A stretch of DNA of 64,000 nt from Liolophura sinensis (lineage: Eukaryota; Mollusca; Polyplacophora; Chitonida; Chitonidae), in the NCBI RefSeq assembly GCF_032854445.1, contig NC_088305.1:26436628-26500627 (forward strand). Direction: 5' to 3'. The notes under the pieces are model-generated. The model worked only from the letters and a program-made list of their open reading frames with translations, made no database searches and had not been told where the DNA came from. Below are positions 1 through 64,000 of this stretch, one piece after another (positions within the stretch are counted from its first letter, which is position 1; each line of letters begins with the position of its first letter). A program made the translations under genes and the position numbers.

Positions 1-192
1 TCTGCTATTGCAGCATACTGTTCTCTTAAATATACACACACATATTCTTTTAATTCAACATAAGGATTTTATTAGTTTAACATGGTATTATGTTGAATTT
101 GACACAGTCTTATGTTAAAATAACAGAATACATTCTAGCATCACTCAGACAACAGACTTTCTTTTAAAATCAAACGATTAATTTTTTGAGTG
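1..192. mobile_element. TA-flanked MITE, copy truncated by window edge
   Basis: The right end reads ATTAATTTTTTGAGTG followed by TA. The interior has the family's mirrored 'cattctagcatcactcagac' segment. It matches the element at 54448-54669. Confidence 0.7.
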
Positions 193-469
193 TATATAGG
201 GAGCACTACTTCCTATATTACACTCTGGATATAAATATATTGGTTGTCATCCACAATGGATTGGTTACAAAAACGCGCTATCGGATGTAACTAGATCAAC
301 AGCTGTGACGAGAAGTCTTGTTATGTTTTTTTTTGTGAAATTTGCAGAAATGCAGAATACGATTACCACCCGTAAGCTATGTGAATAAGTTTTTCAATTT
401 AACTATGCTCGGTATTCAAGACTGCTAAAACCCAGTGCCAGATTGGGCGAAGTATGCTTCATTTCAAGA

Positions 470-613
470 TTATTTATTTATTTATTTGATTGGTGTTTTA
501 CGCCGTATTCAAGAGTATTTCACTTATACGACGGCGGCCAGTATTATGGTGGGTGGAAACCGAGCAGAGCCCGGGGGAAGCCCACGACCATCCGCAGGTT
601 GCCTGCAGACCCA
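470..613 (-). mobile_element. V-SINE-like (RUDI-type) SINE, 5'-truncated
   Basis: Read on the minus strand, it holds the V-like core (CATAATACTGGCCGCCGTCG) and the 3' end GTAAAACACCAATCAAATAA with an (AAAT)n tail. The tRNA head is missing. Confidence 0.75.
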
Positions 614-814
614 TTCAAGATTAAAGACAGTTACTCCTTAGGTTTGTAGATATTAGCAACACAACTCCATGCATCAGCACTGATATAGTTGTAGCCATTT
701 TGGACAAATGAAAATAATTCCGAATTATTATTAAAATTTGTTGATATGGCAAATTCGTGCTAGAAAAGTAGTTCTGCCTAAAATATCTAAATCGAAGATT
801 ATGGTTTTATATAA

Positions 815-1080
815 CGGAAAAGAAAGCTATGCCAAATGAAACAAAAACAAATTCAGTTTTGAAGTATATTTTATATCTCTTAATAACCCCTCCGTTTTTT
901 GCATATTTTGCTTCATTGGAAATGACGTCATCGATGAACTTACTGGTAACGTGGGAACATCTTACACCCCCTCCTCATTCACAGGATAAATAATTTCCCG
1001 ACTGACCGCGGAGGCCTTCGGGAAACTGTAGCTTATAGCCATTTTTTACGTCTCAAGAACAAAGCAGAGAAGCTTTTTTT
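815..1080. repeat. Dispersed repeat, copy A
   Basis: It shares ordered blocks with 35590-35935, including 'CGACTGACCGCGGAGGCCTT' and GGGAAACTGTAGC...AGCCATTTT. Family unknown. It accounts for most of the sequence left of integrin exon 28. Confidence 0.5.
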
Positions 1081-1159
1081 GAACCTTTATATGTTATTAA
1101 CAAAAAGAAAAAAAAATCCTGTAATAGACATTCTCAAGCAGCTGTATCTGATAACGTAC

Positions 1160-1252
1160 CAGTTTCAGAGGTTTAACCTCTTCATCGTCATCGTTGTTAT
1201 CAAAGCGCGGGTCGTCCGATTTGAACCTCCGCTTGAACAAATAACGATCATC
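1160..1252 (-). CDS. ITGA: Integrin alpha exon 28 (calf-2, likely heavy/light chain cleavage loop); last exon in window
   Basis: A 93-base, phase 0/0 exon encoding [20 protein letters not shown], then an acidic run ending EVKPLKL. It follows the calf-2 cysteine directly. No transmembrane segment separates them, so the basic KRR stretch is best read as the proprotein-convertase loop of non-I-domain alpha chains, not as the membrane-proximal GFFKR motif. It lacks a perfect R-x-K/R-R consensus. No further exon is recognisable from 1159 down to 1. Confidence 0.82.
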
Positions 1253-4200
1253 CTGAAATAAAGCAATAAGCAACACGTTAATCAACGAATTTACTACTTT
1301 AACAAAAAAAACCCTGATTGGTTGTTCTGACGTCCGTGAAGGAATGTGTCACCACGTAACCATAGAGACTGACTTTTTATTCTAACTGGTCACGCAAATG
1401 CCTAAAAACTAGCAATTTAAACGACCTAGAACCAAGGCTTAAGTTGAATTAGGTAAAAAAAATTGCAGTGGTGTTAGAAGAAATTCATTAGACGTCAGGG
1501 TTCCAGAAATACCCAACTTATATGCTTTTGATTTAATAAACACAAAGCTCACACGAAAACAATGCCAAGGGACCAGACTTCGCGGATGCTTAGTCCACAA
1601 GCTGTCATGTTTTATGCAGAAGTACAATGCAATAAGATTACAGCATGTGCAGTAGAACAAAATCACTCACGTGAGTGAGGTAGCTGGCAAATAGTCACAC
1701 GTAACCCTGTATAATCTGGCCTCTATTGGCTATCTTATGACGGGAGAACTCTGACCTCCTGCAAAATGGGCTCTCTTACCAGCATGCAAGCTAAATATCA
1801 CAGATGGGGATTCATACTTACGGTGTTGTTTTTCGGATCCACGGTGATCACTCTGCATTTCCCGTCCCCCCGAGATATGGAGGGCAGACCCACGAGAGGT
1901 AAAACCTCTAACCCATGCTGGTGAAATGAAGGCCATAGAATCTGAACCTGGGCTGTTTTAACTCTGCTGGGACCATTGTTACGGAACTACAAAGAAAGGG
2001 AAAGAGCAATTTAGATTCTTTGGCATTATAATACGTTAACGAATAGTTTATCGATCGATTGTCGACAACCGTTGATTTTATGAGAGATCCAGTTGTCATT
2101 GGCAATCAGTGAAACCGTCCTGTTTTTTTTAAATATTTCTTTCATTATTGACCGGTTGTCTCAAACGATAATGCTTACTGCCGTGGGAAAAAAACGAATT
2201 CTCTTGAGTACGGCGTAAAACACCAATCGAATAAGATAATAAATATTTCATTGCAGTAAGATATATCACTGTAGCTTTGTCCACGACCATCCGCAGGTTG
2301 TTGGAAGACCTTTCCACGTGAGGTCAGACAGAAAGCCAGTATGAGCCTGACTTGAACTCACAGTGACCACTGCTTTGCAATAAGAAGAAAGCAAAGTAAA
2401 GAGGAAAAGAAATTACTTCTTAAACTTTCATAGTTTTATAAAACCCTTTCTTTTGAACAAGGCAATGTTTTGTGTTTTTAAGTCATAAAAACTAACCAGG
2501 TAAATATGGGACAGGTGAGTCGATTTCTGTGTATCGGTAGAGTTGTAAGTGGCTTGTTCCGGAGACGGAGACCTGCAGTGGAGAAAACAAATGTCAGTAA
2601 TACAAAATATTTAGTTTTTATTGACAAGTTTAATTTAAAAAAACCCTTAATGATAACGGTAGTTTAGAAACTTCTTAGCTTAATAAATCAAATTACACTT
2701 ACACCTTGTTACGAGCTCCGTTTTTAAACACTATTAACTTTTTTAACTTTTTTGTTTGTCAGTGTCTGACCTACATTCCCTCCGTGTATGTTTTAGCCTG
2801 CACTGTTATCCAGTCGAGCGTTCTTGACGCTTCCGTGTTTATGAGTTTCGTGTCATTGTAAACAGAGTGTACATTCTGGAAATATGAGCGACGGAGTTGT
2901 GAGTCATTTACTCAAGTCCATTTGAGAACAGTCAAATTTACTGTCACCCACCGTGAAGGATTTTGCTGGGTTTGGAGATATCGGCTTTCACGCCATGCGA
3001 CATTCGTCATTTGTATTCAATTTCTGTACGCAGCACTCTGTGAGCTTGTCTTTCGTTACTTGCTGTTTTTTGAGCCGTTATTTTGGAACTTGTATCGCAC
3101 ATTGTCTCTTTGTGCGATTACGTACATTTCGTCCTAATTTACTCGTCGGCGGTCCGTGCCCTCTGCAACTTGTCACTTTATCGGACTGTCATCCTCCTAA
3201 CTGTGGATTTCATATTTACGTGGACTGACTCGTCTTTCGAAGCCGGAATATTCCAACCAGATATGGACGCTGTCTTGAATAAGAGACTATATATAGACTT
3301 TATAGACCATAAAAAAAAAAAACCGAAGGAGAGGCCGAGAATCGGACTGTAGCTTTGAGATACTCACCCGGTCAGGTCGACCTTGGCGACCGCAGTAATG
3401 GGGATTTCTCGTGTTACGATGTTGTCTGTCAGATGAGTTTTGTTTTCTGGGTTCGTACTGCAATAAAGAAATAGATAATATACAGTATATCTGGCGGGGA
3501 AGGCTTTCCCGTGCGTTCTGACTGGGTTAGTCTTATCTCGGAGACCATGAAACTTAAGTCTGTGCATATGTATGATAAAACACAATAGCGAATTCTGCTT
3601 AGATTTTGGCCAATCAGAATTTGTCTTTGTGACAAACAAATCGCTGTTAGTATTTTACCATTTATTTTATCATTCAGAGTCTTGGATATACAAGCTACAT
3701 CCATAAAATATTGTAGTTTTCTATATTTATTTGTTCATCTGAGTGGTGTTTACGCCATACTGAGGCATATTTTCACTTACACAACGGTATCCCGGATCAC
3801 TATGCAGAATGTAAAATTATTATAAAATGTTTTATTTCCACTGTATATACATATTTATTTACCCATTGAAAGTCGTCTGTACTTCCACGGATGCATACAT
3901 ATCCATGAATAGTTCAGGGAATATACCAGACAGCTGTTTAAAGCGCGCATGTCTGGGGTTTCTTGTTCTTCGTCAGGGAACAAACTTGAAGCAAATTTCG
4001 CGCATATTATGAAAATGTCAGAACACTTCACATGAGCCTCAGCACAGTTTCATAGAGAAAACTTGGAAAATTTAAAATATAAAAAGCTACAAATGAACCT
4101 AATTCTGCGATGTCTTCTCAAAGTATGTAGGTGTCTCTTTGCATGATTACAAACCTGTTCACAAGGATGGTGAAATTAAGATTGCCGTCTTCTCCACTGA

Positions 4201-7200
4201 CATATTTTGGTGATAACTTTATTTTGAGATCAACCTGAAAAGAAATGTGTCTAGAATTAAAGTTTGGCAGAAGTGTTACACGCAAGCCGAAAGAAAACAG
4301 TGCTGATATCAGTCGGAAAGAAACTACATTTCATCATATCCCTGACAAAAAACCTGACTTAAAGCCTCATCCAAACTAACAACGATGTACAAGAGTGCAT
4401 CGTGCGAAGAAATAGCAAGTTATTTCATCAGAAATATGTATCCTTTTTTTTACAAAAAATACAAATACACTCTCTCAAAAAAGACGAAAATTAGTGGCAT
4501 ACGTGATGACTAACGTGCACTGTGACTTGATGTTAATTTTGATGATTACTAATATACTGACATTCTCATTACACATATAGAAAATGTCACCATAATTATA
4601 CTAATTGCCCTACTTTGGACCAAAGCATATTGAAAATGTGAAAATTCAATAATACGTTACTTTGTTGGTAACGGTACCCTATATTAAGGTTTTTGAGATT
4701 ACTTTACTCAATGTCTGATTTCGTTTAAGTGTATTTTCAAACAAATCAATCAGTTTAACGAAATCTAACCTTCTGAAAAGCGGGCAGGGGGTTCCCAAGG
4801 TCACAGATGATTATATCTATGTCAAGGCCACCTTTGTTCGTTGTCACACTGCTACAGCTGACGATCACGGAGTCCGGCTGGCAACACACAAATAAACAAC
4901 ACATGTAGGAAATGAGCAAAACTTACAACACGGTCGTTGGGAGATGGCGTAACAGAAAGAAGAACTGAATAACTAAAGGGAGATAATCGGGAATACATGA
5001 ACAGCACACAAACCACAAAAATTAAACCTGCACGGTTGGGAATATCACATGCAAATAGATAAACAAAACATATGTGTATCATAACTGAACGAGGAAATAA
5101 AAGACAACAATTTAATAAATTGTCAGGAGCCAATTCGGGCTAGCGGTACACGAAGAGCTAATCAATGAATCGGGCTAGGAACAGCATAACAACGCCTGGA
5201 AAAATGACGAAAAAAACTGCGTCAGAACTAACCAACACTCAGTGAAATGGGCTACAGGATGAAAAACGACAAAGCTTGTCAACAAAACAACACATGGTGA
5301 CATGGGTTACAGACAATAACAGGGCAAATCAACAAACCGAAACTCAGTGAAATGGGTTAGGCAACAGCAAGACAGGACAACAAACCGATACTCAGTGAAA
5401 CTGGTTACAGACAACAACAGCAAGTCAGTTATAAACAACAGCAAGACACGACAACAAACCAACACACGGTGAAATCGGTTACAGACAACAGCAGACACGA
5501 CAACAAACCGACACACAGTGAAATGGGCTGCAGACAAGAACAGGGGATATTGTAAAAGCGACACACGGTGAAATGGGTTATGTACAACAACAGGGGATAC
5601 AAAAAAGCGACACACGCTGAAATCGGTTATAGACAACAGCAAGACACGACAGAGAAAATGGGCTGCAGACGACAACAGGGGACATCAAAAAAGCGACACA
5701 CTGTGAAATGGATTAGGGACAACGACAGGGGATACAAAAAAACAACACACGGTGAAATGGGTTACGTACAACAACAGTGGATGTGAAAAACCGACACACA
5801 GCGAACAGGGTAACGGACAACAACAGGGGATATAAAAAACACCGACACGATACACGGTGAATGGATCACGAAGAACAAAAGAATATTTCAACACACCAAA
5901 ACTTGGCTAAATGGACAACCAAAAGAACAGTACACTCCATCAAACCGACATTCGGCAGAATGTGTTAAAAACGGCATAATGGGACATGAATCCAACGATG
6001 GAATCAGCGATAAAATGGCACGCCAGCGATTCGATAGTCATTCAACTGTGTTAAGGGAAACCACGGACATTAGGGTTAACAACTAAAAGTGTAAATGAAC
6101 AAACTAACTAACTAATAATATATTATTAATAGTTCAATCGAGTTCAATAAAAAAATGATCAGTAGTCAGTGAACAAAACTCTGTAGAAACAAAAACAAAC
6201 TGTCACAGAACTGACACTTACAGAGTGTGGCTGAAAATGCAAAAAAATACATTGGAGGAGTAGAAAAAGTCCAAGAAAAAAGGAAAACAGAATATGGAAT
6301 TACCTTGGGATTTCGCTCTTTTTCACCCATTTAGAAACAAAAATGTAACTAGTTGCAACACAGAACACGAGGTATCCACGTGTCATTTACCCCAATATTG
6401 CTTCTATCTCTTTAAACATGATAAAGTTCCAATCCAGTGCCGTAAATTGAAACGTTTACGGTGACAGACGAGATTCTGCACTATGGTGTATTTCTTATCG
6501 CCTCCTCTAAAATCAGTCCCTACCAAAATTTGTCTTCTCGCAGGAGGGCGGTTTCAATAACAGTACGTTTTTTATCGTGTTACTATTTTGAGGACACCAC
6601 ACCAGACACCGAACTCAGTCAAAGTATATAGACATTGGGCGGACCTTGAGACCATGTACCAAGAATATCAGGAAAGGGATTATAAAGATTATCAAGAAAG
6701 AATGTACCAGGATTATCGGGGAAGGAAGTATAACAATTATCAAGGAAACAAGTACCATAATCAACAGGGAAGAGAGTACCACAGAGATAAGGTAAAGGAA
6801 GTACTTTTGTACCCCTTGTGTGTATAGCATATATTTATTTACTTCATTAATGACATCTTTGGTACCCCCTTTTGTGTTTGGCATATATTTATGTATTTCA
6901 TTAATGACATCGTTTACTTACAGTTTTGACAGGCTCCATTCCGTTAAAAAACACACGGTTGGGGAGAGTCATGTAGAGTAGCGATTCAAAGGCGTCTTCG
7001 CCACGATTCTCCACGGTCACGGAGAACTCTATCGTGGCGTCTTCGCTGTCCAAAATATGAGCCTTTGTAGCGCTGGAGGAAAAAAAAGTATGATTATTGA
7101 TACTTTGGTGGAAATATACTCGTACCCGTATACCCGTATTTAAAAGGATTTCATTCCAGTATACATTCATTTATAGATTGCCTACACTTCTAAGTAACAA

Positions 7201-10200
7201 AAAAAACCCCTCATGCAGCCAATAACAATAACAGCATTTCAAATAAACACTGGAATAATGTAGGAATATGAAAGCTATAAAAGCGATGACTTACGTTTCC
7301 GCAAACAACGCCAAATCAGGAATACAAATGTTATCCTCTCCACAGTTCTTCAAAATCTGAGCCTGAAAAAAAAAAAAGCAAACAAATTAAAAAATAAGGA
7401 AAACAAAAAAAGAAGAAATAATATGAAGAAGAAGAATATTGAGAAATTCACGATGATGACACTGTCACAGAGAAAGGCTTATGTGTGACCGGCTCCTACG
7501 CACATCGACACTGAGTAAACGTACTTTGGTGAAATACTTTTTTGCAATTTCTCTTCATGTTTTGATCGGCACTATAGGACGAACCAACAGACCCATACAC
7601 ATGTATCATTTCTACCGTGAGTATTGATCAGTGGGTAAGGTAGTGGAAGGAAACTGTAGTTTTTGTGTATAATTAAAGAATTTTCCGTCAATATAAACAA
7701 TTGTCGCAGCGTGACAGGAGAATGGTTTCACTGTCGTCATATTCAAGCGCTGCCTCACTAGCATATCATGCAAAAGACACCAGACACGACAACTGTTTTG
7801 GTGCCAGAACACTGCAACCGATTAGAACCATTGTACTGTCTTCTAAAAACCGTGGTCGAGATGATTACTGAGGCAATGAGAGGCAATGACCCAAAAAACC
7901 TATCACCAATGCGGTCGCTATGAGTTGAAGTCTAGCTCATGCTGGCGTCATCTCCGGCCATACGTGGGAAGGTCCGCCAGCAACCTGCAGGCGGTCGTGG
8001 CTTTCCCCCGGGTTTTGCAAGGTTTCCTCCCCACCACAATGCTGGCGTCCGTCGTTTAAGTGAAATATTCTTGAGTACGGCGTAAAATACCAATCAAATA
8101 AATAAATAAATAAATATCTCGGCCAGTTTTAAGTAGATTAGCACTGACAAATAAACAGTTAGTTTTCTCTTATTTCACCTACCTGTGTTTTGATTGGGTT
8201 AGGACTGTACATATCCAGGATAGGAATCAGGCGCTCTTTCCGTGGATCCTTCCTTTGGATCAGCTCATACTTGAACTCCATAGCGATTGGTGTTAGCAGA
8301 TCACGGAAATCCGGCTAGGAAGGAAAATGACTGATTGATAGATTGGTTCATTGAGCGATTCATTTACGGATATATCTGGGGGCCACCGTGGCATAGTGGT
8401 TTACGTGTTAGCGCAGGATAATGACCCAGGGGCCATTTGATGTGAGTTCAAGTCCAGCTCATGCTGGCTTTCTGTTCTGATGTACATGGGAAGGCCTTAC
8501 AGTAACCTGCGGATGGTCGTCGGTTTCCTCCGGGCTAGGTCTGCGCGGTTTAATCCACCATAGTGCTACCCGCATTCGTATAAGTGAAGTATTCCTGAGT
8601 ACGGCTTAAAAGACTAATCAAAAAAACTAATCAAGTTGTTAAGTGTTGGAATTGGCGTGCAAATGAATAACCCTTTTATTTGATAGTTTATTTACTGCTC
8701 ACTTCAATGGATTTTTTCTCTGGAATATACAATATAAACTGGCTCTAAATGATGCCTGTTTGGTTAAGTTTCGTTTGTTAAGTCCAGAGGGACCGACAAA
8801 TGTGTCAATGGGCCTCTGTTACGACGCCCTGTCGGGTTTAATATTTCAGATAGGCCTAAAGCATACATGACTTACTCGAAGGAATGCGGTGAAGGTTTTA
8901 CACCATTTCTGGTATTTTGGATGATCTCGTAAGCGTTCTTTCTTGGAAGTTAAGAATTTGCCTTTCTCTTCGATGAAAGCTCTCTTGGAGTGTTGTTTGA
9001 TGCTGTCTATCTCCACTGTAGTCGAAAGGCTGCCAAAAAAATGAGAACATTCGTAATTATAAAAATAGAAAGGTAAAACTGAAAAAAAAATAAATAAAAA
9101 AAGATAAACAGGCTTACACCAAAACATAAGATATACTTAACTTCGTCCTCACAATAACTGTTAGTAATTGGCCAACAGTTTGGGGAGTTTAATCAACACA
9201 TCCAACGAAAATAAATGGGTAATAAAATGTAAAGTGGTATAAGAAAGAAAATATTGAAAAAATATAAAGTCTGTTCAGTTAATTGAAATATACATCTCAT
9301 GACATACAGACTTCCATACGTTACATACATTAAAGATTTAAGGGCCGTTTCCACCGAGTATGATAACCGCACCGATTCCCACAACGATTCCCGTACATAA
9401 TTAAGTACAGCCGCCTGTACTAAAATTGCAGGGGGAATCGCACAGCCGCAGCATTTTCCACATCCAGTCACTCCCTCGACTGATTTCAGTGCATTTCCCG
9501 TTGCTTCTTTTGCTTTGAATGGCATGTCATTATACTCACACAGCGTATCTGACACTCCAAGGCCTTCATACTGCAAAACACGTCTCGAACGACACGCTTA
9601 AAAAAAAAAGTTGCGCACAAGTGATAAGTGATACGATCGAATTACACTGTAAAAACAAGCTACATGTAGCATATTAAGGTCATCATCTTATACAGTTTAC
9701 CAATACATTCAAGTTTATTTCAGTACATCCATCATGTATATATAATTATCCCATTTAAAGTATCGGTCTATTGTTTCCCATTCTCTCTACATAGCCGTTT
9801 ATTGTTGTATATATAGTACATAGTACATAGTACTATTAATAATAATTATAATAATAATAATAATAATAATAATGTGGTTCTGGACCGTCTACTATTAAGT
9901 CGCTAATTTGTTGTAATCTTTCACACAAAAATCGCGTCGTTTTCTAGTTCCGGTAGGCCGCTACTTAAAACCTAGACGTGATCTCCCAGAAAATGATTTA
10001 CGAATGATTAGGAAAGAGGAGATTGATGGTGTAGCTGGTGATTTTCTCGAACAATGCGCGTGCATGCGTGGGTGTGCGTGTGAATTCCAAACATTTACAT
10101 AAGCGGACACGTAAGATAAGTATAGTTTGTCACGCAATTCTATAATCGCAGATGATCAAAGTTCCGCTAATGCGAAAAAAAATCTCTGTATCAAGGATAT

Positions 10201-13200
10201 CGGTGTCACGTTTCCTCAGAACGAGACAAGAGCCGCGCTATATAAGCTATCGGGATCAGGCAATACTTTGAAATTGCATGCTTCCATTATAACGTTGTGC
10301 CATGAGACATTGTCAGAACACACACACCGATTTGACTTCACCGCTGTCCTCATAATCGCGACTTTGTCTCTTATAGCACGTCTGACCCAATAGTGCGACA
10401 TTTATAATGCTGCCTCACTGCAACAAAATGTCGCTATCATTATAGGTATAGACTTTGCAGTGTATTTAGTTTACACTGCACAAAAAGAAAGTAAATCCAA
10501 ATGTATTAGTCATTACCGTAGTGAATCGATGGTGGTTATGCTAACGCCTGATATCTAGGGAGTCACACTGGGATAGCAAGTGCTTACGTCTTACATGTAA
10601 ATGGAGCGGCAATACACAACCAGGGTGACCCAGATACGATGCGGATTTTCACTCTGATTCATGAAGAACCCCCATTTTCTTGCAGTGCACAGATACACTT
10701 ACATGCACGCATAGTATTTTCAGGAGGGCAGTTTATCTCGAGAGACAGAACAAGGCGACTGGATTGTTCAAATATCCGTATATAGCGACATATAAGACTG
10801 CACCTTTTTTTTCTCTGGCAGCCAAATAGTTGCCCTTTCAAAGAACAAACTCAAGGGCCTTGATAAGGAATTTTGAAAGACACGTCGCACGACGGATGAG
10901 ACAAAATGCTTACCAGCCATCTGCCATGAATTATAGCTGTGAAAAAAATTTTCTTTCATTGTGTTCTGACATCGGATATGGTTGTCACGTGCAGATTGTT
11001 CTGTTTTTTGTTCAACGTACATCAAAACACACCGTAGTCATACAGTTTTCAAGACTGAACAAACAGCTCAGAGCGCTGCAGCTGCGTATCGTCTTGCAAA
11101 CTGAAGACACATGCGAACCATATAACTAATGTTAAGTCAGCTACAGTTATTAGAAAGCCTGTTTGAGAACGATAAATAGGATTGACAGCGGCATACATTG
11201 TCTTAGAATTTCACAAGAAACCTTGTGTATAAGACAATCGGTATCCATAAACCTACACAATTAAAAGATCTGAAACCGAAACATTAGGTATAGCATTAAA
11301 TAACAATCAGATAAACACGGTAATATCGTAAGCAAGTACACTCAAAAAAATTAATCTGTTAATTTGTACAGAAGGTATGTTATCTGATTTTAAGATTCTG
11401 TCATGTTCAATATGTTTGAATACAGTGTAAAACACCAGTCAAATAAATAACTCAGCATAATATCCTGTTAGTCTAAAAGAATATTTTTGTCGAATTAGTA
11501 GACCATGTGAGTTACATTTAACAGAATAATCTGCTGCGATAGCAAAATACATTAAACCGATTAATTTTTGGAGTGTATATGGTGGAATTATGCAGAACGC
11601 AACCATAAAAATATAATCAAAGGGTAGGATCGTTTCTTACGTGTTGGATGAACATGGCGGTTAATTGCGCCAGAGGTTGTTATTTTCCAGGGCATACAAG
11701 TCTCGGGGGAAACCGAATAGAACGTTGCATGTAACATTCTGACTGAAGCGCGAACGTGCAGTTTAGAAGAAAACTTTCTCTATTAATACCTTTGCCGTAC
11801 AGAGTGTACGGTTAAGGCCAGGCCACGTGTAAGTTAGATGTATTGGCCCGCTACTGTTATTTCGGGGCTTAAACAGTTCGGAAGCAAATCTGCTGTGGAC
11901 GTGTAGGCTAAGGTAAATAGGTGAGGGTTGTTGGGGTTTGTTTACACCGCTAACATAACCTGACATTTCCAGGTGATACGAAGCGTCAAATTTGACATTC
12001 GCATGTCTATACCTTACTTCTTAACTCAGTACAGCTTCCGAAGCAGACAATCACAAAGCTTTGTTTCCAACAAAAGCCCCATCGCAATTTCACATAAATA
12101 CCTAAAATAGTTGAAAATATAACCGTAACAAGGATGACGTAAGTGTGACGCTTGAAAGAAATGCCCTTTTCTATAAATCCAGTTCAGTCTAGAGTAGGAT
12201 CGAACAAAAAACGTTAACAATGGGTAAAATTGGTATATCTTTGAGCTCAAATGGAGACGGGACAAACGCTTTATAATACTATTATTTGTTTTCAGCTAAA
12301 GTTACACAGTAATATCCTAAGGAAGATTCTATGTCGGCATGGCATTCCAGTGAGGCAGCACTTAAAATAGCCCGGTTTTCAGATCGATCACTCAAGGTGA
12401 CACCGGAGTTCTATTACCGAATTATTAATTACACCGACGGACAACTTTAAACACATCAAAACAAAATAAGAACTGAAACATACGTGCTTCCCGGTAACAC
12501 CCTCGATGTTGTTGTGAATAACATCTGTGTTGCAGCAATTTTCACCCAATAGGAAATAGGAAATCGAGCATGTAATAACGATGCAGAGATCCACTGCTAA
12601 TTGTCTGCGTACGTCACACTTTGTGTATACATCTGTGCTCGTGAAGCAATGATGAAGAACACAAAAACTGCTCACGTCACGACAGAGAACTTTGATTTGC
12701 TGATCGGATTCCAAAGAACTCATTTGTAATGGCCGTCATATTGTAAAGGCATGTGGTGGAGTATATCTACAGTTTACCCGATGCTTTAAAATATTTACAC
12801 GAATTTTGGAGGATTTTCCCAAAAGGGAAAAACTGGAGTCAAATCCATTTTCAAATTCAAAGCGATAAAATTATAAGAACAGAAGAAGGGGAAAAATAAC
12901 GACTTACCACGCCAGTCTGGCCCCTGTGCTTGGGAGAATACAATTCTGTAGTTCAAGATTGACCAGGAGTGGAAACATTGCTTGATCAGATACCACATTC
13001 ACGATTGGACGGCTCCTGATTCATGGAAAAAAGAAAGAGAAGTATTAAAACTACGTTCACATTTACTATAAATGTTACCGGTGAAAGAAAAAATAAAAAG
13101 CGCCATTAAAATCACCTTAAGATGTACGTGGCAACATGCTGTTCATAGAATAAGAATAAGGGTAAGAAAGCTTAGCCTGGATCCCCCCCCCCCGCCCCCT

Positions 13201-16200
13201 CCCCAAAAAAGAAACACACACACAAAAACAAAAAAAAACAACACCAACCACACGTACTAAAGATAACATCTTATACATAAGATATATTTTGGCTGGTTTT
13301 GCAGGCATGTATTTTTGATTAGTGTTTCAGCTTGTTCTCATAAAGATTTCAAGCTTACGACGGCAGTCATTTTTACGTGTGGAGGAAATATTGCGGAGTC
13401 TGAATGAAATGGGCGCTGCTTGTCAGATATCTGACAAAACGTCTAAGCGAACGCTGCAGGCGAGAACTGGATTCGAACATACAACCTCACTGGTCAAAGG
13501 ATAGCGCACCTTGCTAACCGACAGATTATAGAGAGGTCTCACAAGTGTTTTTAGTACTATTATACTTGGTTATAAATGTAAACGTTAGATGTTTACATTG
13601 GATAAAACAATCAACTGTAATGAAAAAACTTCCAGTTTGGTAATAGCAGAACCAAAACCACCCAAAAAAGCGGCACACTTTGTTAAAAAACACTTTTAGT
13701 AAATCAAAGAATACTCTAAGTATAAACTTAACAAAATAAGTTTATCACACTTTAGGTGATGTTATGTAAACATTAGCGATACACACCATCGAAAATGTTA
13801 AACACAAAGGTATTGCGCGGTGTATTTACACTGAACATGTGCTATTAGGTTTTGCATATATGCTATAGCACGACTCCTGCTTACAGGTCACCCTTGACCT
13901 ACATGCAGCAATATCCTGGCGCCCTCTCGTACATGTACCATATGGCTGAACGGTTGAGATGACCCAGATTGCTTCATTTCGTACGAGGACAATAACTGAT
14001 AACAACACCATTACAAGGGCGCACCTGAGAAATGTGTATGTAGGCGTAACCTTTATTTTGGAGGGGGAAAGGGGAGTTGAGGTGTGGGTGTGTGAGGGTA
14101 ATGGGGAAGGGGATGGTGGACGAGAAGGACACAAACAAATGTAATATAAATAACATCAGCATAAAGGGTAAAATAACAGCAGCGAAGACAGTGTGAAAGC
14201 TGGCAAATGTTCACACGTGAAATCAAGTATCCTGTCAGTATAACTCAGTCAGTTTTTCAGTCTTTGTTAAATAGAAGCAGGGGGCTCCGTGGCCGAGGGA
14301 GGTTAGCGTGCCAGCACGCCGCAATGACCCAGGTGCCTCTCACCAATACGGTCGCTAAGAGTTCAAGTCCAGTTCATACTGGCTTCCTCTTTGGCCGTAA
14401 GTGGGAAGGCCTGCAGCAACCTGCGGATGGTTGTGGGTTTTCCCTAGGTTCTGCCCTTTTTCCTCCCACCATAATGCTGGCCGCCGTCGTATAAGTGAAA
14501 TATTCTTGAGTACGGCGTAAAACACCAATCACTCAAATAAATTAAATAGAAGCAAATTACACGTCCTCTATCACCATGGCTTAAACAGAATTTTGTAAAA
14601 AAGAAAACGAATGAACTGTTGTTAGTTACAATTCATTAGGCATCACTGGTCTAGAATTACTCAAAATGCTATGATATCATCACATTTAGCCATTAATCCA
14701 GGCCTAGGTTCACTAAATAGTGTTCGATTTAATTAATTTATTTACATATTAGATTAGTGTTTAACGCTATTCTCAAGAATCATACCATGACGTTCAGTTT
14801 TCAGTGGCTGGCTTAAACTACTGACATGTGGGAAGTTACTGACGAACTTTCCCACGTGTCAAGTACAGTTATGTACACCATGCTGGAAGAAGAATGAATG
14901 AATGCTTTGTGTTTAAAGCAGAGGTTAACAATTTTTCAGTCATATGACGACGAGGAGTTTATAGGTGTGTGTATACATATAATGTGTCTCATTGTGGCAG
15001 GGCGAATCCACACCGCCACTGAAGTATCATGCCGAAGACACCAGACATGACACCCCACCAGTCACATTATACTGACACCGGGCCAACCAGTCTTGCTTCC
15101 TTGTTCTAACCCCCTCCGTGCTGAACGCCAGGCGAGACACCAACAAGTACCATTTTGGTAAAGTCCTTGGTATGACCCGACCCGGGTTTGATCCTGGATC
15201 ATCAGGCCTCGAGACGGAAGCTCTAACTACTAGGCCACCGAAGCGGTCTATTGCAAGAAGACAAGTGTTGTTCAGTGAACGTTACACTGCGAAATGGCCA
15301 TTTAGCGCCGAAAGAAGTCTATGGTAACACATAGTAGTAACTTCAAACCATCTGAATAAAATACGATTCTCAAGTTACCGTCACCCAAAAAACATCCAAG
15401 ATGTAATATATCGGTGACAATAACGAGATGCCAACATGACACTTTCACCGCAAACAAACAGATAACTCTCGTCAAGCTTCTCCGTTTGTACGCCGTCGAT
15501 GAAATGAGACAATTTTCACTGTACATCTGTATCCATATTATACTTGTATTTATATAAAAAAATCAACTGGCGTTTGCAACAATTAAAAAAAACTAACAAA
15601 AAAAAAAAAAACAAACTAAACAAAACAAACTATAAACACCAAATCATAAATAGAACAATGACTAATATTAATCCTCATAACTTGTAAAATTGTGTATTTT
15701 TAACAATCTATTATATATTATAGCAACAATATAGTCAACAACAGAAGGATGGCCTTAATACTAAGGTGGTTAGTTGACATGTGGTTCATGATTTATATTT
15801 TATGACAGGTAAACAACAGGTATTCCCGAAATCCATGAGCAATTTCATGTAGCGGTACATGCAGGAGTGAATATGTTCAAACAGATAATGAAGTCAAACA
15901 AAGATATCGCAAGTGTTTGACGTTATGCCATACTAAAAATATACAAAAACATTTCTGGTTCATTGGCTATATTCTTTTTGTATCCAGGTCGACTTAAGTT
16001 TCAATTGACCATTGTATAAAATATCGCTCAAACTATAAAAAGATGAACATTACACTTCTTCGGCTGAACATTACACTTCTCCGGTTGAACATTACCCGAA
16101 ATGCCGTAATCATATACCAGGCAATGAAACTTAATCATCTAATTCCAGAATATTACAGCTTGGGGCTTTAATTATTTCGACATTAAACTGATGGAATGAA

Positions 16201-19200
16201 AACTGCTGTATAAGGCTGTGTTATACATTACATGCAGTTGTCTATTATGGAACTATACAATACAACTCCCTGACTCAGCCGCTTGGGATATTTGCAAAAC
16301 ATTCGTTCAGAGCTATCCTTGGTATTTGAAAGTATGGAAGTCAAGAAGGAGTAAGTAACAAAATTTTCAACCAGGCCAGATGGGACAACCTGAATTCTTC
16401 GGACAATCTAGAAAGTGTGAGCTACGTAGTTCGGGTAAGAAGCTTATCTTTACATTGCTAGAACACACAAAGTGGGAGTTCGATTCCACTCTTGGAAACA
16501 GAATTCCTGGTTTCTCTCGCTTTCAATGCTGGAGAGGCCTTGGCTGAGAATACATGTAAGAGGTAAACTCGTATGGCCGTTTGCACAGTCTAACATTCAC
16601 TGAACACCACTTACACGTTGATACAATATTGTGTGTCTATCTGTGCGCCACACGTATAGAAATCCGCCATTAACTAGCAAAAGACCTGCGGTTTACCCCA
16701 GACTTCTATATCCATAAATCTGATCGCACGTGACACATTCTGACTATGGCTCCCCTGCTTCCAAAACCTTCGTAACATGTGGCAGATGAGGAACAGAGTG
16801 GTTTAACGCCGTCATACATGAAGCTCGTAGGAAATCACTTGCATAATTATCAATCAATCAATCAAAGTATAACTAAGGGTATGTCTTACCTCAATAGCAC
16901 AGCTCTATCCGATTCGTAGGCACCAATAAGGACATCTGTAAACAAAACAAAATATAAATCAAAAATACTTTTTTTTTTACATTTTTTGTAATCACGTTTT
17001 CCGATTCCAGTTACTGTTGGTTCAGTTGTAAGAAATCGGTTCGTTGTATCCACCTTCCAAACAAATAGTTAAGACTTACATCGTATCAATGTATTGACCG
17101 TTTTTAAAGGAATGGAACCATTAAAACATGCCATAACGTCATCACAGTGTAGTACAGTGCGCTATATAATTAACAAGGTTGCTTTGATTGCCTATACAAT
17201 CTCTGAAAAGGTGGAAAAAACCCAACTACCTACACAGTAGGTAATCACATTAAAGCCTACACCCAAGTACGATGTAAGTGTCCGTCCTACACTACTTTGT
17301 TGTGTAAAGTAGGAGTGTAGTTGTGTAGTGTAGTACTTTGTGTGGACAGATGTCAATGCTAAACTGTATTGTAAACCGTCGTCCTGCACTACATAGTAGT
17401 GTAGAAAAGTGGTAATTGGCAGATGTTTACACTTAAATGTAGTGTAAGTGTCCGTCCTACACTACTTTGTTGTGTGAAGTAGGAGTGTAGTTGTGTAGTG
17501 TAATACTTTGTGTAGACAGATGTCAATGCTAAACTGTATTGTAAGCCGCCGTCCTGCACTACATAGTAGTGTAGAAAAGTGGTAATGGGCAGATGTTCAC
17601 ACTTAAATGTAGTGTAAGTGTCCGTCCTACACTACTTTGTTGTGTAAAGTAGGAGTGTAGTTGTGTAGTACTTTGTGTAGACAGATGTCAATGCTAAACT
17701 GTATTGTAAGCCGCCGTCCTGCACTACATAGTAGTGTAGAAAAGTGGTAATGGGCAGATGTTCACACTTAAATGTAGTGTAAGTGTCCGTCCTACACTAC
17801 TTTGTTGTGTAAAGTAGGAGTGTAGTTGTGTAGTGTGGTACTTTGTGTAGACAGATGTCAATGCTAAACTGTATTGTAAGCCGCCGTCCTGCACTGCATA
17901 GTAGTGTAGAAAAGTGGTGATTAAGAGGTGTCCACACTAAAATGTAATGTAAACGGCCGTCCTACACTAATGGAGAGAAGTGGTGTAGGCAATGTCTACA
18001 CTGAATTATACTGGAAGCCGTCGTCCTGCACTAATGTAGAGAAGTGGTGTAAGCAGACGTCTACACTTAAATGTAGTGTAAAGCGAAAGTCTTACACTTG
18101 TGTAGAGAAGTGGTGTAGAAAGATGTCTACACTTAAATGTAGTGTAAGCGACCGTCCTACACTATTGTAGAGCAGTGGTGATTGGCAGATGTCCACACTG
18201 AAATGTAGTGTAAGCGATAGTCTTACACTAGTGTAGAAAAGTGGTGTAGGAAGATGTCTACACTGAAGTGTAGTGGAAGCCGTCGACCTGCACTATATAG
18301 TAGTGTAGAGAAGTGGTGATTGGCAGATATCCACACTTAATTGTAGTGTAAGAGGCCGTCCTACACTAGTGCAGAGAAGTGGTGTAGGCTGATGTCTTAC
18401 ACTGAATTGTGTAAACTGTCGTCCTGCACTACTATGTAGTGCATCTGCTTACACTACACTTTGGTGTAGGCATTGTCAACATATATAATACAGTGAGGAA
18501 GATGTCTTATATCTTGAAAACATTTTTATGCAGATACTCTTGGTTAAATTAAGAAAAATAGACCACAAATATGAGCTCACATCAGACGTCATGGGTAAAT
18601 AAGATAGATATCATAAAGCGTTGAAAAAGCCACTGACTGACGTTAAACGAGTGAAGACATCGTTAGAGGTCAAAGACTGCTTAGCTTTAATGTCAAAATG
18701 ATGAATTATATATGCGCAATAAAAAAAAATTCCTTGCAAAAATAACTGAGTTTTTGACAACTTGTTTTGCACAGTACTTAAGTTGGCAAATAAAAAAAGA
18801 GGGAAAAAAGGGCTAAATAAAATGAAAAACATGAACAGGTAGGCGAGTATGTCCTTAAAATAATCATCACACAATCTGACTAAAACATTGATTGACAAAA
18901 TAAAGTACTGTCTGAGACTAGCATCTTACCCTTTAACATTTTGCGTATGGATTAGGTTTATTAATTTATCAACTTAACCCATAGCTCAATCAAGTAAAAA
19001 CCTCGTTCTAGAATCAGGAATGATGTATGATCAATGAGGTCACAAGCTCTAATCCAGATCTCGCTGGTTTGGTCCTGGTTTTAAGGCAGGAATTTTGCCT
19101 GATGAAGGGTAATTAGATATTTTGGTCATTTCGATTTCCTCCACCCATAACACTGACCTCCGCCACAGAAGTGAAAAATTCTTGCGTACGACGTTAAACA

Positions 19201-22200
19201 AAAAAACCGAAAATTTTTTAGATTGGTGTTTTACGCGGTACTCAAGATTATTCCACTTATAAGACTGCAATCAGCATTATGATGAGGGGAAACCAAGAGG
19301 GGGATACCCACGACCATCCACAGGTTGCTGGAAGACCCCACTTACAACCTGAGAGGAAGTCACAGCGATCGCATTAGTGAGGGGCTCCTGGGTGATTCTT
19401 CTGCGATAGAACGCTAATCACCGCCATGGAGTCCCTCCAAATGAACAAATATATAGTTACCGGCTTACAAGTGAAGTTCTTACCTGGGTAGAAATTGCCG
19501 TCCATGTCGAGTCCCCCTGAGATTGAATAGCCGAATGACCGCAGACCCGAGTCAACATCTGCTCCATGAATTACCTGTAATATAGAGAAGCCCAAAGTGA
19601 GGGTTCCGTTGTTCAAAACTGTTGTGAGACTTAACACCAGGTTTAACTTCAAGCTATGTCATCAATTTTGTACTCAGCCCAAAAATAACCGGTTAACAGT
19701 ACATTAAATATGGAATAAATCTGCCTCTCTTGGAATTTGATTTTGGACAATTGCATTGGCTGCTGAATTTGGCTTACATATAAAATATGACAGTACCAGT
19801 ATTAGCCAACACACTTTCGAACACCAGGGCCCAGATCACTGGTTGAGGAAGAAGAGAAACCTGACCTGGTACTTCCGGAGCTTGTACCTGTATTGGTGTC
19901 TGTCACCCATAGATCATGTGAATGACCTGTTCCGCAGTGCAGCGTAAAGCAACAGCTTAACTGAAAATATTTATTTATTTATTTATTTGATTGGTGTTTT
20001 ACTTCACTTATTCCATTATACAAATATGTCGGCGGCAGCCGGCATTGTGGTGGAATAAACCGGGAAGAGCCCGGTGGAAACCCACGATCATCCGCAGGCT
20101 GCTGACAGACCTTCCCACGTACGGCCGGAGAGGTAACTGAAAATAGTTTATGAAACAAAAATGAACAAAATCTATGGGAGTTACCTGAGAAATTTTAGGC
20201 TTGAGCCCGTTTTGAGATCCGTGATAAATATATACAACTCCTCGCCTCTCTTTACCTCCGTATGGCGCCGCAATGGCAAGATCTGTGAACGAAAATTGTT
20301 CCTTTATGATTAAATAATCTGACGTTCTGTTATGTTGGTATGCTTTCAGTTTTAGTTAACTTTTAATAGTAATTTGGGCACATCACGACGATGCCTGAGT
20401 CATAAACCACCCTTTCCAGCGTTTGTTATGCTGCCTCACTGGAATGTCATGCAACCGACACTAGACACGACACCTGACTTGACCCACGGTATGACACCAG
20501 GCCCGACAGTGCTTAGCATATTCCATACTCCATATGGGAAGTTTCCCTAAGCCTATCACTTATATTTATTTATTTGTTTGAGTAGTGTTTTACACCATAC
20601 TCAAGAATATTTCACTTATACGACGGCGGCCAGTACCTATCACTTATAAAATGCTTGAAAATGAGGCCTCTTTCGTCTCCTGTATGGTGGCATACTTATG
20701 CGTCTTTGCTGCCTCTCTCTCTGTTGCCCATTCGAAGCTGCGATGAATGGCGCTATCTGGCTTCGCTACTTGACTGCGTCATTGTCTGTCCCAACCTTTG
20801 TAACATAGGACGAAGCAGCGAGGTAGCGAGACTCACCTCGAGATAAAACGGAATGCTATACCACCTGTACCAGCGACAGCTGGATTCGATCCTGCGACCT
20901 GATTGTGTAGAGACCGGTTGAATTTAGCGGTATTAGAGATTCGGCCACAGAGGGCCGCTTGAATTGAAAAACAAGCACTAATTCGCAAATGCAGCGGCCC
21001 TTGTCCCTTGTCGCCTTGCACTAAGACCCTCGTTAAGAAGTGGGATGCCCCGATTAAAGGGTAGGATAGCAAATATTTGACCATGTGATGAGCAGAAAGA
21101 ACGACACACTTACTGAGCTGCTTAAAAACAGACCAAAACAAAACTCAACCAACACACTGTTAGACACATGGGACTTGTTTGCTAAGTCTAAGGAATGTTA
21201 CGTTTTCCTTTCTTCCCATATGTTAATAGTACAAAGTCGGATGGGCGGAGATGTATACGTTTCTATATAAAAGCTAACCATGCCATCACGGGCAATCCAA
21301 TAATAACACCAGGGAATAATATTGTGAATAAAACTAGGTCAACTTTATAGAAAACAGCTGCACGAATTTAGGTCATGTTTGTTTGGCAAAAACGTAATGT
21401 GTAGCCCGGCGGAAAAAAGTGTAGTGAGCATTTTTTTTTCTAATAAGAAATAAGTTTGTATACTTTCGTATATTGATGACAGGAACTTTGATTTAGTCAC
21501 TCAACGCGTCTTGTTAAATACAATGTAGATGGGTGTAGATACCAGAATAAGTAAACAACCCTTTTCAATGCGACAAGAACGTTACGAAATCATAGAAAGT
21601 ATAAGAAGAGTACAGTAGCCTTTATCATTTAAGTAAAGGTAAGTCCAACGCTTATCTGGAAGTGGTGATATACAGAAACGTATCAAACATCAACCAAATA
21701 CAAATATTAGTAATAAACCCACGTGGTGATTCTATCTCCGCAGACAATGGGAAATTTTGAAATCTCCCATCGTTTTTAACAAATTCGTTCAAAGTGGTGC
21801 ACTCTTTTGATTATCCACATCTTATAAACTAGCATGGAATATGATTTCGATATTGATTTCATTCATTCCTATAGAACAATTCTACTTGCATTTTTCCGAC
21901 GTCATTGAAAATTGTTGACTGCTTCTCTTTGTATTAACCCATTTTAATTTCATACTCTATATGCTCTCTTAGTTCTTTAGTGATTTGTGTTGAACATGGT
22001 TTTGGGAATTAGCCTTGCGATTAACCACCGTTTTGGTTGACTGATGGTATATGAATGTTTCTTTGGTCGCCTAGACTCTTTTGTTCTTTTACTTCACACT
22101 TTTCGATATATGTGTTTTCAAAAGCACTTCGATGGTACACAACGATGTATTTTACTGCAGTTTGGACAGCTTATGCATCCCCAAGGCCTATCGTTAATGA

Positions 22201-25200
22201 TGAAGCACACTGGTTTAAAACCGCTGAAAGGTATGCCTGGCAAAAGGGCGGTAGGTTACTCCAGACACATCAGTTTCTTGCGGCCTTAGATATGACCGCC
22301 ATCTTTTAATCGAGTACTTTGATTTATTTATTTGATTGATGTTTTACGCCGTACTCAAGAATATTTCACTTATACGACGGCGACCAGCATTATGGCGGGA
22401 GGAAACCGGGCAGAGCCTGGGAGAAGCCCAGGACCATCCGCAGGTTGCTGACAGACCTTCCCACGTACAGCCGGAGAGAAGCCAGCATGAGCTGGACTCA
22501 CAGCGACCGCATTGGTGAGAGGTCCCTGGGTCATTAGGCTGCGCTAGCGCGCTAACCAACTGAGCCACGGAGGCCCCTCGAGTACTTTTACCTCCCCCTC
22601 CCCCCAACCAAAAACAAATTTAAATAATTTCCTTATGATGCAGACTTCAGGTCCTCCTTTGCTGACATTTGCTACTCGTGACTAGACCACATGTGATTGC
22701 GTGGTACGTGATTTTTGTGACGTAATACTGGAAATGTTTCTAACCAAAAAGCTTTTGTTATACTCAGTCTGTGTTTTCTTATGAGATATACCGCTGTAGG
22801 AATGTACGTGTGGAGCTTAAGTACGCCTACACCGTCCTGTTTGGACCCTTTATTTAATAAATCAAATCCTCGGCCGCAATTCATCCGTCATGGGGTGCTC
22901 CATTTTCTTCCAAGTTATATTTTTAAAAATAGCCATTAATGTCCACAGAGAAAAAAGCCCGCATCCTTCCTAAACCACCGTGTGATGTATACAATATGCC
23001 TGGCAGCTGTTCAGAGTATGCCCTCGCACATTGGCAGCCGTCATTTTACCCTTAGCTGGCAATCAAGTTTTGAAACCGAGCACTGAAAAGACAACCTGTT
23101 CATTTGAACCAAAATGTGATCTCCTAATTGAGAGGTTTATTGTGTGGAAAGATAATAGTTACAGCCGTTAGGATATTAAAGTTGGCTGACACTTATACAC
23201 GATGCAGTATCTCGCTCTGAGCGCGCATAGAAACCACTCCTCTGCTGAAAATGGGTGCAGCTGGCTGGTTCATTTCTGAACACTATACTTTGGCATTGAT
23301 AGGCGATAGCCACCTGTATATGTCTGCTTCTTGCCATAGAGTAGGCCTCCTAGTACCATGCAGAGTCCATACTCGAAAACCACATATACACCCTCCGGCT
23401 ATTTTGGTACGGTGGTTGTCAGTGCCTGTAGGGTTTGTTTGCTTAGATCTGGAACGCGGAGTCTCCATGTACGATTCCAAGCTCGTTTTATACAAATTCT
23501 GGTTTCTATTACACTCACCTATCGATACCGAGCTGTACATTGGATTTCGATTAATGAATACTTGGTAGGGTGATGAATTCGACTTCGGCTGCTTCCTTTT
23601 TTCCTACACATTTTAGCCAAGAAACAGTTGTTTTTACTACACAGGGGGCTATATAATCTAGCTTCTTCGGGCAAATCAAATGGCAGCTATGCAGGATTTC
23701 ATTTGTTCCCAATGTCGTTTTCCGGATCAAAACAACTATAAACGGTTGTATAGTGTACATAAAAACGCTATTTCCCATTAGCTGGCGAATTTCCATGTGG
23801 AGTACTCATATTTACAGTGCTGCCTCACTGCAACGCCACGTCAAAAACACCAGACATGACACATATATAGGGAAGACTAATACCTTTCAGTTATACTCAG
23901 CAAGAACAATTTAAAGTTGCCAGTTTTAAAGCTCTGGTGACGTGCTAAGCCCGGCTTCGCATTTTAGTGGAATCCGCTGAGGCATGGCGGAGAAAATTAC
24001 TACACACAATTTCTCATAGTGAAGTCCAGTCATTCTTATCGATGTACATACGAAATTACAATAGCCTATATTTTTAACATTCAAATACAATCACAACTGA
24101 CATTAAATGAGCCGGTTTTGTTATCAAAAACAGGGCAACAAATGACTTACCAAGATACCAACCGAGATATTGATTCCGATATGCCCTTGGTCGAGCTACA
24201 TGTTTCACTCAACGTTGTTAAGGGTGGAAAAAAACATAAACATTTCAAAAAAGTTCAGATGAAAGAGTGCAAAAACTTAGTTGTAAATGTGGTCTTCAAC
24301 GTGTTTTTCGACTTTTCATTAAAGAGAAAAAGACACTTGAAAATAAATTGTGTACGGTGGGTATTTCGTACCACCTTTTGGTATATATAATCTTTCTGTA
24401 ATAATGTCATAAATGAGGATGTAACACGTGTTTAATAAATATATCTGCACCAGAATTTGTTTTTTTTTTCACCTAACAAATGTGTTCAAACTGGATTTTG
24501 ATTATATTTATATTTTTAATATATTCGAAAGCATTATCATAATTCAGAATAAATGCACATGTTTGGATATAAACAACAGATTTATATTCAAAGAAATTTA
24601 TTAGACATGCATCACACCCTTATTTAGAACATTATTATGCAACAAGGATAATACCAAAAGGTAGTTCCAAATATCCACCATACAAAAATGTTTTCAAATA
24701 CCCTTTTCTCCTGAAGAAAATGAAAAAAAAACTATTAAAAACCATTTTTGCAAATAAGTTTCGACGCCCTTTCATCTGATTTTGGCATCATTTTTATGTT
24801 TTCTTCTTTGTTTTCTTATGTTTTCTTATGTCTTTCACTAACTGACTCACCATTAAAATTGTCGTTGTCTATGCATTTCACAATAACTAACTCACCATTA
24901 AAATTGTCGTTGTTAATATCCCCTAAGGCAGCCATGGCGTCTCCAAACCGTCCTCGTATTACAGGAGATTCGATTACTTGTTCGCGAAATGATTCAAACT
25001 TTGGCTGAAAATATACCAATTATACAAATACAGCAAATAACAAAAGCAAGTCCTTTTTGACACATCACATTTGTCAACACACGTTTTTAATGCCTTTTGT
25101 AACACGTTTTGGTAGTGAAGGCAAGAAGAGGTTCTATCGAGTCCATGATGCTGTCGATGATCTTCCAGAATGATTGTATTGGTTTATGAACAGAGCATGT

Positions 25201-28200
25201 ACCGTATGCAATTTTATCGTTATTTTTACAGTGTCCAGAGTTATGAAGATAGAATATTAGTTAATGTGTAATTTAATATGAACACGTGTAATTTAAAATG
25301 AACACGTGTAACTCAATGTGCACGTGTAACTTAATACAAAATACACGGTGTGTATATTGAAATAGAAACTTGTAAAGAGTGGAGGTGTGAAGGGATGGTA
25401 AAGACGCTTGCAGGTGTCTTTAGGGCTTGTCGGTGGGTTCGTTCGACTTCCCGGCAAATGCGATGAACACAAAACGTAACCCAAATAGCATGGTAAAAAT
25501 ACGTAAGGAGAAGACTACTGACAGGCAGTAAGCACTCCATTCCCATACCACCTGACCTCCCACCCCACCCCACGTCATATGAATACAGGAAAACCTCCCT
25601 GAGTCATTAGACTAGCAAGGGATAAATATTACAGCTCACAAAATGTACACGACTTCCTTGTACTCTGTGGGAACATGTAACAGATGTGAAGAGCCAGTTC
25701 TGCTCTCTACACATGGAGGAAAAAAAGGTTGCTCGCTGCGAAATAGCTTTCGACAACGATGCATGACGTTCTCGGATTCACGCACTTTGCAGGGTTAGCC
25801 AGGTCTAGATAAGAGTATATATCCAACTCAAGGATTTTATGGAAAAGGAACGAGTACAACAAAAATGGCGCAAGAAACAGAAAAAAGTTGTAGATAAAAC
25901 AGATAATATGAGAATAGTCGCTATAATGCAATCGCCAAATTAGCTGACAAGACTGGTATAAAATATGTCGAGTCAATGCGACCTCTATGCCTAGATTTAA
26001 AACGAATGACGTTTCCTGGTGCGATTTTGCAATGCAGTGTTGTGTACAGATGTGAGAGAAATTTATACAAGAACAGGCGAAAAACGGCGCCTGGATTCCC
26101 ATTTCTCATAACAGTCTTTTATACCTCCCTTTTAGGAGAGCTCGCTCACACGAATAGCGTAAGATGGGGTGAGTAATAACTAAGTTATAGGGGTGTAGTA
26201 GCGCTGTAAACGATTTACAGGGTACAGCCTTGTCGGGAAGTGTGATGGCATGCAGGTGTGTGCGAGCTGGGATATTGTATCGTGGGTAGATGGAACCACC
26301 TTGACGTTTGCCGTTTATGGGTTAGCAAAACCCGCAGGCGAAAGAGCGGATCTAGGCGCCGTAAGAGATATTCATATAACAGTCGTCAACCATACTGGAC
26401 CTTCTATAGCTCAACAATCACAAGACAAGAGTTGCCAAACCAAAATTCAACTTTGAAGAAATTCGACTTACTACTATAAGAATGAGCAAACATAACCTTG
26501 GTTAAGTAAAGAGAAAACTACGAGGAAAGTGACTCACCTCCTCTTGATAGAACACATAGGCCTCTCCTTTGTCGAAGGATTTGGAAGATTTGTAATCAGA
26601 ATATTGAGGGGCACCTGCGACTATATCGTCCAGTCTGGTGAAGAAAATAAGATGGTCGTGATCAGTGTACATTAGTAAGGATTTTACTTCAGCAGTTTGT
26701 CAGGCACATGGCCAAGGACGGGGATTTTCTGTCGACTAATAACATAAATAATAAGTAAATAAATAATACATCCACCAATAACATAAATAAATAATAAACA
26801 GATAAATAATAGGGTGATTGACGTTCTCCAAAAAGTTTAGTATTTATATCTTATCAAAGAAGAACATCTACAAAGTCTACTTTACTAGATATGCTTTTCT
26901 GTGTTTTAAAAACTACTATAGATCTCAATGATTTTATTCAGACATGCTAAACAAAATGCTTCGCAAAAAATGATAAAAATATATGTATTTATTTTCTCTT
27001 CGACTGTTGTTGCATGAAATGGCCTCCGTCATTAAATGTTATTGTATGTCAACATTGGTGATATCACAGCACCTATTTCTGGAACAGTGACGACTACTAA
27101 ATTGCAATTAATATCACTGTATTTTTTTACCTAATTCTGCTTAAGTCATGGTGCTAGGGGCGCGTAATTTGCTACTATTATGCATTTAAATTGACAGTTA
27201 GAATAAAACCCTAACTGAGATAGACTGACAAGAGGTCGTACTTCACCAGTTACGTGTAACCATTTGCCGTTCATCACACTGTCGTCTCTGCTCTGGTTTT
27301 TACTCTGTACATCTTAAATTATATCCATATTACTGTGAGTCTATCTACATCACATTGCAGTAGGATAAACTAAGTAATTTGTGACTTAGAATAAACCTTT
27401 ACGGCATTAAGGTATATATGCGATATTACAACACAGATGTCAGTGATGACAGAAACTAATTAGCTAATAATGAATGAAACGGCCTCCAAAGACGAAGGCG
27501 TGTCTGGCATGTTTAGATAAGACGCCATTTTTTCATGTAAACAAGGATATCATTCACCGAGTGAAACATTTGAAGTTGTAGAAAGAACAACTGGTGCTCT
27601 TTCACAAGTCGGCAGCTTGACTCGCATAACGCTGCTCAGACATATTTCATGGTGTCGGCCAGGTTTCAGGAAGGAGGAAACTAGACCGAGGAGAGAGGAA
27701 ACCTCGTGCAATGTACCGAACATGAGAAACATCCTGGTATTAAGTCAATCCATTGCTAGCAATTTTGAAAACAATAGACATCTTTAAAATCATACTCACC
27801 CATCATTGTTAAAGTCACTGGCCGCCACTGCTGTTCCAAAAAATGCCCCATACTGAAAAAACAATAAGAAGCATACTCGTTAAATTATCTAAAGATATCT
27901 TTTACCTTATTTGAATTTACGCCATACACAATGGTGATTTCATTTTTAAGGACAGATACAGTTCATGGAACTCGTAAACAATAAAATATGACGAAGGTTA
28001 AACTCTAAGCAAACAAGCAATCAGCGATACTCGTAAACTATAAGCAAACAAGCAATCAGCGATACTCGTAAACAGTTAAATGTGACGAAGGTTAAACTCT
28101 AAGAAAACAAGCAATCAGCTATACTCGTAAACAGTAAAATATGACGAGGGTTAATTTCTTAGCAAACAAGCAATCAACTATACTCGTGAACAGTAAAATA

Positions 28201-31200
28201 TGACGCACGTTAAACTCTAAGAAAACAAGCAATCAGCTATACTCGTTGGTTGTTGAACACATATCAAGGTGCTCAACTAGTGAAATATGTCTTTGCCGAG
28301 AATTGTAATACTGACCTGTTTTCCTGGAAATTCTTTGATGACGTTTAGGGCTTGTGTGTACACAGTAACCTAAACAAAAACAAAAATATACCCAACATCT
28401 GGTTTTGGCAAATTCCTTTGTATGTTAAATCCACACTCATAAAAGAAATGTATTGATAGTAGGAAGTCCAAAACAAACAGTTTGTCAGGCTGTGGAAACT
28501 TGGTGCAAAGTTATCAAACCTTCTGGCTCACATTTAGACCCAACCCGTCTGCCCCTTCATCGATTTACAGATACTTTTCCAGATGGTTCGATGAGCATTC
28601 ATGTTTATATCCTAATTTCCACGACAGGCACAAGTCTGATATTTACTGAAAGACAATACTTGTAGGCTAATATTCGTGGTAAATACAGATTATTCGATTT
28701 AATTAGTAACTATGGACGTTTTGCCAAAAATTCTCGCTAAAGTGCATCGGATGGAATCATTTTAAATGGTTTACCTTTCCTAACAGTGCTTCTCCTCTAG
28801 GGACACCGACGACGTAATCTGATTAAAAAAATAAACATACAAAACAAAACATGTGTAAGTCAAATATGATTTGGAATACAGCCTATACAACATAAATATT
28901 TCGCCATTTGTTTATTTTTTTAGATTGTTATATCTCAAAGATTACGGTTTTCTACAAATTGATAAAAATCGCTTTAAGAACTTTAAAAAAGAACTTTAGA
29001 AGGCACAGATTCACTTCAAATAAAAATTCTTAATAAATAAATGAAAGTGTGAAAATTTCATTTGAACAAGTTTCATGACGGCGTTTATGCTCCACAAACT
29101 CTTGTGAATGGCAAGTTTAATGTAAGTCAGATGTAATTAGGGAATCATATGCGATAAACTCAACGAGGTTATATAATCACTTTAAAAGATCTTACCGTCT
29201 ATGTCATCCCCGTCAAACTCTCCTACAGCGCTGTCATATCCTGTAAACAAAAACACATTGATGGATCGATAAAATAAAAATACTGTAATAAAGAATGAAC
29301 AAATATTGATACTAATAACGATATGAGCTGAAATATATACATAAAGTGCGTGATCAACAGATTACACAGTGTAGACCCCCAGTTACTTTAGACGGGAAAG
29401 TGTCTCCATTTGAGGGAAAAAACCGTGACGCGAGGTCACCATACCTACCCATAAATCCGTAGTCATCCTCGGCTTTCCCTTCCGGTGTTGCCACAGAGGC
29501 GCGTGCACCAGGATCTGTACGGAAGTTAAATACTTGACCTGTGCACAAACAATGGATTTTTACAGTTTGTATTTTTGGGGTACCTTGAAAAAACTGCACA
29601 GTCTGTCTCATTTATCAGAATTAAAACAACCTCATGGTTTCAGTTCAAAAACAAAAGGGGCCTTAGTTTCAGGTGGCTAAACAGCTAACTCGGTACGACA
29701 ATCAGGCCTTTGATAAACCAAAACGAAAGTTCGATATCCAGCTCTCGCTGTTTCGACTGAAGTTTTTCAAGTACCTGGGGAAGGTCAGTCAGTGTTTTAC
29801 TTCCGGTGCCGTTATTAATCAGTCACTCAATCAGGAACCACACCTTCATAAATCACATAAAGCTATTAAACATGAACAATTGGAAATTACAATTCACGGT
29901 AAATAACACTAATCCCTGGTATAATCACGACCACATTTCAATCTCATGGTGACTCGTACCTTGCCAAAACCACGTTCCTGGAGCTCCAAGCAAAACTCTT
30001 TTCCCGTTCTGCAAATTGAAACGGGTAAACATATCGTAATTCTCTCTTGATAAATAACTCACCATGAGAAATATGAAGTAAGCCAAAGACTCGAAATTAA
30101 AATACCACTGAAAGTTAACTAACTAAACGTAATGAAACAAACGGATTTCTAATGTGAGTTTAATTGACGATGCAATTAGGTATTAATGAAGTCAAGTTCT
30201 TTTTACCCTATATACGAACCCTGTATTTAACGTGGGAATATCTGATTTATGTGTATTAGTTTACATTACACAATAAACCTTACATAAATACTATTTCCAA
30301 AAGTGAAAATCTACCCCAAGTGGTATCAATGTGGTCCATACAGTACAGTAGAATTCAAGCATATGATAAATTTAAATTTGAAATAGTTTTCAATGGTCTT
30401 TCCACGCACACTGACTTTTGTGTTTTGTTTTCATTTACTCACCAAACTGATAGATGCCGAAAAGCCCAGTTCACATTTGCCATGCTGGTCATGTTGATCT
30501 ATGTACAAACTATTACTGTTATCCACAGCTGAAAAAGGGACAGCAAAACGGCTTTTATAAATTTGATATCAGTTACACAAATTCATTGTGTTAAACTACA
30601 TTGCCTCCATTACAACTCTCGTCGTCATATGACCGAACAATTGTTAAGTACGGCCTAACACCCCAAGCGTACATACATTATAACACACAACACAAAACTT
30701 ATACAGGTGACATTTCCAGAATACGTTAAGCAACAGGAACAAATAACGCTGTACGTTGTCATCGAAAAGACCTGGTGAATGGTATTAAGAGCCAGATAGA
30801 TTTCTTATCATCATTGTATATATGATAACAGCTATTGGTCTAGCGATTATCAATTTGAAAGGTCAACTCGGATATGTAAGCTTACTCCATTGCGAAAGAA
30901 ATGATCTTCTATATAGTAGTGTTCTTATATTCTTAGTATATTTCTGATTTCTGATATAATTTCTGATTCTGAATAGACATTCATATACCAACCGTCAAAC
31001 AAAATACATGTAGATGTTCCAGTATAAAAATTGTCAGGCAAACTGCCAGTACGATACATACTTTTAAGAGAGGCAGTCAACAGTTTCCAGTGATATTGCA
31101 AAGACGTTTTAGGTGGATGAATGAAATTAGTATCCAAAAATAATCAGTAATCTGAAATAAACAGTAGGATCTACGCTGATACCTCTGCAAGTTACGACTC

Positions 31201-34200
31201 CAAAGTCGGCACCATCTGACAAACTCCCACAGAAAACTCTTTGTGAATAGTCAATAAAGGCAGATGGTGTACCAGAAATAAGTTTGACTGACCTCTTTTA
31301 CAGGGAGAATACTCGGCCTTCACCGTTCTCCCATAATCCTCTGAGGCTAAGCAATTTCCGACTAACTGCTTCCTGTCCAGGGTTTGGGCGTGATAGACAT
31401 ACCGAGGAGCGCAGGCCTAGACAAATGGAGACAAAACAATAGCTTGCTAACATGTTTTTCTTTGCTTTTCTTTGAGACACTGGGTATAGGATTAACTGTT
31501 ATTGATTATACAGACGGTAAGGTCACAATGAAATGACCGTTAACAAATATCTAAATGAAATTTCTATATGGGAGACAGAAAACGTCTGCTGTTTCGCATT
31601 TAAAATTTAGAATTCAGAAATGTTTTTTTTTGTGTACTTATAAACATTTGGATTTTGTGATTTGAAAGGCAATGGAATTGACATTGCTTCTGACTGCCAA
31701 GAAAAGTAGATCATAGTTCTAAAGAACAATTTCCCTTAAGAATAAAATAGCTATTATTGAACTGTAGCCGATTCTAGCTTTTTACTCTTTCCTTTTCTTT
31801 CTATGGTGATATCTTACCACAATGAGATCTCCGTGACTAACTACAGTCGCTCCAAACCACTGGTTCGATTTTTCTTCTATATCCACTAAATATGATCCGT
31901 TATATTTCTTTTCGTTACCTGAAATCAAAAGATTACATTCCTTGATCAATTCCTTGATCAATTCCTTGATCAATTCTGACCATGTCTCATGCAGAGTTTC
32001 AGTTTCAAGTTGAACAGCATAATTATGTTTCTTTCCTGCTCTTCACTACATTCTAATTTCATCCACATTTCATAACAATTCATTTGTGTGACATTTCACA
32101 TTTATTTCGCCACCGTGTCTGTTTGGTGTTCATCTTTGTCATACTGTGTGTTCACTTTTGCTATAAAATGTCTTCATTTGTGCCATATTTTGTGTTCATT
32201 TAAGGGACATTTCATGTTTAATTCTGCCATATTTGGTGTTCATTCGCTCCCATATAAAATATGGTCATTTCTGCCATATATCGTGTTCATTTATGCCACA
32301 TTTCGTGTTCATTTATGCCACATTTCGTGTTTATTTTCCCCATGTTCCGTGTTCATTTCGCTGCCATGTCTATTTGGTATTGATTTCTGCTATAAAATGT
32401 GTTCATTTCTGCCGTGTTCATTTTTGTTGCATTTCCCAGATTTCGCGTTCATTTATGTCATGTTCGCTTTTATTTCTGTTAAGTTCGCGTTTATTTCTGC
32501 CAGAATTCACCTTTTCTCAGGTTTCTCTTATCATCAACACTAATACACTTCAACCTGGTTATTTTCATAAGTCTGCTACTTTCTTCAACATTATTACAAA
32601 TGGCTTTGACGCATCTGATTCGTTGATTACGTCTCTTAAAGACTAAATGAGATAGTAGGGCTTACTCATGAGATTCTACCCACCTTCATAATCAAAATCC
32701 ATTTGCGCGCAGCCAATACCACGTGACGTGCCGCACCGGTATACAGCGCCCCCTCGCGTGACTCCAGGCTGCGCTGTTCTAGCTTTTGGTGCCCCTACTA
32801 ATAACCTGTACAAAGAAGAGCAAGAATAAGCGACATATTATCAGCAATTATTTAACGATATATTTAATAATATTTCATTTTACCGAAATATATTTGGAGT
32901 TAACAACCACCTTTCACAATGAACAGTAAACAACGATGGCAGCAACTTAGAAACCAAACGTTCGGATAGGTATAACACAAGCTTTCGATGTATGTCAGTT
33001 TCGGTTATAGTCATTAGGACTTTAACACCTCAAACAGTAATGCAGGTATGACATACATCGCACCTGTATCATAGCGAGTTAATGACAACTCTTCACCCAC
33101 TAGTATGATAAATTCTAATACCCAGAAATAGACAATAGCAAAACTCGCTGGAAACAAACAAAATTTGGAAAATTATGATTAAATAGCTCTTTTCTTTAAG
33201 CACACAACGTAACCAAGGTGATAGCAAAAATCGTACCCTGCAATACAAACATACAGCCTTTCAACACAGAATAACTGTGGGGCATGATTCACTCAAAAAG
33301 CTGACAGCCGTAGTATAAAAGGAAATTTCATGAGCATAGCGTTTATTGTCACTTCAATCAAATAAATAAATAAATAAATAAATATGCCATGTGCCTGAAT
33401 TTGAGCGGATCCGAACTAATATCAATTTTTGGAAGGTAAAAAAATGTACGAGAGAAAGCGGGAGAGGAAAATGGAGATGAATCATGGAACTCATTTGTTC
33501 AGGCCATTTCAGCACTTGTATTTGTCTAATGCGAAGGAAAATGCAATATCAGAATCGTCAAAGCTCTCGCATCTTACCACAATCATTATGATCCGTGACA
33601 TCAAGTTTCAGACATTTAAATGCATTTACCATTATTCAAGACAGTTTAGAAAAAGAAAGGATATATTTTTCGAACAGTTTCAGTGTTGTATATAATTATC
33701 ATAAAATCTTCTTTTCTTGTCGATTTTACTTATAACGTTCACTTCAACCAAAAACGAACTGTATACATAGAAAGGTATGAATTCTCGAAATAAAACTGTG
33801 TTTGACGAGCAGTGACATTTGTCAGTGGACTGTCTCTTTGTACCTCTAAATATTTGCTCTCAAAATCCCGCGTTTGTTATAGATACCCAAGTTGATTAAT
33901 GATGTTCAGGATTTTGACTGGTGAATTTGTTACACCGCATCAAAGTGTATCAGACTGTTTATTATTAATATAGACCCTCACTGACCGCTCAGAATAACAA
34001 ACTCCAAAAGCAATCAGAACTCATGTAAACAGTACCGGTTGACCCTCAGAGTTTCTGTAAGCTATCAACACGGGACTCGTCTATATGATAAATTTCTTAT
34101 GGAGAAACACAGACTGGAATGAATTTAGCAGTCTGGCATGGGTTCGTATGCATGATAAACTAATGACACATAGTTTAATTTAGTTTAAAAAAATGAGTAG

Positions 34201-37200
34201 ATATCACTTTCACTGAGGAATGTAAAAGTTCTTGACTAGAATTGTACTTATTTCTTTGTTGCTTAAAGGGATAGAGAATCGACGCGGATTGGCTGGCAGT
34301 GGAGATAAGGTTTCCTGGGTTAAAGCCTCATGCTGTGGTCACGCTTGAATAAATCTGCTATACCTGAAATTCAGCTTAGGCTGGACATAGACTGGACTTG
34401 CCTACCGATTCTGATTCACAACAGCCAATCAGAAACGATTCTGTATCCCTTTAAAGCTTTATTCAAGAATTTTTGCTTATATAATTCCGGTCAGCTTTAT
34501 GGGTGGTTGAAACCTGAGTGCCCGAAATACACCAGTCATCTCTTTATCAAGATACTGGCGAATTGTCCTAAATCTGACATACGGATAAAACATGGTGACA
34601 AACAAATGGTCTTCAACATCCAGTAGACCGTAAAAAGCGCCACACGAGCGTCGTCGATCACCTATTGTCACCAAAGCCGCACGAACAATGAGAGTGAGTC
34701 CAATCTACAAACTCCCTGTCTATGGCCGGATTTGAAGGCCCTGATCTTAACCATTCGGGCACGGACGCTCCACTCTGGCTAGATTAGAAAATACGTGTCG
34801 TCAGATAATGGCGTCTTAAAAATGTTGCTAATCGCATCTTATGGTTGCCTAGATTGCAACTATATCAGAGTTTGTCAAAACGTATATGTGATTTTTTTTT
34901 TGGTGAACAAACAAACTTGATTAGATACCGCTGCATGTATTTGCTAAGTTTGAAGGAGTATTGTATTCATTAGATGTTAACATTGTCGATTGTAACTAAG
35001 TTAAGATGGGGCAAACTCATATCTGTTGACTTCATCGGTAGCCGTTCACTTATCGCCGTGCAGATATCATTTACTAATATTTTCTGTGCAAAGAAAACAC
35101 AGTAAAACTCCTGACAAAAATCCGACCCAAAGTTTTATATATTCTCATGCCACGGAATCCAAAATGAGACAGATTTCCAGAAGTTGCTATTATTCGCATC
35201 GCATTACCTAGCAAACAGCTGTCATTAGGAAGTCAGCACGGCTAATGAATGCTTTTACGTAACCCTCATTAGTCGGCCTGGGTATTTACTTAAAATAATG
35301 GCTTTGACCTAACACAGTGTGACGTCAAGAATGTAACGACTTGCCTGATTCACTCACTGTTCTAACACAAGCAGACTGTGTGGAAGGGCCATAGTTTGGA
35401 TGACAATTTGTTGCAAAAAGAGTACAAAAGCGTCGTACATCGTTGGACAGCAGCTTTTTGGAAGATACGCTTTCTTTAAATCGGACTGGATAAGTGGTGT
35501 AATGTTAAATGACATTAAAACAGAATTATAAGTGATGGGCTTATCACTTATCTAAGTTTGCCCTATCTTAAAGGCTACATGGAAATGTACTACAAAGCGA
35601 AGAGTATCGTTTTAAGGGACATGAAGAAAGGCATTCAAAAAACAAAGAGTTGAACTTTTTCATTTTTGAGGCAAATTTTATATTCCTTAATAACTAATAA
35701 TTGCTTTCCTCTATTGATGCATATTTTCTGTCAATGGTTGGAAATATTCGGAGATGACTTCGTATAGACTGGGAACTTGTGATCAGCTTTGCGTCAACAA
35801 TTTGAGTTCCCGCCGCATGAAGGTTGTTATCAACTTTGACATCACCGCAGCAGGCTACTTAAATTCCGGACTGACCACTGGGGGCCTAAGGAAAACTCTA
35901 GCTGAAAGCCATTTTGAACCCCAAGACGAAAGCTGATTAACTATTTTCGTAGTTTTACATGTCAGGCCACTTCATACACAATGTATTAAGAAATAAAACC
36001 TAGGCGTTTCATGTATCTTTTGAGGACATAAGACCTAACTAAAGTAAATAGGCAAGAGGCCCGGTTTCACCCGTTATGTACATGTGTGAGACATTTCCGC
36101 TCTTTTTTACGGTCCATGCTCAAGTCTTTTGTACTACACACATAGAGAAAACATTTGGCAAATTATGAGGATCAGCTTATATTTACACATGTATCTGACG
36201 GTGTTTTTTTTTTAGTATTGTAGGCTATTTTACTTGTAGGGCTGGCCCAGTGTCACTAAGATAAACTTAAGCCAGACTTAATGTTAATGCGACCTGTCTA
36301 GCACAGCCTCGTGCTCGTAAGGTGAGTATTAGTATAGTTAGGGTACGTGGTCTTGTGCGAGGGACACCTTGGTTCACTGAGCCTGACACGGCATAATGTG
36401 GGTAGGGCTTGACCAGCTGACAAAATACAAGACGCGTTATGAGCGTACAAATGTACGTCAAAGCTTTTTCTGAACACAAACATGTAGATGATTTTAACAG
36501 ATGTCCAAAGCACTCAAACAAATTTTGTGACATTTTCTGAAATAAATAATCTCTGTAAAAGTATACTATATGAAAGGCTTCAGAATGCCAGCTTAAATAT
36601 TTCTCAGAGAAAAAAAAATGTAAACGCAAGTACATATCCATTATCTCATGAAATTTTACTGGTTGATTTTTAATCCTGATATTTACAATTCATTTTTTAT
36701 TCAAAGCAAACTGTATATGTACTGGACATAAAGCATATGTGATACACATGTTGAGCGAGTCTACTCCTATATGTCAGCTCAGATTTTGTTTCCTATAAAA
36801 ACTATGAAGAAAAGTTTGTGAAAAAGATTCTTAAGGAATGTCCTTCCATGTATATGGCTGGTCGCTTAGCTGACACACAGGTGCCGGATTTAGCTCCCAG
36901 ATTTCAAACTATAGCTATACATCTGCTATATGCCCAATAAATTGAGTTCTATACACTTAAAAAATAATCTTTTAAATTAACAGATGGTCTGTTGTCTGAG
37001 TGATACTAGAATGAATTCTGCTACTGCAGCAGATTATTCTGTTAAATGTAACACAATCATTTCTATTAAATAAACATAAAGATTCAATTGGACTAACAAA
37101 ATTTTCGAGTTCAACATAACAGAATATGGCGTTATAATAACAGAATGCATTCAAGCATCACTCAGACTTTCTGTTAAAATTAACGGATTATTTTTTTGAG

Positions 37201-40200
37201 TGTAGATAACAAAAAAGGTGACTGTGGACAATTGTCAAGAACAAACAAACACCCTGTCTGCCATATGGGTCCGGTCCACAGACGATATTCACAGAGTTTA
37301 TAACATAGCGATGTGGTTTTGTGGTTGCAGTCAGTAGCTTCATATGGTAATACGACAGGTGGAGGCGGGGGTGGGGTAGGGGCAAAGGGGTTCTTGTACC
37401 ACTTCCCGCAAGACTGTCAACGCATTTGGGCAACACGTTCAGAGCTGTTCCTTCTCTCCTAATAGGCGGCTCTGTGTGATGCCCCCGGCATCCGGCAATA
37501 CGACACAGACCACATCCGATGCGCGGAGGGGAGACAGTCCGAGTGAGAGCGATGAGAGTCATAAAACAGTAAACAATATTTCTATTTTTAAGCAAAACAT
37601 AGATCGACGCATTTTCGATTATATATCAATACCACATATTTCTTCAACGTATAATGAACGGCTAACGTGTTCTGGCTTTCGAAATGAGGTGTAAAATTTA
37701 GATGTCGAACATGACATTCGTACAACAGCAGTTCAACATACTGGATGATTCGGGTCCAGTAATCGTCGTAAAACCGATTTCCAAGCCAACGTTCGACACA
37801 AACCACCACAGAACTAAGAGCTAAAGGTGCTATACTAATATTGTGGGGGAACATTTGACATGGATTTGATTTGATTTGATTTGATTGGTGTTTTACGCCG
37901 TACTCAAGAATATTTCACTTATACGACGGCGGCCAGCATTATGGTGGGAGGAAACCGGACAGAGCCTGGGAGAAACCAATGACCATCCGCAGGTTGCTGG
38001 AAGACCTTCCCACGTACGGCCGAAGAGGAAGCCAGAATGAGCTGGACTTGAACTCACAGCGACCGCATTGGTGAGAGACTCCTAGGTCATTACGCTGCAC
38101 TAGCGCGCTAACCGACTGAGCCACGGAGGCCCCATTTGACATGGAAGAAATGAATGATTGGCTTTGTTATCGAAAGTGTATCGCGAATTTTCTTACGTGT
38201 CAGCATACATGTGAAGAACTTAGGTTTGGCTACTGACGGAAACTAGTCATTTTACGACCCCCGGCCCGAGGAAACAGCCTGGTGTTTCTCGGTGTGTTTT
38301 ATCCGGAATTCTCATCTTTAAGGCGGACTTATAGCGCGGATACATCCAGGTCAAGCCGTCTTTAACACTTCAGTTCCGACAAAATGAGCGGCTGTCAAGA
38401 GGGTACAGACATACGGAAGAGGACATCCCATTGTAGTGACATCGTGAATGTCGTATTTCCCGTGAAGCGTGAACCAGGCTAGGCCTGATTTCCTCATACA
38501 TCATTATAACACAGACTTATATGTGGCTTTTGTAAGAATTATTTTTATACACTTATAAATTTATTTAATCATTTGATTTTTGCCTAACGCCTTAGACAAA
38601 AAGTGTTCCCATATATTGATGCCAGTCGATCTGGCTATTGGAGATAAAAAACCCACCTAAAGTAGTCGATTAGTCCAAGCTATATACTCTTCCGTTATTT
38701 TCAGAAGTAGCGGCACCTCACTCTTTCTGTTTAGTCATGATCATAAAGCACTGCAGTAAAACAGAGGAAAATGGTGTTTTGTTTACACAGCTAATAACAA
38801 ACTTGTATGGGCTGGGTTTTCTCACGATGCATCAATTGGGAATGTATACTATTTAATGAAAAAGTTTCAAAAGATGTATTATAGTTGGTGGTCTGGATAA
38901 AAATTTTGTAGAATAATAATAAATCTTAACAAAAAACAGTAAGCCTGATGTCCGTCAAGATACGGCTGAAAGTAATCCATTCAAACCTGAATAGGTTTAA
39001 CCCCCTATAACCCAGAAACCAGCAACATACAGTACTTCGTGTAACTTCGTAACACTTTTTTATACTAAAAATGAAACATGAGTTCGAAGAGTGTAAACGT
39101 GTAAAACTTTCCGCTAAGCCTACGCCTGATTTGTTCCCTACAGACTGTGAGTGGATGGGTTAATAGTTTGCTTATTTCGAAACACACCAGGTCAAACCAG
39201 TACGCCGGAAATGACCCACCTGATAATTGACGACAGTTACGCCCTTAATCGTTCACTATTGGCACATTACATTATAGCACAACAGTACCGAAAATTCAAG
39301 TCAAATAATACAGTACAAAGGCAAAGCATCAGCGCTACTCATTTAGCAATCTCTGCCACTTATTTCAGCTCATTGTTCAGAGTACTGTCTTACAGGAGTG
39401 CATATTTAAAACTATTCAAAACTTGTCACTTTCTTGTCACATATATAAATATACATATAGCTTAATTACAGCCGTGTCGTTCTGGCCGCAGCCTAAACGA
39501 CGTGGAAAAGACAACTTTACTGTGGTAGAGCAGGGTGAAGGAAAACTGTTTCTGTTCCGATATGGAGATGGTATAGGCCAATATAAGCTATTTTCTGTAT
39601 CCCGGGATTGTTTCCTAATTGTGAAAATGGCTTCACAGTAAGCGGCGAAAACTATTTTTATGAGGGTTGATTCACCGGGTGAAATGAGATAATTAAGATT
39701 GTATTCGTGCCACGTAGGCTTTACTACCGTCACTGTAGCAAGGCAACGTCCCCTGCAGCAAGACCCTTTCTCTGTACACAAGGGTTATATTCACTTTAAT
39801 AAGGCAAAGTTCCCTATGACAAGGCTAAGGTCGCCTTAGCAAGAATATCCTCACTGTAGCAAGGAATATCCTCACTGTAACAAGACTATCCTCACTGTAG
39901 CAAGGCTATCCTCACTTTAACAAGATTATCCTTACTGTAGCGAGACTATCTTCACTGTAACAAGACTATCTTCACTGTAGTAAGACTACCCTCAATCTAG
40001 CAAGTCTAACCCTCACTATTGCAAAGCTATGCTCACTGTAAGCAAGACTATCCTCACTGTAGCAAGGCTATCCTCACTTTAACAAGATTATCCTCACTGT
40101 AGCGAGACTATCTTCACTGTAACAAGATTATCTTCACTGTAGTAAGGACTACCCTCAATCTAGCAAGGCTACCCCTCACTATTGCAAAGCTATGCTCACT

Positions 40201-43200
40201 GTAAGCAAGACTATTCTCACTGTAGCAAAGCTACTCTCAGTCTAACAAGACTATCATCACTGTTGCAAAGCTATCCTCACTGTAACAAGGCTATGTTCAC
40301 TCTAGCAGGCAATTCTACACTCAACGTAGCAAGACTATCCTAACTGTAGTAAGACTATCATATCAAAAGCTATCCTCGCTGTGGTAAGACAATACTCACT
40401 CTAGCGTGCAATTCTATACTCACCGTAGTCAAACTACTCTCAATGTAGCAAAGCTACGTTCAGTGTGGTAAGGAATTTTTCACTGCCACATCTACGTTTA
40501 TAGCAGCGAGGCCATGTCCCCTATAAGGTTACATTCATTTTACACTTTTTGTAGCAAGGCTATCCTTACTATCGTAAGAGTATCCTCACTATAGCAAGGC
40601 TATCCTTACTATCTCAAGACTATCCTCACTATAGCAAGCCTATCCTTACCATCGCAAGACTATCCTCACTATAGCAAGGCTATCCTTACTATCACAAGAC
40701 TATCCTCACTATAGCAAGGCGCAAGGCTATCCTTACTATCACAAGACTATCCTCACTGTAGCAAGGCTATCCTTGCTTTATGAGATGATTTTCTCCTGTA
40801 AAACTATGGTATCACATTGTCGAGAATAGGAAGGCCCCTATCACATGCTCCAGGTTCAATGCTCAATCTAACACACCGACACTAGCACGTGTTGGATATT
40901 TATAGTGAATTGGGGTTGACATTTAAGAACTGACGTAATTACAGCCATGCTGTTCGCTTCAAAAACGTCCCCCAACGTCCGGTGAAATCGTGTGTTTGTT
41001 GATAATTTGTATACTCAAACCGAATGTGAAGGTAATTCTGGCTGGGGCTCTGAAATGTCAGACGTATAATGCACTCAATATTGCACAATAAACAGCAACA
41101 TATTTCTTTCATGTATATGCACCATAGAGGGTTTCTCATTACGGAAAAGGTCTACGCGCGCTCCCAAAAATCTGACACGACAAAAGAGACAGTAGACTAC
41201 TCGGTGCAATTGTGCAAGATTTACCCGCCATCTTCAACCTGTAATCTCAACGGGGGCCTCCGTGGCTCAGTTGCTTAGCGCGCTAGCGCAGCGTAATGAC
41301 CCAGGAGTCTCTCACAATGCGGTCGCTGTGAGTTCAAGTCCAGCTCATGCTGGCTTCCTCTACGGTTTTACGTGGGAAGGTCTGACAGCAACCTGCGGAT
41401 GGTCGGCGGATGGTCGTGGGTTTCCCCCTGCGGATGGTCTGCGGATGGTCGTGGGGTTTCCCCCGGCCTCTGCCCGGTTTCCACCCAGCATAATGCTGGC
41501 CGTCGTCGTATAAGCGAAATATTATTGAGTACGGCGTAAAACACCAATCAAACAAAATAAATAAATGTAATCTCAACGCTTGGAGATTCAGATATAACCG
41601 CCTTTTACGTTTAAATTTTCGTGCACATCACCACCGGCTTGTGTGAAATCGCCCACACAATCTCTCTCTACTGAAGGTTTCTTCATTCGCATTCTCGCGA
41701 GAACCCTTATATACGAGAAGCAGACTTAGATCTTTTAATAGATTGACTCTTTCTTGTTACAATATCGAGAATATAAGAATCACATGGTTGTGTACATCGG
41801 GAATCTCAGACTTAATTCTCCTGTCAAATAATATATTAAACTGACAGGGGACCAGATTGAAATATCCCATGTGTATTCATCATTTACTTGCCTCTTGTTT
41901 TACATTGCTTTCATCATTCGTTGATAGACTTAAAGACTCGCCGATTGTTGACATAATTAATTGATGGACTGAACGATTCGATAATGGATGGTCAAAATTT
42001 TTGTCAGTTTTATTTATTTATTTATTTACTTATTTATTCATTTATTTATTTGATTGGTGTTGTCCAGGAATATTTAACTTTCATTGCGACCGTCAGTTTT
42101 CAGCATGGAGGGAATCAGTGACATGCAGGTTCATGTATCTCACCAGCCTTTCGAGGCCAAAGTTTATCTCGCGGGAGCTGAATTCGAACTCGCTCCCTAA
42201 TCAAAGCTATTGCTTCCTAAGCTTAAATTGTCGGCATTAAACAGGTCATTAAATAACGCTTAGTAATGACATAGTAATCTTTTCAAATCTTTCACAATGG
42301 GCAAGCTTTTCCCTATTATTCGTGTCCCATTTGCGAAGTCTGTTTAGTACTACCTTGAGGATGAGACCGCTTCGGTGGCCTAATGTTACAGCGTCCACCT
42401 CGAACTCGGGAGGCCACGGAATCAAACCCGGCTCGGGTTATACCAAATACTTTAAAAATGGTACTTGCCATCGACTCACACTGCCACAAGAAGACACAAT
42501 TTATGTACACATACCTAATGACTCCTCGTCGTTATATGACTGAAAAATTGTTAAGCACAACGTTATACCCCAAGCATACATACGTCCCTTGAAGATGACG
42601 CACTGTGGTCAAACTGGTAACATAAGCCTCGTATACAACAACAACAACAAAAAAGACCATCAATCCAGCTTGGACCCGAATTGCCATTGCACGGGAAATG
42701 TAAGCTACACCTTTAGTCCAGGATGCGTGTTATTATTATTTTTGTTGTTGTTTAGATTTGTTAGATCAAGCCTATAAGTCAGACTGATGGATTAATTTAT
42801 TCATGGGTAGTACTTAGCCAAACCAGCCGAGTTTCCGTAGTCCAAACCCTATCAGCCTACACTGTACATACCAATCCCTAAAATTTCGGAACGAGATTAT
42901 ATATATACACTATATTATATCTTACATAGGGCACCTCCGTGGCCGTGGAGGTTAGCACGCGAGCGTGGCGCCTTGACCCATGAGCCTCTCACCAATTCGG
43001 TCGCGGTGAGTTCAAGCCCAGCTCATGCTGGCTTCCTCTCGTAGGGAGGTCTGACCGCAACCTGCAGATGGTCGTGGGTTTCCCGGGGTTCTGGACGGTT
43101 TCCTCTCGCCATAATGCTGGCCGCCGACGAATAAGTGAAATATTCTGGAGTACCGATGGAATACTCAAATATATATACCTTACATATCAAAATTTGCCTA

Positions 43201-46200
43201 AAATCACATTCGTTTCGGTCCCACTAACATGGGTAATATTCAAACATCTACAAATCATCATCAAAATAAATTAAAGACGGCTACATAACCGTAATAACAA
43301 AACCTACGTATGTTCCAGATATACATTTATTTATTTATTTGTTTAGTTACTTGGTATTTTACGTCGTACTCAAGAATATTTCACTTATACGACGGCGGCC
43401 AGCATTATGTTGGGAGGAAATCGGGCAGAGCCCGGGGGAAACCCATTATAAGCTAGACTTGAGCTCATAGCAACCACATTGGTGGGAGGCTCCTGGCTCA
43501 TTGCGAGGTGCTGGCGTGCCAACCCCCTCGGCCTCGGAGGCCCCCAGATATTTCTATAAACCTCGCGTCAGTCAATCACGCGCTGATACAGTAACTTGAA
43601 CAGGCGTTGCATTTGCTTATATGGCAATTTACTCAGAGACTTTGGCCTATCTCAGGATCTATACTTAATTTTATCGTGAATTAATCTAGGAACTACTTTT
43701 GGTGGTATGACGTCATGCTGTGTTGGAATTTTTAAGATCAGACTGACCTTCAAACGAAATCAATAAGTGCAGCGTGGGGTAAGTGCAGCGTGGGGTGACA
43801 TGGAGGTTCAGTCATTTCCTACTTATTTTAATATCAAAGAGTCCAGATGGTCTTTTGTCCAAATGCTTCAACATGGGGTATTATCAAGGCGTGACATAGC
43901 ATGTGTGAATCATGACAGGAAATGAGAGGAGCGTTAGATCAGATGTTTGAACAGATCAACATACAATACCGGGGCTTGTGTCGGGTCTCTTAAAAGATTC
44001 AGTCATATACGACAGTGGCTATACTGTTGTTACAGCTCACCTTGTAACAGAAATGCATGTAATAGTTTACTTTGATACTGTTGTTACAGCTCACCTTGTA
44101 ACAGAACTTTCTGTTATTTGCGCATGTTTTGTTTGCCTATTATTACACATGTCAACCCAGAGCAGCGAGTATAACCAAAAAAATCTTTTTGTGTACTGAT
44201 TACACACATTCGGAAGTATGCATACATAAACCCGGTATTAACTTTAGCCAGGATCCAACTGCAATTGTTTTGTATAAGAAAAACGCTGTTATTAAAATTC
44301 AACCCGAGCTTAACATTAAAGTATTAAAGTCTAAACACCCAGCCCTTATGTTTTGTTCAGAGTCCTTCATTTGACGTATTCCGCGTTTCAATCAGAATTT
44401 TGTCTTGATCTAAGTCCCAGTTATTAACAATTAAGCCTGGCTTAACTTTAAACAACTGGCCTCTAAGTTTTATTCGTAGATCCCTTTCTGTGACAGAATT
44501 ATTCCGTATTTCCAACAAAATGTCCACACATATGAAAGGCTTATTTAAGAATTTGTCTTTTCTGAGCTTTTAAACGTTCAACACTAGAGTTACTCTGTTC
44601 TATACCCTAATTTACTCTGTTACCCTGTTACTCTGTTCTATACCCTAATTTACTCTGTTACTCTGTTACTCTGTTCTATACCCTAATTTCCCATGTTCGT
44701 TATTTCAAATTGTATGTTTACATTTTGTGCTTACCCCACTCATCTGTTTACGTGGCTTGTCACATAATCGCTGTGCAGGCGGCATTCCGTATGGCGTAAG
44801 TTTGTAGTCTCCGACGTGGCATATTTTTGTTTACCGCAGGTATGTGTGTTGGAATTACTGTGGTCGTGGTAGCATAAAGCATGAAGAGACTGGGTGCATG
44901 TGGTTTGTCTTGACGGGTGGGGTGATAGAAGGCAATGATGGGATGGGCGGTAGGGAACCACAGGATTTCCTTGAGCAAAATTAACGTTTCTTTCTCACTG
45001 GAATCCAACGGGAATCCAACTTCTTGCAGTAGCTTATGTTTCAGTTGAAGAGAAGCTTACTGATATGGGAATTTAGAAGTAAGCAAAGGCCCGTTCTAAC
45101 AGATTAAGGATGTTTAGATATCAGCAATAAAAATAGAACGTGAATCATGCTGGCCTCAGTGTACACTTCCGCCAGTTAAACGTTTACAAGAGAATTTATC
45201 TTCAACATTTGACTTAGCTGGAGTTTAATCCCACTGCCGGTTTTATTGTTTCGACGTATGCCACATACAAGTTAATTACTTAACTAGTAGTCATGATGTG
45301 GGAAATTAGGGTAAAGGAATAAATCATCTGTGGATTATCTAAAAGGTCAAAGGTCAAGTTTAGCATTAGGTTCAATTATACCCACAGCTGTGAGTTCAAG
45401 TCCAGCTGATGCTGGCTTCCTCTCCGGAAGTATGTGAGATGGTCTGCCACTGATCTGCGGATGGTTGTGGGTTTCCCCCCGGAACTCTGCCCGGATTCTT
45501 CCATCGACAATCCTGGCTGTCGTCGAATAAGTAAACGATTCTTGAGTAGGGCGTAAAACACCAGTCATATGAATGTAAATAAATTACTAATAAATTAATT
45601 TTATAGGTCTAATACTGTCTAAATGATATACATGGTTAAGAGGCAGAGTGAATGACAGACAGACAGACTAACTTTATTAAATAATCAGTCATATCATTAA
45701 TTCGGCGAATATCTTTTCATCGACAATCTCACCATTTCACCGATCCATTAACGTAGGCCTACATTTATACATAACTCACACATTGACAACTGACCTCAGT
45801 GGACGCATTCGCCGCATGTGTTTTCGCTGCGAGTTACATGACACCGCAACACCGATTACAGCCCCTAAAATGCTGACTCGGCATAATTGTCAAAGGGTCA
45901 ATTAGTCGACTAATTAGTACGAATGACCGGGCTAATTAAGCAGATATTACGCAGACTACATAGTGGCCTGTGTGACGCAGTGTCCAGTACAAATTCTATA
46001 GAACCATTTCCAAGTTAATAGCGTTGTCCCTGAGATATGTTATGTAAAATTCTAACCAGATGAAATGAAATTTCATGCCACAGAAATCGAGTCTTCACTA
46101 CATCAATGAAAACTGTTCACTGCTTTCATATTACCAGCTTTATTATTTCCTTTGAGATCTGGTGATCTAATTGTTTAGAAAACGGGTCTTGCGCTTATCG

Positions 46201-49200
46201 ACTTGGAACTCCCCTTTATGGATTATAAGTGGTATGCGAATGTCAGACTTCGCGCTAAGATTCAATATAATCAGTAAATAATCAGTTCGGGGAAAATATT
46301 TCATCAATACGTGACTGGGGCTTTGTCTCGCAGTCCTAACTATTTCACATGACAACGATAATTTTTCTAGGTGGAGGAAACTTGAGAAAGTCCCTGGGAA
46401 ACCACCATACCACCCCAAGCACACGTCAAACACTCATGACATGCGGTCGTAGTTGAAATAGTGAGACATGGATACGAAAACGTATCCTCAGTCTTTGGTC
46501 AAGAGCACGTCGTGTGCGCTATCGCAGTCTAGGGGAAGTCTCAGAATCAGTGAATGCCTTCTACTAGCCAGGTGCAAGTTGTTCAACCACCATTCAAATC
46601 CAGTTAGTCACACTCACTGGCTCATACGATTGCAGCGGTATTTTTGATCATTGCTGGCAGTCAACAATTGACAGAACTTTACGGATTCGCATGCAATCTT
46701 GCAAATAGACCTTGCAAAGAGTGAGGATTTACTCTGAATTTTCCGGAATATGTCTGAGTGCATAAAAGGCATTAAACGTAAATCAAAAATACAAAAAAGC
46801 AAACAAATAAATAAATAAATCGTCTGGAACACTCATGCCCATTACTGCGATCCAGCTTCTCAAACCTTTCTTCATGAGACTCAGTCCGCATTCTCTGACA
46901 CACTGAGCCTCGTATCACGACTGCAAACAATTCTCCGATGTTCTCATCAGGGCTGATCTCCACTTCGGACAATTACTTCATTCCTGAGTGACCCAGCTTT
47001 TCGACTGAAGTACGTCGCAGATCTAAGCGCATGCGAGCGTTTGTATGACGTACTTTAGACAATTAACGTGAGTGGAATGTTGCTGACATGTCAGCCGGTC
47101 ACAACGTTCTCCAACATGGCCGGCAAAGTAACCAATACTTTCCTGAGATCTGGGTAAAGGCTGGGTGAATATCCAATCTCACTAAAGTCATATAGAGCAA
47201 CCCTATATATGTTAACTTGTCGATAACAGGTTCCCAAGGAACACTAATGTTACTACAGCCGTGTTTGGTAGAGCTGCATACATTGACTTGTGGCTAACTA
47301 GATTTGAAGTTGCACAAGTCTCACTTAAGTACTATCTAGCAGTGCTCCATATACTGAATTGTCGCTTTCTAGATCTGAGCCAACATCAATGTCGCTAAGA
47401 TCAGTCATTAACATAAGAGCTAGTATCAACTCCTCGCCCCCATATTGATTTGCCCTGAATCATATTTAAGGTGGCGCCATTGTCAATGATGCCAGATCTG
47501 GCATCGCCCCCTATAATGACTTGTCACCAACCAGATCTAAAGTGGCACCATTGTAACTGACGTCAGGGTTAGTAGCGCTCAATATGCTGACTTGTCGTTA
47601 ACTAGATCTGGGGTACTACCAATTTGATTAATTGACTTGTTTATTTGATTGGTTACGCCGTGCTCAAGAGCATTTCACTTATAAGACGGGGGCCAGCATT
47701 ATAGCAGGAGGAAACCGGACAGAGAAAAACCCACGACCATCCGCAGCAATCTCTATATCAGATAGTAGCCCTCTCTATGCTGACTTGTCCCTAATTGTAC
47801 CCAACCCCTCTCCGACTTTCAACATCTGTCTGTCCGTCTGTCTGTTGACACAAGTTTGTTCATATATCTCCTCCCAAAATACTGTGACGATTTCGATGAA
47901 CTTTACCATACATCTTGCCTATAATATGAACTGGTGCATGCTTAAGTTTAATGGCAATCAGGTAAATATTTTCATTTTCAGGTACTTAATGCAAGAATGG
48001 AATTTTCATTTACACTTTAGCATCTCCTGATAAATTCTTCATTCAGATTGGACGTACCAGTAGTGGAATCAATACACATCAAAAATGACAACCGAAACAG
48101 TCGTTATAAAGCCAAGCTAAGCATCATCACGTGTTGTCAATTCTCTTAAGGTTTTCTTTGTTTTCTTGCTTTCATTTTTGAAAATGTTGGGGGATGGGGG
48201 TATTTCGGACACCCGGATTCTAGTTAAATCTAAAGTAACCCCCAATCCTAGGCACCCTGATTAACCGTCTCTTAATACAAAATTTAAAGCTTTGTATAGT
48301 GTTTATACACGCATGAGTGACAGTTGCACTTCAGTTGTGACCTGTAACCTCACAGAACGCCAGTTCAAGAGGCTGCTCCTAAATCAGAATCAAGCAAAAC
48401 TGGTTAAAAACGCCAAGAAGGAAACACGTTTTTAAGACTTTCGGGGTAGGTAGAAACAAGAGATTAGCCATTACTTTGCAATATTTCAGCCAACAAGAAA
48501 GATAACGCTGAAATTGGCTGAATGGTATTAGTATATCGCCTCTCGGTCAAGTCCCGTTAAACCAGCAACCCATCAACCCATCAACCCATCAGGTTTGCCA
48601 GTTCCAGTTAATCCCAATTTTACGACGTAACCCAACACGGAAAAGTGTGTTAGAGTGACCTAATTCACGTCGCCACAATTAATCCCAGTGGCCATTTGCT
48701 GCTCGGTACGTGGACCAAACTGAATATATAGGTCACAGAATTACCCCCTTGTGCAGTTAATTACAAAATAGCCCACCTATTCAATGACTGCAGTTAGTCC
48801 CGCATGTGACACACTAACAATTCTCGGTCTTTTCCTTTAATTCTCCAAATACCTTAGACTCTTCTTGTACTCATGACGTGCAGATGAACATACAGCTCAC
48901 ATATACATATACATAAGGTATTCCTGTACCGAGTTCGAGTTTTCCCTTGAATATACATTTCAACATGTCCAGTCACAGCACATATCCTGAATGTTGGACT
49001 TTCAAAGTTAGCGGATGTCTTTAAGCATTGGTAAAATGTCCAGATTTTCTCTATGTATTCATCCATGATGTCATACGTGTGTGTCAGTAATATTTGTTAC
49101 AACACTTAATGTCCATTATTTGAAAACTGAGCAGTATATACATGCTGATGTTGGCCGGTAATCCAGGACAGAATCTCATTTCTATTGTCCCTTTCCCATT

Positions 49201-51935
49201 ATTGGCCCCTCCGCCCCCACATCAGCAGTAAATATAATGTACTGAAAACTGAGAAAAAATTTGGAATATAATTCTATTTTTTCCTGCACATATATAGAGA
49301 TGACAAGTAGACATTGAGTAACTCATTTGAGGTAAACGTACCAGTACAGGTTGAAACAACTGTCCTCTGCATTGCAACGTTTTCATATTTCTGTAATTCA
49401 TTTTTTAAATTTCAAATTAGTCTTGAAAATAACCACACTTTCTAATTCAAGTGTACAGGTAACGCATTTTTCTGTTTTTCCTTGTAAATACAAGTAGCTT
49501 TTCTGTTCCTAAAGTACCATCACAATTTCGAAAAACTGTTTCTTTCGCCCTAGGAGTATATAGATATGATTTTAATGCATACATTTCTTAAGTTTTCAGT
49601 TTTCAACTTATTTTATTAAATCGTTTATCCTATAACAATCCCTGCTATTGTCAACATTTGTCTTGACGCAATGTCTTTAACTTAGCTATTCACAATGTGA
49701 CTTCTCTCAAAACCACGCTCTCCAGTTATTTTTGAAACGACCGATTTATTTGCCTAGCAAGCTGAAAAAAATAAACAAGTCTGACAAACGGGTAGGGTCA
49801 CAAGAAATTACTAGAAAACCGCGTCTCACTGCAAGTCACGTCTTGACGTGAATAGACGAGAAAGTGGTCGAGACGAGCAAAGTATTGACCTGTGAGTATG
49901 ACAGCCTGGATTAGTGCGTTGGAATGTTGACAGGTGTTTTGAAAAGCCGGCCAGCTACTCGCCAAACTACTGTCCCACGATTTGATGCCTGGGCCCCCGT
50001 CCCCTACTCATTCTACCTTTTAAATACGACTTGTATTTTAGTCATGCACCTCGGCAAACATGAGCTACGAAAGACATCTGGCCAGCGAAAATGGCAACTG
50101 GTTAAAAACATCTCCTTTTACGTACGTGAGACCGTTCGCTCTCTAGCCCGCGTGTGTGGGTGAGAAACGAAACTTCCCGAAATATGAGTAAAGTTGATTC
50201 AGCTACATTTACAGCGGAACACAGTAAATAGCAGGTACACAATGTCAACAACGTCCTGTTAAACATAAGTCATTAGTTTGAATATCAGTTGTTAATAATT
50301 GGCAGACATACATGTAGACATACCGTATACGGCTGCCTATGTATACACCAGCTGCAAATGATAGGCCCTATTCATCGTTTGTTTATCGTGTCTAACAAAT
50401 CTGACATGGGCGTATCTCTGCTGTTAATTATCTGGAATATGTCCTTCATGTTTGTTTACATGATATTTCACTTGTACATTGGAGATTTTTTCACGAAGGT
50501 AAATACCACTAATAATAAAATAACATAGGTTCCACATGTCTACCTCAAGACAGTCAATTTGGCCCCGGACTCTGCCGCTTTCCTCCCACCATAATTCTGG
50601 TCGCCGTCATATAAGTGAAGTAAAATACAATCATACAAACAAAACCCAAAATCAAGACAGCCCAAGATACATACACATATATGTGAATCGTCACATGTAC
50701 AGGACTATATGGGAGTATTGTATTTATTTATTCATTGATTGGTGTTTTACGCCGTACTCAAGAATATTTCACTTATACGACGGCGGCCAGCATTATGGTG
50801 GGAGGAAACCGGCCAGAGCCCGGGGAAACCCTCGACCATAGGAGAATTGTATACCTAAACGCCGTTAATAGAGAAGCTGCCTGTTTCACCTCACTAAAAA
50901 TTTTACCAGCTGCTTTGTATAAACCTTCCAGAAAGTGTTCATCACGGCACGTCCCAGGTTATTAAATATATAAATTGTTTACAGCAAAATATTAGATACT
51001 CTCATGATCTAAACTTTACAGTGCTGATAACTATCAAGCACTTATGCCAACCATTACATATTCATTGAGGCCCCTCATATCATCGTATATTACATAAAAA
51101 CATTCAAATGTACCATTTCGTATTTACCAATGATTTATACGTTCCAGATAATATCGATACATTCATATCGATACGAACTTCACAGATTCTCAAGATATAC
51201 ATACATATTACATCTACCTATAGCTTTTTCGTGAAAATGATACGTGATCGAATCATAGCATTGAGAGGTATTGAATTCTACATTTATCTCTCAAGCTTTT
51301 TTATAAAATGCTACATTTGACATTTTTTACATTTTAAAAATTAATCTTATACCATATCATACTTTCATATCATACATGTATACTGGGCATCGCTCTCCTT
51401 CTCTGCTTATGCATTTGTATGATAACGCAGACAACATGGAACAAGCATTTCTGTACCAGGCAAACGTATTAGTTCGCTTGTACCATAGTAACTCCAACCC
51501 CTTCCCCATCCCACTCACCCACCCCCCTGAGAGCGCGTGTGCTCTGTAAACGTATACGTCTTAATACAACCCCACAGTAGCCCTCCCCCTAAAAGCTACC
51601 CTTCTGGCACAGTCCCTCAACCCGCACTCCCCCCAGGTTTCTTAACGCAGAACCCCCTATAGCATCTTGCCGAAAGGTTGCGGCAGTGATTTGAACATGT
51701 GCGGCAATATAACGTATACCGGCGAAAAAGCGGTTGTAACTAGTGTAGATAAACATAAGTAAAGACTTACGAGGTCTCGTCCTGAGAGGATTTGTGCAGA
51801 GCAACGGCATATCCGAACATGCTCCCCGCTTCTCGCACTCTGTACCAACGCCGTATCCAAATCCAAATTAAAACATTCCGCGATGGAACTGGGAAAGTTA
51901 CTAAAATCACGTAAGGCAATACGTATATTAAACAT
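1160..51935 (-). CDS. ITGA: Integrin alpha subunit gene (PS2/alphaV-like class, no I domain), 28 exons, 3' end outside window
   Basis: Integrin alpha chains pair with a beta chain at the plasma membrane and bind extracellular matrix. The 28 minus-strand exons join in compatible phase with GT-AG introns. They encode about 890 residues, against roughly 1000-1100 for a full chain. The order is signal peptide, seven FG-GAP propeller repeats (exons 1-16), thigh domain (about exons 16-21), calf-1 (about 21-25) and calf-2 (25-28). Repeats 4 to 7 carry the Ca2+ loops (for example DFNNDGLDD and DINNDNFND). No A/I domain is inserted between repeats 2 and 3. The segment [19 protein letters not shown] and a basic cleavage-like site in exon 28 favour the RGD-binding PS2/alphaV/alpha5/alpha8 class, which is inferred from family knowledge. 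The rest of calf-2, the transmembrane helix and the cytoplasmic tail must lie left of position 1. Exons 1 and 18 need small indels to keep the family frame, so the copy is either misassembled there or damaged. Intron 1 is 19 kb. Confidence 0.95.
1822..1986 (-). CDS. ITGA: Integrin alpha exon 27 (calf-2)
   Basis: A 165-base, phase 0/0 exon encoding [20 protein letters not shown], the calf-2 hallmark. It ends with a cysteine and [10 protein letters not shown]. Acceptor is 'ctttgtag' and donor 'gtaagt'. Confidence 0.96.
2165..2373. mobile_element. Two V-SINE fragments in opposite orientation
   Basis: 2165-2245 is the 3' end on the plus strand (TTGAGTACGGCGTAAAACAC). 2279-2373 is an inverted middle/head piece (CCACGACCATCCGCAGGTTG ... 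GAACTCACAGTGACC). This looks like two nested or rearranged insertions. Confidence 0.65.
2497..2572 (-). CDS. ITGA: Integrin alpha exon 26 (calf-2)
   Basis: It encodes [18 protein letters not shown], then HLSHIYL, with a possible N-glycosylation site (NST). The end corresponds to the H.Y.L strand that precedes the NNGPS motif. Phase is 2 in and 0 out, with donor 'gttagt'. Confidence 0.92.
2600..3360. other. Integrin intron 25, no gene seen
   Basis: Between exons 26 and 25. The block 2780-3340 is less AT-rich than its surroundings and open in several overlapping plus frames. I recognise no domain in any frame, and no terminal repeats. A decayed mobile element is possible. Confidence 0.3.
3368..3457 (-). 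CDS. ITGA: Integrin alpha exon 25 (calf-1 to calf-2)
   Basis: It encodes [18 protein letters not shown], then [13 protein letters not shown]. The 'V.AV..L.G' end is the start of calf-2. Two N-glycosylation sites are possible: NST across the junction, and NKT. Phase is 2 in and 2 out. Confidence 0.94.
3722..3790 (-). mobile_element. V-SINE 3'-end fragment
   Basis: A diverged copy of the element's tail and end (GTGGTGTTTACGCCATACTG), minus orientation. Confidence 0.55.
4155..4234 (-). CDS. ITGA: Integrin alpha exon 24 (calf-1)
   Basis: It encodes [18 protein letters not shown], then LNFTILVN, with a possible N-glycosylation site (NFT). It enters in phase 0 and leaves in phase 2 at 'gtttgt', a weak donor. 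Confidence 0.93.
4770..4877 (-). CDS. ITGA: Integrin alpha exon 23 (calf-1)
   Basis: It encodes [18 protein letters not shown], then [15 protein letters not shown]......CDLGNP is a strongly conserved calf-1 motif. Phase is 0 in and 0 out. Confidence 0.95.
5232..5870. repeat. Minisatellite, ~45-50 bp units
   Basis: About 12 diverged units of the type ACACACGGTGAAATGGGTTA followed by CAGACAACAACAGGGG. It lies in integrin intron 22 and accounts for the open frames on both strands here. Confidence 0.8.
6655..6795. repeat. Degenerate 24-bp tandem repeat
   Basis: About six units reading roughly GATTATCAAGAAAGAATGTACC. On plus it gives a tyrosine/glutamine/arginine-rich 8-residue periodicity (YQERDYKD). 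There is no sign that it is expressed. Confidence 0.6.
6922..7072 (-). CDS. ITGA: Integrin alpha exon 22 (calf-1)
   Basis: It encodes [20 protein letters not shown], then [19 protein letters not shown]. The 'V.N.GE.A.E..L....P' pattern is the start of calf-1. Phase is 2 in and 0 out, with donor 'gtaagt'. Confidence 0.95.
7295..7362 (-). CDS. ITGA: Integrin alpha exon 21 (thigh/calf-1 genu)
   Basis: It encodes [20 protein letters not shown]. The CGEDN.C.PDL motif marks the Ca2+-binding knee between thigh and calf-1. Phase is 0 in and 2 out. Confidence 0.96.
7875..8118 (+). mobile_element. V-SINE, nearly complete
   Basis: It contains the B-box region (GCGGTCGCTATGAGTTGAAG), the V-like core, and the tail CAATCAAATAAATAAATAAA. 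It lies in integrin intron 20, antisense to the gene. Confidence 0.8.
8183..8314 (-). CDS. ITGA: Integrin alpha exon 20 (thigh domain)
   Basis: A 132-base, phase 0/0 exon encoding [18 protein letters not shown] and later [15 protein letters not shown]. 'FRD.LTPI....Y.L' is the conserved thigh-domain signature. Confidence 0.95.
8377..8630 (+). mobile_element. V-SINE, full-length but diverged
   Basis: It begins with a tRNA-like head (GGGGGCCACCGTGGCATAGTG) and a B-box (GTGAGTTCAAGTCCAGC). It ends with the degraded tail AAAAGACTAATCAAAAAAAC. Confidence 0.75.
8876..9029 (-). CDS. ITGA: Integrin alpha exon 19 (thigh domain)
   Basis: It encodes [18 protein letters not shown] and then a lysine-rich stretch ending KTFTAFLR. 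Two acceptors are possible: 'ttggcag' at 9029, used here because it keeps the strand before VEID, or 'ctacag' 14 bases downstream. It leaves in phase 0 at donor 'gtaagt'. Confidence 0.88.
9542..9596 (-). CDS. ITGA: Integrin alpha exon 18 (thigh domain), apparent 2-base frameshift
   Basis: Behind a long polypyrimidine tract and 'aag' acceptor, the exon completes a cysteine and reads VSFETCFAV, then hits TGA. Two bases later another frame continues [10 protein letters not shown]. This matches the family's C..V..C....G..V..L stretch between RSRP and the next strand. Adding 2 bases gives phase 2 at a weak donor (gtgtga), which fits exon 19. The stronger donor three... two bases on (end at 9540) would pair with a different exon 19 acceptor. 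Location is inferred from the frame fit and family pattern. Confidence 0.7.
9838..9873. repeat. (AAT)n microsatellite
   Basis: About 11 slightly interrupted AAT units in integrin intron 17. Confidence 0.85.
11339..11575. mobile_element. TA-flanked MITE with embedded SINE tail
   Basis: The left end is CACTCAAAAAAATTAATCTG and the right end GATTAATTTTTGGAGTG, both flanked by TA. At 11419-11450 the interior is interrupted by a V-SINE-like 3' end (GTAAAACACCAGTCAAATAA). Confidence 0.7.
12908..13015 (-). CDS. ITGA: Integrin alpha exon 17 (thigh domain)
   Basis: It begins [10 protein letters not shown] and continues to [15 protein letters not shown]. The RSRP motif and the cysteine are typical of the start of the thigh domain. 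Phase is 2 in and 2 out, with donor 'gtaagt'. Confidence 0.94.
13425..13530 (-). mobile_element. tRNA-derived SINE head
   Basis: On the minus strand it has an A-box-like CTGTCGGTTAGCAAGGTGC and a B-box ATGTTCGAATCCAGTTC at tRNA-like spacing. The flanks do not fold as a full tRNA by eye, so a SINE relic is preferred to a tRNA gene. Confidence 0.4.
14279..14548 (+). mobile_element. V-SINE, full-length
   Basis: The head is GGGGGCTCCGTGGCCGAGGG. B-box, V-like core and the tail CACCAATCACTCAAATAAAT are all present. Confidence 0.8.
14884..15250 (-). mobile_element. Second tRNA-headed SINE family, full-length copy
   Basis: On the minus strand the head is GACCGCTTCGGTGGCCTAGT, with a B-box-like GGATCAAACCCGGGTCGGG. 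The body follows, then CGTCGTCATATGACTGAAAA and a tail ending CATTCATTCATTC. Another copy is at 42362-42590 and a 3' fragment at 30602-30680. It is unrelated in sequence to the V-SINE copies. Confidence 0.75.
16428..16505 (+). other. tRNA-like relic
   Basis: TAGTTCGGGTAAGAAGC resembles an A-box and GGGAGTTCGATTCCACTC a B-box, 35 bases apart. A complete cloverleaf is not apparent. Either a SINE head or a decayed tRNA. Confidence 0.3.
16890..16935 (-). CDS. ITGA: Integrin alpha exon 16 (FG-GAP 7 to thigh)
   Basis: A 46-base exon encoding [16 protein letters not shown]. It closes the propeller and starts the LLRSRP motif that leads into the thigh domain. Phase is 1 in and 2 out. Confidence 0.95.
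17235..18480. repeat. TGTAGTG-rich satellite: four ~170-bp units, then ~60-bp units
   Basis: Four copies (from ~17270, 17443, 17611 and 17776) share GTAAGTGTCCGTCCTACACT and AGTAGTGTAGAAAAGTGGTA. From ~17930 the array continues as shorter, diverged ~60-bp units of the same motifs. Short dyads (CCTACACT / AGTGTAGG) recur throughout. It lies in integrin intron 15. Confidence 0.85.
19130..19390. mobile_element. Converging pair of V-SINE copies
   Basis: 19130-19206 is a plus-strand 3' part. 19216-19390 is a minus-strand copy that starts GATTGGTGTTTTACGCGG and runs towards the head. They meet tail to tail, ~95 bases from integrin exon 15. Confidence 0.7.
19484..19574 (-). CDS. ITGA: Integrin alpha exon 15 (FG-GAP 7 calcium loop)
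   Basis: It ends [20 protein letters not shown] and joins DVLIG in exon 16. This gives the blade 7 Ca2+ loop DMDGNFYPD. Phase is 0 in and 1 out. Confidence 0.95.
19965..20135 (-). mobile_element. V-SINE, head-truncated
   Basis: (ATTT)n tail, GATTGGTGTTTTACTTCAC, then the V-like core up to CCCACGTACGGCCGGAGAGG. It lies 50 bases from integrin exon 14. Confidence 0.75.
20185..20282 (-). CDS. ITGA: Integrin alpha exon 14 (FG-GAP 6)
   Basis: It encodes [20 protein letters not shown], then [13 protein letters not shown], the GAP-type motif and closing strand of blade 6. Phase is 1 in and 0 out. Confidence 0.95.
20427..20517 (-). repeat. Dispersed 'TGCTGCCTCACTG' repeat, body of the second SINE
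   Basis: ATGCTGCCTCACTGGAATGT followed by CACTAGACACGACACC. Related fragments occur at 7749-7800, 10408-10437, 12340-12362 (inverted) and 23817-23865. All resemble the middle of the SINE at 14884-15250. Confidence 0.55.
20562..20635 (-). mobile_element. V-SINE 3'-end fragment
   Basis: Only the tail and ~60 bases remain (CCATACTCAAGAATATTTCA ... GACGGCGGCCAGTA). Confidence 0.7.
20640..24204. other. Integrin intron 13, left part
   Basis: Apart from the V-SINE at 22.32 kb and a short dispersed repeat at 23.82 kb, I see no coding or RNA gene. Open frames at 22.0-22.3 and 23.25-23.57 kb are short, overlapping and featureless. Confidence 0.5.
22321..22577 (-). mobile_element. V-SINE, full-length
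   Basis: All parts are present from the (ATTT)n tail to the tRNA-like head. Read on the minus strand, the head is GGGGCCTCCGTGGCTCAGTT followed by GGTTAGCGCGC. Confidence 0.85.
24205..24840. mobile_element. Long palindromic non-autonomous element, copy 1
   Basis: The left half (CAGATGAAAGAGTGCAAAAAC; GTACGGTGGGTATTTCGTAC) and the inverted right half (ATATCCACCATACAAAAATG; GCCCTTTCATCTGATTTTGG) face each other across ~200 AT-rich bases. The same blocks occur at 60227-60560. It lies in integrin intron 13, ending next to the duplicated donor of exon 13. The outer boundaries are approximate. Confidence 0.6.
24896..25004 (-). CDS. ITGA: Integrin alpha exon 13 (FG-GAP 6 calcium loop)
   Basis: It encodes [18 protein letters not shown], then [18 protein letters not shown]. 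With exon 14 this gives the loop DINNDNFND. Phase is 0 in and 1 out. The donor 'gtgagt' and the preceding ~20 bases are repeated 45 bases further into the intron, so a longer exon ending at 24851 would stay in frame. Confidence 0.95.
25262..25340. repeat. Short repeat carrying CACGTG palindromes
   Basis: Three or four units like AACACGTGTAATTTAATATG, each with a CACGTG E-box-like core. Intronic, with no evidence of function. Confidence 0.5.
25341..26537. other. Integrin intron 12, main part
   Basis: Short overlapping open frames on both strands (25.7-26.5 kb) without recognisable motifs. Nothing else seen. Confidence 0.5.
26538..26634 (-). CDS. ITGA: Integrin alpha exon 12 (FG-GAP 5)
   Basis: It completes the calcium loop and encodes [16 protein letters not shown], then [12 protein letters not shown], the GAP motif and closing strand of blade 5. 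Phase is 2 in and 0 out. Confidence 0.95.
27800..27852 (-). CDS. ITGA: Integrin alpha exon 11 (FG-GAP 5 calcium loop)
   Basis: A 53-base exon encoding [18 protein letters not shown]. It holds the FG strand and the first half of the blade 5 Ca2+ loop, which continues as LDD in exon 12. Phase is 0 in and 2 out. Confidence 0.95.
27985..28245. repeat. Tandem repeat, ~58-bp units
   Basis: Four to five units combining ATACTCGTAAACAGTAAAAT, ATGACGAAGGTTAAACTC and AAACAAGCAATCAGC. It lies between integrin exons 10 and 11. Confidence 0.8.
28316..28369 (-). CDS. ITGA: Integrin alpha exon 10 (blade 4-5 strand)
   Basis: A 54-base, phase 0/0 exon encoding [18 protein letters not shown]. This corresponds to the 'V.IY.......F.G.Q' strand between propeller repeats 4 and 5. 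Confidence 0.93.
28775..28818 (-). CDS. ITGA: Integrin alpha exon 9 (FG-GAP 4)
   Basis: A 44-base exon completing blade 4 with [15 protein letters not shown]. Phase is 1 in and 0 out. Confidence 0.94.
29196..29240 (-). CDS. ITGA: Integrin alpha exon 8 (FG-GAP 4 calcium loop)
   Basis: A 45-base exon encoding [15 protein letters not shown]. The aspartate-rich loop is the Ca2+ site of blade 4. Phase is 1 in and 1 out, with acceptor 'gtttacag' and donor 'gtaaga'. Confidence 0.94.
29449..29538 (-). CDS. ITGA: Integrin alpha exon 7 (FG-GAP 3 to 4)
   Basis: It encodes [20 protein letters not shown] followed by an acidic stretch ending DDYGFMG. That is the linker and first strand of blade 4. Phase is 1 in and 1 out. 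Confidence 0.93.
29960..30008 (-). CDS. ITGA: Integrin alpha exon 6 (FG-GAP 3)
   Basis: A 49-base exon encoding [16 protein letters not shown]. The 'LLGAPG..FWQG' wording is typical of the third FG-GAP blade. Phase is 0 in and 1 out. Confidence 0.95.
30443..30528 (-). CDS. ITGA: Integrin alpha exon 5 (FG-GAP 3)
   Basis: It encodes an acidic, polar loop followed by [15 protein letters not shown], the start of the third blade. Phase is 1 in and 0 out, with acceptor 'tttttcag' and donor 'gtgagt'. Confidence 0.95.
30602..30680 (+). mobile_element. Second SINE family, 3' fragment
   Basis: CGTCGTCATATGACCGAACA through CCCCAAGCGTACATACATT. It lies 75 bases from integrin exon 5. Confidence 0.6.
31293..31416 (-). 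CDS. ITGA: Integrin alpha exon 4 (FG-GAP 2 to 3)
   Basis: The exon starts [20 protein letters not shown] and ends [10 protein letters not shown]. The ACAP motif and the cysteine pair follow the alphaV/alpha5 pattern. The short link to exon 5 shows that no I domain is inserted here. Phase is 0 in and 1 out. Confidence 0.96.
31818..31918 (-). CDS. ITGA: Integrin alpha exon 3 (FG-GAP 2)
   Basis: It enters in phase 1 and leaves in phase 0. It encodes a potential N-glycosylation site (NGS), then [18 protein letters not shown], the outer strand of the second propeller blade. This wording is near-invariant in integrin alpha chains. Confidence 0.96.
31930..31975. repeat. 12-bp tandem repeat next to integrin exon 3
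   Basis: TTCCTTGATCAA occurs three times in a row, starting about 20 bases upstream of the exon 3 acceptor (minus strand). It may overlap the branch-point region. Confidence 0.8.
32085..32500. repeat. Degenerate ~20-22-bp tandem repeat
   Basis: About 18 units built on TTCATTTATGCCACATTTCG. It creates overlapping plus-strand open frames with no protein homology. Confidence 0.7.
32684..32805 (-). CDS. ITGA: Integrin alpha exon 2 (FG-GAP 1)
   Basis: The acceptor is 'tttgtacag' and the donor 'gtgggt'. It enters in phase 2 and leaves in phase 1. The translation [19 protein letters not shown], followed by AVYRC and a second cysteine, is the family signature closing the first propeller blade. It is the strongest pointer to the PS2/alphaV-like class. 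Confidence 0.96.
34263..34454. mobile_element. TTAA-flanked MITE (piggyBac-like)
   Basis: TTAA flanks both sides of a ~184-base element. Its ends are AGGGATAGAGAATCG and CGATTCTGTATCCCT, extended by ATTGGCTG / CAGCCAAT inside. The TTAA duplication is characteristic of piggyBac-type transposition. There is no transposase. Confidence 0.75.
35590..35935. repeat. Dispersed repeat, copy B
   Basis: It shares ordered blocks with 815-1080, such as GGACTGACCACTGGGGGCCT and GAAAACTCTAGCTGAAAGCC. Ends are not defined. Confidence 0.5.
36954..37202. mobile_element. TA-flanked MITE, third copy
   Basis: It starts CACTTAAAAAATAATC and ends GATTATTTTTTTGAGTG, with TA on both sides. The body is largely an inverted repeat (ctgagtgatactagaatg ... 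cattcaagcatcactcag). Confidence 0.75.
37862..38135 (-). mobile_element. V-SINE, full-length
   Basis: A well-preserved copy in integrin intron 1. The tail is (GATTT)n, then the V-like core, and the head ends CTGAGCCACGGAGGCCCC on the plus strand. Confidence 0.85.
39785..40775. repeat. 20-bp minisatellite, ~1 kb
   Basis: About 45 units of the type TCACTGTAGCAAGGCTATCC. From ~40540 to 40770 the units alternate in a 40-bp higher-order form. It lies in integrin intron 1. Confidence 0.85.
41251..41566 (+). mobile_element. V-SINE with internally duplicated core
   Basis: Head CGGGGGCCTCCGTGGCTCAG to tail AACAAAATAAATAAATG. The 'TGCGGATGGTC..GGGTTTCCCCC' block occurs several times in tandem, making this copy about 50 bases longer than the others. 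Confidence 0.85.
42010..42075 (-). mobile_element. V-SINE tail remnant
   Basis: (TTTA)n followed by GATTGGTGTTGTCCAGGAAT, a diverged 3' end. Confidence 0.45.
42362..42590 (+). mobile_element. Second SINE family, internally shortened copy
   Basis: Head GAGACCGCTTCGGTGGCCTA, B-box-like GGAATCAAACCCGGCTCGG, 3' end GTCGTTATATGACTGAAAAA and CCCCAAGCATACATACG. It lacks the ~130-base middle seen at 14884-15250. Confidence 0.75.
42927..43160 (+). mobile_element. V-SINE, full-length but 3'-degraded
   Basis: Head GGGCACCTCCGTGGCCGTGG, B-box GTGAGTTCAAGCCCAGC and core ATAATGCTGGCCGCCGACG. The tail is rearranged. Confidence 0.75.
43325..43545 (-). mobile_element. V-SINE with internal deletion
   Basis: Tail and core are followed by the head (GCCTCGGAGGCCCCC on plus). 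About 50 bases of the middle (the CCATCCGCAGG block) are missing. With the copy at 42927 it forms an inverted pair. Confidence 0.75.
43985..44115. repeat. Two-copy repeat with inverted symmetry
   Basis: ATACTGTTGTTACAGCTCAC followed by CTTGTAACAGAA occurs twice, about 64 bases apart. Within each, GTTACA and TGTAAC can pair. Confidence 0.7.
44590..44695. repeat. Short tandem repeat (TTACTCTG / TATACCCTAATT)
   Basis: Three units of GTTCTATACCCTAATTTACT, interspersed with TTACTCTG. Confidence 0.7.
45385..45575 (+). mobile_element. V-SINE, head-truncated
   Basis: It starts at the B-box (GCTGTGAGTTCAAGTCCAGC) and ends GTAAAACACCAGTCATATGA. Confidence 0.75.
47635..47745 (-). mobile_element. V-SINE 3' half
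   Basis: GTTTATTTGATTGGTTACGCC through CCACGACCATCCGCAGC. A diverged fragment. Confidence 0.65.
50560..50842. mobile_element. Converging pair of V-SINE 3' halves
   Basis: 50560-50640 is on plus (CTTTCCTCCCACCATAATTC). 50722-50842 is on minus (GATTGGTGTTTTACGCCGTA ... GAAACCCTCGACCATA). They are tail to tail, ~80 bases apart. Confidence 0.7.
51771..51935 (-). CDS. ITGA: Integrin alpha exon 1 (signal peptide, start of FG-GAP 1), frame disturbed
   Basis: The start ATG at 51935-51933 is the best candidate, because it lies just before a hydrophobic stretch ([10 protein letters not shown]). Family-specific pieces are all present but in different frames: the hydrophobic core, then [13 protein letters not shown], then [17 protein letters not shown], ending SQDET. 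Reading them as one chain needs about +2, +1 and +2 bases, and the total then gives phase 2 at the donor 'gtaagt', matching exon 2 exactly. As printed, one frame stays open through the exon (and well upstream), but it replaces the conserved FNLD segment with unrelated residues. The exact start and 5' UTR are not certain. Confidence 0.75.
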
Positions 51936-53464
51936 CGTAGAAGAAAGATGGACTGGCAAAATAAAATAAAAAATGGTGAATCCGATTGAAGGGATGTCCT
52001 TTTAGAATTCAGTCGGCAGTCTTTTCGGTAAAGTTTGCTATTTGTTGCTGAAGTAATCCTTCGGAAGCACTGTGAATTCACTTTGGCCGACATAGAATAA
52101 TTTGGGGCTCCATTGCTGCATTGAGAAGCTCGGGGGTATTGGCTCATATTGCCGGCTCCCCAAAGGGTACATACGCCGCGGGGGCAATGCCCACAGCCCC
52201 TTAGCACGGCCCCTTCTCCGGGGTGCTGGTCATTAGCTCGGGTGCCCTCCATAGTCGTCTTGTCCGGGATGTAACTCTAGGAATCGATCACACACAGAAG
52301 CAGAAAGAAATTTTCCTTGCACTTACAAAATTCCAAGGTCTCCTCCGTTAATCCATTTTTGCGAAACGATGACGAATTTTCACTGGGGACCAATAAAATC
52401 ACAACTCAGTAAGATTATAAAAGTAGAATGAATCCGATAAATATATTTAAAAAAAAATAGCATAAGCACAAAAACTGAAAAAAACTAAGAGATTCAGCTT
52501 AAACCGAGGTTGTCCCGAACAGCCTATCAACTGTCTAAAAATAAATACAGTGAGGAGAGGAGAGTTAGGTCTAAGGCCTAGCTCACTCACGTTCGCTCAA
52601 CTATAGCCCCTTACCGTACCGTTCACTTTACTACCGTCTAACCCCTGGCAGTATAGTAAGGCCTCGGCTGGCAGCTCGATTTCGCCAGAGAAAGCGGTCC
52701 CACATTTGTTCGCGTTATTATTGCACCTCTGCTGTAAATGAAGGCCATACTTTGTCAAGGGACGCAACCCATGCATAAACCAACCTTGTTTCTCGACGAT
52801 TGAATGGGAGAAAAAATGGCGGGTCAAGGGATCCAGAGTGTACTATTTTTTGACAGCGTATGCGTCATACAGGACAGTGACCGTCGTCCCTCTCGGCAGT
52901 TTCCGTAAAAAGTGTCAGCGTAGTGAATCAGAGAGATGGTAAACGAGCTTTTGGTACAGGGCTCTCTAAGGGGTTTATCTTTCCCCATAGATCTTTATCT
53001 CCCGACCCCGCCGGCCGCCTACGGCTGCTTCTTATCCACACCAGGTCAGGCAAAGTTTGGGGAAGAAATTTTACACCCATGTGTTTTCATTCAGCATCTG
53101 GGAGACGCCAAAATAGAACGCTGCTATAAATAAGCCGACGACATCATCGAAGACAAGCGACATTCCACGGTCATGGAGAGTGATGGATCGGGAAAATGGA
53201 AAATATATTAACACAAGTAGTGGGAATGAGCACACAAATTTTTAAAATATATTTTTTACAGAAAAAAATGTACTCTGACACTCGCGAAGAAAAATCGGAA
53301 ATTAAAACAGGTGTTTTGTCGAAACAATCGTCAATTCTGTTCTTAGGGATCGATTTTCCTCTTAAGCTAGAAAGTATCTGCATGTATGTATTAACTTGTT
53401 TCACTCTCGGCGTGTAGTTAAATTTTAAAAAAATTAAAACAAGTTTTTTTTAAAGAATTTGTGC
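51936..53464. other. Putative 5' flank of the integrin gene
   Basis: Sequence upstream of the proposed ATG is locally more GC-rich (52.1-52.25, 52.6-53.1 kb). It is the likely promoter/5' UTR area, but no TATA box or initiator can be assigned. A 65-codon ATG frame at 52936-53133 (+) has no recognisable domain. Confidence 0.35.
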
Positions 53465-53945
53465 CTTTACATTACAGGACAATATCAGTTAAGACATTAC
53501 AGGACAATATCAGTTACGATATTAAAGGACAATATCAGTTACGATACTACAGTACAAAAATCGGTTACGGCATTATAGGACAAAATCAGTTAGAATATCA
53601 TGGGAAAATCAGTTATGACATCATGGGACAAAATTTCGTTGCTTTATCATGGAATAAAATCAGTAACGACATCATATGACAAAATCAATTTTGACATTAT
53701 GACAAAATCTACTGCGACATGACAGGACAACATCAGCTAAGTCATTCACTGTACAATACATTACAAAATCAGTTGAGGCATTCACAGAAGAAAACCAGTA
53801 ACCACATTTTAAGGACAAAATTGGTTCCCATATTGCAGGACAAAATCTCTGACGTCATCATGGAACAACATCACCTACGTCATCCTGAGACAACCCACTT
53901 ACGTCATCATGCGACAAAATCATTTTCCTCATCCGTGGACGATAT
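53465..53945. repeat. Degenerate ~29-bp tandem repeat
   Basis: About 15 units of the type ATTACAGGACAATATCAGTT. Well conserved at the left and decaying to the right. Short plus-strand open frames here are by-products. Confidence 0.75.
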
Positions 53946-54447
53946 GAGTTAGATTTTTATCTAAACATCTAGACCATAAACTTAATTCGAGATTACATAT
54001 ATACGAGTCCGTTTCCATAGGAACTAAGGAAACATTTTGTAACTCAGTTTTTTTCGCAGAGACATTTGGGCATCTAAACTACTGATGTATACTAGACAGA
54101 TCGTCTCATGCGAGATTTTGGTCAGCGTGACCTGTTACAATGCTTTCAGCAGAATTGTTTATGCTCACATCTGTGGTGAGCGCCAGATGGGACGGCGCCT
54201 GGGCGTGCCTTCGCCATATTTGTTTTTAGTTTAGTATACTTCATGACGATATTTTAGTAAATATTGCGGTCTCTGGATCGTCCTGTCACAGGTAGAAGGG
54301 GTGTCATCACTGCAGCGATACACTGCCAAGATCCTGTTAAAAAACTCGGGAGACAAATACCCGGAACATACACCGGGTATTTAGTATATACACGTACCTA
54401 TACAATGAACCATATTCATAGTTTTTGGTGAAATACGTATACATATA

Positions 54448-54669
54448 CACTCAAAAAATTAATCTGTTAATTTTTAACGGAAAGTTTGTTTTCTGAGAGA
54501 TGCTAGAATGTATTCTGCTATTGCAGCAGATTATTCTGTTAAATTCTATTTGACCCAAGGGATATTATTGTGAATATCATTTAATATTGTGTTACGTTAA
54601 CAGACTACATTCTAGCATCACTCAGACAACAGAATTTCTGTTAAACATAACTGATTAATTTTTTCAGTG
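54448..54669. mobile_element. TA-flanked MITE, best-preserved copy
   Basis: 222 bases with long terminal inverted repeats. The left end is CACTCAAAAAATTAATCTG, and the right end reads as its reverse complement with few changes. TA flanks suggest a Tc1/mariner-type target duplication. It has no coding capacity. Confidence 0.8.
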
Positions 54670-55946
54670 TAGAGATCGACTAATTATTTCCTTGTTTTTA
54701 CATTCGTATTTCCCGTGCTTTCATTTGGACACAGATATATAATATAGATGGAATTATACATATTCCGTTTCCATTCATTGATTACTTAATGGATTGATGA
54801 CATGCTTGACAGACTGAGTGGTTGACTGACGGACTAATTGATTTATTTTTGGACTAATTGAGTCCTTGATTTGTTGAATGATTGATGTATTTATTCTAAT
54901 AGTCGCGCATTTGCTTTCATTAGTTAACGACTATAAACTGATTAAGGTTTAGGCTGTACATGGGCCTTCTGTAATCAAGCTAGTACAACATTTTTAGGAA
55001 GTTCCTAAAAAAAACAGACTCAAAGTTTTCGATGCCTTGGATAGATGCCTTTCGTTTGTCTGTTTACGGTCACATTCTGTGGCAAAATCCTTCAAGAGAA
55101 GCTTGAAGCCATTCAGCCACACATGGGCAACAACAACATTGTATCGACCATTTCACAGTCCGGCAGAGTAGCAATCTTGGACGACGTGTCTCTATCAGAC
55201 AGAGAGTGTGACTAAGGCAGCTATTTATTCAAACGTCTTCATCAACAAATGGAGTCCTAAAATCCAATCATAACATCTCAAGAGCCCTTTTGGCACGTGA
55301 TTTCTTCGCTCTTAACGGGATCTGATGTGGAAGCGAAATTTTATCTGTTCCTTTCTTGTTTGTTTCCCGATGGCGTCTCTGGCTAAAGATTCGCCCTTAT
55401 GGTGTGAGAGAAACAAAGACCCACGCCACTGGGTGTTCACGTCTACCCCTCCCCCCATCTGTCCCCCACAAGGGGTGACCTATATGTTTACACATTAGCA
55501 TCCTATGTCACGGGTCTTCAGAGTCGGGGGGGGGGGGGTACTGACTCTGAAGAGATTAATGGGCTGCTGTTTGATTGCCTGTGGATTGGCTTCGGATGCA
55601 TGATTGATTGTTTTAGTGGTACTGAGTCTCTCCAAAAACTGAAAAAGTGTATCTACAAGGGTAATAATGTTAAATCCAAACTTTGGCAGCGGGTGTGGTA
55701 GGAATATAGTTAATATTGATAGATTAACTCATTCTAAAGTGTTACAAATTTAACAATGTACAAAACGTTAAGAAAATATTATAACTAAAACTATTAGAAT
55801 TTAAAAAAATAGGCACAATTATTGTGCGTATTTAACGTGTTGTATCCATTTTAACACGAAAAATATTGACATTTTAAGCATTTACCTTTCAAGAGTGTAA
55901 TCAGTTTATAAAATGATTATTATGCAAAACCAGGCTGTTTTGCTTA
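54670..55946. other. Intergenic, no gene seen
   Basis: AT-rich sequence with a run of 12 G at about 55530. No feature recognised. Confidence 0.5.
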
Positions 55947-56698
55947 AACTTGAGACATGAGATAAACTGATGGATGTTTTGAGACATGAGATACACTGGT
56001 GGATGTTTTGAGACATGAGATACACTGATGGATGTTCTGAGACATGAGATACACTGGTGAGTGTTCTGAGACATGAGATATACTGATGGGTGTTCTGAGA
56101 CATGAGATATACTGGTGGGTGTTCTGAGACATGGGATACACTGATGTCTGTGTTGAGACATGAGATACACTGATGTCTGTGTTGAGACATGGGATACACT
56201 GATGTCTGTGTTGAGACATGGGATACACTGATGTCTGTGTTGAGACATGGGATACACTGATGTCTGTGTGACATGAGATACACTGGTGGGTGTTCTGAGG
56301 CATGGGATACACTGATGTCTGTGTTGAGACATGGGATACACTGATGCCTGTGTTGAAGGATACACTGATGGGTGTTCTGAGACATGAGATATACTGGTGG
56401 GTGTTCTGAGACATGAGATACATTGATGTCTGTGTTGAGACATGGGATACACTGATGTCTGTGTTGAGACATAAGATACATTGATGTCTGTGTTGAGACA
56501 TGGGATACACTGATGTCTGTGTTGAGACATGGGATACACTGATGGCTGTTTTGAGACATGAGATACACTGATGGATGTTTTGAGACATGAGATACACTGG
56601 TGGATGTTTTGAGACATGGGATACACTGATGTCTGTGTTGAGACATGGGATACACTGATGTCTGTGTTGAGACATGGGATACACTGATGGCTGTTTTG
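55947..56698. repeat. 29-bp minisatellite, open in all three minus-strand frames
   Basis: About 25 units of the type GAGACATGGGATACACTGAT plus GTCTGTGTT. Since 29 is not a multiple of 3, each frame cycles through the same ~29-residue pattern (MSQHRHQCIPC, LNTDISVSHV, STQTSVYP). Frames of 241-290 codons result, one with an ATG at 56816. No homology, signal or splice evidence makes it a gene. Confidence 0.85.
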
Positions 56699-56699
56699 A

Positions 56700-58369
56700 A
56701 GGATTTATCAAATTATAAAGGAGACTGGTGTGTATAGGGATGAATAAAAGGAAAAATATCGGGGTGGTAAGTTTGTCTGCCGTCTTGTTCGCTCTTAACA
56801 CGTGTTCATATCTCATATTTCATTTATTTCTCTGTTTTAACGCCCCGTACTTACACAGAATTTTTCACTTCTATCACTGATAGTAAGATTTATGGGTGGA
56901 GGCCACCGGGAGACAATCACTGCATTTCGCTGGGTAGGCTATACAACAACTTGTTGTTGTCTTCATTCAACACAGAGACGTGTTACCCCATCACGAACAT
57001 GTGTGAAATAAATTCAAAGTACACGTGTGTGTTGAGAACCATAATGAGGTAATTTATGCAATAATAAATATAACTAAACAACTTAGTATTGTAGTGCTGT
57101 GAATAACATCCGACACGTCTTGTGTTCATTTCTTTCAACACAAGGCCTCGTTTTAATTCAACATACGACAGAATTCTTCAAATATGACACAAGGTTTTTC
57201 TTGCAAAGAAGACAAGTTTGTGTCCATACAACACACGTGTTTTGTCGGCATGTATTGCGGGATAACATTTACCCTAACATGGGCATCTGAAAAAAAACTT
57301 CGCACAAAGCGATGGAGAAAACTGAGGAGAAGAACGTTTGTGGACCCGAGAAGTTTCCAAATTAAAGAGGTGTCATTTTTGTGCCTCTGGAACACGGTGT
57401 GACTAGTGATCAGTGAGTTAATGTCAACATTTAAACAAAATGGTGGCGCTTGGAAGACTACAGTTAGCCTTAAATCTGAGCTTAGGCATTGGCCTAGGTA
57501 TTGCTTAACATTTTTCACAAGTCACATGATACAGGAGAAAATTTTTTACCTTCAACGACAAACTCGAAACTTCCCTATAGAAAAACTTCACGGAATAAAG
57601 CTACAAACCAAGTCAGTGCGAGATGGGATTCGAACCCTTGACAACAATCAGAGGTTAAAGGGAACTTTGGGCAGTATGTAACACGAAGACCTCATGAAGA
57701 CCTCGACTCAGCTACCGGTCGTTATAACTGGGTTTTTATTTTCTTCCTCATACCGCGCAAAAATAACCCTAGCTGACCTTTGCAGTTAACCATGGGGATA
57801 CTGATCCAAAAATAACCAACAGATTTAGCCTATCAGCCTGTTAGACGCTAATAAAAACTGACAGATTTGTTAGTGAGGGAAACTAATCGAAAAGAAGCTC
57901 CTCCTTAATGAGCCCGGCTATACGCAGGCGCAGACCAAGCGGTTAGGGGTATTGTTTCTTGAGTGTTAAATTATTTAGCTGAAGGGTTTTTAACTTACAA
58001 GATGTCAGCAAATATGGAGTAATGGCTGGAGTGATTTGAGTAAACCACCGACATTTGACAAGCTACTGAAGGACTTTACCACATATGACCAATACACTTT
58101 TACACAATGTATAATGGTGGGAGACAACTTGTCTTTAAAGGACGCCAAACGGTCGTCTCCGACCGCTTATTGTCAGCAATAACCCGCGAACACATAAATT
58201 GTTTCTTGTGTTGTCTAATAAGCCGATCAGGTGAATTTATGAATTCCTGGGTTGCTAATGAATAGAAATGTGTTTAAGGTCCTTGAGCTTCCTACCACTA
58301 AACACGCTTGAAACATTTTATCAAAAAGGTCACCTAATAGGGATACTTGGGGTCTTCTTGTCCGAGTTA
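56700..58369. other. Intergenic, no gene seen
   Basis: Several overlapping short open frames at 57.1-57.7 kb on both strands. A B-box-like GATGGGATTCGAACCCTTG at ~57620 suggests another SINE relic. No protein homology recognised. Confidence 0.4.
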
Positions 58370-58515
58370 TTAACGTGCTAGCACAACACAGTGATACAGA
58401 AGTATCTCACTAATCCGATTGCTGTGAATTCAAGTCTTGCTCATGCTGGATTTCTCAACGGTCCTTCATGGGAGAGTCTTGCAGCAAACTGCCGATAGTC
58501 CTGCATTTCCCCCAT
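58370..58515 (+). mobile_element. V-SINE 5' half
   Basis: A diverged head and B-box (GCTGTGAATTCAAGTCTTGC) to the start of the core. The copy is cut off exactly where the 33-bp minisatellite begins. Confidence 0.6.
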
Positions 58516-58532
58516 TATCTGGTGTAATAGTC

Positions 58533-59130
58533 TATTTTCTGGCATATATCTGGTGTAGGAGCTTTGGTTCTCTGACATATATCTGGGGTAGGAACTTTGG
58601 TTCTCTGACATATATCGGGTGTAGGAGCTTTAGTTTTCTGGTATATATCTGGTGTCGGAGATTTGGTTTTCTGGTATATATCGGGTGTAGGAGCTTTAGT
58701 TTTCTGGTATATATCTGGTTTAGGAGCTTTGGTTTTCTGATATATATCTGGTGTAGGAGCTTTGGTTTTCTGGCATATATATAGTGTAGGAGCTTTGGTT
58801 TTCTGGTATAAATCTGCTGTAGGAGCTTTGGTTTTCTGGCATATGTCGGGTGTAGGAGCTTTGGTTTTCTGGTATATATCTGGTGTAGGAGCTTTGGTTT
58901 TCTGGTATATATCTGGTGTAGGAGCTTTGGTTTTCTGACATATATCTGATGAACGAGGTTTGGTTTTCTGGTATATATCTGGTGTAGGAGCTTTGGTTTT
59001 CTGGTATATATCTGGTGTAGGAGCTTTGGTTTTCTGGTATATATCTGGTGTAGGAGCTTTGGTTTTCTGGTACATATCCGGCGTAGGAGCTTTGGTTTTC
59101 TGGTATATATCTGGTGAAATAATAATGATT
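58533..59130. repeat. 33-bp minisatellite, open in all three minus-strand frames
   Basis: About 18 units of the type GGTATATATCTGGTGTAGGA plus GCTTTGGTTTTCT. On minus they read as 11-residue repeats: YQKTKAPTPDI, YTRKPKLLHQI or IPENQSSYTRY depending on frame. A stray unit lies at 59190-59213. It abuts a truncated V-SINE at its left end. Confidence 0.85.
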
Positions 59131-59944
59131 GCCTAACATGCATGTATATCTAGTAAAAAAAGTCTTCAACTTTTAAACGAGTCTCGATTCCCTGGTATAT
59201 ATCTGGTGTAAAAATCTTGATGGTCTGCGTCAAATATTTTTCTAGGACATTTTCACAAGATTCTATAAACATTTTCAGAATGATCAAACCTTTTCTTACA
59301 TTCACAAGCAATCCGTCAATTTTGCATGAAAATAGGGATTTCAAACTTCACACCTACAGAAAAGGCCTTTGGTGGAATGGAAATTTCATCGCCTAGTGGT
59401 ATAAGTACAAGATGTAGACATCTGGCCACCATTCGCGTGGCACCGTCCATGGGCGTAACTTATATCAACATATCCACCACGATAATGTTCACATCATTTC
59501 TGGGGCGTGCAACTTCTGAGACCTTTCAAACAGAAAAAAAAATTGATGATTACATATGGTCAATGGTATACATGAAGAGACGAGAATGTACATGAGGGGC
59601 GGAGATACAGTTTCTATGACAACTTGGTGAAGGAGCATCTATGTGGTATAGTCCGGATTTTTTTCTCGTACGAATTGGTTGTTCAGAATTAAGTGGCAAT
59701 TGAGTGGTATAACAAAATGCATATATATGTACTAAATTTTGGTTTTACGGAAATTTTTCCAATATTCAAAATCACTTTGTAATGTTAAATCACCTTAAGA
59801 TTGAGCGTGTGTGGATTTATATGCTTCGGCCCCTATTATAATTGTTGTCTATGTAGGTAAGGTTTTTTTATTTACAACCAGTGTTGCGGTAATTGTAAAA
59901 CTAGACAAATTATACAATTACATATTAACTTATTGTTGGATTCA

Positions 59945-60110
59945 CAAGATTTATTTATTTATTTGATACCGTGTTTACGCCGTACTCAAGAATATTTCAC
60001 TCATACGACGGCGGCCAGTATTATGGTGATAGGAAATCGGGCAGACCCGAAGGAAATCCACGACCATCCGCATGTGGCTGACAGGAGGTCAGCATGCGCA
60101 TTCACAAGAT
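59945..60110 (-). mobile_element. V-SINE 3' half
   Basis: Tail TTTATTTATTTATTTGATAC, then CGTACTCAAGAATATTTCAC and core to GACCATCCGCATGTGGCTG. Confidence 0.7.
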
Positions 60111-60226
60111 GGGATTAGCAGTATCAGTTTGGAATGTAATGGGTGCAGACTATGTGATCTGTTCAGTGTTACAATCGCATGGAATAGCGCACATTACCTG
60201 TTTTAAATTCGGCTATAGTCGTTTTA

Positions 60227-60565
60227 GTTAAAGGAGAAGAAAGCCTAAAAATGATGCCAAAATCAGATGAAAGAGCCTGAAACCTTGTTTGCATATCTGA
60301 TCTTTAATATTTTTTAAAAATTTTCTTCTTTCAGGAAAATAGGGTACTTTGAAAATATTTTTTGTATGGTGGGTATTTGGGACCACAATTTGGCCTCTGC
60401 TTCATAATGTTCTAAATATAGCGGTGATGCATGTGTAATAAATTTATTTGAATGTAAATTTGTTGTTTACATCCAAACACATGACTTTAATCTGATAATC
60501 TGATTAATCTTTTCGCACTCTTTCATCTGAACTTCATATAATTTTTATGTTTTCCCTGCCTTTAA
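60227..60565. mobile_element. Long palindromic non-autonomous element, copy 2
   Basis: It contains GATGCCAAAATCAGATGAAA at the left and the inverted CACTCTTTCATCTGAACTTC at the right, with GTATGGTGGGTATTTGGGAC between. These match the element at 24.2-24.8 kb. The ends are not resolved. Confidence 0.6.
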
Positions 60566-61166
60566 AGCTCAGTAACCCCAAAATGTCGTTAACTTGCTTG
60601 TGCTGTTGTTAGTTAAAGTTATCTCCCTTTTTCTCCCGCTTCACATTTATGCTAAATAAGTAGCCTACACTATAGTGGTGGTTTTCATGAAGAAAATTCA
60701 GTTTTCAGTTTATTATTGGTTGACTGTTCACTTTTTACTACGCTTAAAAAAGGCGAAACATATTACATACAAATGTCTTAACAACTGCATGCAACTTGAT
60801 AATTTGTCTGATCAATGTTTAAATGAACGCCATACATTCATATGAACATTCTCTCGAAAACTGATCAACTTTCCTGTGTCTATAAAGTACTAATGAGTAT
60901 AGTAGTTCCGGACGTTAAGTGATCTCTGACGAATTTCATGTAAGATCACTTAAACTAAAGTACACACTGAAGATCATGCTATTGAACGGTTACTGTCCGA
61001 CAACTGTGGAAGCGGGTGAAAACCCATAATTCCTTGGCCGAGGCTAGTGTTTAACCAACACATCACGAGTCTTATAATGAATGGAACGCAAGCATTTGCA
61101 AGCAGTTACGACCCCATTCTCTCCCCTATCCCCACCCCCGGTAAACTTTTAGGCGACGACATTAGA

Positions 61167-61412
61167 TTTATTCATTTATTTCATTGGTGTTTTACGCCGT
61201 AGTCAAGAACATTTCACTTATACGACCTCGGCCAGCATTATGGTGGGAAGAAACCGGACAGAGCCTTAAGGAATTAAACGACCATCCGCAGGTTGCTGGA
61301 GAACCTTCTCACGTAGAGGAAGCCGGCAGAACTCACAGCGACCCGATGGGTGACGGGCTCCAGGGTCATTGCGCCGCGCTGGCGTGCTAACCCCCAGGCC
61401 ACGAAGGCCCCA
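61167..61412 (-). mobile_element. V-SINE, full-length
   Basis: From the ATTT-rich tail to the head (CAGGCCACGAAGGCCCCA on plus). It lies about 620 bases upstream of the SLC5 start codon. Confidence 0.8.
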
Positions 61413-62034
61413 CGACGACATTAGATGCTCAAGCCGTTATATTGTATCGCCATTACGATTGGATTTGTACAACATGTTCTATATGGTGACATATTGAACC
61501 TGATTGTTGATTTATAATCACCATTCTTATCATTGTTCAAGAGCCCTTGTATATATTTATGTGAATGTTTTTGTCTAGGCTATATCACGACCACACATAC
61601 ATAACCATAATGTAGCATGTTACAGGGCTTGGCCAACACCTAAGCTCAGTTTCGAGGCTAACTGTAGTACTTCCAAACTCCACCATTTTGTTGTCTTGAA
61701 AGTCTGTATAGCCAATTTGCACTGGAAACCGATCATTTTTTTTACCTGTCGTCAGTTTTTATTTGTTGACAAATCTGATTTGAGAATGATCAACATCGAG
61801 CTTATAATGACTGTTGCTTGTTTTCGGACTTGTTAGAATCGAATTTTCCAAAGTAACTACGTTTTTGGAGAAAGCTCTGAAGAAGACAACGTCATTTTGT
61901 GTCTTCTCTATTCTACTCTCCACTGCAGAGACGAATTGCAAGCTCGAAAAGACAATCAAGTACAGAAAAAAAACGACGTTTATCCCAACATTCCATTTGG
62001 TTTTAAAGAAAATAGGGAAAACGTAGAAGTCACC
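61413..62034 (+). promoter_or_regulatory. Upstream region of the SLC5-like gene
   Basis: It must contain the 5' UTR and possibly the promoter of the gene starting at 62035. The transcription start and core promoter elements are not identifiable by eye. It follows a full-length SINE ending at 61412. Confidence 0.3.
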
Positions 62035-62376
62035 ATGAGTGTTGATCGTGTTTTCGGACCTTGGGACTATGTGGTATTTGGAATCGTTTTGATCGTGTCC
62101 GCAGGAATCGGGCTTTTCTACGCCTTCACCGGCGGAAAGCAGCGGACAACCAAAGAGTTCCTCATGGCCGACCGCAATATGAGGCTTCTGCCGATAGCAA
62201 TCTCCATTCTGGTGTCCTTTATTTCTGCAATCATGATTCTAGGGACGGCCGCTGAGATGCACACGGCAGGCACGGAGTACTGGATGTTAGCCTGGGGAAT
62301 GAGCATGTCCAACATCATGGCGGCCCTCATATTTGTACCGCTGTTACACCCCTTGAAACTGACCAGCTCCTATGAG
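62035..62376 (+). CDS. First coding exon of an SLC5-family sodium-coupled transporter (SLC5A8/A12/A6-like)
   Basis: SLC5A8/A12/A6 proteins are plasma-membrane symporters that use Na+ to import monocarboxylates or vitamins. The 114 codons start at ATG 62035 in a good context (CACCATGA); the open frame upstream contains no other ATG. The exon starts MSVDRVFGPWDYVVFGIVL. Helices lie near residues 9-30, 51-73 and 82-106. It carries the family segments GGKQRTTKEFLMADRNM and ILVSFISAIMILG; the SF.SA stretch forms part of the Na+ site in this fold. It ends HPLKLTSSYE just before donor 'gtaagt', where relatives continue YLE, so the phase 0 junction fits. The remaining exons lie beyond 64000. The exact subfamily and substrate cannot be fixed from one exon. 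Confidence 0.92.
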
Positions 62377-63910
62377 GTAAGTTGTCAAATGTAGGACATT
62401 CAAAGTTACCAGCTCAGATGAGATAAGTCCTCAAAAGCAGAATTCCTAAACTCACCAGCCCCTATGAGGTAAGTTGTCAAATGTAGGACATTCAAAGTTA
62501 CCAGCTCAGATGAGATAAGTCCTCAAAAGCAGAATTCCTAAACTCACCTGCTCCTATAAGGTAAGTTGTCAAACGTAGGATATTCAAAGTTACCAGCTCT
62601 CATGAGATAAGTTCTCAGAAGCAGAGTTCCTAAACTCACCTGCTCCTGTAAGGTAAGAAAACAATATCACCAGCTCATATAAGACAAGTCAGAAGAACAG
62701 GAAGAATCGAAAAATTGACACATGACGTCAGAAATAAGACTCTAGACCCTGTGATCGCGACGTTATCTTAGACTTGAGTCGAAAGTTTCACTTTAAAATT
62801 GTTATTTCCTACGTAACAGTTTCAAAATATTGCTTGACAACGTAAATTATGGGTAGGTTATTGTAAAAAAAATTTGAGCTAAAATAACGGAGAGGAGCAT
62901 ACCAAATTTAATGACTAAAATTTTGACTTATGTCTAAGATTGCTTCTTGATCTCAGGGCCAGAACCTCAGCAACCTGTATGATGCACGAGATGTATCAGA
63001 GGTAGGGCTCACAAACTTACAAGGTAAGTCGTATGAACGAAACCGACCTGACCACAATAACCGCTATGTTAAGGTACAAAAGAATGTAATTAATTTTGTA
63101 TGCGGGAAGACGTCAAAAGTGGGACTCCTAAAAAAGTCACCAGCTCCTGTGAAGTATGTTTTCGGAAGTAGAACTCCCTAAACTCATCAGCTCCTGTGAA
63201 GTAAGTCGTCAGAAATAGGGCACAATAAACTCACCAACTCCAGTGAAATAATTCGTCAGAGGTAGAACTCTATAAACTCACCAACTCCAGTGAAATAATT
63301 CGTCAGAGGTAGAACTCTATAAACTCACCAACTCCAGCGAAATAATTCGTCAGAGGCAGAACTCTATAAACTCACCTGCTTCTTTGGAGTAAGTGGTCAG
63401 TAGGAGAAATTCATAAACTCAACTCCTAGGACCTAAGTTGTTAGAAGTAGAACTCTACACACTCGCCAGCTCCTACGAAGTACATGTAAGTGGTCAGAAA
63501 TAGGACTCCATAAACTCACCAGCTCCAGTGAAGCAATTTGTCAGAAGTGGAACTCCATAAACTCACCAGCTCCTGTGAAGTAAATCGTCAGAAGTAGAAC
63601 TCCAGAAACTCACCAGCTCCTATGAGCTAAGTTCTCAGAAGTTTGAGCCTAGAAACTCACCAGCTCTCGTGATAAGTAGGATTCTTGAATATGGTAAGTA
63701 AAAGCTTCTGTAACTCATCATCTCCATCTATATGGAAAGTCGCCAGGACTTCTCACGCTCACCATATTTTATCCGGAAGTAAGATTCCTTAAACTCACCA
63801 GCTCCTAAGAGATAATCCATCAGAGGTATGGTTGTAGAAATTAACAGCTCCTGTGAGGTAAGTCGTGAGAGGTAAGATTATGGAAACCCGTTAGTTCAGA
63901 TTTTGGAATT
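62357..63910 (+). repeat. ~46-bp tandem array derived from the SLC5 exon-1/intron-1 junction
   Basis: About 23 diverged units start with the last ~20 exon bases (AAACTGACCAGCTCCTATGAG) and run through the donor GTAAGT and ~20 bases of intron. Units recur near 62409, 62455, 62500, 62546, 62592 and 62638, then from 63137 to about 63890. A non-repeat interval lies between about 62695 and 63130. Three consecutive units at 63232-63360 are almost identical, so local amplification is recent. Many units keep GAGGTAAGT or GAAGTAAGT and could act as decoy 5' splice sites. Confidence 0.9.
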
Positions 63911-64000
63911 CTAAAACTTCTAGGAAAGGACCTGGTAAGGTAAAACGGAGAATCGGACCCAGAGAGGTACGATAAGAAAGTGTAAATTTCAAAATCTCAG

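Follow-up and report, generated by a model that had tools for sequence, protein, structure and literature searches.

The window analyzed in this study, a stretch of 64,000 nucleotides from the chiton Liolophura sinensis, contains the first coding exon of an SLC5-type sodium:solute symporter on the forward strand (62035–62376; Pfam SSF, E = 4.3e-05). The best PDB match of this exon is SMCT1 (7sl9), with a phmmer E-value of 4.8e-24 and residues 7–114 covered. The peptide at the 3′ end of the exon reads ...KLTSSYE, and the nucleotide sequence ends with ...AAACTGACCAGCTCCTATGAG, followed by GTAAGT (62377–62382, forward strand). This hexamer is presumed to be the authentic 5′ splice site, as GT follows the equivalent codon in 19 other SLC5 loci. 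Read-through translation meets an in-frame TAG at 62392–62394, 15 nt beyond this donor. Exon 2 of the gene (YLERRF...) was located at L001:2692, which gives an intron of 4315 bp, and an exon matching it is also present in an SLC5 paralogue. We infer that the first donor is the one in use at exon 1. The published chiton assembly, which initially appeared under the name Liolophura japonica and was later reassigned to L. sinensis (PMC12441733), is described in the available text as built from HiFi reads with a mean length of 8,347 bp (PMC11068029). Because the mean read exceeds the length of the 1.5-kb array described below, mis-assembly of this array is unlikely.

Tandem copies of the exon end and their source

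The last 21 bases of the exon (62356–62376) form the left part of a repeat unit, which continues with GTAAGT and approximately 20 intron bases and recurs with a period of 46–47 bp. The unit spans the real exon–intron boundary of the host gene, and an earlier note on this DNA was right in describing it as ~46 bp derived from the exon end and its donor. Tandem repeats were detected by TRF at 62356–62657 (period 46/92) and 63133–63666 (period 47). Similarly, cyclic alignment to one 47-base unit gave scores of 179 (62348–62657) and 364 (63099–63874), compared with at most 12 for 15 control stretches taken from other parts of the window. Matches of at least 15/26 to a 26-base junction core number 22 over the 1.6 kb starting at 62357, counting the exon's own, and all but one of these reach at least 17. 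On the plus strand, the first 62 kb contain 24 matches at 15–16 and none higher, and the whole minus strand of the window contains 21 at 15–17. At a loose threshold of 60% identity to the exon part, 22 units are present beyond the exon copy, one of which (donor position 62984) sits in a degenerate stretch and is perhaps due to chance. Aligning the units gave 23 rows, counting one read at 62664, in agreement with the ~23 copies counted previously.

The array is split in two by a copy of a mobile element. The first sub-array (62356–62700, forward strand) was delineated by TRF and unit alignment and is a 92-bp higher-order repeat with alternating units, which start at 62356 (the exon itself), 62402, 62448, 62494, 62540, 62586, 62632, and 62664. 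The element (~62747–62958), recognized by arm pairing and genome matches, is an interspersed repeat with imperfect terminal inverted repeats; its arms (62747–62788 and 62917–62958) are 42 nt long and 76% complementary, and it has at least 39 other places in the genome at 79–86% identity (40 of 1488 candidates scored). Beyond it lies a degenerate stretch (62959–63130, forward strand), in which direct reading and the donor scan revealed a few unit-like remnants, including a donor-like AAG/GTAAGT at 63024. The second sub-array (63131–63874, forward strand; TRF and unit alignment) has a period of ~47 bp and more diverged units. Within it, unit alignment revealed three near-identical 47-bp units (63227–63367, forward strand), those at 63227 and 63274 being identical and that at 63321 differing at 2 sites. 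These units represent a recent duplication and may be suggestive of length instability; the earlier reading of them as ongoing expansion is borne out for the recent duplication and not for the word ongoing.

To place the exon boundary in its family context, we searched the genome with the SLC5 exon at the protein level, which gave 34 matches including that of the window, and compared the boundary of the window gene with those of 19 of the 33 others. At 17 of the 19 loci, the match ends exactly on the counterpart of the codon for E in TSSYE (GAG, GAA, or CAG), and GT comes next. At L013 the match stops one codon short and is followed by CAG/GTAAGT, and at L008 the boundary is the same with an in-frame TAA just ahead of it. 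This TAA-bearing exon end (G000:C2:2963329-2964979) perhaps belongs to a pseudogene copy. No junction copies were found in the next 1.5 kb at any of the 19 loci, where the best 30-base match scored 14–19 compared with 28 in the window gene; the 19/30 match at L020 is within chance, since 21 of 456 random words did at least as well. One of the 19, an SLC5 paralogue with 84% protein identity, is located on the opposite strand at a distance of ~38 kb. Its sequence at this position is GACCAGCTCATACGAG followed by GTAAGG, and the array is absent from it. Other intron minisatellites are present in this paralogous gene away from the junction (L002:1422-1776 and L002:2997-3690). Searching the 609-Mb genome with 62377–62746 and 63131–63874 returned matches only to the array itself, very common words being skipped in the search. 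Moreover, no new intron at a new position accompanies the SLC5 array, the boundary being the same as in the paralogues. As the units align to the exon end, and this end is conserved in SLC5 paralogues that have no array, the proposal that the array grew from the gene's own exon end is upheld: judged from these alignments, the exon is the source of the array units.

Candidate donors within the array

Donor strength was expressed as U1 duplex energy, by which the real SLC5 donor has a value of −10.2 kcal/mol. The donor scan revealed a decoy identical to the authentic site at 62469–62474 (forward strand), with GAG/GTAAGT and −10.2 kcal/mol, and the decoy at 63858 equals the real donor at −10.2 kcal/mol. 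The decoys at 62561 and 63024 follow at −10.1 kcal/mol and that at 62653 at −9.5 kcal/mol, so that five decoys are within 0.7 kcal/mol of the U1 pairing of the real donor. The donor at 63201, GAA/GTAAGT, reaches only −5.1 kcal/mol. Three sites had previously been singled out as being as good as the real donor; those given near 62468 and 63858 are indeed equal to it, and the one given near 63199 is far weaker. Three out-of-register sites, at 62853 (in the mobile element), 63002, and 63872, are also within 1 kcal/mol of the real donor. GT is kept in 9 of the 22 further units and missing from 13, so that many, but not all, units retain splice signals, as is the case in the amphioxus repeats called mirages. 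The array has 5.2 strong donor-like sites per kb, compared with 0.26 per kb for either strand of the first 62 kb of the window. On the antisense strand of the array (62356–63910), donor-like sites occur at 2.0 per kb against the background of 0.26, and the exon-derived ACTCACC reads GGTGAGT on this strand.

Because the TAG lies 15 nt past the real donor, any use of an SLC5 decoy would truncate the protein. A lengthening of exon 1 by decoys would always meet this stop. Among the three functional ideas put forward earlier, tolerance because the first donor is favored fits best, and no observation made here favors titration of U1 snRNP.

Junction arrays at other exon ends

The chiton genome is rich in minisatellites. 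The window contains 17 tandem arrays of at least 2.5 copies (period of at least 20), which occupy 9.3% of its sequence, and arrays of at least 2.5 copies occupy 8.7% of 18 other SLC5 junction stretches; the density around SLC5 junctions is 0.27–0.30 arrays per kb. As tandem arrays make up ~9% of the sampled sequence, some are expected to hit junctions. By chance, ~1–2% of donors would be expected inside a first unit, assuming a 50-base target, and 1 of 20 SLC5 donors was observed there. Another array, 33 bp × 17.6 at 58535–59116, lies inside an antisense 203-aa ORF (58532–59143), whose Pfam matches (PF23698 at 1.6e-15, and others) may be repeat driven. Comparing ten ORFs of the window with Pfam returned nothing useful besides one match, which is probably repeat driven. 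Elsewhere in the assembly, G000:C99 has seven COX1 matches ~15.5 kb apart, which represent the mitochondrial genome in tandem within one contig and are probably an assembly feature; G000:C632 has one such match. An amphioxus host was considered and rejected: mitochondrial AGR codons fit serine in the COX1 frame and in a second frame taken for ND2, and the genome gave no GFP-family match, a result of little weight because the control genomes gave none either.

The genome was searched for three exact AGGTAAGT words 30–60 bases apart, with the reversed word as a control. The SLC5 array is itself too widely spaced to match this pattern. The donor word gave 808 matches and the reversed 8-mer 643 (overlapping matches; raw 8-mer frequencies), and on contig C1 up to 40.5 Mb these correspond to 14 distinct donor-bearing and 12 reversed-word arrays, grouped by eye. 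A genome-wide enrichment of donor-bearing arrays is therefore unconvincing.

We grouped 26 donor arrays on C1 by eye from the listed matches and read the 5′ end of each. An open segment was present at the start of 22, and segments chosen by eye from all 22 were compared with Pfam; L024, L035, and L045 start at or near the edge of the examined stretch, and L041 has no open segment. At least five of the 26 arrays start at a homology-supported coding exon end, namely those of NDUFS2, POLR3A, IFT57, GH31, and GCNT. The Pfam matches at the array-start exons are to NDUFS2 (2.3e-14), GH31 glycosidase (7.2e-13), and Core-2/I-branching enzyme (GCNT; 1.4e-06), and the POLR3A exon (RNA polymerase III RPC1) matches 7a6h at 2.4e-08. 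All five NDUFS2 family matches are found on one 15-kb stretch of C1, ending 170 bp upstream of the array start. Likewise, the POLR3A array is flanked on the same strand by consecutive matches belonging to the gene on C1, this being one of three loci with the domain. The IFT57 segment reaches a Pfam E-value of 4.6e-06 and 26.3 of 40 bits, which is under the curated cut-off, and had no PDB match up to E = 0.1. It was counted because other IFT57 exon matches flank it in order on the same strand: the array lies between matches to model positions 218–309 and 329–360, and its own exon supplies 307–329. Four further donor arrays on C1 (L025, L036, L039, and L042) have open exon-like starts without a supported family and are likely to be more mirages; the L036 and L039 segments had no meaningful PDB match. 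These four were left out of the count, as was L030, whose segment matched only polycystin-2 at E = 0.053. None of the 12 reversed-word control arrays gave a homology-supported exon end among the 10 of 17 open segments compared, which came from 8 arrays. No control segment passed the curated cut-off, although DUF3645 reached 2.8e-05, just under its cut-off, in a repetitive segment. The comparison of 5/26 with 0/12 is not significant alone.

Each of the five sister arrays starts with the exon end as its first unit, and this end recurs together with its donor in the later units. The first donor of POLR3A, CAG/GTAAAT, has a value of −8.3 kcal/mol, and 11 of 12 later units are better, ten being CAG/GTAAGT at −11.6 kcal/mol. 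Similarly, the first GH31 donor, CAG/GTATGT, is at −7.8 kcal/mol, with 9 of 13 later units better and one equal. Reading through the first donor meets a stop within 5–65 nt in SLC5, POLR3A, IFT57, and NDUFS2, after 197 nt in GCNT, and after 275 nt in GH31. The unit of the GH31 array (L034, G000:C1:26351974-26353973) measures 39 bp and is divisible by three, and the frame contains no stop over the 275 nt beyond the first donor. Splicing at any of the first several decoys would therefore lengthen the protein by repeated peptide instead of ending it. GT is kept in 58 of 60 further units of the five sister arrays within the stretches examined, a retention that is biased because the loci were picked for intact donors.

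Origin and fate of the copied junctions

Tandem repeats spanning exon–intron boundaries were described as mirages in amphioxus Adh3 and globin genes (PMC3087553) and in amphioxus PGBD5 (PMC3902484), in the parts of these reports available to us. We consider it quite probable that the SLC5 array is such a mirage, a minisatellite of copied junctions that was born by chance and is tolerated as a series of intronic decoys, with no further function needed. Duplication by slippage or unequal exchange would have taken in 21 coding bases, the donor, and ~20 intron bases. The extra junctions would then have landed downstream of the authentic donor, within the intron, and because they are intronic the protein would be unchanged whenever the first donor is spliced. 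Further copies would be tolerated and then drift, and junction arrays may survive where arrays within an exon would not. Since tandem arrays make up ~9% of the sampled sequence, random array birth combined with splicing tolerance would suffice. The conservation of the boundary at the 19 SLC5 loci compared, all of them free of a junction array, counts for the tolerated-decoy reading, whereas the first donors of POLR3A and GH31, weaker than most of their decoys, count against it, as does human IFI6, which is said to use downstream units as donors (PMC4526556, available text). Against a birth by chance stand the SLC5 hit, a single event among 20 junctions, and the 808 matches compared with 643, which may reflect some preference for junctions.

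The drift of the copies was followed by counting parsimony changes on a tree built from 22 aligned units, of which four were partial, after insertions had been taken out by hand. Exon-derived columns show 15, 12, and 14 changes at codon positions 1, 2, and 3, and this lack of codon-position bias suggests that the copies drift as non-coding DNA. The mean number of changes per column is 1.8 in the donor hexamer, 1.95 in exon-derived columns, 2.75 in other intron columns, and ~2.3 overall. A selective loss of decoys was also sought on this tree, with no clear signal. Overall, neither retention nor purging of decoys is clearly visible in the unit tree.

The human IFI6 minisatellite has a unit of ~12 bp, much shorter than that of the chiton SLC5 array. 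Its units serve as a tandem series of donors at a single exon end, comparable to the donor copies described here, and it is described as providing multiple used splice donors in IFI6 (6-16, G1P3) (Turri 1995, via the available text of PMC4526556). On this precedent, the SLC5 decoys could serve as alternative donors, giving early-stop transcripts through which the array would tune SLC5 expression by unproductive splicing and decay. The five decoys close to the real donor in U1 pairing and the TAG that any of them would meet after 15 nt are in line with this proposal. However, 13 of 22 units have lost GT and selection for keeping donors has left no sign, the GTAAGT columns having 1.8 changes against 2.3 for all columns, and the close SLC5 paralogue lacks the array. 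We regard decoy use as unlikely.

The opposite proposal, that selection inactivates donor copies because they harm splicing, draws on the +1 base, where 10 of the 22 rows have A (8 rows) or C (2 rows) in place of G, with one gap, and where the 4 parsimony changes exceed the mean of ~2.3. The six donor columns together, however, change no more than the others, and the sister arrays retain nearly all of their GT (58/60, in loci picked for intact donors), which makes purging a poor candidate. An equally improbable view is that a junction-specific process, such as DNA breaks or U1- or R-loop-linked events, makes donor arrays beyond random birth. It would account for supported exon ends at the start of five or more of the 26 donor arrays as against none of 12 controls (10 of 17 control segments compared), but donor arrays are not clearly commoner than reversed-word arrays (14 and 12 on C1 to 40.5 Mb), and only 1 of 20 SLC5 donors was hit at 0.27–0.30 arrays per kb. 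Finally, a dispersed repeat or introner-like element resembling the exon end by accident is scarcely credible: although an interspersed element does sit inside the array, both array halves match only themselves genome-wide, and the part taken from the exon belongs to conserved coding sequence.

A chance-born, tolerated mirage remains our preferred reading, and the earlier belief that no family of donor-derived satellites had been described does not stand, given the amphioxus mirages and human IFI6 (PMC3087553, PMC3902484, and PMC4526556, in their available parts). Like the SLC5 array, the amphioxus mirages (Adh3; BflGb6, BflGb9; PGBD5; TnC) have units that span the exon–intron boundary of ordinary genes, and many of these units are described as keeping their AG/GT signals. 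The SLC5 unit length also falls within the minisatellite-like range of mirages (10–160 bp units; PMC3087553, available text), and the same source reports that mirages leave the regular splicing of amphioxus Adh3 and globin mRNA undisturbed. The hosts differ, being cephalochordate there and a mollusc here, and we take the cephalochordate host as the place of description and not as a mechanistic requirement. In addition, the SLC5 array has 22–23 further units with a mobile element inside, and in the chiton POLR3A and GH31 arrays, in contrast to the amphioxus mirages, most decoys outscore the authentic donor. Internal tandem repeats at exon–intron boundaries in human segmental duplications are described as altering exon/intron structure between paralogues (PMC2812944, available text), whereas the SLC5 intron is at the same position as in its paralogues. 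Copied junctions are mentioned neither for an intronic minisatellite of C. elegans nor for a metallothionein intron of an earthworm in the parts of the reports available. None of the titles listed in the literature searched, mostly outside subscription journals, reports a junction-spanning repeat in a mollusc, and within this scope the mollusc host and the recurrence in conserved genes appear to be new.

It is possible, at slightly less than even confidence, that donor-type mirages are genome-wide in the chiton (hundreds or more), including the housekeeping genes NDUFS2, POLR3A, and IFT57, and that several authentic donors are weaker than about ten exact downstream decoys a few dozen bases apart. 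If this is true and normal mRNA is made, exon-side information or the order of synthesis, and not donor strength, must decide which donor is chosen, and the arrays would amount to a ready-made collection of contests among multiple 5′ splice sites. Such arrays are natural constructs that set one real donor against many equal or stronger copies, from which the rules of 5′ splice-site choice, whether by strength, position, or exon sequence, would be readable in ordinary RNA-seq. In the Rogers model, introns are reportedly gained via tandem duplication of AG/GT junctions, and the SLC5 array shares this junction duplication without a new intron. Our analysis extends the mirage phenomenon from lancelets to molluscs, where it recurs in conserved genes, and indicates how large a load of duplicated junctions a gene can bear, which is a precondition of duplication models of intron gain.
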